From Crenothrix polyspora (GTDB lineage Bacteria > Pseudomonadota > Gammaproteobacteria > Methylococcales > Methylomonadaceae): a stretch of DNA of 64,000 bases. The notes beneath the pieces are model-generated. The model did not search any database. It worked only from the letters and a program-made list of their open reading frames with translations, and was not told where the DNA came from. A program made the translations under genes and the position numbers. Below are positions 1 to 64,000 of this stretch, piece after piece; within the stretch, counting starts at the first letter, position 1, and every line of letters begins with the position of its first letter. The DNA is taken from NCBI RefSeq assembly GCF_900163745.1, contig NZ_FUKJ01000301.1:1-64000 (forward strand), read 5' to 3'.

Positions 1-98
1 TTTTTTAATACCATAAGTCATTGAAAAATATGGCTACCTGCAACTAATGAGAAGTTACGACATCAGAAGTTATTTATCTGAAAGTCTATAGAACACAC

Positions 99-1121
99 TT
101 AACGCGCATTGCTATACGTTGCTCCCAACTGATGTTTTTGCGTCTGATTAACGCCAAATTTATTCAGTGACCAGACCGCGCCTGTATAAATATTGCCAAG
201 GTATAGATTGTAAAAATCGCTATTACTACGGGTACTGGAAAAAATGATATTTGAGCTATCAACCGGCATAGGATCAGAGTTATCGGCCTTGCAGTCATTG
301 AGATTGAGTTCGCTAGGATAGCTATTGAACAAACTGGTTTTTAAATAAATTTGATCTTTCTTGAAAGTAGCATCCTTCCAGCCTACAAAAAATAAAGCGC
401 TATTTTGCACAATAGGATAAAACTCCGCCAAACCTGGCCTGCCGGCAACTAAACTTGGCTTACCTACCGTAATGTAGTCCGTCATGATTTTAAAACTTAC
501 CCGATACAAATCACTGTTTTCACGCACACCTTGACTGTAATAAACATATTTACCATCCGCTGATAAATAGGGCATGGATTCTTCCGGGCTATAACCATTG
601 TTGGTAATCGCCCAGGAAGCCTCTAAAGTCGGTGCATCAGGATCAGTAAAAGTTAAACGTCCAATTGCAACATCACCATTATTTTTGTAGACAATATAAT
701 TACCATCCGACGAAAATTTAGGATCTTCACTGGTACCACCGGTCACCTGCGTATGCTTAGTCAAATTAACAGGGGGCAATGGCGATCCTATTTTCCAAAT
801 AAAAATATTCCAGCGCGTGTCCTGCTTACCCATAAAAGTAATGTGACGACCATTTGGAGAAAAATGGGCATTCATCGGATCTTCAATATTCCAAAAACTC
901 TGGTTGAGCTGGGTCAGGGTATTGTCGCGAAAATCTTTTAAGAATAAATTTGATGAGCCATCGCTGTAGTTGATATAGGAGTGATAAACCAATCTGCCGC
1001 GCACTGCTGCCGGAAATTTCGAATCAGCTTGTAAAACCGGATTATTTGTACACTTTGCATAGCCAGTAACATTGAACAACAACGATGAAATAATGACAGG
1101 CAAAACTAGAATAGATTTCAT
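99..1121 (-). CDS. Secreted TolB-like beta-propeller (PD40/WD40-like repeat) protein
   Basis: 340 residues with an N-terminal signal peptide (hydrophobic residues 4-20, likely cleavage near Ala22), so exported to the periplasm or beyond. At least three PD40-type blade motifs are visible: HFSPNGRHITF near 86-96, KFSSDGNYIVY near 135-145 and YLSADGKYVYY near 185-195. This is the pattern of TolB C-terminal-like propellers. No enzymatic motif is seen. Such propellers usually bind proteins or ligands, but nothing here names a partner. It stands alone, divergent from valS across about 460 bases. The ATG start lies directly before the signal sequence; the Shine-Dalgarno is weak. Specific function unknown. 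Confidence 0.75.
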   Translation of the reverse strand: MKSILVLPVIISSLLFNVTGYAKCTNNPVLQADSKFPAAVRGRLVYHSYINYSDGSSNLFLKDFRDNTLTQLNQSFWNIEDPMNAHFSPNGRHITFMGKQDTRWNIFIWKIGSPLPPVNLTKHTQVTGGTSEDPKFSSDGNYIVYKNNGDVAIGRLTFTDPDAPTLEASWAITNNGYSPEESMPYLSADGKYVYYSQGVRENSDLYRVSFKIMTDYITVGKPSLVAGRPGLAEFYPIVQNSALFFVGWKDATFKKDQIYLKTSLFNSYPSELNLNDCKADNSDPMPVDSSNIIFSSTRSNSDFYNLYLGNIYTGAVWSLNKFGVNQTQKHQLGATYSNAR

Positions 1122-1585
1122 AATGATGTTTAATTAGGTTAGGTTGATTTGATGACACCGCTGCACCACAACCAAAACTGGCTTAAGTGCAAAACCTTGT
1201 CATACCGTTATCTATCTTTGATTAAGCATTTTGCATGCCAAGTGTAGTTGACGATTAAACCAGGTTGCGGCAGCACTCTGCACACACGATCTGGCTGATG
1301 CGAGCGTGGATTGATATTTATTGCGGATTATTAATCAGCTATCGAGGGTATATTTATGTCATGTTGTGACAAATTTTGTGACGATGGTTGAGATTATGTT
1401 AGAGGGTCAAAAATGACGGATAATTCTCGCATATTTTACGCTAATTATAAAAAACAATACAATATGTGTATTTTTTTAACTGTCAGTAAAAATACAAATC
1501 TGCGTGTCACGTATCAGCAGAGTTACTGAAGCCCGCCTAACCCTGTTAAAATAAAACAACTTTTCACCAAAACACACCGCCATCC
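1122..1585. other. Divergent intergenic region upstream of valS
   Basis: 464 bases between the starts of the propeller gene and valS. It is AT-rich and must hold both promoters. I saw no ORF with coding character, no strong hairpin and no RNA gene. A TTAAAAT element about 40 bases before valS is a weak -10 candidate only. Confidence 0.5.
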
Positions 1586-4381
1586 ATGGAAAAAACATAC
1601 GCTCCACACGCAATCGAACAACGCTGGTATCAAAACTGGGAAGAAAATGGCTATTTTGCCGCCAAGCCAGAAGGTGAGTCTTATTGCATCATGATTCCCC
1701 CACCTAACGTCACCGGCAGTTTGCACATGGGACACGCTTTTCAAGACACCATCATGGATGCGCTGATTCGCTACCACCGTATGAAAGGCTTTAGCACACA
1801 CTGGCAAGCCGGAACCGACCACGCAGGGATTGCCACGCAAATGGTGGTAGAACGCTTGTGCAATGCGGAAGGCAAAACCCGCCATGATTATGGCCGCGAG
1901 AAATTTATCGAAAAAGTCTGGCAATGGAAGGAAGAATCAGGCGGCACCATTACCCGTCAATTACGCCGCATGGGTTCATCGCTGGATTGGAGCAAAGAAC
2001 GCTTTACGATGGATGATGGCATGTCCGATGCCGTACAAGAGGTTTTTATCCGTCTGCATGAAGAAGGCCTGATTTATCGCGGTAAGCGTCTGGTGAACTG
2101 GGATCCGGTTTTACATACCGCCGTGTCTGATTTGGAAGTGCTGTCTGAAGAAGAAAATGGTTTTATGTGGCACATACGTTATCCTTTATCGAATGGTCAA
2201 GGCCATTTGATTGTTGCGACCACGCGCCCTGAAACCCTGCTCGGTGATGCGGCGGTGGCGATTCATCCCGATGATGATCGTTATAAACATTTGCTTGGCG
2301 AGTTTGTAGAATTACCGCTCACAGGCCGACGCATCCCAATTATTGCCGATGATTATGTCGATCCAGAATTCGGTACTGGCTGCGTCAAGATTACCCCCGC
2401 CCATGATTTTAATGATTACGAAGTCTGGACGCGCCATCGTCATACCTCGGCTATTTTGGATTTACCGCACGGCGGCTTGATTAATATTCTCACGGTTGAT
2501 GCCAGTATCGGTGCGGACGATTTAATTCCTGCACACTATCAAGGGCTGGATCGTTTTGACGCACGCAAAAAAATCGTTGCTGATCTGGAAACACAAGGCT
2601 TGCTGGAAAAAATCGCCGACCATAAATTAATGGTGCCGCGCGGTGATCGTACCAACAGCGTCATCGAACCGTTGTTAACTGACCAGTGGTACGTTAAAGT
2701 TGCACCGCTCGCTGAACCTGCCATTGCCGCCGTTGAAAATGGCGATATCAAATTTGTACCGGACAACTGGAAAAACACCTATTTTGACTGGATGCGCAAT
2801 ATTCAGGACTGGTGTATTTCTCGGCAAATTTGGTGGGGACACCGTATTCCCGCTTGGTATGACAACCTAGGTAATATTTACGTAGGGCAATCTGAACAGG
2901 CCATTCGTGAAAAACACGGCTTGGCGGCTGATTACCCGCTTAAACAAGATGAAGATGTGTTGGATACCTGGTTTTCGTCGGCATTATGGCCATTTTCTAC
3001 GCTCGGCTGGCCGGAAAATACCGAAGAATTGGCCAGGCATTATCCGACCAGCGTGTTAGTCACCGGCTTTGACATTATTTTCTTCTGGGTTGCCAGAATG
3101 ATTATGATGGGTTTGAAGTTTAAAGACGCAGTACCGTTTAAAGAAGTCTATATTCATGGTCTGGTACGCGATGCCGAAGGCCAGAAAATGTCCAAGTCCA
3201 AGGGCAATGTGCTCGATCCTATTGACATTATCGATGGCATTGATTTGGAAGCGTTGGTGGCTAAACGTGTGTCTGGCATGATGCAGCCGCATTTGGCCAA
3301 GAAAATCGAACAAGTTACGCGCAAACAATTTCCTGACGGTATCCCCTCTTTTGGAACGGATGCGCTGCGTTTTACCTTTGCATCGCTGGCATCCAATGGC
3401 CGTGATATTCGTTTTGATTTGGCGCGTACTGAAGGCTATCGCAACTTCTGTAACAAGCTGTGGAATGCTGCACGCTTTGTGTTAATGAATACGGAAAATC
3501 AGGATAATGGCTTGTCCGGTGAAGTCTGTCAGTATAGCCAGGTAGACCGCTGGATAAACACCCGCTTAAATCAGGTGATTGCCGAAACCAGCAAAGCCAT
3601 CGACAACTACCGTTTTGATTTGGCCGCGCAAACCATCTACGATTTTACCTGGAATGAGTTTTGTGACTGGTATTTGGAGCTGGCGAAGATTTCCCTGCAA
3701 TCTGATGATGTGTCTGTGCAACGTGGCACGCGTAAAACCTTGCTCAGTGTGCTGGAGAGGTTGTTGCGTTTAGCGCACCCGATTATGCCGTTTATTACCG
3801 AAGAAATCTGGCAAACGGTTGCACCGCTCGCAGGTATTCAGGGCGATACCATCATGTTACAGGCTTATCCTAGCGTTGATGAGGCGGTTTGTGATCTGGG
3901 GGCTGTCGCTGACATCAACTGGATTATGCACTTTATTTTAGGTGTGCGCCGTATTCGTGGCGAGATGAATATTGCTCCTGGCAAACCTTTGCCGGTGCTG
4001 CTGAAAAATGGCTCAACTGCTGATCAGCGCAGTGTGGCTAATTATCAAACGTATGTGCAGAAATTGGGGCGTTTAGAGTCTATTGCTTGGTTGCAAGCCG
4101 ACGAAATCGCGCCTGAATCAGCCATTGCTTTAGTCGGTGATATGCAAATCTTGATTCCAATGGCCGGATTAATCGATAAACAAGCCGAACTTGTACGCTT
4201 AGACAAAGAAATCCAGCGCATTAAAAATGATTTACCCCGCATTGAAGGCAAACTAAGCAACCCCGCCTTTGTCGATAAAGCGCCGCAAGATGTGATTGAT
4301 AAGGAAAAAACTAAACTGGCAGAGCTACAGTCTTTACTGCATAATCTTGAAGAGCAACAACGTAAAATACAAACGTTGTAA
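1586..4381 (+). CDS. valS: Valyl-tRNA synthetase
   Basis: 931 residues, normal for bacterial ValS. This class Ia synthetase charges tRNA-Val in the cytoplasm. The HIGH signature appears as HMGH at 47-50, after the conserved PPPNVTGSL. The KMSKS loop is at 534-538. The CP1 editing domain that hydrolyses mischarged Thr-tRNA is marked by [10 protein letters not shown]. The last 60-70 residues are a charged heptad-like segment matching the C-terminal tRNA-binding coiled coil of ValS. It is monocistronic here, with repeat-rich DNA downstream. Confidence 0.98.
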
Positions 4382-4457
4382 AAGGTTAGTAACGTGCATA
4401 AAATTAAGTTAGCTACAGTGTTTTCAAATTCAGTTAATAACATTAATTTTTAGTAGT

Positions 4458-4483
4458 GGAGTACAAACCTAGGTTTGTACTCC
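4458..4483. repeat. 26-bp perfect palindrome
   Basis: A 13-base arm starting GGAGTACAAACCT is followed directly by its exact reverse complement, with no spacer. It lies 77 bases after valS. It lacks a T-tract on either strand, so it is not a classic terminator. It could be a dispersed repeat unit, a protein-binding dyad or a transcript end. Confidence 0.8.
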
Positions 4484-4548
4484 GTAGAATAACTAATCGA
4501 CGCTGAAAATGCTGTAGGTTATTTCCGATAAAGACAAAGTGTTGCCCA

Positions 4549-4576
4549 GTAGAGACGCAAAATCTTGCGTCTCTAC
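4549..4576. repeat. Hairpin repeat, GTAGAGACGCAA family, copy 1
   Basis: Arms GTAGAGACGCAA and TTGCGTCTCTAC form a perfect 12-bp stem around an AATC loop. A near-identical unit sits at 39888-39916, also between genes, so this is a dispersed palindromic repeat. There is no T-tract. Confidence 0.85.
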
Positions 4577-4778
4577 ATTAATTCCACAATGAGATGCTAT
4601 TTCTGGGTATATTATTTCCCATAAATTGCCTTAGACATAAACTACCCGCTAAACACAACACACGATTGGTAGCTGGCAAACCTGTAATCTTATTAACGGA
4701 CTTAATCGGCCTATAGATTGAATAAAACCGTTATTTCATCTATATTTTTCTCGTTACATCTCATTAGATACTTATCCC

Positions 4779-6497
4779 ATGGCAACTGCACCAATAGATT
4801 TTCGTCTGAGTGGCCTTACCAACTGTTTAATCCAAGAGGGTCTGCTCACTGAAAGCGATGCAAAATTACATGACCAGGAAGCCAAAAAAAATAAGACTCC
4901 CTTAATCAGCTACCTGGTTGCCGCTAAACTGGTGGACAGCAAAAAAGTCGCGTCTATTGCTATGGCATCTTTTGGCGTGCCTTATTTTGATCTGGATGCT
5001 ATCGATAAAACCGGCCTGCCCATCAGCCTGGTCAGCGAAGCCCTAATACGCAAACATCATGCCCTGCCGTTGTATAAGCGTGGTAAAACGCTGTTTATTG
5101 CCATGTCTGATCCCACCAATCTCCAGGCATTGGATGACATCAAATTTCAAAGTCGGCTTAATCCAGAGACTATACTGGTCGAAGAAAGCAAATTAGCGCA
5201 GGCCATTGAATCTTCACTGGAATCCATCAACAACGCCATGACCGATTTGATGGATGCCGATCTGGATAATTTGGTGACATCAGCAACAGGCGATGAAGAA
5301 GTCGGCAACAAAGATGCCATTAATGTCGATATTGATGATGCGCCAATTGTGCGTTTCGTTAACAAAATTTTGTTGGATGCCATCAAAAAAGGCGTATCGG
5401 ACATACACATGGAGCCGTATGAAAAAAACTTCCGTATCCGTTTTAGATCAGACGGCATACTGTCCACTGTTCCAAGTCCGCCCGCCAATATAGCCAATAG
5501 AATCATATCGCGTATAAAAGTCATGGCTAAAATGGATATTGCCGAGCGCCGTATCCCTCAGGATGGCCGGATTAAATTGACCATATCTAAAAATAGGGCA
5601 CTCGATTTTCGGGTTAACACCTGCCCGACTTTATTTGGTGAAAAAGTAGTTCTGCGGATTTTGGATTCTACAGCCGCGCATATCGGTATTGAAAAACTGG
5701 GCTTTGAACCCGAACAAGAGCGGCTATTTTTAAAAGCCATCAACAAACCTTATGGCATGGTGCTGGTAACAGGCCCCACCGGTAGCGGTAAAACCGTAAC
5801 CTTATACACTGGCTTAAATTTGCTCAATAATGTCGAGCGCAATATTTCCACCGCCGAAGATCCTGTCGAAATTACCGTAGAAGGTATCAACCAGGTTAAC
5901 GTCAATCCCAAAGCGGGCTTAACATTTGCCACGGCATTACGCTCCTTTTTGCGCCAAGATCCGGACATTATCATGGTGGGCGAAATTCGCGACCTGGAAA
6001 CCGCCGAAATTGCCGTAAAAGCTGCGCAGACCGGCCATTTGGTGCTATCGACACTGCATACCAATGATGCACCACAAACGCTAAACCGCTTGATGCAAAT
6101 GGGCATTGAGCCTTTCAATATTGTATCGGCAGTTAACTTGATTATGGCACAGCGTCTGGCGCGGCGGCTGTGCGAACACTGTAAAACGCCGGTCAATTAC
6201 CCTGACAATGTGCTCAAATCCATCGGTTTTACTGATGCAGAAATTCAGTCCATAACCGTTTATGGCCCAGTAGGGTGTGAGAATTGTACCAATGGTTATA
6301 AAGGCCGCGTAGGTATTTATCAGGTGATGACATTAAGTGATGACATGCGCCAACTTATACTGGAAGGCGGCAATGCGTTACAACTCGCTGAACAGGCAAC
6401 GGCGGAAGGCATTAATGATTTACGTGCATCGGGCTTAAACAAGGTACGTTCGGGCATTACCAGTCTTGAAGAAATTGACAGAGTCACTAAGGAATAA
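4779..6497 (+). CDS. pilB: Type IV pilus extension ATPase PilB
   Basis: 572 residues. This cytoplasmic hexameric GspE-family ATPase powers pilus polymerisation at the inner membrane. Seen in order: an N-terminal MshEN/GSPII_E_N domain (about 1-160), a Walker A loop GPTGSGKT at 332-339, an Asp/Walker B region RQDPDIIMVGEIRD, a His box (STLHTND) and a C-terminal zinc-type tetracysteine element (CEHC then CENC). The ATG start gives the usual N-terminus. pilC starts 2 bases after its stop, so the two are co-transcribed. The zinc motif and neighbours argue for PilB rather than retraction ATPase PilT. Confidence 0.97.
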   Translation: MATAPIDFRLSGLTNCLIQEGLLTESDAKLHDQEAKKNKTPLISYLVAAKLVDSKKVASIAMASFGVPYFDLDAIDKTGLPISLVSEALIRKHHALPLYKRGKTLFIAMSDPTNLQALDDIKFQSRLNPETILVEESKLAQAIESSLESINNAMTDLMDADLDNLVTSATGDEEVGNKDAINVDIDDAPIVRFVNKILLDAIKKGVSDIHMEPYEKNFRIRFRSDGILSTVPSPPANIANRIISRIKVMAKMDIAERRIPQDGRIKLTISKNRALDFRVNTCPTLFGEKVVLRILDSTAAHIGIEKLGFEPEQERLFLKAINKPYGMVLVTGPTGSGKTVTLYTGLNLLNNVERNISTAEDPVEITVEGINQVNVNPKAGLTFATALRSFLRQDPDIIMVGEIRDLETAEIAVKAAQTGHLVLSTLHTNDAPQTLNRLMQMGIEPFNIVSAVNLIMAQRLARRLCEHCKTPVNYPDNVLKSIGFTDAEIQSITVYGPVGCENCTNGYKGRVGIYQVMTLSDDMRQLILEGGNALQLAEQATAEGINDLRASGLNKVRSGITSLEEIDRVTKE

Positions 6498-6499
6498 CC

Positions 6500-7720
6500 A
6501 TGGCAGAACAAATTGAACAACTGAATTTTATTTGGCAGGGCAAAGATAAGACTGGCAAAAGAACCAAGGGAGAAATTGCCGCCAAAACTGAAGCCATCGC
6601 CCGTACCGAATTAAGGCGACAAGGCATTAAGGTTATTAGCGTTAAAACCAAGTCAAAATCCCTGTTCACTCCACGTACAAGACCGATAACGCCGGGTGAC
6701 ATTGCCATTTTTTCACGCCAATTAGCCACCATGCTGGGTGCTGGCGTACCTTTAGTACAATCTTTTGATATTGTTGCCAGAGGCCACGAAAATCCCAGTA
6801 TGCAAAACATGCTGCTGGATGTTAAAGCCGATATCGAAGCTGGCAGTACCTTAACGGAAGCCTTGAGTAAAAAGCCGCTGTATTTTGATGAGCTGTTTTG
6901 TAACCTGGTCAGAGCCGGTGAACATGCGGGTATTTTGGAAACCTTACTGGACAAAATTGCGACCTACAAAGAAAAAACCGAGTCCATGAAGAAAAAGATC
7001 AAGAAAGCATTGACGTATCCAATAGCTGTTCTTGTCGTCGCTTTTGTAGTCACGGTTATCTTGTTAGTCTTTGTAGTGCCGGTATTTGAAGATTTATTTA
7101 AAAGCTTTGGTGCTGATTTACCGGCCTTCACCCGCATGGTCATTAATATGTCGGAATGGATGCAAGCGTGGTGGTGGGTCGTTATTGGTGTGATTGTCGC
7201 TTGCGTGTATACCTTCAGCTATTTTAAAAAACGGTCGCGCGAATTTAATCACGTACTGGATCGCACCTTGCTGAAAATACCTGTTGTGGGGATGATATTA
7301 AACAAATCCGCTGTGGCACGGTTTGCAAGAACGCTATCGACCATGTCGGCGGCAGGTGTGCCCTTGGTTGATGCCCTGGAATCGGTGGCTGGGGCATGTG
7401 GGAATATCATTTATTCGGATGCCGTGTTAAAAATGCGCGAAGAAGTGGCCACCGGACAACGCTTACAGTTTGCCATGCAGCAAACCACACTGTTTCCGCA
7501 CATGGTGCAGCAAATGGTCGCTATCGGCGAGGAATCGGGCTCTATTGATAGCATGTTGGCAAAAGTGGCTGATTTTTATGATGAAGATGTCGACAACCTG
7601 ATTGATAACCTCAGCAGCTTAATGGAGCCTTTGATTATGGTGGTGCTGGGTATTCTAGTCGGCGGCTTGATTATTGCCATGTATTTGCCTATTTTCAAAA
7701 TGGGTGCAGCGGTGGGTTAA
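6500..7720 (+). CDS. pilC: Type IV pilus inner-membrane platform protein PilC
   Basis: 406 residues of the GspF/PilC family, the polytopic platform that couples the PilB motor to pilin. Two repeated GSPII_F domains are visible (about 70-190 and 275-395), each starting with a FSRQLATM or FARTLSTM motif. Hydrophobic segments lie near 175-195, 220-240 and 375-400. An AAGGA Shine-Dalgarno sits 6 bases before the ATG. It lies between pilB (2-base gap) and pilD. Confidence 0.97.
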   Translation: MAEQIEQLNFIWQGKDKTGKRTKGEIAAKTEAIARTELRRQGIKVISVKTKSKSLFTPRTRPITPGDIAIFSRQLATMLGAGVPLVQSFDIVARGHENPSMQNMLLDVKADIEAGSTLTEALSKKPLYFDELFCNLVRAGEHAGILETLLDKIATYKEKTESMKKKIKKALTYPIAVLVVAFVVTVILLVFVVPVFEDLFKSFGADLPAFTRMVINMSEWMQAWWWVVIGVIVACVYTFSYFKKRSREFNHVLDRTLLKIPVVGMILNKSAVARFARTLSTMSAAGVPLVDALESVAGACGNIIYSDAVLKMREEVATGQRLQFAMQQTTLFPHMVQQMVAIGEESGSIDSMLAKVADFYDEDVDNLIDNLSSLMEPLIMVVLGILVGGLIIAMYLPIFKMGAAVG

Positions 7721-7806
7721 TCCACCCCCTATTAATTTGCATAGATATGATAGATAATTACCAATAAACAATAAGTTAGTTAAAGAACCTTTATGTACAC
7801 AGCATC

Positions 7807-8676
7807 ATGTTATTGAATAACGTATCACCCTTTTTGCTTTCTGCGCTGGTAGGAATGATTGGCCTGCTTGTAGGCAGCTTCCTTAATGTGGTGATTTATC
7901 GGCTGCCGATTATGATGCGCCGCGATTGGCGCAGTGACTGTGCTGACTATCTACAAATCGAACTTGATGATAGCGATAACGATGAAAAACCCTTTAATCT
8001 GGTTTTGCCGCTATCGCGCTGCTCGGCATGTAAAACGCCTATCAAACCTTATCAAAATGTTCCTGTCATCAGCTATGTTTTATTAGGGGGTCGCTGCGGA
8101 CAATGCCGCCATCCTATTTCAATACGCTATCCGGCTATTGAAGTTTTGACTATGGTGCTATCCATAACTGTCGCCTGGCATCTGGGTTACACGCTGCAAA
8201 CCGTTTTTGCTTTGCTGTTGACGTGGTCATTAATTGCCCTCAGCTTTATCGATATCGACCAGCAACTGTTGCCGGATTCAATTGCCTTACCGTTACTCTG
8301 GCTGGGCTTGTTATTAAGCGTATTTAATATATTTATCGATGCTCCCACCAGTATTATCGGGGCGTGTGCCGGTTATCTGATTCTGTGGAGTGTTTATCAT
8401 CTGTTTAAACTGGCTACCGGCAAAGAAGGCATGGGCTATGGTGATTTTAAATTACTGGCTTTATTCGGTGCCTGGCTGGGCTGGCAAACCTTACCGATGA
8501 TTATTTTATTATCGTCGCTGGTCGGTGCCATCATAGGGAGCGCAATGATTGTCTTTGGTAATCGTGACCGTAATACCCCCATTCCCTTTGGGCCTTATTT
8601 GGCAGCAGCGGGCTGGATAGCACTTTTATGGGGCAAACCGATTAATCAGCTATACTTGCATATAGTCGGGTTGTAA
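7807..8676 (+). CDS. pilD: Prepilin leader peptidase / N-methyltransferase PilD
   Basis: 289 residues of the A24 aspartic peptidase family. It cleaves prepilin leaders and N-methylates the new Phe1 at the inner membrane. The N-terminal methyltransferase domain has the paired cysteine motifs CSAC and CGQC. The two catalytic aspartates lie in FIDIDQQLLPD and GYGDFKLL. About seven to eight hydrophobic segments are present. It follows pilC by 86 bases and runs into coaE with a 2-base gap. No pilin gene is in this cluster. Confidence 0.97.
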   Translation: MLLNNVSPFLLSALVGMIGLLVGSFLNVVIYRLPIMMRRDWRSDCADYLQIELDDSDNDEKPFNLVLPLSRCSACKTPIKPYQNVPVISYVLLGGRCGQCRHPISIRYPAIEVLTMVLSITVAWHLGYTLQTVFALLLTWSLIALSFIDIDQQLLPDSIALPLLWLGLLLSVFNIFIDAPTSIIGACAGYLILWSVYHLFKLATGKEGMGYGDFKLLALFGAWLGWQTLPMIILLSSLVGAIIGSAMIVFGNRDRNTPIPFGPYLAAAGWIALLWGKPINQLYLHIVGL

Positions 8677-8678
8677 TA

Positions 8679-9275
8679 ATGCTCAAAATTGGTTTGACGG
8701 GCGGTATAGGTTGTGGAAAAACCACAGTAAGTCAACTGTTCATGGCGTACAACATCCCCGTTATTGATGCCGATGAAATCGCCCATCAGCTGGTTGAACC
8801 GGGACAACCAGCGCTTGAAGGTATAAAGAAAGCTTTCGGTATCGACTTTGTCACTGTAGAGGGCATGTTAGATCGAAAAAAAATGCGTGACTGCATTTTT
8901 TCTGATAACCATGCCAAGCAGCAACTGGAAGCTATTTTGCATCCTTTGGTTTACAGCGCCGTACAATCGAAATTAACCCAGCTAAATACGCCTTACTGTG
9001 TCATTTGTGTGCCATTATTGTTTGAAACCAAAATGGAAGCCATTGCTGATAGAATATTGGTTGTCGACTGCCCCGTAGCACAGCAAATAGAACGTGTCAG
9101 AAAAAGAGAAAATATGCCGGATGAAAAAATTCAGGCGATAATCGACAGCCAGATAGCCAGAGACATTAGACTATCAAAAGCCGATGATGTTATTAATAAC
9201 GCAGAAACGGAAAACAGCCTTGCCCAACAGGTTGAAAAACTGCACCATTTTTATATTTCATTAAGTACACTTTAG
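8679..9275 (+). CDS. coaE: Dephospho-CoA kinase
   Basis: 198 residues, usual CoaE size. It phosphorylates the 3'-hydroxyl of dephospho-CoA, the last step of CoA synthesis. The P-loop GGIGCGKTT is at 8-16, the conserved DADEIAH follows near 30, and a lid region with basic residues (RVRKREN) lies near 150. It starts 2 bases after pilD. The pilD-coaE-zapD-yacG order is a conserved gammaproteobacterial arrangement. Confidence 0.97.
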   Translation: MLKIGLTGGIGCGKTTVSQLFMAYNIPVIDADEIAHQLVEPGQPALEGIKKAFGIDFVTVEGMLDRKKMRDCIFSDNHAKQQLEAILHPLVYSAVQSKLTQLNTPYCVICVPLLFETKMEAIADRILVVDCPVAQQIERVRKRENMPDEKIQAIIDSQIARDIRLSKADDVINNAETENSLAQQVEKLHHFYISLSTL

Positions 9276-9287
9276 GATAAACTGTCT

Positions 9288-10058
9288 GTGAATACTACCA
9301 TTACCTATGAATTTCCACTCAATGAACGGATTCGAGTTTTCATACGGCTCGAACAACTTTTTCAACAATTCAGCCATTTTTTAATCAGGGATAGTATTGC
9401 AGATAAACGCATCGCCATTCATATTTTGCTGGATATTGTGTCTATTTTTAGACGCAACAATCTCAAATCAGAAATATTGCAAGAACTGGAGCGCCAATCC
9501 AAAGTACTGACCAAAATCGTTAACAGCCAAAACCTGGGCACGGGTAAACTGCAAGAGTTATTGAATAGAATCAATCAGATCAGGGAAAAGCTGTACACCA
9601 CCAAAGATCGGGTTGATGTTAACATCATGGCGAGCGACCTGTTTCAAAGCATTAACCAACGCAGTGCCATTCCGGGCGGTACCTGTTCTTTTGATTTACC
9701 TGAATACCATTACTGGCTGGAACAGGATGACAGCATCCGTCTTAAAGATTTGCAGCATTGGAGCAGTCCTTTTGATGACATTCGTCTTGCCAACCAGCTG
9801 GTTCTGGATTTGATACGCAACAGTAACACCACTAGCCAAGAAGTTGCCGAAGCCGGTTTTTTTCAAATTGTGCTCGATGCCAATCAGCCAATGCAATTGA
9901 TTAAGGTGACTTTAGAAAAATCGGTGCCGTGTTTTGTAGAAATCAGCGGGGGCAAACACCGATGCACCATTCGTTTCATGATTCCGTCGGCGGATGAAAA
10001 ACGCCCCGTGCAAAGCCCTCACAATATCCCCTTCACCTTGAGTTGCTGCATGCTCTAA
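9288..10058 (+). CDS. zapD: Cell division protein ZapD
   Basis: 256 residues of the ZapD (DUF1342) family, which binds FtsZ and cross-links its filaments at the division ring. The N-terminus ([19 protein letters not shown]) is the family signature. The first half is helical and the second half a beta-rich domain. A GTG start is used, with AGGATAA a few bases upstream. The stop overlaps the yacG start by one base (TAATG), so translation is probably coupled. Confidence 0.95.
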
Positions 10059-10246
10059 TGTTGTCCAATAAACCACTGACAGTTAAATGCCCTACCTGTG
10101 AACGGCCAGTTGCTTGGACATCCGAGCAACTGTTCAAACCTTTTTGTTGTGATCGGTGCAAACTTATCGATTTGGGTGAGTGGTTCATGGAAGAAAAATC
10201 AATTCCTGGCGAAGCTTTGTTAGACGACGAACAAGAAGATCTATAA
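10058..10246 (+). CDS. yacG: DNA gyrase inhibitor YacG, zinc-binding
   Basis: 62 residues from the ATG that overlaps the zapD stop. The reading frame stays open a few codons upstream, but that extension lies inside zapD. YacG is a small zinc protein that inhibits gyrase by binding GyrB. The zinc ligands are visible as CPTC (11-14) and a C-x3-C at 30-34, followed by the family motif LIDLGEW near 37-42 and an acidic tail. Confidence 0.95.
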
Positions 10247-10314
10247 AGCTTTTTTAAAGTCATCCCCTTCCTAATGTCGGTAAAGCTAAACATCAAGCAA
10301 CACGACAAAACGTG

Positions 10315-10977
10315 TTATTTCCAGACACCCAGCTTAATCAATATATTTTTTAAGCCCTGGGGTGGTCTACCGTGCTGATAGGCATTCCTAGCTTGAATCA
10401 GCGCATTGTCGTATTGTTTAAGATCGATTAACAATAGACTGTAAGCGTACTCAATTTTGGCGGTGTTAGGCGCAAGTTTAAGCGCCTCTTCGTAAGCGAG
10501 CGCTGCGTCTTTGAAATGTCTGGTTTCACGCAAATAATAGCCATACAGTGATGCAGTGACCGCATCTTTAGGGCTAAAATTAATCGCCCGTTGAAAATAA
10601 CACTCCGGCGGCGTTATTAATTTGCCCTTAGCGAGCTTGCTATTGATTTTGAATTGGTAGCGGGCAATACTTAACAATGCGCGGTGATGATTAGGCCACG
10701 CTCTTAATGTGTAATCTAAGTCGCCATCTAAATAACCACTGTGGCCTGCAACCAAATTTTCAACTTCGTGGGTAAAATGCGCCCCTTCAACGATGTCAAG
10801 ATGGTGCGGATCAATCGACTGTCGTTGTGAGTAGTCGAAAGGCCCATAACCTTGCCTTCCACCTATACAAGGATTGCCGATTAAATCCGCCCCCACCCAC
10901 GGGGCTTTAGACTGCGCGTGGACATTATTTACCGAGAAAATGACAAGAAAAAATAACAAGTGCGGCTTAGCGTTCAT
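10315..10977 (-). CDS. Secreted TPR-containing protein
   Basis: 220 residues with a signal peptide (about 1-21, ending HAQ). The middle region (WPNHHRALLSIARYQ) and the last 90 residues show tetratricopeptide-like helical pairs, for example DAALAYEEALKLAPNTAKI and the following YDNALIQARNAYQHG. It therefore probably binds a partner in the periplasm. It is convergent with yacG (68-base gap). Specific role unknown. Confidence 0.7.
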   Translation of the reverse strand: MNAKPHLLFFLVIFSVNNVHAQSKAPWVGADLIGNPCIGGRQGYGPFDYSQRQSIDPHHLDIVEGAHFTHEVENLVAGHSGYLDGDLDYTLRAWPNHHRALLSIARYQFKINSKLAKGKLITPPECYFQRAINFSPKDAVTASLYGYYLRETRHFKDAALAYEEALKLAPNTAKIEYAYSLLLIDLKQYDNALIQARNAYQHGRPPQGLKNILIKLGVWK

Positions 10978-11203
10978 TTTTTAGTCTGCAATCTATCAAT
11001 GTGACAATCAGGAATACCAAACTGTTATTTGGCGTTTAGCGGCTATTTTAAAAACTACAAGAAAAAATATAATGTGTTGTACTGGTTCAAATATAGTTTA
11101 TTAAGCTTCATTTGGGGGCAGTATTTTTAACGACAGAGATGTACAATTATTCCTTAACATTACACATCATGCTTAACACCTTGTTTAATAAAGGAGCACC
11201 TAA

Positions 11204-11767
11204 ATGACACTTAAACCAGCCAATATCTATCAATTAAAAATAACCCTGAGTGATTCCAAGCCACCTATTTGGCGAAGGGTTTTGGTGGCCAGCGATATTA
11301 ATTTGGCCGTTTTCCACACAGTGCTTCAAGTTGTGATGGGGTGGGAAGACTGCCATTTACATCAATTTGATACCGGCCAAGTATTTTATGCCCCAGCTTA
11401 TGATGATGACTTTGGCATGGAATCCGAGGAAGAATCCAAATATAAACTGTTACAGCTGTTAAAAAAGGAAAAAGATAAAATCATGTATGAATATGATTTT
11501 GGCGATGGCTGGCGGCATAAAATAGAATTAGAAAAAATCCTGCCTTTTGATGCTAAAGCTATCTTGCCAATTTGCATTAAAGGCAAACTCGCTTGTCCCC
11601 CTGAAGATTGTGGCGGTATCTGGGGCTACGCCGATCTTGTTGACGCAATTGCCGATCCAAATCACCCAGACCGCGAAGAACTCCTCGACTGGATAGGAGA
11701 GGAATTTGACCCAAACTATTTTAATCTGGATGAAATTAATGCCAAGCTGGCTAAGTTGTTCAAGTAA
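11204..11767 (+). CDS. Plasmid pRiA4b ORF-3-like family protein
   Basis: 187 residues. The N-terminus (YQLKITLSDSKPPIWRRV) and the later YEYDFGDGWRHKIELE and PPEDCGGIWGY motifs are the signature of the pRiA4b ORF-3/IS1096 TnpR-like family. That family is widespread on plasmids and chromosomes and has no established biochemical function. AAGGAGCACC lies just before the ATG, a strong ribosome binding site. It is a single gene ending at a bidirectional terminator. No transposase is nearby. Confidence 0.88.
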   Translation: MTLKPANIYQLKITLSDSKPPIWRRVLVASDINLAVFHTVLQVVMGWEDCHLHQFDTGQVFYAPAYDDDFGMESEEESKYKLLQLLKKEKDKIMYEYDFGDGWRHKIELEKILPFDAKAILPICIKGKLACPPEDCGGIWGYADLVDAIADPNHPDREELLDWIGEEFDPNYFNLDEINAKLAKLFK

Positions 11768-11786
11768 CCACTTTAAAATCAACTCG

Positions 11787-11822
11787 CGCAACCTGAATGA
11801 CCGCTAAGAAATTCAGGTTGCG
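11787..11822. terminator. Bidirectional terminator hairpin
   Basis: Arms CGCAACCTGAAT and ATTCAGGTTGCG form a perfect 12-bp stem with a 12-base loop. It sits exactly between two convergent genes (ends at 11767 and 11830), so it can serve both. Confidence 0.8.
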
Positions 11823-11829
11823 TAAAACC

Positions 11830-12561
11830 TCAATAAAACAACGTCCTGCCGCCATCGACGGTAAGAATCTGCCCTGTCATATAATCCGCATCTTTAACCA
11901 GGAAAAGCACAGCCTTGGCTATATCTTCAGGTGATCCACTACGTGCGAGCGGTACGCGTTGCAGGATTTCATTTTTAGCGTGTTCTGATAAGCCGCTTTC
12001 CGGCCACATTATTGCGCCGGGGGCAATGGCGTTTACTCGTACCGATGGCCCCAGTTCTTTGGCCAGGATCTTGGTCATCGCCACCAAGCCAGCTTTGGCA
12101 ATGCTATAGACAGCATAATCGGGCAGGCCACGCTCAGCGTGGATATCGACAATATTAACAATGCAGCCATGGCGATTTACCAAGCCATCAGACAAGGCTT
12201 TGGACAGGAAAAAAGGCGCTTTCAGGTTACTGCCTAATAAATCATCCCATTGCGCTTCCGTGGTGCTTGCTAGCGGTGTTGGGTAAAACAATGAGGCATT
12301 ATTAACCAACACATCTATACCACCCCAACTAACTAGAGCTAGTTGCGCCACCCTATCCAGTTCCTGCATAACCAGCAAATCAGCTTGAATAAGTTTGGCA
12401 GAATCTGGGCGCTTTTGATTGAGTTCAGTGCAAAGTAACTCGGCATCTTGTTGGGATGATCGGTAATGCAATAACACATTACAACCTTCATTGTGCAACA
12501 ATCTGGCGCAGCTTGCGCCTATACGTTTGGCAGCTCCGGTAATTAATACATTTTTTTTCAT
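11830..12561 (-). CDS. Pteridine reductase-like short-chain dehydrogenase (FolM/PTR1 type)
   Basis: 243 residues, a classical NADPH-dependent SDR. The cofactor motif TGAAKRIG (8-15) is the pteridine-reductase variant (TGxxxRIG, with Arg instead of the usual Gly). NNAS follows near 90 and the catalytic YxxxK is in YAVYSIAK. The C-terminus (ADYMTGQILTVDGGRTL) is typical of SDRs. The likely reaction is reduction of dihydrobiopterin or dihydrofolate to the tetrahydro form. Pterins matter in a methanopterin- and folate-using methylotroph, but no neighbour proves the substrate. Confidence 0.85.
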   Translation of the reverse strand: MKKNVLITGAAKRIGASCARLLHNEGCNVLLHYRSSQQDAELLCTELNQKRPDSAKLIQADLLVMQELDRVAQLALVSWGGIDVLVNNASLFYPTPLASTTEAQWDDLLGSNLKAPFFLSKALSDGLVNRHGCIVNIVDIHAERGLPDYAVYSIAKAGLVAMTKILAKELGPSVRVNAIAPGAIMWPESGLSEHAKNEILQRVPLARSGSPEDIAKAVLFLVKDADYMTGQILTVDGGRTLFY

Positions 12562-12858
12562 AGATAAACCTTAATAAGCCATCTTTAACTGCGCTGATTT
12601 TACAGATGAATTCCCAAAAATCGTTGATAAATGAAAATAATTTGAAAGTCGATTTAATTCATCGGCTATTTAACAATCCGTTATCGTATCCTTCCCCAGT
12701 GTAATAGAATATCGCCGCAGCCTTCTAGAGTTGCAAAACAGGACAAAGGTAAGGGGTGAGTACAACTGGCAGCGGTACTCAAATAGTATAATAAATCGTT
12801 TTAATGCCACAATCCGTGCCTGGCGCGGGATGGCAGTATCCTAGAGAAAGGTTAGTTT

Positions 12859-13617
12859 ATGTGTTGGAGTGGAGAAGCGTCCGGTGTTTTAGCCGCCGCA
12901 GGGCTAAGTACAGCGGCTTATGTCGCGTGGAAGGGGGAATCAAAAGAGCTGTGGATTCCATTGACGTATTTTGCGTTAATGGAGTTGTTACAGGCAGTAA
13001 CCTACATTTATATCGATTTGTGCGATAACCCAAGCAATCAGATATTGACGTTTTTGGGCTATGTACATGTTGCGTTTCAACCATTTTTTGTCAATATGGT
13101 GGCGATGTATTTTATTCCTCAAGAGGTCAAAGAAAAAATCAGTACTGTGGTTTATACCATTTGTACAGCCAGTACGGTGTTGATGCTGATAAAAATGTAC
13201 CCGTTTGTCTGGGCTGGCAAGTGCGTCATTGGCGTGGAAGGCTTTTGTGGCCCTGCCGTGTGTTCTGTACACGGTGCCTGGCATATCGCCTGGCAAATGC
13301 CGTTGAATGGCTTGATGTCAGGCCCTGTCGATTGGCTGTTTGGCTATGAATGGGGCTTACATGTATTTAGCTATTCTATCGCGGCGTTTTATGTGCCGGT
13401 TATTTATGGCTCGTGGCGCTTTGTGGCGTTTCACTATTTGATCGGGCCGTTTATTTCCGACATTACCACCGATGATCCTAATGAATACGCCGCTGTGTGG
13501 TGTTTGTTTTCGATTGCCTTGTGCGTATCGGTGATTAAAACACCGATCAGAAAATATTTGCATGTTAAAACCTGGCCGTTTTACGACAGGCTCAATCACT
13601 TAACCACACGAGATTAA
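12859..13617 (+). CDS. DUF5765-like multi-pass membrane protein
   Basis: 252 residues, about seven hydrophobic segments spread over the whole length. The N-terminus (MCWSGEASGVLA) and the polar-aromatic motif ELLQAVTYIYIDLC resemble a conserved family annotated, as I recall, as DUF5765, with no known function. GAAAGG precedes the ATG. It is a single gene ending in a hairpin terminator. Cysteines and histidines are scattered in the loops (including a CSVHGAWHIAW motif near 135-145). Confidence 0.7.
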   Translation: MCWSGEASGVLAAAGLSTAAYVAWKGESKELWIPLTYFALMELLQAVTYIYIDLCDNPSNQILTFLGYVHVAFQPFFVNMVAMYFIPQEVKEKISTVVYTICTASTVLMLIKMYPFVWAGKCVIGVEGFCGPAVCSVHGAWHIAWQMPLNGLMSGPVDWLFGYEWGLHVFSYSIAAFYVPVIYGSWRFVAFHYLIGPFISDITTDDPNEYAAVWCLFSIALCVSVIKTPIRKYLHVKTWPFYDRLNHLTTRD

Positions 13618-13653
13618 GCAGTGGTGTTAACGCGGTAAGGTTTAAATCAGCAT

Positions 13654-13683
13654 TGCAGGGGACAAATAATTTTGTTCCCTGCA
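13654..13683 (+). terminator. Intrinsic terminator-like hairpin after the DUF5765-like gene
   Basis: A 13-bp stem with one G-U pair (TGCAGGGGACAAA with TTTGTTCCCTGCA) and a 4-base loop, followed by TTTCTC. It starts 37 bases after the stop codon. Confidence 0.7.
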
Positions 13684-13857
13684 TTTCTCATATCCTCATG
13701 TTTTTTTGCATATTTGGGAACAATTTTATTTTTTCATAGTCTAACCAAATGCACAGGCTTAATCAGTGCAACAACAAGAATAATTTCTATGACCATTTAA
13801 ATATTCGCGCTGCCTTATTAAATGAGGGGCAGTAACATATTAATTTAGGAGAGAAAG

Positions 13858-14196
13858 ATGAAAAAAATAATATTCGCAGGTATCGCACTTTTATTTTCTC
13901 TGAGCACAGCGGTGTTCGCAGAACCCCATACTGATGCTGCGTTAGAACACGCCAATGCGGCGGTAACGCACGGTAAAGCCGGTCATGCAGATGTGCTGGT
14001 TGAACACGCTTTCCCGCCCCTGGAACATGCTATGTCAGCGGCACTTGTTGCCAAAGGCGTTACCAAAACACACGTTGATGCGGCAGTGACAGAACTGGAA
14101 GCGGCCGTTGAACACGGAAAAATGGGGCACGCCGATGTGGCAACGCAACACGCGGAATCAGCGGTTACGCACTTGAATGCAGCAAACGCAAAATAA
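13858..14196 (+). CDS. smbP: Small periplasmic metal-binding protein, SmbP family
   Basis: 112 residues with a clear signal peptide (about 1-21, ending VFA). The mature part is almost wholly helical and repeated: EHANAAVTHGKAGHADV is echoed by EHGKMGHADVATQH, with histidines on one face. This matches the Nitrosomonas europaea small metal-binding protein SmbP, a four-helix-type periplasmic Cu/Ni/Zn binder. A strong AGGAGAG site precedes the ATG. A copper-buffering role would suit a methanotroph, but that is inference. Confidence 0.88.
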   Translation: MKKIIFAGIALLFSLSTAVFAEPHTDAALEHANAAVTHGKAGHADVLVEHAFPPLEHAMSAALVAKGVTKTHVDAAVTELEAAVEHGKMGHADVATQHAESAVTHLNAANAK

Positions 14197-14240
14197 CCCT
14201 AAATATCTAGGTCTTGCCTATTAAACTGGCAGAATAAATC

Positions 14241-14276
14241 AGCGCGAAGGCTAAACAAGCTGTTTACTTTCGCGCT
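14241..14276 (+). terminator. Terminator-like hairpin after smbP
   Basis: AGCGCGAA pairs with TTCGCGCT across an interior AAAC/GTTT helix, 45 bases after the smbP stop. There is no long T-tract, so it may be a processing hairpin rather than a strong terminator. Confidence 0.55.
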
Positions 14277-14319
14277 TCGCTGTAAAATCAAGTCTTTCGA
14301 TAACGTGAAAAACAAGAAA

Positions 14320-14355
14320 ATTTCCCAGTGATTCAAGCCAGAACCACTGGGAAAT
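14320..14355 (-). terminator. Intrinsic terminator overlapping the 3' end of the small gene at 14333-14500
   Basis: Arms ATTTCCCAGTGGTTC and GAATCACTGGGAAAT (minus-strand sense) form a 15-bp stem. Its one non-Watson-Crick pair is G-U on the minus strand but A-C on the plus strand. The 6-base loop is TGGCTT, followed by TTTCTTGTTTTT. The coding strand is therefore the better hairpin. The last eight codons form the left arm and the stop codon lies at the loop. Confidence 0.85.
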
Positions 14356-14500
14356 CCTCCTGCTTTCCTTGTCTGCCTTTGCGGCTGTATTTGCTTTTGT
14401 CGGCAAACACATGCGCTTTCACAAACAGATGTGCGTATTTCGCCACCGGATTTTGTCGTGCTGGCTCTTCCATTTTGTTCATATTTCTACGTTTTTTCAT
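14333..14500 (-). CDS. Small basic protein, 55 residues, unknown function
   Basis: An ATG opens a 55-codon frame, preceded by AAGGGTAA as a possible ribosome site. The product is very basic (starts MKKRRNMNKMEE), has a central NPVAKYAHLF segment, then a DKSKYSRKGRQGK tract. That tract recalls short basic proteins annotated DUF7230 and the KGKGSYxRKGKHG tail of ribosome-rescue factor ArfA; both likenesses are from memory and weak. No membrane segment or cysteine. It is divergent from mnmG, with starts 61 bases apart. The reading frame ends inside a strong terminator hairpin, which supports a real transcribed gene. Confidence 0.65.
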   Translation of the reverse strand: MKKRRNMNKMEEPARQNPVAKYAHLFVKAHVFADKSKYSRKGRQGKQEDFPVVLA

Positions 14501-14561
14501 GACTTACCCTTTATAATATTAGCAAAAGTTACTGTAACGACACTTAGAGTATATAACGTCT

Positions 14562-16433
14562 GTGAAATTCAAAAAAGATTTTGATGTGATTGTGGTCGGT
14601 GGTGGCCATGCCGGTACTGAAGCGGCCTTGGCAGCAGCACGTAGCGGTGCAAACACCTTGTTGCTGAGCCAAAATATAGAAACTCTCGGCCAAATGAGCT
14701 GCAATCCTGCCATTGGTGGCATAGGCAAAGGCCATCTGGTAAAAGAGATTGACGCGCTAGGCGGCATTATGGCCAAAGCCATCGATGTGGGCGGCATCCA
14801 GTTTCGAACCCTCAATGCCAGCAAAGGCCCAGCAGTACGCGCTACTCGCGTCCAGGCAGATCGAAAACTCTATAAACAGGCGATACGCTACACGCTGGAA
14901 AATCAGCCTAATTTATCGCTGTTTCAACAAACCGTTGCTGATTTAATCGTCGAAGGCGGCAAGGTGGTGGGCGTTAAGACCCAGATGGGTCTGGATTTTA
15001 GGGCACGGGCGATCGTATTAACCACGGGGACTTTCTTAGGCGGAAAAATACACATCGGCCTGGAAAACTATAGCGGCGGACGCGCGGGTGATCCAGCATC
15101 GATTGCCTTGGCAGATAGGTTGCGGGAATTACCGTTTCGTGTCGACCGTTTAAAAACCGGTACGCCGCCACGCATCAACGGTAAAACCATCAACTTCAGC
15201 AAACTGGCCGAACAGCACGGCGATACACCCAGGCCGGTGTTTTCGTTCATGGGCAACCGTGGCCAGCATCCACGGCAAATTCCTTGCCACATTACCCGCA
15301 CCAATGAAAAAACCCACGACATTATCCGCGCAGGATTGGATAGATCACCGTTGTATTCCGGTGTGATTGAAGGCATCGGGCCGCGTTATTGTCCGTCGAT
15401 TGAAGATAAGGTGGTGCGTTTTGCCGACCGCGACACCCACCAGATTTTTGTCGAACCCGAAGGTTTGGATACCCACGAAATTTATCCGAACGGCATTTCC
15501 ACCAGTTTACCGTTTGATGTGCAATATGAATTTGTGCGCTCGATGGAAGGCTTTGAAAATGCCGAAATCATTCGCCCCGGTTATGCGATTGAATACGATT
15601 TTTTTGATCCGCGTGATTTAAAGATGTCGCTGGAAACCAAACATCTGGACGGACTGTTTTTTGCCGGACAAATCAACGGCACGACCGGCTACGAAGAAGC
15701 TGCGGCACAAGGTTTAATCGCCGGTTTAAACGCGGCACGCTTCACGCAAGGGCTGGAAAGCTGGTGTCCACGCCGTGATGAAGCCTATATGGGCGTGATG
15801 ATTGATGACCTGATTACCTGCGGCACCCAGGAGCCGTACCGCATGTTCACCAGTCGCGCCGAATACCGGTTAATTTTACGTGAAGACAATGCCGATTTGC
15901 GCTTAACTCCAAAAGGCCGTGAATTAGGCTTGGTGGATGATGAACGCTGGCAAGCGTTTGAAACCAAGCGTGATGCCGTCACCGAATTACAGGAAACCTT
16001 AAAAAAGAAGTGGGTGAGAACCGAAAGCCCAGAAGCCGAACGTGTGGCTGAATTGTGGGGTACACCGCTGTTAAAAGAAGCCAATTTGATGGACTTATTG
16101 CGGCGGCCAGAAATCGATATGCCGCAGTTATTGGAATTTCTGGAAGGCGGTGAACTGATTGATGAACAGGTTGGCGAGCAGGTGGAAATTCAGGCCAAGT
16201 ACGCTGGTTACATTGTCAGACAGCAATCGGACATTGATAAAGTGTTGCGCTACGACCATCTGCGACTGCCTGAAAGTCTGGATTACCAAGGTGTTTCCGG
16301 CTTATCCAATGAAATCAGCCAAAAATTGACCGCACAACGTCCCGAAACGTTGGGTCAAGCCTCACGTATTCCTGGCATGACTCCAGCGGCGGTGTCATTA
16401 TTGCTAGTTTATTTAAAGAAGAAAAGTGCTTGA
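14562..16433 (+). CDS. mnmG: tRNA uridine-5-carboxymethylaminomethyl synthesis enzyme MnmG (GidA)
   Basis: 623 residues; E. coli MnmG has 629. With MnmE this FAD enzyme installs the carboxymethylaminomethyl group at wobble U34 of several tRNAs. The FAD-binding GGGHAG is at 13-18, and the family signatures [20 protein letters not shown] and [12 protein letters not shown] are present. It has a GTG start. The stop overlaps the rsmG start (TGATG), so the pair is translationally coupled, as in many bacteria. Confidence 0.98.
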
Positions 16434-17059
16434 TGGAACGGTGTCGAGAAATTCTTGGTGCTGGGCTTGAAGCCTTGCCTATCGCGCTGACAGACGCGCA
16501 AATCGAGCAACTGTTGGCGTTTATCAAGCTGCTGGCGAAATGGAATAAAGCTTATAACCTGACCGCAATCCGCAAGCTGGAAGATATGGTGTCTTTGCAT
16601 TTGTTGGACAGCCTAGCGATATTGCCGCATATCCAAGGCCAGCGGGTGATTGATATAGGCACAGGCGCGGGATTGCCCGGCATTCCGTTGGCGATATGTT
16701 TGCCCGATGTGCAATTCTCCCTGCTTGATAGCAATGCCAAAAAAACGCGCTTTGTACAACAGGCTATACTGGAGCTGAAATTAACCAACACCCGCGTTCA
16801 CCACAGCCGTGTCGAAGACTATCAGCCAGAGTTGGGCTTTGATACGGTCACGACCCGCGCCTTTGCCAGCTTGCCAGTTATCATCGACTTAACCCGTCAT
16901 TTACTGGCTGAAAACGCTATTGTGTTGGCGATGAAAGGGCAGAATTTCGATGCAGAATTGGCGCAAGTCGCAACACAACAATCCATGCTGATTCCCATAA
17001 CTGTTCCAGGTGTTGAGGCGGAACGGTATTTGGTACGCATACAATCTAATTTGCAATAA
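16433..17059 (+). CDS. rsmG: 16S rRNA (guanine527-N7)-methyltransferase RsmG (GidB)
   Basis: 208 residues from the ATG overlapping the mnmG stop. It methylates N7 of G527 in 16S rRNA using SAM; loss of it gives low-level streptomycin resistance in other bacteria. The SAM motif DIGTGAGLPGIPLAI lies near 72-86, and KWNKAYNLTAIR before it is family-typical. It is followed 12 bases later by parA. Confidence 0.97.
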   Translation: MERCREILGAGLEALPIALTDAQIEQLLAFIKLLAKWNKAYNLTAIRKLEDMVSLHLLDSLAILPHIQGQRVIDIGTGAGLPGIPLAICLPDVQFSLLDSNAKKTRFVQQAILELKLTNTRVHHSRVEDYQPELGFDTVTTRAFASLPVIIDLTRHLLAENAIVLAMKGQNFDAELAQVATQQSMLIPITVPGVEAERYLVRIQSNLQ

Positions 17060-17071
17060 GGAAGTAAAAGA

Positions 17072-17848
17072 GTGGCTAAAATAATTGCCGTAAGCAATCA
17101 AAAAGGCGGGGTGGGGAAAACCACGACCTGTGTCAATCTTGCTGCTGCGATGTCAGCGGTTAAAAAACGTGTGTTGCTGGTCGATCTCGATCCACAAGGC
17201 AATGCCGCAATGGGTTGCGGGATCGATAAACAGGAAATTCACCATTCCAGTTACGATCTATTGATGGAACAGGACACGATACCGGCTTCAGAAACGGTGA
17301 TTCATTTACCAACGTTGGGTTTTTCGGTGATTGCCGGTAATGCCGATTTAACCGCAGCGGAAGTCAATTTGATGCAAGCCGCACGTAAGGAGTCGCGCCT
17401 GGCTGATGCCTTATTGCCACTCAAAGCCGATTACGACTACATTTTGATTGATTGCCCGCCGTCGCTGAACATGCTGACCTTGAACGCAATGGTGGCCGCC
17501 AACAGCTTGCTTATTCCCATGCAATGCGAGTATTACGCACTGGAAGGCATTTCGTCATTAATGAGTACCTTAAAAAATATTCAGGAAACCGTCAATCCCG
17601 GACTATATTTAGAAGGTATTGTCCGCACCATGTACGACGACAGAAATCGTCTGACCAAAGATGTGTCTGAGCAACTGATTCGCTATTTTGGCGATAAAGT
17701 GTTCCGAGCCTGTGTGCCAAGAAATATACGCGTGGCCGAAGCGCCCAGTCATGGCTTGCCGGTATTGAACTATGACAAGTCATCTCGGGGATCTCTCGCT
17801 TATGTTGCCTTGGCTAATGAAATGATTAAAAACGAGAAATCCAAATAG
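17072..17848 (+). CDS. parA: Chromosome-partitioning ATPase ParA (Soj)
   Basis: 258 residues of the MinD/ParA family. It binds DNA non-specifically as an ATP dimer and is stimulated by ParB to move origins apart. The deviant Walker A motif KGGVGKTT is at 11-18. DLDPQGNA and the later DCPPSLNMLTLNA (Walker B) are intact. A GTG start is used with GGAAG upstream. One base separates its stop from a ParB-like miniprotein, and full-length parB follows. Confidence 0.97.
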   Translation: MAKIIAVSNQKGGVGKTTTCVNLAAAMSAVKKRVLLVDLDPQGNAAMGCGIDKQEIHHSSYDLLMEQDTIPASETVIHLPTLGFSVIAGNADLTAAEVNLMQAARKESRLADALLPLKADYDYILIDCPPSLNMLTLNAMVAANSLLIPMQCEYYALEGISSLMSTLKNIQETVNPGLYLEGIVRTMYDDRNRLTKDVSEQLIRYFGDKVFRACVPRNIRVAEAPSHGLPVLNYDKSSRGSLAYVALANEMIKNEKSK

Positions 17849-17849
17849 T

Positions 17850-18116
17850 ATGGTATTAGCAAAACGAGGATTAGGACGCGGACTGGAAGCCTTGCTGGTT
17901 GAAGTGCCGGTGATGTCGGAAACATCGCTGCACAGTCATGACATGGGATTATCGCACATCAATCAACACACGCCGTTTGTGGTTGCCGATTTGCCACACG
18001 CACACAAACTGTCAGAAAATAATCAACCGTTAATCCGTGTATTGCTTAACGAAGCTGAAGCCATAAAGGATTTATTGGCCGATTTAGAGGCCATCCTTCA
18101 GCATCATAGCTTATAA
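17850..18116 (+). CDS. ParB-like N-terminal miniprotein between parA and parB
   Basis: 88 residues. The first 16 (KRGLGRGLEALL at 5-16) match the N-terminus of the real ParB two genes on (KRGLGRGLDALL). In ParB proteins this segment contacts and stimulates ParA ATPase. Everything else of ParB is absent: no GERR CTP-binding motif, no HTH, no dimer domain. Instead there is a His-rich linker and a predicted helical tail (NEAEAIKDLLADLEAILQHH). It starts one base after the parA stop, so it is co-translated. It may be an eroded duplication or a dedicated ParA modulator. The tail has no recognised relative. Confidence 0.75.
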   Translation: MVLAKRGLGRGLEALLVEVPVMSETSLHSHDMGLSHINQHTPFVVADLPHAHKLSENNQPLIRVLLNEAEAIKDLLADLEAILQHHSL

Positions 18117-18257
18117 TGCATACAGCATTGTAAAAATCACCCGCAGCATTTGTAGCTGTTATAAAATCTGCACCACACACGTCCGGCTGGCTCGGATCAT
18201 CGGCAATGCGTTGCGGCAGCAACCTTGTAATCACTACGCACACAACAGACTAAATAA

Positions 18258-19115
18258 ATGACGGCAATAAAACGTGGATTGGGTCGAGGACTGGATGCCC
18301 TGTTGGGCGATGTTTCTACAAAATCAGAAAAAAATCCTCTGCAAACTTTACCCATAGAATATCTGCAACGCGGCAAATACCAACCACGCAAAGATATGAA
18401 TCCGGAAAAATTACAGGAATTAACCGATTCCATTAAAGCGCAAGGTATTATTCAACCAATCGTTGTGCGTAGTATTGGGTCAGACAAGTATGAAATCATT
18501 GCCGGAGAACGGCGCTGGCGTGCAGCACAATTGGCGGGGTTGCAGGAAATCCCAGTGGTTATCCGGGACATTGATGACCGCTCGGCAATGGCGATTGCCC
18601 TGATTGAAAACATTCAGCGTGAAGATCTTAATCCTCTGGAAGAAGCTGCCGCTTTAAGACGCCTGCTGGATGAATTCACCATGACCCACCAGCAAATTGC
18701 TGATGCGGTGGGTAAATCACGTACTACGGTGACCAATTTATTGCGGCTGATGGATTTACACCCAGACGTAAAAATATTGCTGGTCAATGGTCAACTGGAA
18801 ATGGGGCACGCCAGGGCTTTGTTGTCTTTGGATGATGCCAAGCAAATCGCTATCGCCAATAAAATTGTTAAGGAAGGTTTAACAGTACGTGATGCAGAAC
18901 GTCTGGTGAAAGAAAGCCAACTGGAGCCTAAACCCGTTAAACCCAAGATTATCGATAACGATACCTTACGTTTACAACAAGATTTAACCGCACAATTGGG
19001 GGCTAAAGTGGTGATCGATCATAAGGAAAATGGCACGGGAAAATTGGTTATTGCCTATTCCAGCCTGGAAGAATTGGAGGGGATTATTGAGAATATTAAA
19101 TCTGTAAAAACCTGA
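18258..19115 (+). CDS. parB: Chromosome-partitioning protein ParB (Spo0J)
   Basis: 285 residues, complete. ParB is the CTP-dependent clamp that loads at parS and activates ParA. Visible: N-terminal ParA-contact motif KRGLGRGLDALL, ParB/Srx core with QPIVVR and the CTP motif GERRWRAAQLAG, the ENIQREDLNPLEEA box, an HTH (THQQIADAVGKSRTTVTNLL) and a C-terminal dimer domain. 141 bases separate it from the upstream miniprotein. I did not see a consensus parS (TGTTTCACGTGAAACA) in the window. Confidence 0.97.
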   Translation: MTAIKRGLGRGLDALLGDVSTKSEKNPLQTLPIEYLQRGKYQPRKDMNPEKLQELTDSIKAQGIIQPIVVRSIGSDKYEIIAGERRWRAAQLAGLQEIPVVIRDIDDRSAMAIALIENIQREDLNPLEEAAALRRLLDEFTMTHQQIADAVGKSRTTVTNLLRLMDLHPDVKILLVNGQLEMGHARALLSLDDAKQIAIANKIVKEGLTVRDAERLVKESQLEPKPVKPKIIDNDTLRLQQDLTAQLGAKVVIDHKENGTGKLVIAYSSLEELEGIIENIKSVKT

Positions 19116-19201
19116 GCTATACTTTCACAAATTTTATCAAATCGAAGGTATCGTATTTGTTTGGACATCGTATTCAGCACATATACGGTTCGAGATAACC
19201 G

Positions 19202-19786
19202 TTATCTACTCGCCTCGTAACTAGAAAATTGGTACAAAATCTCTGGTAAAAAAAACTCACTGACCAACATGGAACGCCCTGCAATCGCATACACCGTGCG
19301 CCTGCCCCATATCGGCTGATGAATAGCCGCTAACGCAATAGCCGATTCTGACCACGTTGTCGGTTGTATTAATGTCACACCCAACGCCAACCGCTCCAGT
19401 TTTGGATAAGAAAAAATGACCTCTCCCAACGGTCGTGTACCCAAATGCGACAAGTTTCGATGCACACCTTTAAGTGTAGCCTCTGGAATTATGGTTCTGG
19501 CCAAAAGCAGTGGCTTGCCACTGGCATGTAACATCACTTCACGAACCAGCGCGTAACGATGTTCAGGCACAGCCAATAATTTGCGTTCACTCAACAACGG
19601 CGTAGCCCATTGATGAAACAGGATATTAACCGCTACCGATGAGCCGTAACGACTGCGTAAACGCTGTGTTAACGAGCCAGATTCATAAACCCATGATTGT
19701 ATGTTTTCGGGAATGTAATGGCGAGATCCGGGTCGATTTTCCAGCCACACCGGTTGCTGGGCCAATAAAAAACTTGTACGTGCCAA
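19202..19786 (-). CDS. ubiC: Chorismate--pyruvate lyase
   Basis: 194 residues of the UbiC family. It removes pyruvate from chorismate to give 4-hydroxybenzoate, the first committed step of ubiquinone synthesis. Family features are seen in order: W-x-GSLTQRLR-like (YESGSLTQRLRSRYG), PLLSERKLL, REVML, LLARTIIP and LGTRPLGEVIF. A TTG start is the best fit, with GAGG about 12 bases upstream. It lies 6 bases after recG on the same strand and is probably co-transcribed with it. No ubiA follows. Confidence 0.9.
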   Translation of the reverse strand: MARTSFLLAQQPVWLENRPGSRHYIPENIQSWVYESGSLTQRLRSRYGSSVAVNILFHQWATPLLSERKLLAVPEHRYALVREVMLHASGKPLLLARTIIPEATLKGVHRNLSHLGTRPLGEVIFSYPKLERLALGVTLIQPTTWSESAIALAAIHQPIWGRRTVYAIAGRSMLVSEFFLPEILYQFSSYEASR

Positions 19787-19792
19787 GTGAGT

Positions 19793-21874
19793 CTAAACCT
19801 CTGAATAGTCTGTGCTAACACCCAGCCAGCGATCACACAGCGGCTGAATGGCGTGAGGGGCTTGTTTAAAAAGCTGTGCGCCAACGTGCTGGATAGTATC
19901 GAGCAAATCCGCATCACGGCGCAAATCGGCCACTTTAAATTGAATGGCACCGGTTTGGCGAACCCCCATAACTTCACCGGGGCCGCGCAATTGTAAATCT
20001 TTTTCGGCGATGACGAAGCCGTCATGGCTGTCCCGTAAAATACCCAGGCGTAGACGAGCCGTATCCGACAACGGCGCGTGATACATCAGCACACAGTAAC
20101 TGTCGTTAGTGCCGCGCCCTACCCTGCCCCGTAACTGATGCAGCTGCGACAAACCCAATCGCTCAGGATTTTCGATCACCATTAAGCTGGCATTGGGCAC
20201 ATCGACACCGACTTCAATCACCGTAGTCGCCACTAATAGATCAAGTTGATGGCTTTTAAAGGCTTCCATGACGGCATTTTTATCGCTAGTCTTCATGCGT
20301 CCATGCAGCAAACCGACACGCACTTTTGGCAAGAGCAGCGCTAAACGCTGTGCGGTGATTTCGGCAGCTTCCGCTTGTAATGCATCAGATTCATCAATCA
20401 AGGTACATACCCAATACACCTGCCTTTGATGATCGACCCAGTTGTTAATCCGCTCAATCACCTCATCGCGCCGCTGCGCTGAAATAACAACGGTAACAAT
20501 CGGGGTGCGTCCAGGCGGTAATTCATCAATTATGGAAATATCCAAATCCGAATATTGCAACATGGCCAGGGTACGCGGAATTGGCGTTGCCGTCATCACT
20601 AATTGATGCGGCCTCATAGTGCCCTGCTGACCTTTTTCACGCAATGCCAGCCGTTGATGCACACCAAAGCGATGTTGCTCATCGATAATAACCAAGCCGA
20701 GACGAGCAAAGTTAACGCTATATTGAAACAGCGCATGAGTACCGACTATCACATTGGCGGTATTATCCTGCAATTGCTGTAATACCTGTTGCCGCGCAGT
20801 GCCTTTCAATTGGCCAGTCAAAAAAACCACGTTAATATCAAACAGACTGAACCAGGCACTAAAATTTTTAAAATGCTGCTCAGCCAACAACTCGGTCGGT
20901 GCCATCACCGCCACCTGATAACCTGCCGCCAATGCCAATAACGCCGCATAAGCTGCGACGATAGTTTTACCCGAACCCACATAGCCCTGTACCAAGCGCA
21001 TCATGGGATTGCCTTTGTGGAAATCCTGGCTAATATCAGCAATCACCCGCTGCTGTGCGCCGGTTAAAATAAACGGCAAGGATTGTAAGAATTGTTTTAT
21101 CAATGCCGGATCGCCTGCAAAAACCGGCGCTTGCCAGGCATTGCTTTTATCTCTGGCCACGCGTAGAACCAGGTGATGCGCCAGTAATTCTTCGAAAGCC
21201 AGACGCTTTAAAGCGGGTACATCACCTTGTTGCAAAGCTTCCACGGAAACCGAGTCATCTGGGTTATGCAGCGTCTGTATGGCGGTGATTAAATCCGGGT
21301 AGTGATAATTTTGCAAGATGGCTGATGGAATCCAGTCCGGCAATAACTCAGGCCGAGTGCTACACAGTATCAACGCCTGCTTAATGACTTTTCTGAGTAC
21401 ACTTTGATTTAGTCCTTCGGTGAGCGGATAAACCGGCGTTAAACAGGCTTCGGCAACCGGTGACTCCATACTGGCAATCAACGCATACTCAGGATGTACC
21501 ATTTCCAACCCTGCATAACCGTGACGCACTTCCGCAAAACAGCTGATGAATACGCCAGGTCTGAGGGTATTTTGCTGGCTGGCGGAAAAATGGAAAAACT
21601 TTAAGTCGAGAAAACCAGTACCGTCACTGATTCTACAAATTAAACTTCTGCGGCCTTTTAGTAACACATCGGTGAATTCAACCTTGCCCCGGATTAACGC
21701 CGTCATACCGCCTTGCAAAGCACCGATACGATAAACCTGAGTTTTGTCTTCGTAACGCGACGGCAGGTGAAACAGTAAATCCTGGATGATATAAATACCC
21801 AAGTTTGCCAAGCGATTAGCCGTATGCGAGCCAACACCGGCCAATGCCGTCACCGGTTGGTGCAAATCAGTCAT
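19793..21874 (-). CDS. recG: ATP-dependent DNA helicase RecG
   Basis: 693 residues from the ATG (an in-frame TTG lies 5 codons upstream). RecG reverses stalled forks and unwinds branched DNA. It has the N-terminal OB-fold wedge domain, then SF2 motifs: APTELLAEQH, DEQHRFGVHQR, TATPIPRTLA, ATTVIEVGVDVPNA and QLRGRVGRG. Motif I reads GYVGSGKT, where E. coli RecG has GDVGSGKT; the P-loop Lys and Thr are intact. Its length matches E. coli RecG. Followed by ubiC. Confidence 0.97.
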   Translation of the reverse strand: MTDLHQPVTALAGVGSHTANRLANLGIYIIQDLLFHLPSRYEDKTQVYRIGALQGGMTALIRGKVEFTDVLLKGRRSLICRISDGTGFLDLKFFHFSASQQNTLRPGVFISCFAEVRHGYAGLEMVHPEYALIASMESPVAEACLTPVYPLTEGLNQSVLRKVIKQALILCSTRPELLPDWIPSAILQNYHYPDLITAIQTLHNPDDSVSVEALQQGDVPALKRLAFEELLAHHLVLRVARDKSNAWQAPVFAGDPALIKQFLQSLPFILTGAQQRVIADISQDFHKGNPMMRLVQGYVGSGKTIVAAYAALLALAAGYQVAVMAPTELLAEQHFKNFSAWFSLFDINVVFLTGQLKGTARQQVLQQLQDNTANVIVGTHALFQYSVNFARLGLVIIDEQHRFGVHQRLALREKGQQGTMRPHQLVMTATPIPRTLAMLQYSDLDISIIDELPPGRTPIVTVVISAQRRDEVIERINNWVDHQRQVYWVCTLIDESDALQAEAAEITAQRLALLLPKVRVGLLHGRMKTSDKNAVMEAFKSHQLDLLVATTVIEVGVDVPNASLMVIENPERLGLSQLHQLRGRVGRGTNDSYCVLMYHAPLSDTARLRLGILRDSHDGFVIAEKDLQLRGPGEVMGVRQTGAIQFKVADLRRDADLLDTIQHVGAQLFKQAPHAIQPLCDRWLGVSTDYSEV

Positions 21875-21951
21875 CGCAAGATTGTTCAACCACCTGTTTC
21901 ATACCGCTAAGGCGATTTCTGGGAAACAACATACCTTTGTTATCCGGTTAA

Positions 21952-22036
21952 TTGTCCACGAAAGGCACGAAAATAAAGCAATAACACAATTTTTTAACGT
22001 ATGTTCTTTTGTGTGTTTTGTGCTTTTCGTGGATAA
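21952..22036. repeat. Imperfect inverted repeat, TCCACGAAA family, copy 1
   Basis: The left arm begins TTGTCCACGAAAGGCACG. The right arm ends TGCTTTTCGTGGATAA. They form a long imperfect hairpin about 85 bases overall, between ridA and recG. A second unit of the same type lies at 53416-53523. Confidence 0.7.
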
Positions 22037-22074
22037 ATAAGATTTCATTTGGGGTATTCTTTTGTGGAAATCAC

Positions 22075-22479
22075 CTAAGATGCGGGATATTCCTGTGGCT
22101 TCAGAACCATGATGGCATCCATTTCAACTTGTGCACCTTTTGGTAAAGCCGAAACTCCGACAACAGCACGGGCGGGAAAAGGCGCTTGAAAATAATGATC
22201 CATTACTGCATTAACAATAGGAAAGTGTGACAAATCTGTTAAAAATACATTCAACTTGACCACGTCGGACAAGCTACCACCAGCTGCTTCCGCAACAGCT
22301 TGCAAATTAATAAACACCTGGGTGATTTGCAAAGTAATATCACCCTCGGCCAAAAGCATGGTTTTTGGGACTAGCGGTATCTGCCCCGACAAAAAAACCA
22401 TTTGATTAACTCGCACCGCTTGTGAATAAGTGCCTATCGCCTGTGGAGCGTTAGGTGTTTGTATCACTTGTTTTATCAT
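22075..22479 (-). CDS. ridA: RidA family reactive enamine/imine deaminase
   Basis: 134 residues, normal YjgF/YER057c/UK114 length. RidA hydrolyses reactive 2-aminoacrylate-type enamines made by PLP enzymes. The N-terminal [15 protein letters not shown], the FLSGQIPL strand, and the active-site region [22 protein letters not shown], with its conserved Arg and Glu, are all present. AAGGA sits 6 bases before the ATG. It lies downstream of the mtdB pair (65-base gap) and may share its transcript. Confidence 0.93.
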
Positions 22480-22544
22480 AGCTGTTCCTTAGTTAATACG
22501 CAGGATTTCTAACAGGCGCACTACCGTATTATTACGGCAAGACA

Positions 22545-23453
22545 TTAAACATCGGCTTCACGCGCTTTATTAAACGCATCTCTAAAATCCAGATACAGCG
22601 GCTGCTCGGTTTCCAACATCAATTTTAGCAATTTATGCTGTAATTGATACTTAACATTACCCACCGCCAAAGCACCTATGCCCACTGCACCTGGTGCATT
22701 GATAGCATGAATCAGAGGCGCACCGATGTCATTGCGTTTTATCCCCTCGATACCCAACGGCGGCACGGCGTTGACATCGCCCGCCACTTTGAGTTGGGTA
22801 GCTTCATCCAGCACACCTGCGCCAATCACTTGAATACCGGCTTTTGCAGTACAAAAAACAATATCGGCTTTAGAAACCAGGCGGGATTTATCGGCTTCAG
22901 AACCTGCAAAAGTGCCTTTAAGATTGCAACCAAAGCGATGATTATATTCCGTCGCTATCGCCAAAGCGGTATCAATGGATAAGTGATCCACCAACCAGAC
23001 TTCGGCACCGGCCAATGAAGCGATAACACCGGTAGCGATACCTACCGAACCTGTACCACCAAAGACAATTGCCTTACAGCCTTTCAGTTCTGTGTTATGT
23101 TTTTGCTGTAATTGCTTTTCTACACAGGACACCAACGCAGCCGCTGTCGTAAATGCACCACTAGGATCAGCAAACACAGATACCTCAAACGGCGGTACCA
23201 TGGCTTTTTTACAAGCCTCCAGCATATCCATAGCCAGACCAAGATTGCGCCCCCCGATAAAAATACCTGTGCGTTTTACACCTGAAGGTCCCCGCGAAAA
23301 AATGGCATCTTGCGTCAATCCAGATACGCTTTCCAATTTAACATTATTGTACGGTACGATGACATCAAAACCTGCATCCACGGCCATGTTCACATCAAAC
23401 GGGCTGTTATGCGGCATCGGGTCAATCATGTGAAGAATACTGCGCTTTTCCAT
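22545..23453 (-). CDS. Methylene-tetrahydromethanopterin dehydrogenase, MtdB family, second paralog
   Basis: 302 residues from the ATG that has AGGAAAA before it; the open frame extends 28 codons further through a repeat and is not used here. MtdB oxidises methylene-H4MPT to methenyl-H4MPT with NAD(P) in C1 oxidation. The N-terminus (RSILHMIDP, SPFDVNMAVDAGFD) and the PPFEVSVFADPSGAFTTAAA and GDVNAVPPLGIEGI blocks are shared with its neighbour. The nucleotide-binding loop is GGTGSVG. It is exactly as long as the upstream copy but clearly diverged, with LYLDFRDAF near the C-terminus as in Methylobacterium MtdB. 86 bases separate the two. Confidence 0.88.
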   Translation of the reverse strand: MEKRSILHMIDPMPHNSPFDVNMAVDAGFDVIVPYNNVKLESVSGLTQDAIFSRGPSGVKRTGIFIGGRNLGLAMDMLEACKKAMVPPFEVSVFADPSGAFTTAAALVSCVEKQLQQKHNTELKGCKAIVFGGTGSVGIATGVIASLAGAEVWLVDHLSIDTALAIATEYNHRFGCNLKGTFAGSEADKSRLVSKADIVFCTAKAGIQVIGAGVLDEATQLKVAGDVNAVPPLGIEGIKRNDIGAPLIHAINAPGAVGIGALAVGNVKYQLQHKLLKLMLETEQPLYLDFRDAFNKAREADV

Positions 23454-23508
23454 TGATTTTTTCCTGTGTTGAAATAAAGACAAGTCGCTAAGCTGTAATC
23501 TTTCAGTT

Positions 23509-23528
23509 CCCCCTTTTTTCAAAGAGGG
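23509..23528. repeat. Degenerate CCCCCTTTTTTCAAAG hairpin repeat
   Basis: CCCCCTTTTTTCAAAGAGGG forms a short hairpin with a bulge, in the gap between the mtdB paralogs. A better-preserved relative lies at 36930-36962. Confidence 0.6.
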
Positions 23529-23539
23529 AGATGACATAC

Positions 23540-24448
23540 TTAACTAGTAGCCTTGATATAATCTCTTGCGACGGCAAAAGCATGTTCAAAATGTAAATAC
23601 ACCGGCTTTTCACTCTCAATCATTTTTTTCAACAAGCGATTTTGTGCCTGGTATTTAACGTTGCCAATAGCTAACGCGCCTATGCCCACTGCACCGCTGC
23701 CAGAACCATCAATAGGCGTACCATTAGCAAAAGCATCCACACCGGCTATACCTGCTGGCGGAACCGCATTCACATCAGCGGCAACTTTTAATTGCGGTGC
23801 TGATGCAATCAATTCTGCGCTTAACAGCCCAATACCCGCAGCTCCCGTTGCAAATACAACATCAGCGGTTTTGATAAATTCCGCTTTGTCTGCATCAGCA
23901 CCCGCTGTCACTACAATAGTGCCGCCACCGAATTCATTGCTGCATAGTTCGGCCACACGCTGTGCTTTGTCCAATTGTCTACCAATAATTCTGACTTGGG
24001 CACCCGCCTGTGCTGCAATCACTGCTGCCGCCTGACCCACAGGGCCTGTGCCGCCCAGCGCCAAAATGACTTTGCCTTCCAGGGTGGTGTTAAATTTTGT
24101 CATTAATTCACGTTCTACCGCTGCAACCATACCCGCAGCGGTGGTAAACGCGCCACTAGGATCAGCAAACACAGACACTTCAAACGGTGGAACCATCGCT
24201 TTTTGTGCCGCTTTTAGCATGTCCATTGCTTCTTTGGTATCACGACCGCCTATAAAAATCCCTGTACGCTTTAGGTTCTTGACACTGCGCGAAAAAATGG
24301 CATCTTGCACTAAGCCTTGCACTTCACTCAGTTCAACATTGATATAAGGTATTGCAGATGTCCATCCTGCATCCAATGCCATGTTGACATCAAAAGGACT
24401 CAGATTTTTAGCCGTGGTCAGCATGTGTAGAATGTATGGTTTTTCCAT
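23540..24448 (-). CDS. mtdB: NAD(P)-dependent methylene-tetrahydromethanopterin dehydrogenase MtdB
   Basis: 302 residues. AAGGAAA precedes the ATG at the expected distance and fixes this start over a longer frame. It oxidises methylene-H4MPT in the cytoplasm, part of the formaldehyde-to-formate route of methylotrophs. Seen: KPYILHMLT, SPFDVNMALDAGW, GIFIGGRDTKEAMDML, FADPSGAFTTAAG, nucleotide loop GGTGPVGQAA, DVNAVPPAGIAGVDA and GIGALAIGNVKYQAQ. The resemblance is to MtdB rather than MtdA. First gene of the mtdB-mtdB-ridA series; a possible attenuator hairpin lies 43 bases upstream. Confidence 0.92.
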   Translation of the reverse strand: MEKPYILHMLTTAKNLSPFDVNMALDAGWTSAIPYINVELSEVQGLVQDAIFSRSVKNLKRTGIFIGGRDTKEAMDMLKAAQKAMVPPFEVSVFADPSGAFTTAAGMVAAVERELMTKFNTTLEGKVILALGGTGPVGQAAAVIAAQAGAQVRIIGRQLDKAQRVAELCSNEFGGGTIVVTAGADADKAEFIKTADVVFATGAAGIGLLSAELIASAPQLKVAADVNAVPPAGIAGVDAFANGTPIDGSGSGAVGIGALAIGNVKYQAQNRLLKKMIESEKPVYLHFEHAFAVARDYIKATS

Positions 24449-24481
24449 GGGGTTTCCTTGATGTAGGTAATCGATCAGTGT

Positions 24482-24506
24482 AAAAGAAAAAGTGCCGAAT
24501 GGCACT
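24482..24506 (-). terminator. Terminator-like hairpin in the mtdB leader (possible attenuator)
   Basis: AGTGCC-ATTC-GGCACT (a 6-bp stem and 4-base loop) is followed by TTTTCTTTT on the minus strand. It ends only about 35 bases before the mtdB start codon, too close for a full promoter plus ribosome site between them. It thus lies in the transcribed leader, unless mtdB transcription starts inside it. Confidence 0.6.
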
Positions 24507-24586
24507 ATCCAGCCTATTCCAACTAACGGCTATTTTTTTAAATGGGTGCTGTGGATTAAGTATCCGGAGCAAAGACTCCAGAAGGT

Positions 24587-24636
24587 AAAAAATGATCAGC
24601 TTTGAACGGATATGTCCCAAAAAAAGCGAAGCTGAT
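24587..24636 (-). terminator. Terminator-like hairpin after the three-gene accessory operon
   Basis: ATCAGCTT pairs with AAGCTGAT across a 26-base loop, then CATTTTTT follows on the minus strand. It lies 37 bases after the stop of the 289-residue gene. The large loop makes it a moderate candidate. Confidence 0.5.
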
Positions 24637-24672
24637 ACTCTTCGTGCATAGCAAATAAACTCTGTTTTTTCT

Positions 24673-25542
24673 TTATTTAAGCAAGTTAGTTAGAGCCGCA
24701 TCGTTCTCCAGTCGTTTACGTAATTTTGCAACTTTATCATTTTCATCTTGCCCCAGTGTATCTCTTATAATTTTCTCAACTTGTTCTAATGCTTGTTTTT
24801 TGCGTGTAGGAACTTTTTTGATGACTTGAGAAACATCTGCTTTCGTCATTTTTTTATCAGGGTTAGAATCACGAAAACTTTTGTATCCAGCCTCCAATGC
24901 TTTAATTTTGTCATCTTCCACCCATATTGCTATATTGTTTAGCAAGCCATCAGTTTTCTTTTTAATTGAAGGCTCCTCCCAGTCAGGAGTGCCCACTCTG
25001 GAATACATCTGACCAACTAACCAGCCAAGTTTTGCTTGGAATGTGTCGTTAAGCTCTAATACCTTGGCAGCAAGGCATTTGTCGTAGTGGATGTCAGCCT
25101 TAATAGCTATAGAAAGATTCAAAAATGCAACACAATCCTCTGATAATGGGGTACTTTCGGATTCAAGGAAGAAGTATCCTGGCTCATTGTTGTTGAATAG
25201 TCGCTGAAGGAACTCGGAAGCCTTACCCTTAGATTTATTAGTCATAACAGGCAGTTCTGCCTCAACGTTAGAACAACCTAACTGCGATAGGTGTTTGCTA
25301 AAAACTAAATCTAAGGAACGAACAGGAACAATAGTAATGTAGGGAGCCTTACACTTTTCGCCTTTACCTCGTTTAACAAGATCACAGCTCTGCGTAAGAA
25401 CCATGAAAAAGAGGTTTTTGGAGTTATCGTAAAAATGTGGATGAATTTTTTGCAAAAGCTTATTTATCTCTTGGGTACGCTCCAAAACGTCCCCTTGCAT
25501 TAAAGACTCTTCAGAAATCTTCGCTTGATATGTAAAGTGCAT
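24673..25542 (-). CDS. Hypothetical protein with TQSCDLV motif, accessory operon gene 3
   Basis: 289 residues, not recognised. No signal peptide or membrane segment, so probably cytoplasmic. The most distinctive part is an N-terminal domain with the hydrophobic strand FFMVLTQSCDLVKRG (about 45-59) followed by YITIVPVRSL. A Cys-Asp pair at a strand end could be catalytic or metal-binding, but that is a guess. The last 90 residues are Lys-rich and helical, including QALEQVEKIIRDTLG. It starts 10 bases after the 90-residue gene, so it is the last member of a three-gene operon. Confidence 0.7.
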   Translation of the reverse strand: MHFTYQAKISEESLMQGDVLERTQEINKLLQKIHPHFYDNSKNLFFMVLTQSCDLVKRGKGEKCKAPYITIVPVRSLDLVFSKHLSQLGCSNVEAELPVMTNKSKGKASEFLQRLFNNNEPGYFFLESESTPLSEDCVAFLNLSIAIKADIHYDKCLAAKVLELNDTFQAKLGWLVGQMYSRVGTPDWEEPSIKKKTDGLLNNIAIWVEDDKIKALEAGYKSFRDSNPDKKMTKADVSQVIKKVPTRKKQALEQVEKIIRDTLGQDENDKVAKLRKRLENDAALTNLLK

Positions 25543-25551
25543 CCGCTAAAA

Positions 25552-25824
25552 TCACAAAATATTACAGAATGTTTGGCTCTTTATCGTCCTGCCTTCTAAT
25601 TGGGCATTTAATTCGCGAATAGCCAACTTCTTTTCAATGGACGCTGGAGATATGGCTACCATTAAATGACTCCCATCATTTACATACTTCCCTTGTATAA
25701 GTAATACCTGATTAGACTGTTCATAGCTAGTACTTGATTTAATCATTACAGGATGTGAATTTTTTATTTCTACCCATTCTTTATAAGGTATAGATGCTGT
25801 GGGTTGGGTGGATAAATTAATCAT
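25552..25824 (-). CDS. Hypothetical protein, accessory operon gene 2
   Basis: 90 residues from the second ATG, chosen because GGAG lies 9 bases before it; an ATG 5 codons upstream has no ribosome site. Not recognised. It looks mostly beta, ending in a short helix (EKKLAIRELNAQLEG). There is no motif, cysteine pair or membrane segment. Its start overlaps the 3' end of gene 1 by 8 bases, and gene 3 follows after 9 bases, so translation is probably coupled. Its small size and central place suggest an adaptor or antitoxin-like partner (inference). Confidence 0.6.
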   Translation of the reverse strand: MINLSTQPTASIPYKEWVEIKNSHPVMIKSSTSYEQSNQVLLIQGKYVNDGSHLMVAISPASIEKKLAIRELNAQLEGRTIKSQTFCNIL

Positions 25825-26491
25825 TTTTGCATTCTCCATAAAGGCTATTCATAAGTTTCTTAGCTAACTCTATATTTCCTGACATCCGATTATAATCACC
25901 ATTTCCACGCAGAACAGCCAACGCAGATTCTATTGAGCTTACAGGGTGATGAAAGTTAAATCTCACTACAATCTCATTAGCCTCAAATTGCCGCTGTACA
26001 TTGATAATAACGGTTTCATCTGCATTTTTGAAATTTGCAGCAATATTGCGAGAGGCAAGTAACCAGTCAGATGGCATTTCATCGGACAAATCTTGCGTCG
26101 AAGCCGTAAAAACATCTAATTCATTTGATTTAGGGTCTGAGTGTTTGAACGTAAGGTTATGTCCAACGCCTGTAATTGGGGTATGTTTCAACTCCTGTAA
26201 TATCTTTGCAGCCACGTCTTCCAAGCCTTCCAGATCATCCTCACCATCAGTTATTGAGCCAATGGGGAACAAGATAAATGTGTTTGGGAGAACCACAAAA
26301 GATAGCTTTTCAAGCTCATAACGCGGAGGCTCAAATATAACACCTAGTGTAGCGGGAAAATATGTCTTAACTACATTATCCCCATTCAAAGATTTATCTA
26401 AACCGTGTTGGAGCACCCACGCAGGTGTTAGAATTGCAGGATTCCAAGCGCCAGCAATTACTAAAGATGTTTCACTGGAGATTAGATTCAT
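25817..26491 (-). CDS. Hypothetical protein, accessory operon gene 1
   Basis: 224 residues, not firmly recognised. There is no signal or membrane segment. The sequence alternates strands and helices, with YFPATLGVIFEPPRYELEK, then FVVLPNTFILFP, then PITGVGHNLTFK and IVVRFNFHHPV. This layout loosely recalls the TIGR04255 family, but I cannot confirm it. It is the first gene of a three-gene operon that overlaps the next gene. AT-rich codon use resembles its operon mates rather than the housekeeping genes. Confidence 0.65.
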   Translation of the reverse strand: MNLISSETSLVIAGAWNPAILTPAWVLQHGLDKSLNGDNVVKTYFPATLGVIFEPPRYELEKLSFVVLPNTFILFPIGSITDGEDDLEGLEDVAAKILQELKHTPITGVGHNLTFKHSDPKSNELDVFTASTQDLSDEMPSDWLLASRNIAANFKNADETVIINVQRQFEANEIVVRFNFHHPVSSIESALAVLRGNGDYNRMSGNIELAKKLMNSLYGECKND

Positions 26492-26652
26492 AGACTAAAT
26501 TACCGTTAAATTTGTTACATATAAACGTATAGTTTAGCATTACTAGAAGTAAAGAAACTATATTTTGAGAGAAGCATTCTGAGGTCTATTAGCTGGCTAA
26601 TGCTGGATTGATTTAGAGCTTTGTACATAATAATTTCCCCCAGTATGGGTTA

Positions 26653-26997
26653 TTATATTTTTCTATCATTTTCAGATACTAATTCACAAGACCCGCCACC
26701 GACACAATCAATGATACGGTCATAATGTGTAATAAGTATTAAAACCGCATGGTCTCTTACATCTTGTGGTTCTTTTTCGTCCATTGACAGCGCCATGTTT
26801 TCTGATAAAACTTCATAATTCATGGCGCGTGATTTTGATAGCTGCTTGTCTTTTGCCACAATCTGCGCCTTAAGGCTTTCGACTTCTGTGGATGAGTCAT
26901 CGCTTATACCGAAATAAACGGCAATGGATATGCCAATAATGGCCATCATAATTAGCCCTTGAATCGATTCAGATAGGGTTGGTTGTAAGTTGCTCAT
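26653..26997 (-). CDS. Small membrane-anchored protein with coiled coil
   Basis: 114 residues with one transmembrane helix near 13-31 (GLIMMAIIGISIAVYFGI). A short heptad-like stretch rich in Lys and Glu follows (VESLKAQIVAKDKQLSKS). The C-terminal part includes a CVGGGSCELV cysteine pair that may form a disulfide if exported. GTGAGAAA precedes the ATG. Function unknown. It lies 41 bases after the Excalibur-domain gene on the same strand. Confidence 0.6.
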   Translation of the reverse strand: MSNLQPTLSESIQGLIMMAIIGISIAVYFGISDDSSTEVESLKAQIVAKDKQLSKSRAMNYEVLSENMALSMDEKEPQDVRDHAVLILITHYDRIIDCVGGGSCELVSENDRKI

Positions 26998-27038
26998 ATT
27001 TTTCTCACTTTTTTGATTAGTTGACAGTTATTTGAAAA

Positions 27039-27308
27039 TTACCCGTGGTGTCTACGGTGGTGCACATGGTATCTGCGGTGTCTATGATGACCACGGCGAT
27101 TATGTCCTTTTTTTTCGCACATCCGCGAACCTTCTACAAGGCAGTCGCAGGCACTTCCATCACGGTCGCGGTCTAAATTTCCTGCGTTACTATGGGTATT
27201 AAAATAATGTTGCGCTTGTGCATGTGAGCCGAAAGAAGAACAGCTTCTGGCATGGGCGTCAACGCAGAAAGCCATTATTCCAATGAAGATGGTGAGCGTC
27301 TTTGTCAT
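27039..27308 (-). CDS. Secreted Excalibur calcium-binding domain protein
   Basis: 89 residues with a signal peptide (about 1-20, ending DAHA). The mature protein has the Excalibur signature: an aromatic/cysteine lead-in (CSSFGSHAQAQHYFN) and the Ca-binding loop DRDRDGSACDCL, close to the DxDxDGxxCE consensus. The C-terminal tail is extremely rich in His and Arg (RRGHHRHRRYHVHHRRHHG) and may bind metals. It would act in the periplasm or outside. It sits between two other export/membrane genes of unknown role. Confidence 0.8.
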   Translation of the reverse strand: MTKTLTIFIGIMAFCVDAHARSCSSFGSHAQAQHYFNTHSNAGNLDRDRDGSACDCLVEGSRMCEKKGHNRRGHHRHRRYHVHHRRHHG

Positions 27309-27340
27309 GCGATCATATCCGTAGTGAAGCGTTTGGGTTA

Positions 27341-28132
27341 TTACTTTAAATTGAGTGAGGATTTAGGCATCCAGAAGTTTGATTGATTTTTCATGTCAGC
27401 GACCCATATCATGCTTTCATTTTCTCGGTTATTCATAACGACAAGGTGTCGTCCGTTTTTTCCATATCGGCAAACGGCCATTGCTTGATCAAATGTTTTT
27501 ACCCCAGCAGAATCGCGTAAATTATCCATCATTATTTTTGTGCTTCCCTCATATTCAGGATCCCCAGTGATAGGTGAAATATTTGGCATCCTATAGCCGC
27601 CTGAGACATTAAGTGTCATAACCATAAGACCAAGAGCAAAATTAGTATATTCAGCAAGTTCCTTTGTTGGACAAGCGACGTAAGGATCATTTTTTTTGAA
27701 ATATGAAACAACATGAGTTCCTGCTGGACATGGGGCAAGGTCACATCTGCTTGCCTCTTCTTTCGTTAACTTGGGTAACATATATTTTTCTGTCTGTTGT
27801 ATTTCTGCCTGGCTGGATGTTTGTGGGGGGAGATTAGCTTGAGTGACTTCTATTTTTTTAGGTTCTGGTTGTTTTGTTTCAGTCGCTACTGGTTGTTGAA
27901 CACTCGCTTTTGTTTCATCTATTTTGTCTGGTTGAGGGAGAATCGATCCAGCGACCGCAAAAAATACAACAGATAGAAAAATATAGGTTACAAATATTTT
28001 AAATCTTGATGGTGGGTTCTCGGTCTTTGATACAAAAAATGTAAGTTTTCGAGGCACGAATATTCCAATAATACTCAAGGCAAAAAACAACAGCGCTATA
28101 ACGATAATGGTTCCACCGATAAATTCTTTCAT
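27341..28132 (-). CDS. Membrane protein with two N-terminal helices and a periplasmic cysteine-containing domain
   Basis: 263 residues, unrecognised. Two N-terminal transmembrane helices (about 5-26 and 44-64) are followed by a Pro/Gln/Thr-rich linker (about 75-115) and a C-terminal domain with CDLAPCPAGTHVV and further cysteines near 153 and 203. The last 50 residues contain HLVVMNNRENESMIWVADMK. No known family could be named. It is transcribed in the same direction as the Excalibur gene 32 bases downstream. Confidence 0.6.
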   Translation of the reverse strand: MKEFIGGTIIVIALLFFALSIIGIFVPRKLTFFVSKTENPPSRFKIFVTYIFLSVVFFAVAGSILPQPDKIDETKASVQQPVATETKQPEPKKIEVTQANLPPQTSSQAEIQQTEKYMLPKLTKEEASRCDLAPCPAGTHVVSYFKKNDPYVACPTKELAEYTNFALGLMVMTLNVSGGYRMPNISPITGDPEYEGSTKIMMDNLRDSAGVKTFDQAMAVCRYGKNGRHLVVMNNRENESMIWVADMKNQSNFWMPKSSLNLK

Positions 28133-28218
28133 TGTGTGCCTGTACCTAATATGAACTTAAAGCCTATGAGATGGCGCTTATCTACAACGTAGACTTGCGC
28201 TATTTATTGCCTTATTAA

Positions 28219-28443
28219 AGGCATAAATTCATTAAAGCAAAAGCCACGCCAAATATAATAAATAAATTAAATCAATATGTTATTCTCTCTCTACAACCCA
28301 TTGCAATAAAAATAATTTACGATAGCGTAAAAAATTATGACGAACGACTAAGTTCAGGCCATTTTTATTGGAAAGACAAATCGATAAAACAACCCGACGG
28401 AAAAAGCTATCCTGCGTTATGCCGTGCCTGTACTGAATATTAA
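28219..28443 (+). pseudogene. Possible C-terminal remnant of a gene
   Basis: A 74-codon open frame with no ATG start and a natural stop. Its last half has protein-like composition, for example YDSVKNYDERLSSGHFYWK and GKSYPALCRACTEY. It looks like the tail of a protein whose 5' part was lost. No family recognised. It may be a chance frame in AT-rich DNA. Confidence 0.3.
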
Positions 28444-28596
28444 GGGAAGTTTAGCGGGGGATAGTGAGCTGGTTTCTGTAAAATAATTCGACAATGCAAA
28501 CCAAAAGAAATGGATAGTCTACTTTATAGCTTTATTCTGGTTCGGGACTGATGGAATCAAAATAAAGCATTTTTGGCAGGACAGAGGGCAACAAGG

Positions 28597-28618
28597 CCGG
28601 TTAAATACCGGTTTTTTT
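28597..28618 (+). terminator. Intrinsic terminator
   Basis: CCGGT and ACCGG form a 5-bp stem around TAAAT, followed by seven T residues. It is plus-strand oriented and has no intact plus-strand gene upstream, only the remnant at 28219-28443. Confidence 0.65.
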
Positions 28619-28750
28619 GTGAGACACCGGCGGAACAGTTACGAATAAAAAATAGAGGTGGTTTTTAGCGTTATGGAACGTCAAGCATGTAAATAATGAT
28701 TGATTGTTTCTGTAAGCTACAATTAGTTGTGTTTATTTGCTATCATTTGT

Positions 28751-28766
28751 CTTATATATTTATAAG
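28751..28766. promoter_or_regulatory. Candidate operator dyad of the GNAT toxin-antitoxin operon
   Basis: CTTATA-TATT-TATAAG is a perfect 6-base inverted repeat 27 bases before the antitoxin ATG and overlaps the probable -10 region. Autoregulated toxin-antitoxin operons commonly have such dyads. Inference only. Confidence 0.4.
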
Positions 28767-28793
28767 TACAGCATAGCTTTAAAGGCGGTAGTT

Positions 28794-28976
28794 ATGGCAA
28801 TTAAAAGTAGCACATTTGGCCGTGTTGAATTAAGCGGGGCGGATGCTGTTCGTTTTGTCCAACACATGAATGAAGACAAACCAAACCCATTGGCATTGGC
28901 AACCCTTGCGCGTGGTCGTGAAATTATCGAAAAAACCAACAAAGGTGAAGCGTTCAAATTAAAACGCAATGCCTGA
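28794..28976 (+). CDS. Probable antitoxin partner of a GNAT toxin
   Basis: 60 residues starting at the ATG with AAAGGCGG upstream (an open extension of 19 codons lies over the promoter). The start MAIKSSTFGRVELSG leads into one or two helices and a basic tail (FKLKRNA). Its size, its position directly before a GNAT gene and an 8-base overlap are typical of type II toxin-antitoxin operons. I cannot assign it firmly to the ribbon-helix-helix (DUF1778/TacA) group. Confidence 0.65.
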   Translation: MAIKSSTFGRVELSGADAVRFVQHMNEDKPNPLALATLARGREIIEKTNKGEAFKLKRNA

Positions 28977-29496
28977 TTCAGATTATTACATCCGAAAACT
29001 TGAAGCCACCGATAGCGTCCAAAATTTTAAGACTGGCAACCCGTCATTCTTACCGCTAAAAACCTTCTTGCAAAAACAAGCCAAACAATTTCAACAATCC
29101 AGTATTGCACAAACCTACGTAGCCGTGATGAACGATAAAACCATCATTGGTTTTGTGGCCTTGACCTGTAGCGAGATTGACTTGCAAAACGGTTATGAAC
29201 TAACCGATTGTAGCCATGCCAACCATTACGAATTTTTACCCGCTGTTAAAATTGCAAGATTAGCAGTCGATAGCCGCTACCGAAATTTCAGCGTTGGCTC
29301 GACTCTTGTTGGTTATGCGATTGCATTGATACGGGACAAAATAGCCGAGAATGTCGGTTGCCGTTTCGTTGTGACTGATGCTAAAACAGAGGAGGTGGAT
29401 TTTTACCTAAAGCAAGGTTTTATTGTTCTGGATTCAGAAGGCAATCAATCAACCGAACACACGCTGATGTTTTTGGATTTGGCTCATTTGAAATAA
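28969..29496 (+). CDS. GNAT-family acetyltransferase, probable TacT-like toxin
   Basis: 175 residues, the usual size of GNAT toxins that acetylate the amino acid on aminoacyl-tRNA. The GNAT core is visible: TYVAVMNDKTIIGFVALT, then VKIARLAVDSRYRNFSVGSTLV, then FYLKQGFIVL near the C-terminus. The acetyl-CoA loop, normally R/QGxGxG/A, reads RNFSVGS here, so it is divergent. The N-terminal region (FKTGNPSFLPLKTFL) takes the place of the FDCGxxxLDxWL motif of TacT. It overlaps the antitoxin by 8 bases. A plain acetyltransferase is the alternative. Confidence 0.75.
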   Translation: MPDSDYYIRKLEATDSVQNFKTGNPSFLPLKTFLQKQAKQFQQSSIAQTYVAVMNDKTIIGFVALTCSEIDLQNGYELTDCSHANHYEFLPAVKIARLAVDSRYRNFSVGSTLVGYAIALIRDKIAENVGCRFVVTDAKTEEVDFYLKQGFIVLDSEGNQSTEHTLMFLDLAHLK

Positions 29497-29629
29497 TGGG
29501 CTTAAGTGACTACCCATTTTAGTTGTCTTAAAACTGAATTAATCATAACTAATCAGGCTAAAACTTAAAGATTGGGGCGGCAATCAGTGCGGCAAATATT
29601 GCCGTTAGTTATGGGTATTTTTTAGCAAC

Positions 29630-29647
29630 TGGGACAAAATTGGGACA
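29630..29647. repeat. Paired TGGGACA direct repeats near tRNA-Lys
   Basis: Two TGGGACA heptamers lie 11 bases apart (29630 and 29641), one helical turn, 60 bases from the tRNA 3' end. Paired sites of this kind occur beside integrase attachment sites, from memory. No integrase gene is present. Confidence 0.35.
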
Positions 29648-29663
29648 CGGGGAATTTCAGGCA

Positions 29664-29697
29664 TAAAAAAAGCCCTTCGACTAAACGTAAGGGCTTG
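29664..29697 (-). terminator. Intrinsic terminator of tRNA-Lys
   Basis: On the minus strand AAGCCCTT pairs with AAGGGCTT across an 11-base loop, followed by seven T residues. It starts 8 bases after the tRNA CCA end. Confidence 0.85.
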
Positions 29698-29705
29698 ATT
29701 CTTAA

Positions 29706-29781
29706 TGGTGGGGTGTGAGAGGCTCGAACTCTCGACCTATGGATTAAGAGTCCACTGCTCTACCAACTGAGCTAACACCCC
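29706..29781 (-). tRNA. tRNA-Lys (anticodon CTT)
   Basis: 76 nucleotides with CCA encoded. The acceptor starts GGGGTGT, the D-loop has AGCTCAGTTGGTAGAGC, the anticodon loop is CTCTTAA (anticodon CTT, reading AAG), and the T-arm is GAGAGTTCGAGCCTCTC. All four stems pair, with a G-U at the top of the anticodon stem. It has its own promoter and terminator and stands alone. The 3' end faces the accessory region. Confidence 0.97.
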
Positions 29782-29801
29782 AAAAATCTTATCAACTGCT
29801 A

Positions 29802-29830
29802 ATTGTAAGGGGTTTTAAGGAAAAATCCAA
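29802..29830 (-). promoter_or_regulatory. Sigma-70-type promoter of tRNA-Lys
   Basis: On the minus strand, TTGGAT (-35) and TACAAT (-10) are separated by exactly 17 bases. The -10 ends 20 bases before the tRNA 5' end. Confidence 0.65.
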
Positions 29831-29854
29831 ATATAACCACAAGACGATACAACA

Positions 29855-30922
29855 CTACTTTTTTATCATCGCCCAAAACGGCTTAAAATAGAACGTAGAC
29901 ATTTCCTTCAGCATCTCTATATTTCCCCTTAAAGTCGTTGTATTAAAAGCCAAAATACCCCATCTTTCCCGACGATTCGACATCCAGTTTTTTTTATAAG
30001 CATCATCTCCCTGTAAATAATCAACCTCGCTCACTTTATCGTAATCAATCACATACTGCATAAGCTTTGCGGTTAAAACGGTACCAATGGCATATTGCTT
30101 ATAATCTTCATCGTAAGCCACTTTAAAAATATAAGCGATATTTTCAGAGACAACCCATATTTGAGCCGCGATAGGTTTGTCATGCAAATACGCGACTCCC
30201 AAACGTAAAGCACCGGCTTTTTCGGCTGACTTAATGAACCCTGGAATAAAATGCGTATAAGGTTCGGTATTTTTCCAGCTCAAGCCATAAACGTCTTCAT
30301 AAGCCTTAATTGCGGCAACCAAATCTTGCTCATCGGTAACAATGACTATTTTCGCACCCTCAAGTTTTTCAAATTGCTTGGTTTTGGTGCCGATTGTACT
30401 TCTAACTTTTGGCTTAAGGTCTAACAAATACTGATCAAACGAACGGCCATTAACGTCCAAATACCAATTGCCGAAACAAAAGAAAGACACAGAAGGAATA
30501 CGTGCTTTTTTCAATACTTTGACTAAAAACAGCACATCTTCTTGAGCCATAGGCTGTAAGCGCATCACATCCCAACGACTAGCCCTTGTTTTCAGGGTGA
30601 TGAAAAAATTGCTGAGTAGCGTATTTTCAACATCAAACCCTGCGTCGTTTATCAACTGATAAATCGGCGAATAATAATTAGTGAGGCTTTTTAATTGCCG
30701 ACAACCATTATTCAATACGGAATATTCAACGGGAAAAATAACCTGAGTTTCTCCCTGGTTTTCAACCATTAAAAAATCATAAGCCCCTTTATCTACCTTA
30801 ATAACAGTATCAATGAAATTTTGATACCAGGAGAGATTCGAAAACCAATTGATTTTATTATTTTTTAATTTTCTGACCGCAGCTTCAGGCAACGTTTCTA
30901 AACTTGAATTAATGATGTCCAT
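29855..30922 (-). CDS. FemAB/CelD-type GNAT acyltransferase
   Basis: 355 residues. The C-terminal half is a GNAT domain of the Acetyltransf_6 (CelD/BcsL) type: AYEDVYGLSWKNTEPY, then ALRLGVAYLHDKPIAAQIWVV, then YKQYAIGTVLTAKLMQY and YLQGDDAYKKNWM. Such proteins modify sugars or amino acids on surface polymers. No signal peptide. It is divergent from a DegT-like aminotransferase with starts only 27 bases apart, which suggests a shared surface-sugar role (inference). Its substrate cannot be told from sequence. Confidence 0.8.
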   Translation of the reverse strand: MDIINSSLETLPEAAVRKLKNNKINWFSNLSWYQNFIDTVIKVDKGAYDFLMVENQGETQVIFPVEYSVLNNGCRQLKSLTNYYSPIYQLINDAGFDVENTLLSNFFITLKTRASRWDVMRLQPMAQEDVLFLVKVLKKARIPSVSFFCFGNWYLDVNGRSFDQYLLDLKPKVRSTIGTKTKQFEKLEGAKIVIVTDEQDLVAAIKAYEDVYGLSWKNTEPYTHFIPGFIKSAEKAGALRLGVAYLHDKPIAAQIWVVSENIAYIFKVAYDEDYKQYAIGTVLTAKLMQYVIDYDKVSEVDYLQGDDAYKKNWMSNRRERWGILAFNTTTLRGNIEMLKEMSTFYFKPFWAMIKK

Positions 30923-30949
30923 CAGCTAAATTTGCAAGACCCATAAAAA

Positions 30950-32143
30950 GTGAAAATAGCCAAAACTAAATTAATGAAATTTCATCCCATCAATGAGCAA
31001 GCCCAAAATTTCCCTAAGCCTAAATTATCGGTTTTACCGCTATTTAGTTTTAAATTCCTGGCTATTTCTGTAAAAAATAAATGTCTTTCATCTTTTAACA
31101 AAAACCGCACCTTATACACGGATGGTCGTTCGGCATTGGCACACGGGCTTCAATTAGTCGGTCATTCAGACAAAAATGCTATCTTGTTTCCTGCCTATCA
31201 TTGTGGCTCTATGATTGAGCCGGCAATCTGGTTGACAACAGACATTTATTTTTACAAGGTAAACCAAGATTTATCGCCCAATTTAAATCACATACAACAA
31301 CTGATTTTACAAGCCAAAAAGCCTATCAAAACATTGGTTGTCGTACATTATTTTGGTTTTTTTCAGCATCTTGACGACATTGCACAGCTATGCAAGAAAA
31401 ATGGTATCGCGCTGATTGAAGATTGTGCCCACGCTTATTATAGATTAAATAATAAAATCGGCAGTTGTGCGGGAGATTTAGCTATCGCCAGTCCACGAAA
31501 ATTTTTCCCCATTCCTGACGGCGGTTTATTAACAATCAACAATCCAACGTTGCAAAAAGAAATTACTTTAGAATCGCGCTCTTTTAAAACACAGCTAAAA
31601 GCCTTATACAGTTGTTTACAGACAGCAACGCTTTACCCAAAACCCGGTGTTTTAGGTAAAGTCATCACAAAAATAGAGCGTTTGCGCACCAAAAATCATG
31701 TTACAAAAATCGATGTTGCATCAACGCCTTCGGCTTTTCTCTGGTTTAACCCTGAAAAAATGAATGCCCAGGGAAGCTATATCGCCAAATGGATCATGCG
31801 TTTCTCATCTCATCAACGCATTATTGAATGCCGAAGAAAAAATTATCAATACCTGTTCGATAACTTAAAAAACCAGGCTAACGCGCATCCGTTATACGCG
31901 CTAACCGATGAAACAGTACCTTATATGTTTCCATTAGTTATCAATAATCCAGAGCAACAGTTTGTAGCGCTCAAAAAACAGGGCGTACCCATCTGGCGCT
32001 GGGAAGAGCTGGCAGAATCAGACTGTGCAAACAGCCAGCATTATCGAACACACTTACTGCATTTACCTTGCCATCAAAGCCTGTCACGCTCCGAACTGGA
32101 CTGGATTATGTCCTGTGTAGCCGACACGTTATCAAAGCATTAA
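30950..32143 (+). CDS. DegT/DnrJ/EryC1/StrS-type PLP aminotransferase
   Basis: 397 residues from a GTG; an ATG 8 codons in is an alternative start. The fold-type I PLP enzyme pattern of sugar aminotransferases is clear: TDGRSALAHGLQL, FPAYHCGS, VVHYFGF, LIEDCAHAYY, and the Schiff-base lysine in SPRKFFPIPDGG. This differs somewhat from the usual SFxxxKxxxxGEGG, so it belongs to a divergent branch. The likely reaction is transamination of a nucleotide-linked keto-sugar for surface glycans. Its start lies 27 bases from that of the GNAT gene. Confidence 0.82.
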   Translation: MKIAKTKLMKFHPINEQAQNFPKPKLSVLPLFSFKFLAISVKNKCLSSFNKNRTLYTDGRSALAHGLQLVGHSDKNAILFPAYHCGSMIEPAIWLTTDIYFYKVNQDLSPNLNHIQQLILQAKKPIKTLVVVHYFGFFQHLDDIAQLCKKNGIALIEDCAHAYYRLNNKIGSCAGDLAIASPRKFFPIPDGGLLTINNPTLQKEITLESRSFKTQLKALYSCLQTATLYPKPGVLGKVITKIERLRTKNHVTKIDVASTPSAFLWFNPEKMNAQGSYIAKWIMRFSSHQRIIECRRKNYQYLFDNLKNQANAHPLYALTDETVPYMFPLVINNPEQQFVALKKQGVPIWRWEELAESDCANSQHYRTHLLHLPCHQSLSRSELDWIMSCVADTLSKH

Positions 32144-32179
32144 ACGCGACACCGCAGCCGTTTATGAGTTGCAGATAGA

Positions 32180-32671
32180 TTACAGTGGATTATCGGTACA
32201 AGAAATCGTAAGTGAGTTATCGGTAACAACCATATCAGGGGCTGCCGGTGTTTTTGCAACTTTGCGGACTAACCAGCGCACTGTATGTTGTCCTGCGCCA
32301 ACATTGGTAAATAAACACGTACTACCAATTTGCTTGGTATCTTCATCGTCAATACTGGCGTTATCATCAAATTCCAAAAGGCGCTCGCAGCCACCATCAA
32401 TGCCAGGATTGGCATTATCCATAGTCAAAGTAAATCGATATTGATTATCTAAGGTTTTTTTATTGGGGTTGCTAGCATCGGCACTGCCACTGACAGTGCA
32501 GGTTTGGGGATTTGGTGTGTTAAAGGGTTTAGCAGAGACAACTGTCCAGATAGTAGACGATGTAACAGTCACATTAGCTGTCGTTTGCACACCGTTTACC
32601 CGCGCTGAGGCGGTTAGTGGCAGCAAAATCAACAACGGCAGAGTTATCAAAATAGAAGTTACGTTTTTCAT
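32180..32671 (-). CDS. Secreted hypothetical protein
   Basis: 163 residues with a signal peptide (about 1-23, ending TASA). The mature part is Thr/Ser/Asn-rich and predicted beta, with four cysteines (including QTCTV, GGCER, STCLF and ISCTD) that could form two disulfides. The layout suggests a single Ig-like or lectin-like beta sandwich, but no family is recognised. It is convergent with the aminotransferase (36-base gap). Confidence 0.6.
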   Translation of the reverse strand: MKNVTSILITLPLLILLPLTASARVNGVQTTANVTVTSSTIWTVVSAKPFNTPNPQTCTVSGSADASNPNKKTLDNQYRFTLTMDNANPGIDGGCERLLEFDDNASIDDEDTKQIGSTCLFTNVGAGQHTVRWLVRKVAKTPAAPDMVVTDNSLTISCTDNPL

Positions 32672-33251
32672 GGTTTTTTTACAAAATTGGATTAATCGGT
32701 AAGGTTTTTATCTATTTTCTTTTAAAGAAAATAAGATGTTATGTTTGAGGAAAGCAGTCACCTTGCAATAGTTTCAAATTACGAATTATTTGTCAATGCG
32801 GTGTTGAAGGCAAATAAAATGGCTTGAAACGTAATCTATCTTTTCTACGGTACATCTACAACGCCAATCATTGACTTCTTATCCAGCTGAATATTTACCC
32901 TGAACGCAAATCGCACTGATTTAACGCACAGCGGTGCGATTATGCACAACAAGACAACTTATTTTTCAAAAAATACAACATCCTGTTGTAAGAACTGCAA
33001 AAAACTATCCGGCTAAAAACATTTTATAAATAACTGGATAGACTATTTTAAACACGAATTGGTGCAAGATATTTAAATTGGCATTATTATTGCTTTATTA
33101 TAATTATCAGTGTGGAACGACAAGTTTCATGTAACTACCCTTAATTTGACAGCACATTTAGCAATGTCTTAAAAAGAGCCTTAATCAAACGGTAATATTC
33201 AACAGGTAGGCTTGAGCAGTCTAAAGGGTAATCATCCACTAGGAGAAAACC
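32672..33251. other. Long upstream region of the sterol-desaturase family gene
   Basis: 580 bases without a credible ORF, AT-rich. It carries a good sigma-54-type site (33079-33094). The AT-rich DNA before it could hold enhancer-binding sites. I recognised no activator palindrome and no RNA gene. Confidence 0.6.
33079..33094 (+). promoter_or_regulatory. Candidate sigma-54 (RpoN) promoter
   Basis: TGGCAT-TATTA-TTGCT matches the -24/-12 consensus TGGCAC-N5-TTGCW, with the invariant GG and GC exactly 10 bases apart. It lies 157 bases before the ATG of the sterol-desaturase family gene, leaving a leader of about 145 bases. Confidence 0.55.
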
Positions 33252-34271
33252 ATGTTAAGCGACTATCTCACGTTAATAACGGTATTTGAATTCGATATAC
33301 CCTGGCCGACACTGTTACCCAAAACCTGGGTTGCGATGTCGCTGCTGTTAGGTTTTTGTATTCTGATGTTTATTGAGCTACACGCACCACGCGAAAAACT
33401 GACCAAGAAAAATCTTAAGCAATCCTACCTCACCAACATGGGATTGTTCCTGTTCAACAATGTGTTGTTATCCGTACTGTCGATCAGCTCGGTCTTTTTG
33501 GTGGCAAAATATTATGCCGATAACGGCTTACTCCGTGGAATATCCAATCCGGCATTAAAAGCATTTTTATCACTTTTGGCACTTGATTGCGTGCTGTATG
33601 CCTGGCACAGGGTTTGCCATCGCTTTGATTGCTTGTGGATGTTTCATAAAGTCCATCACAGCGACCCAACCTTAAACCTCAGTACCGCATTTCGCCTCCA
33701 TTTTCTGGAAGTAGCGTTAACCAATCTATTTAAGACGTTGTGTATTGTGGTATTTGGCATAGACGAAATAATAGTGCTGGTCAGCGAGGCCATCACTACA
33801 CTGTGTATTATGTTTCATCATACCAACATCACTTTCAGGGGAGAACAATGGCTAGGTAAAATCATCATTGTGCCTTACTTACACCGCACGCATCACTCAG
33901 TGCTGCGCTCAGAGCATGACAGTAACTACGGCGCGGTATTATCGGTGTGGGATAGCCTGTTTGGCTCACGTCTGGAAGCCAATCCGGCAGCAATCGGTAT
34001 CAATGAATACACACCACAAGGTGTCATGGGCTTAACTTGGTCTGGGCTAACCCTAACACCTGCTACAGCGCCAATTAAACCCGCTGTTTTAGAACACATG
34101 ATTGCTGAAGCTGCGTACTATAAAGCCGAAAAACGCGGCTTTAATCCCGGCCATGACATCCATGACATCCATGACTGGCTGGAAGCCAAAAAAGAGATTA
34201 TTACGGCAGTTTACGGTGCCAAGCGGGCAAATCGATTAATCCCCACTATGCAGATATTCAAGCAGATGTAA
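33252..34271 (+). CDS. Sterol desaturase / fatty acid hydroxylase superfamily membrane protein
   Basis: 339 residues. An integral membrane di-iron enzyme: the histidine boxes are HRVCH (119-123), HKVHH (132-136), HH (189-190) and HRTHH (211-215), with four or five hydrophobic segments around them. Family members hydroxylate or desaturate sterols, hopanoid-related lipids or fatty acids using O2. AGGAGAAA precedes the ATG. Near the C-terminus a 9-base tandem repeat encodes HDIHDIHD. The substrate is unknown; methanotrophs make unusual sterols and hopanoids, so a lipid role is plausible. Confidence 0.88.
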   Translation: MLSDYLTLITVFEFDIPWPTLLPKTWVAMSLLLGFCILMFIELHAPREKLTKKNLKQSYLTNMGLFLFNNVLLSVLSISSVFLVAKYYADNGLLRGISNPALKAFLSLLALDCVLYAWHRVCHRFDCLWMFHKVHHSDPTLNLSTAFRLHFLEVALTNLFKTLCIVVFGIDEIIVLVSEAITTLCIMFHHTNITFRGEQWLGKIIIVPYLHRTHHSVLRSEHDSNYGAVLSVWDSLFGSRLEANPAAIGINEYTPQGVMGLTWSGLTLTPATAPIKPAVLEHMIAEAAYYKAEKRGFNPGHDIHDIHDWLEAKKEIITAVYGAKRANRLIPTMQIFKQM

Positions 34272-34403
34272 CATTTATCCAGCTTATATTGATAAAGCGC
34301 GTATACGGGTTAAGCGATTACGAAAGTAAAACTAGTTGACTTTTCTGTAAAAAAAACTAATGTAGCGACTTACATAAGCGAACATTAAGCTCAACTATGT
34401 ATC

Positions 34404-34871
34404 ATGGCAGTACTGCTTAGTCTTGTTCTGGTTGGAATAAACCGCAGTTGCCCCTCCCTTCCCCCAATTTATTACTGCACCACCACCGTGATACGCCTAC
34501 TCATAATCTATATTGCCGTTGTTATTTTTTTGACACTCAACCCTTGGATACTGCCTAACTCGGATGTCGCGCTAGGTTTTTTAACTTGGGATATGCTCGC
34601 CCATGCCGGTGCTTACGCGGGATTGTCAGTTGTTCTGATGTTGGCGTTTATTCGCAGAGGGCACGCATTGATGATAACCGCTATGGTTGTTTTGGCATGC
34701 GGCTTAAGCGGTATTTTTATGGAATATTGTCAATATTGGTTTACCGCAACCAGACAATTATCTCTGCATGATGCCGCTGCCAATTTTTCCGGTGCCATCC
34801 TTGGCGCAGTTGTGTTCTGGGGCATAAGGACTTTTGCGTTTATTACCAGACCTCGTTCTATAACCCAGTAG
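34404..34871 (+). CDS. VanZ-like membrane protein
   Basis: 155 residues with four hydrophobic segments (about 28-46, 63-84, 88-107, 131-150). The pattern LTLNPW, then DMLAHAGAYAGLSVVLML, then EYCQYWFTATRQLSLHDAAANFSGAILG is typical of VanZ-like proteins, whose role is poorly defined. The ATG lacks a clear ribosome site; a GTG 28 codons downstream is an alternative. It follows the desaturase gene by 132 bases on the same strand. Confidence 0.75.
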   Translation: MAVLLSLVLVGINRSCPSLPPIYYCTTTVIRLLIIYIAVVIFLTLNPWILPNSDVALGFLTWDMLAHAGAYAGLSVVLMLAFIRRGHALMITAMVVLACGLSGIFMEYCQYWFTATRQLSLHDAAANFSGAILGAVVFWGIRTFAFITRPRSITQ

Positions 34872-34889
34872 ACAATATAACTTCTCGCC

Positions 34890-35702
34890 TCACTGCATCA
34901 CAAACTTCAAACCGATCAGCAACAATACCGAAGCCAAAACAGGGCGTAAATAATATTCGGGGATTTTTGCGCTTAAATGGCTGCCTATCCAGATACCAGG
35001 TATAGATCCGACTAATAAACTACCCAGCAAGGTAAGATCAACGTTACCCAGCATAAAATGTCCCCAGCCTGCGACAGCAGTCAATGGAATAGCATGGGCG
35101 AGATCGGTGCCGACAATTTTCAAGGTGCTTTCACGCGGAAAAAGAAACAACAAGGCGACTGTACCCAGCGCTCCCGCTCCGACAGAGGATAAGGTAACCA
35201 GTACACCCAAAATAGCGCCGGTCAGTATCGTTACCGGTATTTGCCAGCGCGGTGAGAAACGTCCGGCATTCATCATGTTACTGTAGTCATCGTCAAGTTG
35301 TCCTAAAGCTTGGGATTTACGCAATAACACGGAACGAATCAATAAAGAAGTCGCTGTCAGTAACAGGGCAATCCCCAAGGAGAAGGTAATCATTCCGGTG
35401 GTCTCCTTGCCGATATCCATAAAATGTTTAATGGCCAGCAAGGTTAGGACTGCGAAAGGTAAACTACCCAACGATAACCACGCGACAATGGGCCAATCCA
35501 CTGAACGATGCTTGCCATGATGCACCCAAACTCCGGCGGTTTTGGTGATCGCGGCATATAAAAGATCAGTACCTACAGCAACTGACGGTTTAAAGCCGAA
35601 CAGAAAAACCAGCAAAGGTGTCATCAATGACCCCCCACCAACACCGGTAACACCGACTAATAACCCTACGGCAAAACCTGAAACCGAATAAATCCAATTC
35701 AT
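34890..35702 (-). CDS. TauE/SafE family sulfite/anion exporter
   Basis: 270 residues with about eight hydrophobic helices. The N-terminal GLLVGVTGVGGGSLMTPLL and the mid-protein VGAGALGTVALL repeat are the two TauE/SafE signatures. Members export or import sulfite, sulfoacetate or related anions. It is divergent from a CysB-like regulator whose ligands concern sulfur status. That pairing is the best clue that it handles a sulfur oxyanion (inference). Confidence 0.88.
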   Translation of the reverse strand: MNWIYSVSGFAVGLLVGVTGVGGGSLMTPLLVFLFGFKPSVAVGTDLLYAAITKTAGVWVHHGKHRSVDWPIVAWLSLGSLPFAVLTLLAIKHFMDIGKETTGMITFSLGIALLLTATSLLIRSVLLRKSQALGQLDDDYSNMMNAGRFSPRWQIPVTILTGAILGVLVTLSSVGAGALGTVALLFLFPRESTLKIVGTDLAHAIPLTAVAGWGHFMLGNVDLTLLGSLLVGSIPGIWIGSHLSAKIPEYYLRPVLASVLLLIGLKFVMQ

Positions 35703-35894
35703 GCCAAATAACTCCTGTTAGTTTTAATGTGTTTAATTGGGCGCACTATATCAGTAACGTATTTCATTTTTTAATAATATGTTATGCTAACTATATGCAA
35801 TTTAGTCATAAAGAAATATTTTATACACTTTTTTTAGATTAAAACTGTTAAGAATTGTTAAAGATGTGGTGTGGAGGCGGTCGACGTAAAAATA

Positions 35895-36818
35895 ATGAAC
35901 CTGATTCAATTACGTTATATTCGTGAAATAGTCCGACAGAACCTGAGTATTTCGCAGGCTTCCGAAACTTTACACACCTCACAATCGGGTGTGAGCAGAC
36001 AAATCCAATTATTGGAGGAAGAGCTTAAGTTGCAGATATTTCAACGTAACGGCAAGCGGCTGGTAGGCATTACCGAGCCGGGTGAAATCATTGTGGCATT
36101 GAGCAAACGAATTTTACGTGAGCTGGAAAATATCAAACGTGTGGGCGAGGAGTTTACCCAAAAAGATAAAGGGTCGTTAACGATTGCGACAACCCATACC
36201 CAAGCGCGGTATTTTTTGCCGGTTGCGGTTAAGCAATTCATGCAGGCTTACCCTAATGTCGCGTTAACCATACATCAGGGCAATCCAACGCAAGTCGCTG
36301 AACAGGTTGCCAGTGGTGAGGCTGATATTGGTATCGCCACGGAATCAATCAACACTTACGAAAACCTGCTGTGCTTACCTTGTTATCAATGGAACCGTTG
36401 TATCGTTACCCAGCAAGAACATCCACTACTGAATGATGCCCCGCTCACTTTAGAAAAACTTGTGCGCTATCCGCTGATAACCTACGACTTTGCCTTTACC
36501 GGCGGCTCGCTTGTTAAACAGGTATTCAATCAGGCAGGTCTTGAGCCGAATGTAGTGCTAACCGCTATTGATGCCGATGTGATTAAGACTTACGTGAATC
36601 TGGGTTTGGGTATCGGTTTGCTGGCGGCTATGGCATACAATCCTGAGCGCGATGCAAATTTGGCTATGCTGGATGCCAGTCATCTATTTCCTGCCAGTAC
36701 CACCTATCTTGGCTTGCGCAAAGATGCTTTTTTACGCGATTACGTTTACGATTTTATCCATATTCTGGTACCGGAACTCAACCGCAGCGCAGTGATCTCC
36801 GCACTTAAAGTGCAATAG
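35895..36818 (+). CDS. CysB/Cbl-like LysR-type regulator
   Basis: 307 residues from the ATG giving the CysB-type N-terminus (MNLIQLRYIREIVRQNLSIS); an in-frame GTG 8 codons upstream is possible. The N-terminal winged HTH reads SQASETLHTSQSGVSRQIQLL. The effector domain follows, with TIATTHTQARYFLPVAV near 100, as in CysB, which senses acetylserine or sulfate-limitation signals and activates sulfur assimilation genes. It is divergent from the TauE gene, its likely target. The siroheme reductase at 56.5 kb is another plausible target. Confidence 0.88.
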   Translation: MNLIQLRYIREIVRQNLSISQASETLHTSQSGVSRQIQLLEEELKLQIFQRNGKRLVGITEPGEIIVALSKRILRELENIKRVGEEFTQKDKGSLTIATTHTQARYFLPVAVKQFMQAYPNVALTIHQGNPTQVAEQVASGEADIGIATESINTYENLLCLPCYQWNRCIVTQQEHPLLNDAPLTLEKLVRYPLITYDFAFTGGSLVKQVFNQAGLEPNVVLTAIDADVIKTYVNLGLGIGLLAAMAYNPERDANLAMLDASHLFPASTTYLGLRKDAFLRDYVYDFIHILVPELNRSAVISALKVQ

Positions 36819-36929
36819 GAAAGAGCCAAGTAGATACCGTGAGCCGTCAAACTACGTAATCATTCAGCCCTCTCTTTGGAAAAAATGGGTTAGCACACAA
36901 AAGTCATAAAGGGAGATTTTTTAAATAAA

Positions 36930-36962
36930 TCCCCCTCGATCCCCCTTTTTCAAAGGGGAAGT
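36930..36962. repeat. CCCCCTTTTTCAAAGGGG hairpin repeat
   Basis: A 7-bp stem CCCCTTT/AAAGGGG with a 3-base loop, preceded by a second CCCCC tract (CCCCCTCGAT). It lies between convergent genes and may also end transcription. A degenerate relative is at 23509-23528. Confidence 0.65.
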
Positions 36963-37002
36963 GAATACTTACCACACTACATTAAACGAATGATAACAAT
37001 GT

Positions 37003-38358
37003 CTACAAATCGCTGATTTTCGTTTCGCGTATGGCACGGGTTAATTCAGCCCGCTGCTTATCCAAAACCAGCCATTCAATTTCGCGGTGCAAATAATTTT
37101 CCTTGTATTTTGACGCTTCGGCGAGTAATTCCAATTCCTTACGCTCGGCTTCCAGCTGCATTTCTTTAAGCTTGGTTTGGTGCTGTATTTTTTCGACTTC
37201 CAGACGCTCCTGAATTTTTTGTTTTTCGCGCTGATAGGTTTCCTGCTCTCGAATTTCCGCTGCCAGTTCCTGATTCTTTAAACGCTCTTCCTGCTTAATT
37301 TTATCGGCTTGTAGCTGCTCTTTCGCCTGATGCCATTTGGTCTGCTGAATTTCAAACATTTTGATTTCCGCATCCAGCTCCTGCTCTTTTAACAGCGTAT
37401 CGTGCTGTATTTTATTGGTGAGCAAGCGCAATTCCAGCTCTTGCTGTTTCGGCTGCTGCGCCAGCATAGCTTGAATTTCTGTACTTTGTTCCAACTCTCG
37501 CAATTGTTTTTCATGCGTTAGTTTTTGTGTATGTAAGCGCGATTTTATTTCGTATTCTTCAACCAGTTGTTTTTCCTGCTCCTCCAATAATCGCCTGGTA
37601 TTTTCTGCTTGCAATGCCAGCTGTTGACGTTGTATTTCGTCTTCTTGCTGCATTTTTTCCAGTTGCTTTTGCTTGTGTTGCAAACGTTGCGACTCCAGCT
37701 CTTCACTTTGCCGAAACAGCTCCTGGTTATGTTTCTCGCGGAATTCAAAATTCTTTTTTAAGACATTAAGATAAACCGTTTCCTGGGCAAATTTGCCGTC
37801 GAGCGCGTCATCGTCCGACAACTCCTCAAACAACGGTTTTAAAGTACAAGTGGTGCGGCATTGAATATGCCTTAGCAGCAAGGTTTCATTGATGAGATTT
37901 TCAATTTTCTTTTCAAGCGCTGCCAGCCCCGTGAGCACCCAATTACCGTCTTTAGTGCTGCGTAATTCACCGTCGACAATATCCCGTATCAACCCCTCAT
38001 AACTGCTTTTAACCTGTTGATTGATGTGCGCCAGCGCTTCCATGTTGCGTTGCGCGTAATTAAACGTAGCTTGAAAATGAATATTCAAACAGGTTTGCAG
38101 GGTACAAAAACCACTGTACAACGACGTTTCCATTGTTAATGGCCATTCTTCAACCGGCAAAGGATAGACGGTGTGAAAAAAACGCGGCACAAATTTTTGC
38201 GGTCGTACATAAAGTCGGGTGTAAGGCCCTAATTTTGACAGCACTATCCGGCGCTCACCATCAAAACCCGGATCCCAAACTTCTTGCACCGGATTATTAA
38301 ACAAATCAAGTTTTGCTTCGATTAACCAGGCATCCAGTAATGAATTATCGCTGCTCAT
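37003..38358 (-). CDS. SPFH-like domain protein with long coiled coil
   Basis: 451 residues from the ATG preceded by GAGGTGG (a longer frame starts 4 codons upstream without such a site). Residues about 20-200 look like a divergent SPFH/band-7 domain: a strand (LNIHFQATFNYA) followed by helices (VKSSYEGLIRDIVDGELR, then LEKKIENLINETLL). From about 215 to 440 it is an uninterrupted Gln/Glu/Lys-rich coiled coil. No signal or membrane segment, so cytoplasmic. It overlaps the upstream membrane gene by 14 bases. The flotillin-like architecture is inference; function unknown. Confidence 0.65.
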   Translation of the reverse strand: MSSDNSLLDAWLIEAKLDLFNNPVQEVWDPGFDGERRIVLSKLGPYTRLYVRPQKFVPRFFHTVYPLPVEEWPLTMETSLYSGFCTLQTCLNIHFQATFNYAQRNMEALAHINQQVKSSYEGLIRDIVDGELRSTKDGNWVLTGLAALEKKIENLINETLLLRHIQCRTTCTLKPLFEELSDDDALDGKFAQETVYLNVLKKNFEFREKHNQELFRQSEELESQRLQHKQKQLEKMQQEDEIQRQQLALQAENTRRLLEEQEKQLVEEYEIKSRLHTQKLTHEKQLRELEQSTEIQAMLAQQPKQQELELRLLTNKIQHDTLLKEQELDAEIKMFEIQQTKWHQAKEQLQADKIKQEERLKNQELAAEIREQETYQREKQKIQERLEVEKIQHQTKLKEMQLEAERKELELLAEASKYKENYLHREIEWLVLDKQRAELTRAIRETKISDL

Positions 38359-39643
38359 AAACCACCTCATTAGGGGATTGAACAGGCTCAGGGCTAGCTG
38401 TGGATTGTGGTACTTCAGTCATTGATGCCAGTTTCAGCGCCTTCAACTTTGTACTCATTTTTTCGGCAATTAACGGATAAAGGTTAGGCGCGAACTCGAC
38501 CGAACGCGAGTCGATTTTGCGTAAAAAACCGCGACTTAATAAAAAACCCACGGCAAACATGCGCGACAAATCCGAGTAGCGCCTGGCACGTTCAATATCA
38601 GATTTTTCAATCACCATTTCCAGTTCATCGTTTTCATTGATGCGAAATTCGGTAAACTGTTTGATACATTCAAAAACCAATTCCTGCTCATCTTCATTAA
38701 GAGGGCCTGGTGCGGTAAATTCCATCCGGTACGACAGCAAAAATGTGAAAAAATCGACCATGCCTGCACATAAAAATGCGAACAAGGAAAAGTTATTCCA
38801 CATAGCAAATGAAGGTGTCATCCCTTGGATAAACTGCGCGTAAGGCATCAGCATCGGCGCTTGCGGCACAGTATAGCCGCTGCTCGCGGCGAGTTGATTA
38901 GACTTTAACTGGATTTCCTGCAATCCTGTCACTATGTCTTTATAGCTATTTTGCGCATCACCATCCAATTGGTTGAGCTTATTTTGCAGTTTGCGAATTT
39001 CGCCGTCCATTAACTGAAAACCTTGCTCCATCTGTTTGAGTTGTTCTTTTTTGGCAAGGTGTATCTGGTTGTAATGCTTCCAAAATTTCCCAGTACCGAC
39101 TACATTCCTATATTCGGGAGAAACTTGGGGGTGGGTGCCAAAATACGCTTGAGATTCTTGCTCTGCCGCATTGTTTACTTCGATTTGTTGTTGTTTTAAT
39201 AGCCCGCTTTTAGCGGCCAAAACAGAAACCAGATAATCGTTAACGTCTTTTTGAACCCCTCTTAACCGCGTAATATGCATGGTTTCGCTTTCGGAAACTT
39301 CGTAAAACTTGAAATACGAAAAGGTGATAGAAGCGGTGATCGCCACCAACAAAGATAGGAGTACACTTAAAAAACGCACCCGATTAGCTTTCCAGTGTAT
39401 ACCGGCAATTTCAAGTGAACAAATGACAATAATTGACTGGATTGCAATAGTAATTATCAAGGCAATCCAGGGAGTAATAAAATACGACATACCATAATAA
39501 GTCGTAAATCCCGACGCGACGCTGAGCATCAGTACAATCGGGATAGACCATATTCTTAACATGCCGACAAAAAGTGTTTGGGCACGGTTAATTAAACTAC
39601 CCAGCCCACTACTGCTGTTTTTTAGATCGCTATTAGTTTCCAT
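38345..39643 (-). CDS. Polytopic membrane protein with coiled-coil insertion
   Basis: 432 residues, unrecognised. Three transmembrane helices at about 30-55, 57-80 and 92-112, then a coiled-coil region of about 140 residues (including LKQQQIEVNNAAEQESQAY and KKEQLKQMEQGFQLMDG), a fourth helix near 285-310 (SLFAFLCAGMVDFFTFLLS) and a C-terminal domain of about 110 residues that could be a winged-helix fold. It is the first gene of a two-gene operon with the SPFH-like protein, overlapping it by 14 bases. The two coiled coils may pair. Confidence 0.7.
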   Translation of the reverse strand: METNSDLKNSSSGLGSLINRAQTLFVGMLRIWSIPIVLMLSVASGFTTYYGMSYFITPWIALIITIAIQSIIVICSLEIAGIHWKANRVRFLSVLLSLLVAITASITFSYFKFYEVSESETMHITRLRGVQKDVNDYLVSVLAAKSGLLKQQQIEVNNAAEQESQAYFGTHPQVSPEYRNVVGTGKFWKHYNQIHLAKKEQLKQMEQGFQLMDGEIRKLQNKLNQLDGDAQNSYKDIVTGLQEIQLKSNQLAASSGYTVPQAPMLMPYAQFIQGMTPSFAMWNNFSLFAFLCAGMVDFFTFLLSYRMEFTAPGPLNEDEQELVFECIKQFTEFRINENDELEMVIEKSDIERARRYSDLSRMFAVGFLLSRGFLRKIDSRSVEFAPNLYPLIAEKMSTKLKALKLASMTEVPQSTASPEPVQSPNEVVYEQR

Positions 39644-39957
39644 TGTTGCAATGTTGTTATAATTTTAGCGACACACATTGGTATAAAACAGATGAAGAGT
39701 TATACAAATGCAATGAGTTACATAAAAATCCAGTCTATTGGATAACTGAAAAAAATGCAATTGAGACTCTAACAGATTTGCTTTATACGCGCTGTAAAGT
39801 TCTAGTTCAGCCTTGGTGACTGATTCAGGGAGACGAGTTATACGTTTATTTTTTAGCCTTGGCGGCTTTGGAAATCACTGCTATTGAGTAGAGACGCAAG
39901 GATATTGCGCCTCTACTTTATCTCACTTAAGGAGCGTCACTCATTAGAGCGGAGAGA
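39644..39957. other. Intergenic region upstream of the membrane coiled-coil gene
   Basis: 314 bases without a credible ORF. It holds the promoter of the minus-strand gene starting at 39643 and a hairpin repeat at 39888-39916. Nothing else recognised. Confidence 0.5.
39888..39916. repeat. Hairpin repeat, GTAGAGACGCAA family, copy 2
   Basis: GTAGAGACGCAA and TTGCGCCTCTAC pair with one mismatch around a 5-base loop. It is the same unit as at 4549-4576. It lies 42 bases after the glk stop and may also end that transcript. Confidence 0.8.
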
Positions 39958-40950
39958 TTAAAGCGTAACCGCCCTACTCAAGGCATAATCCAGCGCACCC
40001 AGTAAGGCAACTTCAGGCTCTATACAGACTTTAACCGACAGGCGCTGTAATATTTTCCTACAGCGGCCTTTAGCAAGAAAGGCATCCATAAAATGCCCTG
40101 CTTTTAAGACAGGCAATATCTTTGCGGCAATACCACCTGCCAAATACACACCGGCATAAGGCAAACATTTAAGCGCCAAATTTCCGGCCTCGGCACCATA
40201 AAGCCGACAAAATAAACGCACCGCTTCTACACACAGTGCGTCACCACCTGTTACGCCAATTTCACCAATAACTGCGGCGGCATCCTGTTCTAACAGTTGT
40301 TTTTCGATGCTGGCATCGGCAGTCGCGTAACCCGATTGCTCAAGAAAACGGTAAATATTGACCAGGCCTTCACCGGAAACCAGTCGCTCATAGCTGACGT
40401 GATCGGGATACTTTGCCAGCATGAAGGTAAGCAAGGCAATTTCCTGCGCATTACGCGGGGAAAAATCGCTGTGGCCACCTTCGGTCGCAATAATGTGGTG
40501 TTTAGTCCCACCCCAAGCCATAATAGCTTCACCTAGGCCTGTTCCAGCGGCAATGACCGCATGGTTACCCTTCGACACTTCGGCATCTGGATTTAACTCG
40601 ACAAACAGCTGTTCGGGTAAAGCCAGTAAACCCCACGCGCTGGCCTCCAAATCGTTAATCAGAAAAACCTTCTGCGTTCCGACATACTGGCCAATTTCTG
40701 AGCGATTTAATAGCCACGGCAAATTAGTGGCATGGCAATCACCCTCTACAATAGGGCCTGCTACACCAATAGAAACAACACTGACTTGTGGGTGATTTGC
40801 ATTACCTAAAAACAAGCCCAGTAATTCATTGAACGTTGCAAAGTCTGCACTGGCATAACGTTCTTTTTTAACACACGTATAGCCATCTTTTCCAGCGCCA
40901 AATAACGCTAAAATGGTTTTTGTACCACCGACATCACCTGCAAGTATCAT
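39958..40950 (-). CDS. glk: Glucokinase
   Basis: 330 residues of the bacterial Glk family (E. coli type, not ROK). It phosphorylates glucose with ATP. The phosphate-binding start GDVGGTKT (5-12), NDLEASAWGL near 100, AAGTGLGEA near 140, the EGGHSDF catalytic region and the YLAGGIAAKIL near 270 are all in place. It overlaps the DUF411 gene by 4 bases (ATGA). In a methanotroph it probably serves glycogen or sucrose turnover rather than sugar uptake. Confidence 0.95.
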   Translation of the reverse strand: MILAGDVGGTKTILALFGAGKDGYTCVKKERYASADFATFNELLGLFLGNANHPQVSVVSIGVAGPIVEGDCHATNLPWLLNRSEIGQYVGTQKVFLINDLEASAWGLLALPEQLFVELNPDAEVSKGNHAVIAAGTGLGEAIMAWGGTKHHIIATEGGHSDFSPRNAQEIALLTFMLAKYPDHVSYERLVSGEGLVNIYRFLEQSGYATADASIEKQLLEQDAAAVIGEIGVTGGDALCVEAVRLFCRLYGAEAGNLALKCLPYAGVYLAGGIAAKILPVLKAGHFMDAFLAKGRCRKILQRLSVKVCIEPEVALLGALDYALSRAVTL

Positions 40951-41408
40951 TGATTACTCGTATAATGTTTAAAAACTTCGGTGTGTGCTTTGCTGTCAAA
41001 GCTGATCACATCGTAAGCATCTTTTTTGCCACCCATTTCCATGCCGGGTGTTCCTGAAGGCATGCCCGGAACAGCCAGGCCAACATCTTTCGGCTTGGTT
41101 TTCAGTAAGGCAACGATATCCTCGGCGGGTACATGGCCTTCAATCACATGACCGTCAACAATGGCAGTGTGACAAGAAGCCAGCTCTGGCGTAACACCGT
41201 GCTTGTTTTTCATCGCCTGCACATCTTCGGTGACAATATCTTGAACATTGAAGTTATTTTGTTTCAAATGCTCCAGCCATTTACCGCAACATGAGCAACT
41301 CGGACTTCTGTAAACAACAATGTCGGTAGCTTTAGCCGCATTAGCTGCCCATACACCTGTATTAACAAGTGATAGGCTGGCAAGTATTAAAAACGGTAAT
41401 TTCTTCAT
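40947..41408 (-). CDS. DUF411 periplasmic metal-binding protein
   Basis: 153 residues with a signal peptide (about 1-21, ending WAA). The DUF411 signature is present: YRSPSCSCCGKWLEHL, then ELASCHTAIVDGHVIEGHVP and the AVPGMPSGTPGMEMGG Met/Gly segment. Members are linked to copper and other metal handling. A thioredoxin-like fold with a CSCC site is expected. AGAGAGG precedes the ATG. It overlaps glk by 4 bases, and hemE ends 25 bases upstream, so the three may form one transcript. Confidence 0.9.
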   Translation of the reverse strand: MKKLPFLILASLSLVNTGVWAANAAKATDIVVYRSPSCSCCGKWLEHLKQNNFNVQDIVTEDVQAMKNKHGVTPELASCHTAIVDGHVIEGHVPAEDIVALLKTKPKDVGLAVPGMPSGTPGMEMGGKKDAYDVISFDSKAHTEVFKHYTSNQ

Positions 41409-41432
41409 CGTAAAATCCTCTCTTAATCAACG

Positions 41433-42500
41433 TTACGACTGATGGTACACCCGGCTGTACTCATGCACAGCATCGACCATCACTTTAACATGCTCAGGGT
41501 TCATATCCGGCAAAATGCCATGTCCTAAATTAAATACATGCCCACTTCCAGAACCGTAACCCTGCAAAATAGTTTTAACCTTTTCGATAATATCATCCGG
41601 CTGCGCGTACAGGAAGACCGGATCCATATTGCCTTGCAAAGCCACACGATCTCCCACGCGAGTCCTGGCCTTGTGTATATCGGTCTGCCAATCCAGACCC
41701 AGTGCATCATAACCCGCATCTGCCATATCTTCCAGCCATAAACCACCACCTTTGGTAAACAATATTGCCGGTATTTGCTGGCCATCATGCGATGTCTTCA
41801 GCAAGGAGCGTACTTGTTTAGCATAATACAAAGAGAACTGCGCATAGTCTTCTGAAGTCAGTACGCCGCCCCAGGTATCAAATAACATCACCACCTGAGC
41901 ACCTGCTTCAATCTGTGCGTTAAGATACGCGGCTACCGATTGCGCCAGCTTATCCAGCATGATATGGGCAACAGCAGGTTGTTCGTAAATCAAACCTTTA
42001 ACCAAACGAAAAGTTTTGCTACTGCCACCCTCCACCATATAGGTCGCCAACGTCCAGGGACTACCAGAAAAACCAATTAACGGCACACTACCGCCTAACG
42101 TCTTTCTGATTAAGCGTACTGCATCCATAACATAACGCAACTCAACTTCGGGATCGGGAATGGGCAGTTTATGCACGTCAGCGATGGTTCTGACCGGCTT
42201 GCCAAACTTGGGGCCTTCGCCTTCAGTAAAACATAATTCAAGTCCCATCGCATCGGGGATAGTCAGGATGTCGGAAAACAGAATGGCGGCATCAAAATCA
42301 AAGCGCCGTAATGGCTGCATGGTCACTTCGCAGGCCAGTTCAGGATTGGTGCATAAATTCAAAAAGCTACCGGCTTCTTCCCTGACTTTTCTGTATTCCG
42401 GCAAATACCGCCCCGCCTGACGCATCATCCACACTGGCGTTTGTTCAACGGGTTGTTTTAACAGTGCCCTAATAAAGGTATCGTTTTTCAATTCAGTCAT
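41433..42500 (-). CDS. hemE: Uroporphyrinogen decarboxylase
   Basis: 355 residues, full length. It decarboxylates uroporphyrinogen III to coproporphyrinogen III in heme synthesis. The signatures [16 protein letters not shown] near 21-36 and [17 protein letters not shown] near 145-161 are intact, and the catalytic Asp lies in [22 protein letters not shown] precedes the ATG. It lies 18 bases after aroB on the same strand. Confidence 0.98.
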
Positions 42501-42518
42501 GTTTATATCACCATACGG

Positions 42519-43601
42519 TTACTGTCTGCCGTATTGTTTAAGTGTTTGTTCCAAAAGTGAGCGTTCCACACCTGTCGGCAGTGTCGCTACACCGATTTTT
42601 TCTAACAGGATTAAGCGAATCAAGCCATCGACATTCTTTTTATCAACTGCCATCAGTGCTAAAAACTGTTCGCAGTCCATCTGCGCGGGGGGAAGTACGG
42701 GTAATCTTGCGCGTTTAAACAATGCAACAATCCGTTCTACGTCCGCATCGCCCAACCAGCCTTTTCTTCTGGATAAATCCGCTGCTTGACAGGTACCGAT
42801 AGCCACGGCTTCACCATGTAAATACTCACTGTAGCCAGTTCCGGTTTCAATCGCATGACCAAAAGTATGGCCCAGATTGAGCGTGGCACGCACACCGGTT
42901 TCAGTTTCGTCTTCGGCAACAATTTGCGCCTTGTTAAGACAGGACTGCTCAATGGCATAAGACAAAGCCGTTTTATCCCTGGCCAATAAGGCATCGATAT
43001 TGTTTTCCAGCCAGACAAAAAATGTCGCATCCCTGATTAAACCATATTTAATGACTTCGGCCAATCCTGCCGATAACTGACGATCATCCAGGGTATCCAA
43101 AACATCGGCATCGGCAATTACACATTGTGGCTGATAAAAAGCGCCTATCATGTTTTTACCTAGCGGATGATTTACGCCGGTTTTACCGCCCACGGAGGAG
43201 TCGACTTGCGCCAGTAAAGTAGTTGGTATTTGCAAAAAAGCGATGCCGCGCTGATAACATGCCGCCGCAAATCCACCCATGTCGCCAATAACGCCGCCGC
43301 CCAGGGCAATCAACGTGGCATTGCGGCTAAATTTGGCAGCCAGCAACGTATCAAAAACCTGAGTAACGTGTTCCAAGGTCTTAAACGATTCGCCATCGGG
43401 CAGGATAACAGTTTCAACACGGTAGTCTTGTAACTGATTTAACACGGCATCCAAATACAAGGCGGCCACTTTTTCGTTGCTAACCACCAGCACTTGCACA
43501 GATTTGATATGTTTTCGATAAATATCAGCCTGGTTTAACAAACCAGAACCAATATAAATAGGGTAGCTACGCTCACCCAGCTCCACTGTTAATTTTTTCA
43601 T
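42519..43601 (-). CDS. aroB: 3-dehydroquinate synthase
   Basis: 360 residues. It converts DAHP to 3-dehydroquinate, using NAD and a divalent metal, in the shikimate pathway. NAD-binding [19 protein letters not shown] near 101-119, the [16 protein letters not shown] active-site region and metal-binding [15 protein letters not shown] are all present. It overlaps aroK by 4 bases (ATGA). The aroK-aroB order next to pilMNOPQ is common in gammaproteobacteria. Confidence 0.98.
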
Positions 43602-44122
43602 GGGTTTACAGTAGCCCGGTATTCTTCCAGAATGCGATTGACAACAGCCTTACTGGGCATTGTTCCTGTATCAATTGTAAAATCGGCACAGGCCAAATAA
43701 TGCGGCTCGCGTTGTTTGTGCAAACCTTCCAGTCGATCCCTGGGATTTTCAGTTTGTAATAACGGCCTTTGGGTATCCCGACGGGTACGCTCTAAAATGC
43801 GATCTATCGGACACTGCAAATACACCACAAAGCCATTTTGCTTCAGCATATTGCGATTTTGCTCACGCAGCACAGTACCGCCGCCGGTTGCCAGCACAAT
43901 ACCCTTCAGCTGTGTCAGTTGCTGCACCATTTTTTGCTCACGATCACGAAAACCTTCTTCGCCTTCAAATTCAAAAATAGTAGGGATGTCTACCCCAGTA
44001 CTTTCTTCAATGGCTTTATCCGTGTCATAAAAAGGCAATTTAACAGATTTCGCTAACTGGCGTCCTATGGTCGTTTTTCCTGTCCCCATAAGCCCTATTA
44101 AATATATATTTTCTCGTCGCAC
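43598..44122 (-). CDS. aroK: Shikimate kinase
   Basis: 174 residues. It phosphorylates shikimate at O3. P-loop GLMGTGKTT near 10-18, the DTDKAIEE shikimate-binding motif, the GFRDRE motif and the GGGTV segment are conserved. A GTG start is used. A strong terminator lies 30 bases upstream of the start, so aroKB is transcriptionally separated from pilQ or depends on read-through. Confidence 0.97.
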
Positions 44123-44151
44123 TATACGTTTTTTCTCGAAAATTTATCATT

Positions 44152-44179
44152 AAAAAAGGGGGCATTATGCCCCCTTTTT
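44152..44179 (-). terminator. Intrinsic terminator after pilMNOPQ
   Basis: AAAAAGGGGGC and GCCCCCTTTTT form an 11-bp stem with a 5-base loop, followed by T residues on the minus strand. It lies 18 bases after the pilQ stop. Confidence 0.9.
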
Positions 44180-44196
44180 GTCGCAAGTAGAAGCGA

Positions 44197-46530
44197 TCAA
44201 TCTTTTATCGTATTATCCGTGATAATTTTTGGTGTCACAAAAATCAACAGTTCGGTTTTATCGTCCTGCTTAAAGGTTTTCTTAAACAAAAAACCAACAC
44301 CCGGCAAATCCGCAAAGAACGGTATTTTATTGGTATTGTTTTGCTGCGTACCTTCAAAAACACCGCCTAGCACAACAGTTTCGCCATCCATCACATGCAC
44401 GTTGGTGCTAATCTGCCTGGTATCAATACCGACACCATCAGGTGTAATTGCTCCCGGCGCATCCTTGGTGATCTTTAGCTGCATAACAACACTACCACTA
44501 GGGGTAATTTGCGGTAATACATCCAATTGCAATGCCGCATCAACCAACTGGGTTTGTGTACCGTTTTGGCTGACGGTTTGGTACGGAATTTGCACACCTT
44601 GCTTAATGGTGGCCTGACAACGATCAGAAGTCATTACACGCGGGTTGGATACCAATTCACCCAAGCCTTGATCTTGTAATGCGGATAACTCCAGATTTAA
44701 CACGTAGTCAGCACCTTTTACCAGGGTTAACGCCAGAGCGCCACCACTGCCTGCACCTACCGCCGCACCTAAATCCACCAGCATATCATTGAACTCTACT
44801 TTTGCAGGCTCACCAGTTGTTGTTTCTGTTCTCTTACCTTCTTCATCAATATTGAAATTTGTTGTCCCTGTCTGCGGCGTGCCTTTTGTACCCCTGCCAC
44901 CGATACCAAATTGGGTAGAGCCATCACTACCAAAACCTGCCGTACCAAACTTAACGCCCATTTCTTTGGCAAATTTATTGGTAGCTATTACAATTCTGGA
45001 TTCAATCATCACTTGGCGCACCGGCACATCCAGTCTGCGTATCAGTTTCTTGGCTTCTTCCAGGCGTTTAGCTGTTTCTCTGATAATCAAAGTGTTGGTT
45101 CTGGCATCCACTACCGCAGAACCGCGTGACGACAAGATTCTAAACTGTTCATTCTGAGGGGGTTTGGAATTGTCAGTTCCTTGTTGGTTTTGCCCCCCTG
45201 TCACCACTGTCAACATGCCAATGGGGGCCGAATTATTTGAACTTGAACCGGAACTGCCACCGCCAGACGATTTACTAGACCCACAACTACCAAACGCACC
45301 GGTATCCAAGCCATTCAACAAATTACGAAAGTTCTCAGCTCTGGCATAGTTAATCTTAATGTATTCTGTTATCAAAGGGTCTAACTGCTCAACAACTTTT
45401 TCAGTCTCTCTTTGTTTTTCTTTATATTCCTTAATTTTCCCGATGGGCGCTATCAACGTCACATTACCGGTTTCAAATTTTTCCAATGCTTTGGTCATCA
45501 TAATAAAGTCCAAAGCTTCATCCCAAGGCACATCATCCAGTTTTAGGGTAATTGTACCCACGACTTCATCACCGGCCACCACATTCTGTCCGGTAAATTC
45601 AGCCAAAATAGCAATTACACTGCGGATATCTATATCTTGAAAATTTAACGATAACCGGTCACCGGTATATTTTACCCGCTTGCTGTCCAGCACTTCTTTT
45701 TCGGCACTGGTCAAAGGCCTAAACTCAATCGTCAACAAACCATCAGACTGGAACAAGGAATAATCGTACAAATTGTTTTGCAAGGATACCGTCACCGTCG
45801 TTTCACGACTGGACATAGTGGCATCAATAGTTTTAACGGGGGTGGCAAATTCAGAAACATCCAGACGTTTGGCCAAGTTTTCAGGCAAACGGGTGTTAAC
45901 AAAACTAACGACTACTTTTCCGCCCTCTTCCCTGCTATTAACAATGGTATTAGGATTGGCCAGCGAAACTAAAATCCTGCCTTCACCATTATCACCGCGT
46001 TTGAAATCAAAACCGTTAATCGCCTGCTCAGGCATTAAGGTATTCATCGCAGAATTGCTGCTTCTCTCAGGATAATGCGGCTTTGATAAGCCCGATGAAA
46101 CAGCACCCGAACCATTCAGTGTTAGCAATATTTTATTACCCTCAACTGTGGTTTCAAAAGGCGTTGCTTCCATCATATTAACAACAATCCGAATTCTGTC
46201 AGCCGCTTCTGCCACATAAACACTGGTAACCGACCCCTGGTTTATCGGGTACATTTTTTTTGCCAGCGCACTTTTAACACCCACCAAATCTATCGCTATT
46301 CTGGCCGGATTATCAGTATGAAACACCTTGGGCGTAACCGCAGGACCATTTAGCTCCAGCTGTATTTGCAACTTGTCTCCTGCCACCGTCGCCACATCAA
46401 TATTGGAAATAGCAAGCTCATTCGCAGCAACCGATGCCATCTGGAACAACAACAGAAAGGCAATCCAGCAATGTACTCTCAAAAAACGCCACGTCATGTT
46501 TACCATTGTGCCACCTTGTTTATTCTCCAT
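44197..46530 (-). CDS. pilQ: Type IV pilus secretin PilQ
   Basis: 777 residues. PilQ forms the outer-membrane channel of the pilus. Seen: signal sequence (about 10-36), two AMIN peptidoglycan-binding domains (about 45-130 and 170-265), an STN domain starting LSLNFQDIDIRSVIAIL near 293, secretin N1 modules, and a C-terminal secretin domain ending VLGGVFEGTQQNNTNKIPFF and LLIFVTPKII. A Ser/Gly-rich stretch (about 417-435) lies inside an N-domain and looks like a lineage-specific insert. GAGG sits 7 bases before the ATG. Last gene of pilMNOPQ. Confidence 0.97.
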   Translation of the reverse strand: MENKQGGTMVNMTWRFLRVHCWIAFLLLFQMASVAANELAISNIDVATVAGDKLQIQLELNGPAVTPKVFHTDNPARIAIDLVGVKSALAKKMYPINQGSVTSVYVAEAADRIRIVVNMMEATPFETTVEGNKILLTLNGSGAVSSGLSKPHYPERSSNSAMNTLMPEQAINGFDFKRGDNGEGRILVSLANPNTIVNSREEGGKVVVSFVNTRLPENLAKRLDVSEFATPVKTIDATMSSRETTVTVSLQNNLYDYSLFQSDGLLTIEFRPLTSAEKEVLDSKRVKYTGDRLSLNFQDIDIRSVIAILAEFTGQNVVAGDEVVGTITLKLDDVPWDEALDFIMMTKALEKFETGNVTLIAPIGKIKEYKEKQRETEKVVEQLDPLITEYIKINYARAENFRNLLNGLDTGAFGSCGSSKSSGGGSSGSSSNNSAPIGMLTVVTGGQNQQGTDNSKPPQNEQFRILSSRGSAVVDARTNTLIIRETAKRLEEAKKLIRRLDVPVRQVMIESRIVIATNKFAKEMGVKFGTAGFGSDGSTQFGIGGRGTKGTPQTGTTNFNIDEEGKRTETTTGEPAKVEFNDMLVDLGAAVGAGSGGALALTLVKGADYVLNLELSALQDQGLGELVSNPRVMTSDRCQATIKQGVQIPYQTVSQNGTQTQLVDAALQLDVLPQITPSGSVVMQLKITKDAPGAITPDGVGIDTRQISTNVHVMDGETVVLGGVFEGTQQNNTNKIPFFADLPGVGFLFKKTFKQDDKTELLIFVTPKIITDNTIKD

Positions 46531-46545
46531 TTTTAATCCTCAAAA

Positions 46546-47085
46546 TTACTCAGCCAAGGCTAATGAAGCCTGCTGTTCACGCCAAGTTCCAGGCTTATCA
46601 GATACTATTTCCATAACCTCAATTTTGTCGGTAACAATACGGATAATCTTTCCATAATTTTTCCCCAAATAATTACCAACCTGAACCCGATGAATTGTGT
46701 TATCACTGGCTTTAACCAAACCCCATAGGTTTGAATTTTTAACAACCGTACCCACCATTTTTAAGCCGTCTAAAGGAAAAGCTTCCAGCTCTTCTTTGCG
46801 ACGGGTGGTATCCGGTTTTATACCGTTACTTTTGGAAACTTCGACTTCCTCTTCTTCAGGCTGCATAACTGGCTGAAAAGGGTCACGCAAACCTTCGGGT
46901 TTAAAAATAAAAGGCTCGACAACCTTAACCTCTGGCAGTTGTTCAATAGGGCCTTTGGGACGCGCTTTCACTTCTGCTATATAGCGATTCAGGTCAGAAA
47001 AATCATCTTCGCCACAACCGGTTAATAAAATGAGGCAAATGATCCAGCCAAGTCGCATTGACGGTGCGGCAATATTCTCTAACAT
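46546..47085 (-). CDS. pilP: Type IV pilus assembly lipoprotein PilP
   Basis: 179 residues. A lipoprotein signal ends in the lipobox LTGC near 21-24. The PilP beta-domain begins near 100 (LDGLKMVGTVVKNSNLWGLV) and contains HRVQVGNYLGKNYGKI. PilP links the inner-membrane PilNO complex to PilQ in the periplasm. GAGG upstream supports the ATG at 47085. It lies 3 bases after pilO and 15 before pilQ. Confidence 0.96.
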   Translation of the reverse strand: MLENIAAPSMRLGWIICLILLTGCGEDDFSDLNRYIAEVKARPKGPIEQLPEVKVVEPFIFKPEGLRDPFQPVMQPEEEEVEVSKSNGIKPDTTRRKEELEAFPLDGLKMVGTVVKNSNLWGLVKASDNTIHRVQVGNYLGKNYGKIIRIVTDKIEVMEIVSDKPGTWREQQASLALAE

Positions 47086-47088
47086 TGG

Positions 47089-47718
47089 CTAGCCTCGCTT
47101 CCTGTTGACAGGTTTACCGGGCTTGACACCCAACTCATTACTGCCTTCGTTATAGGTTTTTACCGTAGCGTTCATCAGCATAATGCCGTCTTTACCCTCT
47201 TTACTTTGGGGAACCATATTGACATCATGAACCGTAACAATACGCGGCAACGATGCCAGACCACTAACAAACAACCCTAATTCTTCGTATTTTCCGGTGA
47301 CCTGGATATTAATCGGCAATTCCGAATAAAATTCTTGCCGCACCGGCCCGCTTGGTTTAAACAGCTTAAACTCTAAACCACTGGCCAAACCTGTTTGTGA
47401 AATGTCTATTAACAAACTAGCCACCTCTTCTTCTGTCGGCATTTGCCTGATCATCACTTCCAGTGACGATTCAATATCGCTGAGCTGTTTTTGGTAATCT
47501 TGGAGATTAACGGCTTTTTTCTGTTTAGATTCAAAAGTAGTCTTTAATTCCTGTTCTGTCTTTTTGATCGCATCAAGACCGTCCAACTGATCCAAAGTAT
47601 CCAAATAGATACCTCCCAGCATAACCACAGCACACACAATCAGCGTTGCTGCTGTTTTAACCGGCAATGGCCAGGTTCCGGCGGCATTGATATCCCAATT
47701 TATCTCTGATAGGTTCAT
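47089..47718 (-). CDS. pilO: Type IV pilus alignment protein PilO
   Basis: 209 residues: a short cytoplasmic N-terminus, one transmembrane helix near 24-42, a coiled coil (about 45-90), and a ferredoxin-like periplasmic domain with the family pattern LPINIQVTGKYEELGLFVSGL. It pairs with PilN in the inner membrane. The start overlaps the pilN stop by 4 bases. Confidence 0.96.
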   Translation of the reverse strand: MNLSEINWDINAAGTWPLPVKTAATLIVCAVVMLGGIYLDTLDQLDGLDAIKKTEQELKTTFESKQKKAVNLQDYQKQLSDIESSLEVMIRQMPTEEEVASLLIDISQTGLASGLEFKLFKPSGPVRQEFYSELPINIQVTGKYEELGLFVSGLASLPRIVTVHDVNMVPQSKEGKDGIMLMNATVKTYNEGSNELGVKPGKPVNRKRG

Positions 47719-48284
47719 TTGCCAGCCTCAGTTTTAGTCTTGTTTCCACCCAAGGTCGCATGTAACACAAAATCACTTAATTGCTCGCCATTTTCGGTTT
47801 TGGGTACCTGTATGACATCCAGCCTTGGCGCATCCAGCCACGGCGATACATCAATGGCTCGCATAAACGCAGAAACCCTAGCATTGGATTGCGATTTACC
47901 TTCAAAAATCAATGACGAACCCACCTGGCTAAACTTGCTCAAAAACACACCATCCGGCGTTGCTTTCGGAATTTCATCAAATAAATGCACAATTTCCGGA
48001 CGACTGGCCTGGAGTTTATGGATCAAATCTATCTTCGCCAGCAACTTGCTCTTTTTTTCTTCAATGGTTCTGATTTCAACTATTTTTTTCTCAAGCATTG
48101 CGATTTCATTTTGCAATAGCGTGTTTCTTTGGGTTTGATACGCTTTTAAACCTTCGATATAGCCATGAACAGCGCCAATAACCATCAGTGTAAGCAAGGC
48201 CGACAAGCCCATCGCGGTAAAAAAATCCCTTTTTCTCTTTTTGCGCAACTCATCACGCCAGGGCAGTAAATTGATTTTTGCCAT
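47715..48284 (-). CDS. pilN: Type IV pilus alignment protein PilN
   Basis: 189 residues. The cytoplasmic tip INLLPWRDELRKKRKRDF (3-20) is the conserved PilM-binding INLLPWR motif. One transmembrane helix (about 26-44) and a coiled coil (about 50-90) follow, then the periplasmic fold. It shares one base with the pilM stop. Confidence 0.97.
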   Translation of the reverse strand: MAKINLLPWRDELRKKRKRDFFTAMGLSALLTLMVIGAVHGYIEGLKAYQTQRNTLLQNEIAMLEKKIVEIRTIEEKKSKLLAKIDLIHKLQASRPEIVHLFDEIPKATPDGVFLSKFSQVGSSLIFEGKSQSNARVSAFMRAIDVSPWLDAPRLDVIQVPKTENGEQLSDFVLHATLGGNKTKTEAGK

Positions 48285-49345
48285 CAGTCAAAACTCCTCA
48301 GTGCCAATCCGCAGGCCAGCATCATCGCTGGAGCGTCATTACTCAAGGTTTGCGGCTTTACTTTAGATGACAGGGTCATATCAATAAAAGGATTGGCGAT
48401 GTACGCATTTACCCCTAAACTTTGCGATACCATTTTTTCAATGCCGGGTATTGAGGCGCAGCCCCCTGATAAAATAATGCAGTCAATATTTTTATTGGCA
48501 CTTGACGAGACAAAAAACTGTAACGACCTGGCAATTTGTTGCACAACCGCGCGTTTAAAAGGCTCTAAGACATCCACAATATAATTGTCGGGTAAACCGC
48601 CGTGTTTCTTTGCTAAACCGGCTTCCTCGCAGGAGAGTCCATAACGACGCTGAATTTCTTCCGTCAATTGTTTGCCACCAAATACCTGTTCACGGGTATA
48701 TACAGTACGTCCCTCATGCAGTACGTTTAGCGTAGACAGCGTTGCACCTATATCGGCAATGGCAACGGTCTGCCCAGCCATTGAGCTACGCAGATGATCA
48801 GCCAACAAACTAAATGCGTTTTCCATGGCAAACGCTTCTACATCAACAACCCGGGCTTTTAATCCTGCTTTAGTGAGCGCCTCAACACGGTCATCGACAT
48901 TGTCTTTTCTTGAAGCGGCCAACATAACGTTAACCATCGCGGGGTTTTGCTCATTGATCCCTTGGATCTCAAAATCAAGACTGACTTCATCCAAGGCATA
49001 AGGCACATATTGATCGGCCTCAATCATAATCTGCTCTTCGACTTCATCATCAGTCAATGCTTTGGGCATAGTAATTATTTTGGTCATTACTGCCGCGCCA
49101 GAAACCGCAACTGCGGCATATTTGAGCTTTGTTCCCGACTGCTTGACAGCCGCTTTTATGGCATCCGCAATAACATCGGTGCTAACCATGGTTTTATCAA
49201 TAATCGCCGATTGCGGTAACGGTGCAACAGCATAGCTTTCAACTTTATAACGGGTGCCGGACTTACTCAGCTCCAGTAACTTTACAGCTACCGTACTGAT
49301 ATCAAGTCCAAGTACTGCACCCTGCTTACGTCCAAACCACTTCAT
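48284..49345 (-). CDS. pilM: Type IV pilus actin-like protein PilM
   Basis: 353 residues of the FtsA/actin-like ATP-binding family. It anchors the alignment complex on the cytoplasmic side by binding the PilN tip. The phosphate motifs are visible: GLDISTVAVKLLELS near 13-27, VAIADIGATLSTLNVL near 195-210 and ILSGGCASIPGI near 290-302. First gene of the pilMNOPQ operon, facing mrcA, a conserved layout. Confidence 0.97.
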   Translation of the reverse strand: MKWFGRKQGAVLGLDISTVAVKLLELSKSGTRYKVESYAVAPLPQSAIIDKTMVSTDVIADAIKAAVKQSGTKLKYAAVAVSGAAVMTKIITMPKALTDDEVEEQIMIEADQYVPYALDEVSLDFEIQGINEQNPAMVNVMLAASRKDNVDDRVEALTKAGLKARVVDVEAFAMENAFSLLADHLRSSMAGQTVAIADIGATLSTLNVLHEGRTVYTREQVFGGKQLTEEIQRRYGLSCEEAGLAKKHGGLPDNYIVDVLEPFKRAVVQQIARSLQFFVSSSANKNIDCIILSGGCASIPGIEKMVSQSLGVNAYIANPFIDMTLSSKVKPQTLSNDAPAMMLACGLALRSFD

Positions 49346-49669
49346 GCGACACCCTTAAAACGTGATAATTAATTGGCTAATATTCTTAAATTTATCTCAA
49401 AACAGTAAAAAAAATTAGCAATCCAAAGTATAGTTGCGTTTTTTATTTTAAAAGCAAAAATATTCAATTTATTTGTTTGTTACCAATGTTGCTCTATACT
49501 GCCTTGGAAACCAGATTAAACGAGTACTTGCCCTAAAATAAAACCTTTATTACTTAATGACTTCACACAGCAGGCTTGCGGATTTTTTAATTATCTAAAC
49601 TCACTCCGCAAACCTTAGCGTACAAAACGCCTATACTCCTGACAACGTAAAATTTCAATGGAAAGACCT
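49346..49669. other. Divergent promoter region between pilM and mrcA
   Basis: 324 bases, AT-rich, no ORF. TATACT on the minus strand (49427-49432) is a plausible -10 for pilM. A 7-base inverted repeat (TTGCGGA at 49576, TCCGCAA at 49605) lies before mrcA and may be regulatory. Confidence 0.5.
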
Positions 49670-52033
49670 GTGGCAATAAAACTACTCAGCGGAAATACCT
49701 TTAAATCAATTGCTAAACTATTAATAGCTGTTGTCTTTTTAGCGGGGATTGCTGGCTACCAGTTCTACATGCGCCTACTGAATGACCTGCCCGACACCTC
49801 AACCCTACAGAACGTTGAATACCAAACGCCCCTCAATATTTACAGCAAGGAAAAACTGCTAATCGCACAGTTTGGCGGCAATAAACGCATCCCGCTAACG
49901 ATAGAAGAAGTCCCAAAACAACTGATTAATGCCTTTTTAGCCTCCGAAGATGACAACTTTTATGAGCACCCCGGCGTAGACTACAAAGGTTTGGTACGCG
50001 CAGTTCTCCAGCTAGCATTGACCGGCAAGAAAAGTCAGGGCGGCAGCACCATTACCATGCAGGTTACCCGCAACTTCTTCTTAAGTAATGAAAAAACCTA
50101 CACCCGAAAATTAAAAGAAATCATTCTGGCATTAAAGCTGGAACGGGAATATCCAAAAGACAAAATCCTTGAGCTATATCTCAACCAAATTTATATGGGG
50201 CACAGCGCTTACGGTGTCGCCGCCGCTACGCAGACTTATTATGGTAAACCCCTCAATAAACTGTCGCTTGCCGAACACGCCATGATTGCCGGCCTACCCA
50301 AAGCACCCTCTGCCTACAACCCCATCACCAATGAAAAACGCGCGATTATAAGAAGAAATTATGTTCTGCACCGTATGCTTGAGCTCAAGATGGTTACGGT
50401 AGATCAATACAAAGAAGCCATCAAACAGCCTTCCACCGCCAAATTACAATACACGTCATCTGAAGTCTCAGCCCCCTTCGTGGCAGAAATGGTAAGACAA
50501 CAACTGTTTGAGCAATATGGCGAACGCGCATACACTTCAGGCATGAATGTCTACACAACCATCAGCGCCTCTTTACAAAAAACCGCCAACCAGGCGTTAC
50601 AACATACCCTGCATAGCTATGATGAACGGCACGGTTACAAGCTATCGCCGCCATCGGCTGCCGACAAAAATACAAAGTTTGCCGATCTCCCTGTAGTAGG
50701 CGATACCTACCCTGCCACAATTGTAAACCTAAGCACACAAAAAGCCATTGCTAGATTACAAAACGATACAAGTATTGATGTGGCATGGAAAAACAGCAGA
50801 AGCGCCCATACGCTCAGAAAAAACCTGAAAGTAGGTGACATCATTCGCGTACGCAAATTAAAGAACGATAACTGGGCACTAACACAAATACCCAAAGTAC
50901 AAGGGGCATTTGTCGCCTTGGCTCCAGAAGACGGTGCCATTTTAGCGTTAGTCGGCGGTTTCGATTTTACCCGTAACAAGTACAATCGTGCCACCCAGTC
51001 CAAAAGACAACCCGGCTCTGGCTTCAAACCTGTCATTTATACTGCGGCACTTGAACATGGTTATTCTCCTGCTAGTACGATTAATGATGCGCCCATTGTT
51101 GTTCATGATCCAAGCCGGGAAAATGACTGGCGACCCGAAAATTACACCAAAAGATTCTACGGCATGACCAGCATCAGAAAAGCCATCACCTATTCGAGAA
51201 ATATCGTTTCCATACGCTTATTGAAAGAAATGGGTATTGATGTCGGTATTAAAACAGGACTGCGCTTTGGCTTTACTAAAGATCAATTACCCAGAGGTTT
51301 ATCTTTGGCACTAGGCAGCGGCCACGCCTCACCATTACAAATGGCGCGGTTTTTTGCCACGTTTGCCAACGGCGGGTTTCTTGTTGACCCCTATTTTATA
51401 GAACATATCGAATCCAGCGACGGCAAAGTTATTTTTAAAGCCAAACCGAAAACACCTTGTCCCACCTGTTCTGATAAGAAAAAATCAAAACCCACACAAG
51501 CGCCGCGCGTTATTTCGCCGCAAATTAACTTTTTAATGAATTCCATGCTGAGGGATGTGGTTCAAAAAGGTACTGCAACTGACGCAAAAGTTTTAGGCAG
51601 ATCTGACTTGGCTGGCAAAACCGGTACGACAAACGATCAACGCGATGCTTGGTTCAACGGTTTTACACCCTCGATTGCTGCCAGCGCCTGGGTTGGTTTT
51701 GATAATTTTGCACCGCTTGGCAAACTTGAAACAGGTGGCGTAGCAGCACTACCCATGTGGGTTGAATTTATGCGTACCGCGCTAAAAGGCACGCCGGTGC
51801 TGCCCTTTATACCGCCAAAAGGCATCATCCAGAAGGGGGGAGAGTTTTTTCAGTCGGATTATTCGCCTAAATTAATGGCGCAAGCGGGAACGTCATCGCA
51901 GGAAAAATCGGGGAAATCAGGAAAATCTGCCAAAAAGACCACAAGTGCGCGTAAAAAATCGACCTCATCAGCGCCTCGTAGCAGCACTAACAAAGCATCT
52001 GCTGCCAAGCCAGTGGTTGAGTCATTGTTTTAG
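49670..52033 (+). CDS. mrcA: Penicillin-binding protein 1A, bifunctional peptidoglycan synthase
   Basis: 787 residues from a GTG preceded by GGAAAG; an ATG 4 codons upstream lacks a ribosome site. A class A PBP: transmembrane anchor near 15-35, GT51 transglycosylase with SEDDNFYEHPGVDYKG and GGSTITMQV, then transpeptidase with SxxK in GSGFKP, SRN and KTGTT. Glycan strands are polymerised and cross-linked in the periplasm. The C-terminal tail is Lys/Ser/Ala-rich and low complexity. Divergent from pilM. Confidence 0.96.
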   Translation: MAIKLLSGNTFKSIAKLLIAVVFLAGIAGYQFYMRLLNDLPDTSTLQNVEYQTPLNIYSKEKLLIAQFGGNKRIPLTIEEVPKQLINAFLASEDDNFYEHPGVDYKGLVRAVLQLALTGKKSQGGSTITMQVTRNFFLSNEKTYTRKLKEIILALKLEREYPKDKILELYLNQIYMGHSAYGVAAATQTYYGKPLNKLSLAEHAMIAGLPKAPSAYNPITNEKRAIIRRNYVLHRMLELKMVTVDQYKEAIKQPSTAKLQYTSSEVSAPFVAEMVRQQLFEQYGERAYTSGMNVYTTISASLQKTANQALQHTLHSYDERHGYKLSPPSAADKNTKFADLPVVGDTYPATIVNLSTQKAIARLQNDTSIDVAWKNSRSAHTLRKNLKVGDIIRVRKLKNDNWALTQIPKVQGAFVALAPEDGAILALVGGFDFTRNKYNRATQSKRQPGSGFKPVIYTAALEHGYSPASTINDAPIVVHDPSRENDWRPENYTKRFYGMTSIRKAITYSRNIVSIRLLKEMGIDVGIKTGLRFGFTKDQLPRGLSLALGSGHASPLQMARFFATFANGGFLVDPYFIEHIESSDGKVIFKAKPKTPCPTCSDKKKSKPTQAPRVISPQINFLMNSMLRDVVQKGTATDAKVLGRSDLAGKTGTTNDQRDAWFNGFTPSIAASAWVGFDNFAPLGKLETGGVAALPMWVEFMRTALKGTPVLPFIPPKGIIQKGGEFFQSDYSPKLMAQAGTSSQEKSGKSGKSAKKTTSARKKSTSSAPRSSTNKASAAKPVVESLF

Positions 52034-52342
52034 CAATCAACTCATTGTATCGATTTTTGGATTACTAGCGATATTATCTGAAAATCGGTACTTAAACGTA
52101 ACATGTGACGCTGTTACAGACAAGATTTAGAGCGTGGCATAAACAAAAAACGCATTAAGAGAGCGTTAAACAAGTGGGATTTGTTCGTTGAAAATTACAG
52201 CCCAAAAGCTGAGATAAGCGGGGAATTTAGAGTCGTGTCAGCGTTACCTGAACGGCATAAAGCGATTAACAAATCGCTTAGATCCAATCCCGTAAACACC
52301 TTATAAAAACAGATGCCAGAAACTGGATCTAGCCAAAACCAA
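52034..52342. other. Intergenic region between mrcA and rpmE
   Basis: 309 bases between convergent genes. The one clear feature is an 8-bp hairpin (AAGCGATT-AACA-AATCGCTT, 52260-52279), which may end transcription of mrcA or rpmE. No credible ORF. Confidence 0.55.
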
Positions 52343-52543
52343 TTACTTTCCGTATTTTTTACGGAATTTATCAACACGACCTGCGGTATCGACAACGCGC
52401 TGCTTGCCGGTATAGAAAGGATGACAAGAAGAACAAACTTCTATCATCAAATCTTTGCCTAAGGCAGAGCCCGTCACAAATACGTTACCACAGCCACAAG
52501 TCACAGTAATTTGTTTATAGTTTGGGTGAATTTCTGGTTTCAT
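52343..52543 (-). CDS. rpmE: 50S ribosomal protein L31 (zinc-containing type)
   Basis: 66 residues. The four cysteine positions of the zinc-binding C+ form are present (CGCG near 16-19 and CSSC near 37-40), followed by [20 protein letters not shown], the L31 signature. C+ L31 is replaced by a zinc-free paralog under zinc limitation in some bacteria. Divergent from xthA. Confidence 0.97.
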
Positions 52544-52634
52544 ATTACTTTCACATTACCCACAAACGGGCTACACACTTATTGAAGAACCTCGTATAAT
52601 ACGTCTTACCCAACAAATTCGCAACCCATTTTTT

Positions 52635-53402
52635 ATGCGTGTTATCAGTTTGAATGTCAATGGCATCCGTTCCGCAGAACGCAAGGGCTTTTTCCCCTGG
52701 ATGCAGCAACAAAATGCGGATGTTATTTGCCTGCAAGAAACTAAAGCACAAATAAACCAACTCAGTGAAGACCCATTTTTTCCTAAAAATTACCATTGTT
52801 TTTATCACGATGCCGAAAAAAAAGGTTATAGCGGTGTTGCCGTATTTTGTAAGACAAAACCGGATAATGTCATCAGTGGCATTGGAAGAGTTGATTTTGA
52901 TGCCGAAGGCCGTTTTATTGAAGCGCAATTTGGCAATTTGAGTGTTATTTCCCTGTATTTACCGTCGGGTTCTTCTGGCGAAGAGCGCCAAAACTTCAAA
53001 TTCAGCTTTCTGGATTATTTCGCACCTTTGTTACAAGAACGCGGACAAGACGGCAGAAACTATATTATCTGTGGTGACTGGAACATTGCCCACAAAGCCA
53101 TTGATTTAAAAAACTGGCGTGGCAATCAAAAAAATTCTGGATTTTTGCCAGAAGAGCGGGCGTGGATGGATACTTTATTTGCCGAAGATCAGTGGATTGA
53201 TGCTTTCAGGGTGGTTAATCAGGAAGCCGATCAATACACTTGGTGGTCAAACCGAGGCCAAGCCTGGGCAAAAAATGTCGGCTGGCGGATTGATTATCAG
53301 GTTGTCAGCACCGCACTTAAAGACAAGATAATCGGCACTAGTATCTACAAAGACGAACGCTTTTCCGATCACGCGCCGCTTATTGTTGATTATGATTTAT
53401 AG
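52635..53402 (+). CDS. xthA: Exodeoxyribonuclease III (AP endonuclease)
   Basis: 255 residues of the endonuclease/exonuclease/phosphatase family. It cuts at abasic sites and removes 3'-blocking groups in base excision repair. Motifs in order: NVNGIRSAERKGFFPW (7-22), ICLQETKAQ, GYSGVAVF, CGDWNIAHKAIDLKN and RIDYQVVS, ending FSDHAPLIVDYD. All metal and catalytic residues expected of ExoIII appear present. Confidence 0.96.
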   Translation: MRVISLNVNGIRSAERKGFFPWMQQQNADVICLQETKAQINQLSEDPFFPKNYHCFYHDAEKKGYSGVAVFCKTKPDNVISGIGRVDFDAEGRFIEAQFGNLSVISLYLPSGSSGEERQNFKFSFLDYFAPLLQERGQDGRNYIICGDWNIAHKAIDLKNWRGNQKNSGFLPEERAWMDTLFAEDQWIDAFRVVNQEADQYTWWSNRGQAWAKNVGWRIDYQVVSTALKDKIIGTSIYKDERFSDHAPLIVDYDL

Positions 53403-53415
53403 CTGATTTTAAGAT

Positions 53416-53523
53416 TTGTCCACGAAAAGCACAAAAGACACGAAAATACTTGGCTGAAACAGACCGCTTCTATGAAACATAAGTATCCGCCTACTATCGA
53501 TTATCGTGTTTCTTGTGGAAAAA
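53416..53523. repeat. Imperfect inverted repeat, TCCACGAAA family, copy 2
   Basis: The left arm begins TTGTCCACGAAAAGCACA and the right arm ends TCGTGTTTCTTGTGG. They form a large imperfect hairpin between convergent xthA and the MFS gene. Related to 21952-22036. Confidence 0.65.
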
Positions 53524-53568
53524 ACTAAAAATTAACACCCTATACGTAGCACTTGAACCTTGAACAAT

Positions 53569-54798
53569 TTATTCTTTCTCATTCCACGGCGCAACCTTAA
53601 ACAACAGCAACATGCCCGGAATGGCAAGCCCAAAACAGATCAAGAAAAACGTTTTCCAGCCCAATGATTCCACCATATAACCGGTAGCAGCATTGGCAAA
53701 CGTGCGTGGTACGGCGGCCAAACTGGTAAACAAGGCAAATTGTGTGGCTGTATAAAGTGGGTGCGTAGTGCGGGCGATAAAAGCCACAAAAGCCGAGGTT
53801 CCTAAACCGACACCCAAAGCTTCAACACCAATCACCACCGCCAACCATACAGGATTATGCCCCAGCATTGCTAACCAAGCAAAGCCCAATATAGCCACCA
53901 TCTGCACCACACCAAAGATCCACAAGGCGCGATTGATGCCTAAGCGAATCATCCAAATCCCACCCAATAAACCACCAATAACGCTAGGCCACAAACCGGC
54001 ATTTTTGGCAATCAGGCCAATCTCGGTTTTAGTAAAGCCCATATCGAGATAAAACGGCGTAGCCAGTGCCGTCGCCATACTATCGCCCAGCTTGTAAAAG
54101 AAGATAAAGGCCAGTATTAACAACGCTGGCTTTAAGCCACGGCTACGGAATTCTTCAAAAGGTTCAATCACTGCCGCTTTTAAAGTCTTGGGCGCACCTT
54201 TCAGGATCGGTTCACTGACGCAAAGCGTCATAACAATGCCAGGCAACATGAACAAGGCGGTGATGAGATAGACGCTAGCCCAAGGCAAATGGTCAGCCAA
54301 CACCAAAGATAATGCGCCTGGAACCAAACTGGCAATTTTGTAGGCATTCACATGAATGGCATTGCCCAGACCCAGCTCTGCTTCCAACAACAACTCACGA
54401 CGATAAGCATCCAGCACAATATCTTGTGAGGCACTGAAAAACGCTACTATTAGAGACAGATAAGCGATAGCCCATAAATCCAGTTTGGGATTCAAATAAC
54501 CATAAGCCGGAATAATCAGCAATAACGCTATTTGAGAAATCAGTAACCAGCCACGTCGCCGTCCCAACGGCGGAATGTAGCGATCAAACAGCGGCGACCA
54601 AAGAAACTTCCAGGTGAATGGCAATTGAATGAGTGCGAATAAGCCAATCGCCTTCAAGTCCACGCCTTCGGTACGTAACCACGCAGGCACTAAACTGATG
54701 AGGATATACAGCGGCAAACCGGAACTAAAGCCCGTGAATATACAAATCAACATGCGCCGGTTAAAAAGCACCTGCTTGATATTCATTTTGTCTGTCAT
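53569..54798 (-). CDS. ampG: AmpG-family muropeptide MFS permease
   Basis: 409 residues with about twelve hydrophobic helices. The N-terminus (FTGFSSGLPLYILISLVPAWLR) and the following KAIGLFALIQLPFTWKFLWSP and SASQDIVLDAYRRELL motifs are those of AmpG, which imports anhydro-muropeptides for cell-wall recycling. GAGG precedes the ATG by 6 bases. It is shorter than E. coli AmpG (491), as in many other genera. Substrate by family only. Confidence 0.85.
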   Translation of the reverse strand: MTDKMNIKQVLFNRRMLICIFTGFSSGLPLYILISLVPAWLRTEGVDLKAIGLFALIQLPFTWKFLWSPLFDRYIPPLGRRRGWLLISQIALLLIIPAYGYLNPKLDLWAIAYLSLIVAFFSASQDIVLDAYRRELLLEAELGLGNAIHVNAYKIASLVPGALSLVLADHLPWASVYLITALFMLPGIVMTLCVSEPILKGAPKTLKAAVIEPFEEFRSRGLKPALLILAFIFFYKLGDSMATALATPFYLDMGFTKTEIGLIAKNAGLWPSVIGGLLGGIWMIRLGINRALWIFGVVQMVAILGFAWLAMLGHNPVWLAVVIGVEALGVGLGTSAFVAFIARTTHPLYTATQFALFTSLAAVPRTFANAATGYMVESLGWKTFFLICFGLAIPGMLLLFKVAPWNEKE

Positions 54799-54939
54799 GG
54801 AATGCCTCTAAAAACTGGGGGAGATGGCACGAATACCACTGTGCTATATGCGTAGGAAAATCGACTGATTATTAGCTAACCTTAGTAGAAAAACTAACGC
54901 TAAACCCTAAGCAGCTGGCATTGAATCGGTGGACAAAAC

Positions 54940-54968
54940 AAAATCGGGAACATGATGTTCCCGATTTT
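54940..54968 (-). terminator. Intrinsic terminator after nhaD
   Basis: AAAATCGGGAACA and its complement TGTTCCCGATTTT form a 13-bp stem with a TGA loop, about 50 bases past the nhaD stop. A second small hairpin (AACTGAC/GTCAGTT, 54985-55001) lies nearer the stop. Confidence 0.8.
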
Positions 54969-55015
54969 ATCCAACCAACAACTTAACTGACTCTGTCAGT
55001 TTTTAATCAAGTATC

Positions 55016-56383
55016 TTAACCATTAATCAAATAATGCGTAAGAATACTAGCGGCATAACCTGCTGCAATGGCAGGAGTCCATTTCAAATGGCTAAAGAAA
55101 GTATATTTGTGATCAGACTGACCCATTAACGCCACGCCAGCCGCAGATCCGACAGACAACAACGAGCCACCGACACCGGCTGTCAAGGTGACTAACAACC
55201 ATTGATACAAATCCATATCCAGATTCATGTTCAATACCGCAAACATCACCGGAATATTATCCACAATCGCTGAAATTAAACCGACCAAGATATTGGCTGT
55301 TGTTGGCCCTAAAGTTTCATACATTGCGCCAGACAGCAGTTCCAGATAACCGATATACCCCAAACCGCCTACTGCAAACACCACACCGAAGAAAAATAAC
55401 AAAGTATCCCATTCCGCATGACGGACTTTATTGAAGATATCGAAACCACCTTCGCCGTCGCCTTCAACACGAAATTTTATTTTCAGGAAATAGCCGTAGA
55501 ACATTAATATAGACAAACCGACCATCATGCCCATAAAAGGCGGCAAATGCAGCACTTGCTTAAAGCTTACCGCAGTTGCAATCGTGCCTAAAAACATGGC
55601 ACAAATAACAATCGCACCGGGTTTTAACTGTACAGCCGCTTCACTGGATGCTTTAGGCTGCTCATCCGGCACTGCAAAATACATTACCGCCGCAGGTACT
55701 GCATAGTTAACTAAAGACGGTACAAACAACTTAAAGAAATCAAAAAACTCAGCGTATTCCGCTTGCCAAACCATCAGCGTAGTAATGTCACCAAAAGGAC
55801 AAAATGCGCCGCCGGCATTCGCCGCCACCACCAGATTGACAAAACCAATGCTGACAAACTTGGGGTTATCAGAACCTACCGCCAAAACTACCGCACCGAC
55901 CAACAACGCAGCGGTCAGGTTATCAGCAACCGATGATAAAAAGAACGTGATGACACCGGTAATTAAAAACAATTTGCGGTAACCAAACTGTCTTCTGACC
56001 AGCCAGGAACGCAGCGCCTCAAACACATTACGCTCAGACATGGAATTGATGTACGTCATCGCCACCAGCAAGAACAGCATCAATTCCGCATATTCTTTCA
56101 GGTTGTACTCAAACGCCTTGTGCATGTCTTCGGCAGAAACACCGGCCTGGGCAGCCAAAACTGCCGCGTGCGCCCAAATAATGCCCGCCGCCAAAATAAC
56201 CGGCTTGGATTTACGCAAATGCGTAAATTCCTCGGTCATGACAAAGCCATAGGCAATGATAAAAATCAAAACCGTATAAATACCGCGCTGCGTTCCAGTC
56301 AGGCCAAGACTTTCAAATTCAGCAGCCATCGCCAATTCCGGCAACAACAAAACAAACAACAAAACGAATAACGATCGCACCAC
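55016..56383 (-). CDS. nhaD: NhaD-type Na+/H+ antiporter
   Basis: 455 residues from a GTG preceded by GAGGGGAAA. About 12-13 hydrophobic segments, starting with a cleavable-looking N-terminal helix. Typical NhaD/ion-transporter motifs: FFLSSVADNLTAALLVGAVV, NAGGAFCPFGDITTLMVWQAEY and SAIVDNIPVMFAVLN. It expels Na+ (or Li+) in exchange for protons. Single gene, divergent from the siroheme reductase. Confidence 0.92.
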   Translation of the reverse strand: MVRSLFVLLFVLLLPELAMAAEFESLGLTGTQRGIYTVLIFIIAYGFVMTEEFTHLRKSKPVILAAGIIWAHAAVLAAQAGVSAEDMHKAFEYNLKEYAELMLFLLVAMTYINSMSERNVFEALRSWLVRRQFGYRKLFLITGVITFFLSSVADNLTAALLVGAVVLAVGSDNPKFVSIGFVNLVVAANAGGAFCPFGDITTLMVWQAEYAEFFDFFKLFVPSLVNYAVPAAVMYFAVPDEQPKASSEAAVQLKPGAIVICAMFLGTIATAVSFKQVLHLPPFMGMMVGLSILMFYGYFLKIKFRVEGDGEGGFDIFNKVRHAEWDTLLFFFGVVFAVGGLGYIGYLELLSGAMYETLGPTTANILVGLISAIVDNIPVMFAVLNMNLDMDLYQWLLVTLTAGVGGSLLSVGSAAGVALMGQSDHKYTFFSHLKWTPAIAAGYAASILTHYLING

Positions 56384-56540
56384 TTTCCCCTCTTAAACTT
56401 TTAGAATTATATAAACCGAAAACCACGCATTAACCGCTGATTCTATCATTATAGAATAAATTTTGTCATTTTATGGCTTGCAGTATATGATTAACCGTTG
56501 TTATTAAACGTATTCAAACAGTACTCCTGTAAAGCCAATC

Positions 56541-58193
56541 ATGTATCGATACAACGAAATTGACCAAAGACTTGTCGATGAACGCGTCGCCCAGTTTAGA
56601 AAACAAACCGAACGTTTTTTAAAAGGCGAACTTTCCGAGGATGAGTTTCGCCCCTTACGGCTAAGAAATGGCCTGTATGTACAGATCCATGCACCGATGT
56701 TGCGGGTTGCAGGGCCGTATGGATTACTGAACTCCAAACAAATCCGCAAGCTGGCGCATATTGCCCGCAAGTATGACAAAAATTACTGTCATTTCACCAC
56801 GCGGCAAAATATCCAATACAACTGGCCGAAATTAGAAGAAGTGCCTGATATACTGGAAGAATTAGCCAGTGTGCAGATGCACGCCATTCAAACCAGCGGC
56901 AACTGTATGCGTAACACCACCTCCGATCATCTGGCCGGTGTATGCGTTGATGAAATTGAAGACCCACGGCCTTACTGCGAAATCATTCGTCAATGGACGA
57001 CCCTGCATCCTGAGTTTGACTACTTGCCGCGCAAATTCAAGATTGCCGTCAGTGGCTCACAACGCGACCGTGCGGCCACGCAATTTCACGATATTGGCCT
57101 GCATTTAGTTAAAAATGAAACCGGTGAGGTTGGGTTTCGAGTTCTCATCGGCGGCGGTTTAGGGCGTACACCGGTTATTGGCCAAGTGATTAAACCGTAT
57201 CTGGAACAACAGCATTTATTGTCGTATCTTGAAGCCATCTTGCGTATTTACAACCTGTTTGGCCGCAGGGACAACAAGTACAAAGCACGGATTAAAATTC
57301 TAGTCAGGGAAACCGGACTGGAAAAGTTTAACGCGATGGTGGAAGCCGAATGGCAGCTCATTAAAGACGGCATGGAACTGAGTGCTGAGCGTGTCGCTGC
57401 GGTAAAAACCCATTTTACGCCACCGCCTTATGAGGCTGATGCTGACCAAAATATAAGCTTTGCTGAACAGCTAGCCAACAATAAAGCCTTTGCCACCTGG
57501 TATAAGTACAATACCGCACGCCATAAAATGCCAGGCTATCAGGCTGTCTACCTGTCATTGAAAGCGCCGGATACACCGCCGGGCGACATGACCGATCAGC
57601 AACTGGATGCAGTTGCCGATCTTGCCGACCAATACAGTTTTGGCGAAATCAGGGTCACGCATCGACAAAATCTGGTGTTTTCCGACGTTAAACAGGGCGA
57701 CCTGTTTGCCCTTTGGCAACAGCTTGATGGCTTAAAACTGGCGACTCCTAACATTGGCACAGCAACCGACATGATTTGCTGTCCAGGCCTGGATTTTTGT
57801 TCACTGGCCAATGCGGGTTCAATCGGCATTGCCAAAGAAATCAATGCAGCGCTGGACGACATGGATTATCTGCATGACATTGGCGAATTAAAAATCAATA
57901 TGTCCGGCTGTATGAATGGCTGTGCGCACCAAAGTGTCGGTCATATCGGCATACTGGGCGTGGATAAGAAAGGTGTCGAATGGTATCAAATCACCTTGGG
58001 TGGCTCATCGGAAAATGAAGCGGCCATAGGCGAGCGTTTAGGGCCTGCGGTGGCTAAACACGAGGTTACCAACACCATAACAACCATACTGGATGTTTAC
58101 GTTAAACAGCGTTTGGATGATGAGCCGTTTCTGGACATGGTCAATCGCGTAGGCATTGCACCCTTTAAGGAACGGGTTTATGAAAATAATTAA
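56541..58193 (+). CDS. Siroheme-[4Fe-4S] nitrite/sulfite reductase hemoprotein
   Basis: 550 residues. Two half-domains of the NIR_SIR fold are seen: the N-terminal NIR_SIR_ferr (about 45-110, RLRNGLYVQIHAPMLR) with the substrate-binding HFTTRQNIQYNW and NCMRNTTSDHLAGVC, and the C-terminal cluster motif CCPGLDFC and CMNGC, giving the C-x5-C and C-x3-C ligands. It performs a six-electron reduction of sulfite to sulfide, or nitrite to ammonia. The DUF934 partner and CysB-like regulator favour sulfite (inference). It overlaps the next gene by 14 bases. Confidence 0.93.
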   Translation: MYRYNEIDQRLVDERVAQFRKQTERFLKGELSEDEFRPLRLRNGLYVQIHAPMLRVAGPYGLLNSKQIRKLAHIARKYDKNYCHFTTRQNIQYNWPKLEEVPDILEELASVQMHAIQTSGNCMRNTTSDHLAGVCVDEIEDPRPYCEIIRQWTTLHPEFDYLPRKFKIAVSGSQRDRAATQFHDIGLHLVKNETGEVGFRVLIGGGLGRTPVIGQVIKPYLEQQHLLSYLEAILRIYNLFGRRDNKYKARIKILVRETGLEKFNAMVEAEWQLIKDGMELSAERVAAVKTHFTPPPYEADADQNISFAEQLANNKAFATWYKYNTARHKMPGYQAVYLSLKAPDTPPGDMTDQQLDAVADLADQYSFGEIRVTHRQNLVFSDVKQGDLFALWQQLDGLKLATPNIGTATDMICCPGLDFCSLANAGSIGIAKEINAALDDMDYLHDIGELKINMSGCMNGCAHQSVGHIGILGVDKKGVEWYQITLGGSSENEAAIGERLGPAVAKHEVTNTITTILDVYVKQRLDDEPFLDMVNRVGIAPFKERVYENN

Positions 58194-58632
58194 AGATAAT
58201 CATATTGTTGATAACGGCTGGCACTACATTGCTGAACATGATCCACTGAGTACTGGAGACATCACGGTTTCTTTAGCGCGTTGGGAAAGTGAAAAAGCTC
58301 AGCTATTGAATCATACCGGCAAACTCGGGGTAAGACTTGTGCCTGGCGATGCTGTTGCTGCACTGGCGCAAGACTTGAACAGCATACAATTGATTGAACT
58401 GGATTTCCCCGATCTTGCTGATGGCCGTTTGTTTTCTTTAGCCTGGTTGCTGCGTGGTCGCTATGGCTATCAGGGCGAAATCAGGGCAACCGGCCGTTAT
58501 GTAGCAGAGCAGGTGTATTATTTGTCGCGGGTTGGTGTCAACGCATTCGCCCCGCAAAAACAGGAGGATTTACCGGCAATCCAGGCTTGTCTGAGTGATT
58601 TTAGCGTCAGCTATCAACCCTCTATTAATTAG
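58180..58632 (+). CDS. DUF934 protein, partner of siroheme reductase
   Basis: 150 residues from the ATG within the end of the reductase gene, preceded by AAGGAACGG. The DUF934 family is found next to cysI-like reductases and is thought to take part in sulfite reduction. The core RLVPGDAVAALAQDLNSIQLIELDFPDLADGRLFSLAWLLRGRYGYQGEIRATG pattern is here from about 53 to 105 (key residues FPxxxDGR, RGRYGYxGEIRAxG). It overlaps the reductase by 14 bases and is surely in the same operon. Confidence 0.9.
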   Translation: MKIIKDNHIVDNGWHYIAEHDPLSTGDITVSLARWESEKAQLLNHTGKLGVRLVPGDAVAALAQDLNSIQLIELDFPDLADGRLFSLAWLLRGRYGYQGEIRATGRYVAEQVYYLSRVGVNAFAPQKQEDLPAIQACLSDFSVSYQPSIN

Positions 58633-58639
58633 TTTTGTA

Positions 58640-58678
58640 GGTTATGTTGGGTTGCACTCTTTGCAACCCAACATAACC
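58640..58678. terminator. 17-bp perfect hairpin between convergent genes
   Basis: GGTTATGTTGGGTTGCA pairs perfectly with its complement around a 5-base loop. It lies 8 bases after the DUF934 stop. The GGTTGGGTTG-type core resembles widespread intergenic repeats, as I recall, so it may be both repeat and terminator. Confidence 0.8.
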
Positions 58679-58689
58679 AAGCCGTAAAC

Positions 58690-58716
58690 CTTGGGTTGGC
58701 GATAGTTCAACCCAAG
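58690..58716. terminator. Second terminator hairpin, CTTGGGTT/AACCCAAG
   Basis: An 8-bp stem with an 11-base loop, 10 bases before the stop of the minus-strand kinase gene. Its stem shares the GGGTT core with the neighbouring hairpin. Confidence 0.6.
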
Positions 58717-58725
58717 CCCAGCACA

Positions 58726-61700
58726 TCAAACTTTATAGGCTCGGTATTCCCAAAGTTTGGTCAACAAGTTTGAATAGTTGTTCAGCGCGTCTTTGATTGA
58801 CATAATATCAAAACAATCAATATACATATTCAATTGTGCCGCATAATTCACCACTAAAGGAAACTGGTATTGCTGACCTATGGCAAAAATATGCTCGGCA
58901 AATCGGGTCACATCAGAAATATTGTTATTCTTCGCGCAACGCAAACATTCTGCGCTTAACTCCTCCAACCTCTCAATCACCTCTGGCAAACAGGCTTTTT
59001 CTTCCGATGAGAGTGTTATTACGCTATTCGTAGCGATAACCGTTTCTTGGCGCTCAAACAACAAAAAGCGTAATAATTCGCCCATCAACTCGCTTTTTAA
59101 CACCGGCTTACGCAGATAACCGTCAAAATTTTCGCTTCTCAAGCGCTCAAATTGATCGACCATCACCGATGCAGTTAAAGCGACAATCGGCACTGTTGAA
59201 AATGATTTAATCGTTTCCGCTGCCTGATAACCATCCATAACCGGCATTCTGATATCCATTAAAATCAAATCGATTTTTTTTTGTCGCATCATCAAGACCG
59301 CCTCCAGACCATTCTCTGCTTCTAAGGTAACCAGTCCGGTTTCCGAAAAATTTTCTTTTAACAAACGTCTATTATGGGCAACGTCATCAACAATCAAAAT
59401 AACCGCAGGATGAAAACGAATTTTCTTGTACTGTACGGCGGGAGGATTGTCCAACACTGTCGCTTCAGAAGAAATGCCGACATCATACAAATTAACGATA
59501 AACGTTGAACCCTTGCCCACTGTGCTAAGCAATGATATTTCGCCGCCCATCATTTCCGTCAACGCTTTACTGATCGACAAGCCTAGCCCGGTACCACCGT
59601 ATTTACGCACATCCTGGCCATGAGATTGCTCAAACTCCTGAAAAATAACACTTTGCTGATCGTCTGGTATGCCTACCCCGGTATCTTCTACGGCTACGCA
59701 AAAATCAAGCTGGCTATCACGCTGATTATCAACGCTAACCTTGACGCGCACATACCCCGAATCGGTAAATTTAATGGCATTGGCAATCAGATTGAAAAAA
59801 ATCTGCCGTAACCGGGTAGCATCCAGCAACAAGTTTTCTGGCATGTCAGGATCAATGTCCAGGATAAAATCGAGCTTTTTCTCGCGCACGCCCATCATGA
59901 AAATATTACTCAAATCGGTAAATAACGCATGAGGATTACACGGTTTTTTCTCGATATTCATTTTTCCAGCTTCAATTTTGGATAGATCGAGAATATCATT
60001 CACCAACGCCAACAAATTATGCCCTGCCGACTGGATGGTTTGTACAAAGGATTTAAGTTTATGCTCCTTGATCTGCTCATTTAATAATTCAGTAAAGCCA
60101 ATAATGGCATTCATAGGCGTACGAATTTCATGACTCATGCTGGACAGAAATTCAGACTTTGCCCGATTGGCCTGCTCAGCCTGCTCCTTGGCTTTTTCCA
60201 AAGCACTTTCTATTTTTTTACGTTCGGTAATGTCCCAGTTTACACCGGTTATCCTAATGTCCTGATTATTGTCCATCACCAGTCTGCCACCACTGTAAAC
60301 GGTACGAATACCGCCATCTGCATGCACAATACGGTATTCAATATGATCTTGACCGCCATACTTTTGCATTTTGGCAATCGATTGGTAGATCAGTGCATGG
60401 TCATCTGGGTGAATTTTGCTTAACCATTCTTCAAATAAAACCTGGGGTTTTTTAGCCAGCCCGACAATATCGAACATTTTGTCATCAAAAATAAATGACG
60501 GCTGTTCGTCCCATTTCAGCTCCCAAACACCCAAGGATATCGCTTCAGCGGCCAAGGCAAAACGTTCATTCAATAGCACTACCTCTTGCTCACTCTTTTT
60601 TCGGCGGCTGATTTCATTAGTCAATCGGCGTATCCAATAAAAAATAAGCGCCAGGATTACCAAAAAACAGGCCACAATTTGGGCGATTAAAACGTAGTTC
60701 ACTTTTTCAATGAACCTGTCCTTACCCCAGGCATCGCGGATTTTTTGTTTTTCACTTTGACTGATGGTATGCAATGCTCTATTGAATAAAGGCACCAAAG
60801 GAGCAAACTCTTGAGTCATACCAAAACCCAACTCGGTCTTGAAGTCTGTTTTACCGACGATACGCACATTGTTGATGCCCAGTTCGGCCATATCGTAACT
60901 GGCTTGAGCCAGCGTACAAAACAACGCATCATACTGGCCTGTAGACACGGCGGTTAAGCCATCGGGCACATTATTGACCCTTTCAAATTTTATCGAAGGA
61001 TAAGATACGCCACTGTAATCCTTAACAACCGCTAATTTAAGCGACTTGATTTGCTCAATACTGTCCACATAATCGGCATCCGAACGCATGACAATAACGA
61101 TAGGGCTGGTAATATAGGAGTCGGTAAAGGTCAAGTGCGGCATTGTGGTATCAATGGTTTTTGACAGCACATCAATTTCGCCGTTTTCCAGTTTTTCCAG
61201 GGATTCTCGCCAAGAATAGGTCGGCACAATAACGATTTTGATGCCGAGCATTTGCCCAATCAACTTCAGGTGCTCTGCCACAATACCGACATAATGGCCT
61301 TGGCTATCAAACGCCTCATAAGGCAGCCAATTGGGGTCGCCTGCAAATCGAACGACCTGATGTTCTTCCAGCCACTTTTTTTCGCGTTTACTCACAATAA
61401 CAGACGGCACTGCGGTATTGCGTCTATTGATTACAGTTTTTTTAGTTTGCAGATCTTTTGTCTCAGGTATTGCATTTAGCAACTTCTGAAACATAGCGGC
61501 CAACATCGGTTGCCCGCGCCGTAATTCACTATTGAGTAGTTGCAATTTCCTTGCCATCATTATCTTAAGAGAAATACCGTGCGCTATGACGCTTCTCTTT
61601 ATCAGATAATGTGCTTTAATGACCGTATCAACAACCTCGGCCGCACCATGCTGAACGGTCATTAACGTCCGTGTCACAGTGACTTCCACCTGCTTCAACT

Positions 61701-62154
61701 GCGGGTAGCGCATTTTTTTAGCCTTATAATAAGGCACAACGACGGTTTGTATTTCAGCGGCCAAATTACCCAGCGCATTGGCCAATATGCTCTGTGGCAC
61801 AAAAAGACAACGCAACATAGGCTTGCACGATTTGAGATAGGCTTCTAGTCTGGTTGGTTTTTTGTCAGGAAGGGGTGCTGTTTCTGGGGGATGTTTTTCA
61901 GATACCCCGGCCTCCCGTGCCGCATCTATTTTTTGTTGTTGATCTTTACCACTGACATATTCTAAAGCGTTTTTTGCATTATCCACTGATGACCGAATGA
62001 CGCTTTGCGCTTGACTAACCGCCGGCGCTAGCACGTCGCTGTAAGCTGGGCTAACGCGCAGCGCAGCAAAAAGAAATATCAAGATGCACTTAAAAAACGA
62101 CACTAGCGACTGATTCAGCAAAATACCCGTAATCCCCAAAACCAAGGTAGTCAA
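58726..62154 (-). CDS. Hybrid sensor histidine kinase with periplasmic solute-binding domain
   Basis: 1142 residues. Order: N-terminal membrane/signal segment (about 15-40); uncharacterised helical region to 250; SBP_bac_3 solute-binding domain (about 258-490, AFDSQGHYVGIVAEHLK); TM helix near 498-518; PAS/PAC (about 535-660); HisKA with SHEIRTP (H675); HATPase_c (DTGVGIPD, GGTGLGLSISK); receiver with phospho-acceptor Asp967 in MDIRMPVMDG. The 110-residue C-terminal helical tail could be a degenerate Hpt domain (AEHIFAIGQQY) without the usual HxLKG motif. The sensor probably reads an amino-acid-like or other small ligand. The HD-GYP regulator lies 61 bases upstream. Confidence 0.93.
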   Translation of the reverse strand: MTTLVLGITGILLNQSLVSFFKCILIFLFAALRVSPAYSDVLAPAVSQAQSVIRSSVDNAKNALEYVSGKDQQQKIDAAREAGVSEKHPPETAPLPDKKPTRLEAYLKSCKPMLRCLFVPQSILANALGNLAAEIQTVVVPYYKAKKMRYPQLKQVEVTVTRTLMTVQHGAAEVVDTVIKAHYLIKRSVIAHGISLKIMMARKLQLLNSELRRGQPMLAAMFQKLLNAIPETKDLQTKKTVINRRNTAVPSVIVSKREKKWLEEHQVVRFAGDPNWLPYEAFDSQGHYVGIVAEHLKLIGQMLGIKIVIVPTYSWRESLEKLENGEIDVLSKTIDTTMPHLTFTDSYITSPIVIVMRSDADYVDSIEQIKSLKLAVVKDYSGVSYPSIKFERVNNVPDGLTAVSTGQYDALFCTLAQASYDMAELGINNVRIVGKTDFKTELGFGMTQEFAPLVPLFNRALHTISQSEKQKIRDAWGKDRFIEKVNYVLIAQIVACFLVILALIFYWIRRLTNEISRRKKSEQEVVLLNERFALAAEAISLGVWELKWDEQPSFIFDDKMFDIVGLAKKPQVLFEEWLSKIHPDDHALIYQSIAKMQKYGGQDHIEYRIVHADGGIRTVYSGGRLVMDNNQDIRITGVNWDITERKKIESALEKAKEQAEQANRAKSEFLSSMSHEIRTPMNAIIGFTELLNEQIKEHKLKSFVQTIQSAGHNLLALVNDILDLSKIEAGKMNIEKKPCNPHALFTDLSNIFMMGVREKKLDFILDIDPDMPENLLLDATRLRQIFFNLIANAIKFTDSGYVRVKVSVDNQRDSQLDFCVAVEDTGVGIPDDQQSVIFQEFEQSHGQDVRKYGGTGLGLSISKALTEMMGGEISLLSTVGKGSTFIVNLYDVGISSEATVLDNPPAVQYKKIRFHPAVILIVDDVAHNRRLLKENFSETGLVTLEAENGLEAVLMMRQKKIDLILMDIRMPVMDGYQAAETIKSFSTVPIVALTASVMVDQFERLRSENFDGYLRKPVLKSELMGELLRFLLFERQETVIATNSVITLSSEEKACLPEVIERLEELSAECLRCAKNNNISDVTRFAEHIFAIGQQYQFPLVVNYAAQLNMYIDCFDIMSIKDALNNYSNLLTKLWEYRAYKV

Positions 62155-62215
62155 TTAAGTGCTTAATTAACTAAAAAACCAGCAGTAGCCCTGACAATAA
62201 CGGCTTAAACCATCA

Positions 62216-63268
62216 TTAGGGATGAACAATAGCAATAAACTCATCGAGATGTTCTACAAAAATATCAACCAAATCAGGATCAAACTGTGTACCGCGACGC
62301 TCCTTAATGTACATCACAACATCCTCCATAAGCCAAGCTTGCTTATAGCGCCTGGAATGAGTCAACGCATCAAACACGTCCGCCAATGCGATAATGCGAC
62401 CGTAAATATGAATGTCTTCACCTTTTAAACCGCGAGGATAGCCTTTACCGTTCCATTTTTCATGGTGCTCATGGGCAATAATAGCCGCTGCCTTAATTAA
62501 TTTCCGGTCAGAATAACGCAGCAATTCAAAGCCATTGCTGGCATGTTTTTTCATGATTTCAAAATCTTCTTCGCTATACCGGCCAGGCTTATTCAGAATT
62601 TCGGCAGGTACGGTCAATTTGCCAATATCGTGCATGGGGGCGGCGTGATACAAAATTTCAATATCATCATCGGTCATGCTGTTATGGTATTTAGCCAGCA
62701 AAGCGGAAATTTCGGAGACTCGTTTGATATGTTTACCGGTTTCGTCAGATGTCGATTCCATCAATTCAGTAAGAATATAGATCATTTCTTTCTGGTTATC
62801 TTCCAACTCGGTCAACAATCTGAGTTTTTCATATTTTGCTTTGGTCTTGAGCAAAATATTATGGTATTTCAATAACTCTTTGGCCTGATAAAGCTCAATA
62901 TGCGTTTTTACCCGCGCCAGTAACTCATTAGCAAAAAAAGGTTTGGTAATGTAATCAACAGCACCGTGTATAAAGCCTTTTGAGATAGAATCGACATCGG
63001 TTTTTGCCGTTAAAAAAATAATCGGGATATCTTTGGTTTGCGGATTAGCCTTGATTTTTTCGCAGGTTTCAAAACCGTCTATACCGGGCATCATAATATC
63101 GAGCAATATTAGCTGAAACTGTTCCGGCTCGTCTTTAAGCAACTCCAGGGCTTCAATGCCACTGTTTGCAAACGAAAAATCATAGTTATCTTCCTTGAGG
63201 ATATTCATCGCAATACGAATATTATCGACCACATCATCAACAATCAGGATTCGATCGTTCTTAATCAT
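62216..63268 (-). CDS. HD-GYP domain response regulator (c-di-GMP phosphodiesterase)
   Basis: 350 residues from the ATG two codons inside the open frame (AAGGTAG upstream). The N-terminal receiver has acidic pocket VDD and phospho-acceptor Asp in LLDIMMPGIDG (residue 57 here), with the Lys in TKP. A coiled linker leads to an HD-GYP domain: HAAPMHDIGKLTVP and HHEKWNGKGYPRGLKGEDI. HD-GYP proteins hydrolyse cyclic di-GMP. Same strand as the hybrid kinase immediately downstream, so the pair forms a two-component c-di-GMP module. Confidence 0.95.
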   Translation of the reverse strand: MIKNDRILIVDDVVDNIRIAMNILKEDNYDFSFANSGIEALELLKDEPEQFQLILLDIMMPGIDGFETCEKIKANPQTKDIPIIFLTAKTDVDSISKGFIHGAVDYITKPFFANELLARVKTHIELYQAKELLKYHNILLKTKAKYEKLRLLTELEDNQKEMIYILTELMESTSDETGKHIKRVSEISALLAKYHNSMTDDDIEILYHAAPMHDIGKLTVPAEILNKPGRYSEEDFEIMKKHASNGFELLRYSDRKLIKAAAIIAHEHHEKWNGKGYPRGLKGEDIHIYGRIIALADVFDALTHSRRYKQAWLMEDVVMYIKERRGTQFDPDLVDIFVEHLDEFIAIVHP

Positions 63269-63690
63269 TAACAATATCTACCTTTAGTGATGTGAGTGAC
63301 TTACACTGTAAGCAACCGTATTTTCGATTTTTAGGACTACCCAAGGTAATGACATTCAAGGTTTAAATCAGTGGAAAAAATGACCCAAAGTCTCTTGCAA
63401 TACATGACAGCCAACGACACCACTTCCACATGTGCAATGCTTTAAGCATCTCATAACGCCGTTTTACCTGTCAAGCTGTAAAAGTTACGGTTCGCCTGTA
63501 AATATGCAGGGCATATTGCTTGTGGTTTTTTTTGACACAGACATCGGTGCTTTTCGTTACTATTTTACAGTAGACACCCCCACAACCACAGCGTAAAAAC
63601 GGTTGAAACAGTACCTTTATTTGCATTTTTTAGGCGATAATCCTCATCGTAAAAAGTTTGACACAATCTCTGAAACTACGCTTTAGTGGC
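63269..63690. other. Divergent region between the HD-GYP regulator and apbE-like gene
   Basis: 422 bases, no ORF recognised. It contains a small hairpin AATATGC-AGG-GCATATT (63501-63517) followed by an eight-T run near 63527-63534. A TTGACA lies at 63657, with no convincing -10. Both promoters must be here. Confidence 0.5.
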
Positions 63691-64000
63691 ATGAAAACGA
63701 CAACTCTCAATAAATACCCTCTCAATTTAACCAGCATTATCCTGTTAACTTTAATTACCTCTGGCTGTGTAAAACCAGAAGATATACAAAAACTAAGTGG
63801 CAGTGCCCAGGGCACTAGCTACCACATCAGTTTTTCGAGTAAAAAAGACATCGATTTAAAAACCATAGCAAAAAGTGTAGAGGCCGAGTTTTCTCGCATT
63901 GATAAACAATTATCCAACTACCGACCCGACTCCGCTATTGAACAGTTTAATGCGTCGCTCAGCGACCAGCCACAAACCGTAGACGCTGAAATTGTCAGCT
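63691..64000 (+). CDS. apbE: FAD:protein FMN transferase (ApbE-like lipoprotein), 5' part
   Basis: The first 103 codons are visible; the frame runs on past the window edge. A lipoprotein signal with lipobox TSGC (near Cys26) is followed by GSAQGTSYHISFS and the ApbE hallmark LSNYRPDSAIEQFN. ApbE family enzymes attach FMN covalently to Ser/Thr of Rnf/Nqr subunits and related flavoproteins in the periplasm. Assignment to the family is strong; partial sequence cannot show the catalytic C-terminal half. Confidence 0.88.
   Translation, partial: MKTTTLNKYPLNLTSIILLTLITSGCVKPEDIQKLSGSAQGTSYHISFSSKKDIDLKTIAKSVEAEFSRIDKQLSNYRPDSAIEQFNASLSDQPQTVDAEIVS

Follow-up and report, generated by a model that had tools for sequence, protein, structure and literature searches.

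A conserved, mobile three-gene unit beside a tRNA-Lys gene of Crenothrix polyspora is a candidate for an undescribed defence or toxin-antitoxin system

We analysed a window of 64,000 nucleotides from Crenothrix polyspora and found that three adjacent genes, which we call A, B, and C, form a real, conserved, and undescribed mobile module. The contextual evidence for defence that is given below makes the trio a good candidate for a hitherto undescribed defence or toxin-antitoxin system. Our tentative proposal, to which we give somewhat less than an even chance, is a toxin-antitoxin-like role: the trio would be a small mobile module with C as its effector and would probably protect its carrier (a cell or a prophage) from other phages. 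The trio is conserved between alpha- and gammaproteobacteria although none of its proteins belongs to a family in Pfam, NCBIfam, or PADLOC. A sequence-only reading had picked out these genes as an unrecognised three-part accessory operon, and this was upheld: homologues of the three genes co-occur, their order is A-B-C wherever the DNA allows a check, and no housekeeping family was found for them.

Three linked genes without a recognised family

The genes follow one another head to tail, all on the minus strand, and together span 24673-26491 (Table 1). The sequence-only reading gave their lengths as 224, 90, and 289 residues, with overlaps or gaps of under 10 bases. The lengths of A and C stand, and B has 95 or 90 amino acids depending on which ATG is used. 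With the shorter form of B, A and B overlap by 8 bases and the linkage is as tight as claimed; with the longer form, the overlap is 23 bases. The gap between B and C is 9 bases in either case. A hairpin with a T run, which resembles a terminator by consensus match only, lies about 30 bases past the stop codon of C. Promoter-like matches near the trio were no more frequent than by chance. The trio was also said to be AT-rich, which is true to a mild degree: its GC content is 38.6%, as compared to 43.9% for the window, and this is around the 6th percentile among stretches of that size.

Table 1. Positions of the trio and associated features in the window.
Feature	Position	Strand	Remarks
Gene A	26491-25817	-	224 aa; first in the operon
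Gene B	25839-25552	-	95 aa, or 90 aa from a second ATG at 25824; middle gene
Gene C	25542-24673	-	289 aa; third gene, proposed effector
TQSCDLV motif of C (residues 50-56)	25375-25395	-	alignment of six homologues
N-terminal region of C (residues ~12-185)	24988-25509	-	weak but repeated structural matches to MazF, CcdB, and CptN toxins
Terminator-like hairpin and T run	24644-24627	-	consensus match
Accessory stretch that holds the trio, between tandem mtd-like genes and tRNA-Lys	24508-29701		comparison with a same-genus genome (G667)
tRNA-Lys	29706-29781		

For comparison we used a trio from Bradyrhizobium, whose proteins are 48% (A), 31% (B), and 56% (C) identical to those of the window. Between the two trios, the differences at the third codon position are 0.64 for A, 0.76 for B, and 0.69 for C, versus 0.29, 0.43, and 0.23 at the second position. 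Because the differences concentrate at the third position, A, B, and C are genes rather than chance open reading frames, and by this codon-level evidence all three are under purifying selection.

As the sequence-only reading had it, none of the three can be assigned: A, B, and C have no significant match in Pfam, NCBIfam, PADLOC, or PHROGs. No component of PADLOC 2.0 matched them up to an E value of 1, their homologues have no significant match in Pfam or NCBIfam either, and neither of these two libraries indicates a SecB-like chaperone among the three. Searches by sequence against solved structures gave nothing meaningful. Matches to SpoIVA, histidine-kinase, AnkH, and pAdhesive entries of Pfam and NCBIfam were all under the family cut-offs, and we judged them to be due to chance.

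The trio occupies a variable cargo site

In another genome of the same genus (G667), the flanking mtd genes and the tRNA-Lys are 80-83% identical to those of the window, and in place of the 5.2 kb that separates them in the window there is about 1.1 kb with two ORFs. By eye, we read one of these as a YefM-like antitoxin and the other as a RelE/ParE-like toxin (L059, 2760-3403, minus strand). In a third genome of this genus (G640), an ORF that comes after the tRNA-Lys looks like a tyrosine integrase gene (L061, 8534-9716), which suggests that the tRNA-Lys is an integration site in the genus. Within the window's own accessory stretch, a 79-amino-acid gene overlaps and lies upstream of a gene for a GNAT acetyltransferase (28737-29496, plus strand; GNAT by Pfam and acetyltransferase by PHROG). 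These two look like a TacAT-type toxin-antitoxin pair, with the antitoxin called by eye. The replacement in G667, the integrase-like ORF in G640, and the GNAT pair together identify this as a variable cargo site. The trio is accessory, and the comparison within the genus bears out the earlier description of an island-like stretch by a tRNA. The Bradyrhizobium trio (L002) also lies within 1.5 kb of a tRNA, in that case tRNA-Asn.

We also note three features of the surrounding DNA. The flanking mtd-like genes (22545-24505, minus strand) are tandem paralogs that we read by eye as methylene-tetrahydromethanopterin dehydrogenases, and on these genes alone the host appears methanotroph-like. An 89-amino-acid protein (27039-27308, minus strand) has an Excalibur-like calcium-binding domain that scores slightly under the cut-off. 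Copies of an intergenic stretch at about 21957-22080 are found on many G667 contigs (75-84% identity), and it is probably a dispersed repeat.

Relatives are rare but keep the order A-B-C

A single-sequence query of a public genome collection, which finds close relatives only, gave one match: a metagenome-assembled genome of Bradyrhizobium with all three genes in the same order. A distant trio, of 228, 80, and 353 amino acids and again in the order A-B-C, is present in G680, a genome from the family of the window. Two more such trios are on uncultured viral or mobile contigs (L029/L033 and L032), another of these contigs has A, B, and the start of a broken C (L031), and L034 holds most of C at the end of the contig, so its upstream genes are not visible. 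L002, L026, L029, L031, and L032 each have a homologue of A ahead of B and C. Overall, A and B lie upstream of every intact C whose upstream DNA was readable, and the tight spacing is kept across the intact trios. These observations show that A-B-C is a conserved three-gene unit.

Other copies are decayed. In five Bradyrhizobium genomes (G035, G402, G455, G516, and G579), C is broken by stops or frameshifts, or is split. Three of these (G035, G516, and G579) were read in detail, and all three retain the end of A and part of B ahead of C. In G035 and G516, for which we examined the ORFs, A is interrupted by an insertion sequence. This is as expected of a dispensable accessory set. One genome of the window's family (G723) has only a fragment of C. 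Such copies are what one would see if the trio were decaying genomic debris with no present function, but the window's copy is intact, its spacing is conserved, and the purifying selection on all three genes already speaks against decay, so we consider this explanation very improbable.

Relatives are at most 3% of any set of genomes that we sampled. They were found in 2 of 398 genomes of a sample from the phylum, 1 of 229 from the class, 3 of 151 from the window's family, and 7 of 243 from Bradyrhizobium. Collections of plasmids and isolated phages had no relatives of C or A; two matches from Listeria phages were insignificant (29% coverage, E = 0.6). The trio is thus mobile and sporadically distributed: it is present here and there, at a variable site, and is carried by phages and islands, as mobile accessory sets are.

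Neighbouring genes point to defence

The sequence-only reading had suggested a check of the neighbourhood for known defence genes, and we found them at two of the loci. The first (L032) is a P2-like prophage, with a gpP terminase and a gpO scaffold protein (both by Pfam), a major head protein (by PHROGs), and a gpQ portal that is 84-89% identical to those of P2-like phages of Burkholderia. Directly next to gpQ are the trio, a gene for an OLD-like ATPase-TOPRIM protein, and one unknown gene. The OLD-like gene matches the Old model of PADLOC (E = 6e-22) and is just under the cut-off for OLD-like_TOPRIM in Pfam. In P2-like phages, the cos-proximal stretch between gpA and gpQ is a hotspot for anti-phage systems, and P2 itself carries old and tin there (Rousset and colleagues, PMC9122126). 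The trio of L032 lies in this hotspot. At the second locus (L033), hsdM-hsdS-hsdR precede the trio on the same strand, and no phage genes are visible.

Two other relatives (L031 and L034) adjoin phage structural or head genes. The collection that we searched was viral, so the mobile and viral contexts are partly built in, and the hotspot and restriction contexts outweigh the mere presence of phage genes. Because the relatives in L031, L034, and the P2-like prophage adjoin head genes, the trio could be a phage-borne cassette for superinfection exclusion or counter-defence, whose proteins would serve the prophage by altering the host or disabling its defences, without a toxin. We consider this quite unlikely, as the trio is also found at apparently chromosomal loci by tRNAs (in the window and in L002) and behind the restriction-modification operon.

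Defence, toxin-antitoxin-like, and stress functions had all been proposed for the trio. The positions of the trio in the prophage hotspot and after type I restriction-modification genes speak for the first two rather than for stress.

The first and second genes

Structure prediction had been proposed as a check, and we modelled A and C. The AlphaFold2 model of A, from five sequences, is a two-part protein of beta-sheet and helix (pLDDT 72, pTM 0.73). Its conserved motifs are an N-terminal GAWN..AI..P, a TP....G.N, and a C-terminal N.H. The best match of the model in BFVD is A0A515MGR4 (E = 4e-7, TM 0.5). We rejected relationships to guanidino kinases, AdoMetDC, and TBP: the Z scores were under 7, or the TM score was about 0.3 with an rmsd of 9, which reflects a common arrangement.

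Small size and poor conservation, as seen in B, are common among antitoxins and adaptors. The three closest members of the family share a C-terminal segment of the form K-L-x-I-R-x-L-N.

The third gene as a candidate effector

Conservation is highest in C, which has a beta-rich N-terminal region and a helical C-terminal part. The TQSCDLV motif noted in the sequence-only reading is real, and its Cys-Asp pair is invariant: among six aligned homologues, T50, Q51, C53, D54, L55, and V56 do not vary. The other invariant polar residues are K65, R75, N117, N119, K171, R182, T185, and D187. High conservation with invariant polar residues is as it should be for an effector. Such residues would equally suit an enzyme of any kind, so an accessory metabolic, regulatory, or stress function on islands, unrelated to phages, also has to be considered. 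The four libraries gave no housekeeping or metabolic family, and the distribution and neighbours of the trio are those of mobile defence and toxin genes; of the functional alternatives to our proposal, we consider this the least likely.

The structure model of C is weaker than that of A (pLDDT 67, pTM 0.58). Its best match has a Z score of only 4.4, and the weak matches that cover residues ~12-185 are dominated by the MazF, CcdB, and CptN toxins (Z of 2.5-3.7 over 90-127 residues). By eye, the order of elements fits the toxin fold, with a QGDV strand, a VLTQSCDL strand, and a PYITIVPV strand. We take a MazF/CcdB-like fold for this region as a weak lead from modelling and not as a result. C is not a PemK/MazF protein by sequence, as it does not match the Pfam family (PF02452) and hhalign comparisons to PemK/MazF members found nothing. 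A search of BFVD with C also found nothing.

The trio might instead be a plain addiction module, of a three-part type II-like kind, that stabilises prophages and islands: C would be the toxin, A and/or B the antitoxin, and there would be no sensing of phages. An addiction module would have the same anatomy and mobility, the MazF/CcdB-like hint for C would suit it, it could decay by frameshifts and insertion sequences as seen in Bradyrhizobium, and the site of the trio holds a YefM/RelE-like pair in a same-genus genome. But three conserved genes, with a large conserved one at the front, are more than simple addiction needs, and the OLD-like nuclease and type I restriction neighbours indicate defence. 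We consider addiction unlikely, although it is the alternative that we take most seriously.

C resembles the exchangeable third genes of some TIGR04255 loci

Proteins of the TIGR04255 family are sporadic (18 of 200 genomes in a sample of the phylum), and the window's genome has no match to it. We compared 23 loci that encode them (L105-L127). Many of these have a TIGR04255 gene (often of about 250 amino acids), then a small or HTH-bearing middle gene, and then a variable third gene. The third genes include TQSCD-like genes, PemK, a family of 131-166 amino acids, and others, so the arrangement appears to be modular. In the literature that we searched, we found no description of this arrangement or of the function of TIGR04255.

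In 7 of the 23 loci, the third gene is TQSCD-like (LSNTCD in four; SQTCD, TQPCN, and THACT in one each), and the motif cysteine of C recurs in these third genes. A profile of the N-terminal region of C matches them with an hhalign probability of 86% (E = 4.8e-6), as compared to E = 0.085 for the best of 100 column shuffles and 0.39 for the reversed profile. In a blind hmmsearch of 211 ORFs from the neighbourhoods, five of the seven TQSCD-like third genes were within the top six, with low individual scores. The similarity lies around the QGD..(T/S)QxCD region. These profile comparisons show a remote homology between the N-terminal region of C and the exchangeable third gene of seven of the 23 TIGR04255 loci.

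The first genes are a different matter. A and its homologues do not reach the 30-bit cut-off of the NCBIfam profile for TIGR04255, and we rejected membership of A in that family (hhalign probability of 0.2%) despite a similar position and a similar-looking strand motif. As A has no match to TIGR04255 by any sequence method that we tried, the first genes are at best positional analogues. One TIGR04255 locus (L108) has a genuine PemK/MazF gene after the small gene (E = 1e-18), which may be a coincidental neighbour.

These loci could mean that the trio belongs, as one branch, to a large and hitherto undescribed class of immune modules with three genes. In such modules, the first protein (TIGR04255, or A as its analogue) and a small connector would keep their roles, and the effector in third place would be swapped among unrelated toxins (TQSCD/MazF-like, PemK, and others). 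We consider this broad reading to be rather doubtful. That the third gene is exchanged between loci suggests a modular design for immunity.

Proposed function

We propose that the trio works as a toxin-antitoxin-like defence module, as follows. C would be the effector, and its N-terminal region, with the invariant TQSCD motif, is probably a beta-barrel-type domain like that of MazF or CcdB, as the model hints. When free, C would block growth. The small and fast-evolving B most likely binds C and keeps it inactive, and neutralisation might be by B, by A, or by both. The role of A, the large and constant component at the front, is most likely to keep the complex together or stable and to detect infection. 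Upon infection, A would release C, growth would stop, and the phage would be held off.

Comparison with known systems

The defence cassettes of P2-like phages, of the old and tin type (PMC9122126), are the nearest in position: a relative of the trio adjoins gpQ beside an OLD-like gene. The proteins differ, in that A, B, and C are unlike any system modelled in PADLOC.

In its proposed working, the trio would be analogous to CmdTAC, a toxin-antitoxin-chaperone system of three genes. In CmdTAC, the third protein stabilises the antitoxin, senses a phage capsid protein, and releases the toxin; CmdC is SecB-like and CmdT is an ADP-ribosyltransferase (PMC11618068). Neither of these protein types was detected among A, B, and C, so the likeness is in the proposed working only.

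Type II toxins of the PemK/MazF and CcdB folds share with the trio the layout of a small gene and then a toxin-like gene, and the modelled N-terminal region of C may resemble them in fold. C differs from them in sequence and profile, in its extra helical C-terminal half, and in its TQSCD motif, and the trio has an added third gene.

PDC-M32, a pair of genes listed by PADLOC as a candidate defence system, is connected to the TIGR04255 loci, as the middle gene of one of them (L123, 5272-5781, plus strand) matches the C-terminal part of PDC-M32A (E = 1e-8). By profile comparison, PDC-M32A does not resemble TIGR04255 in its N-terminal part, and A, B, and C do not match either member of the pair. 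In one genome of the window's family (L128, 1501-3008, plus strand), a match to PDC-M32A and then a 125-amino-acid ORF like PDC-M32B directly follow an hsdM-like ORF.

The TIGR04255 loci differ from the trio in their middle genes and in a first gene that has no detectable sequence relation to A. Many of them have the same layout of a first gene, a small gene, and a third gene, and the trio is linked to a sporadic family for which we found no function in the literature searched. If C is a toxin that is restrained by A and B, then one cloning experiment would open both families.
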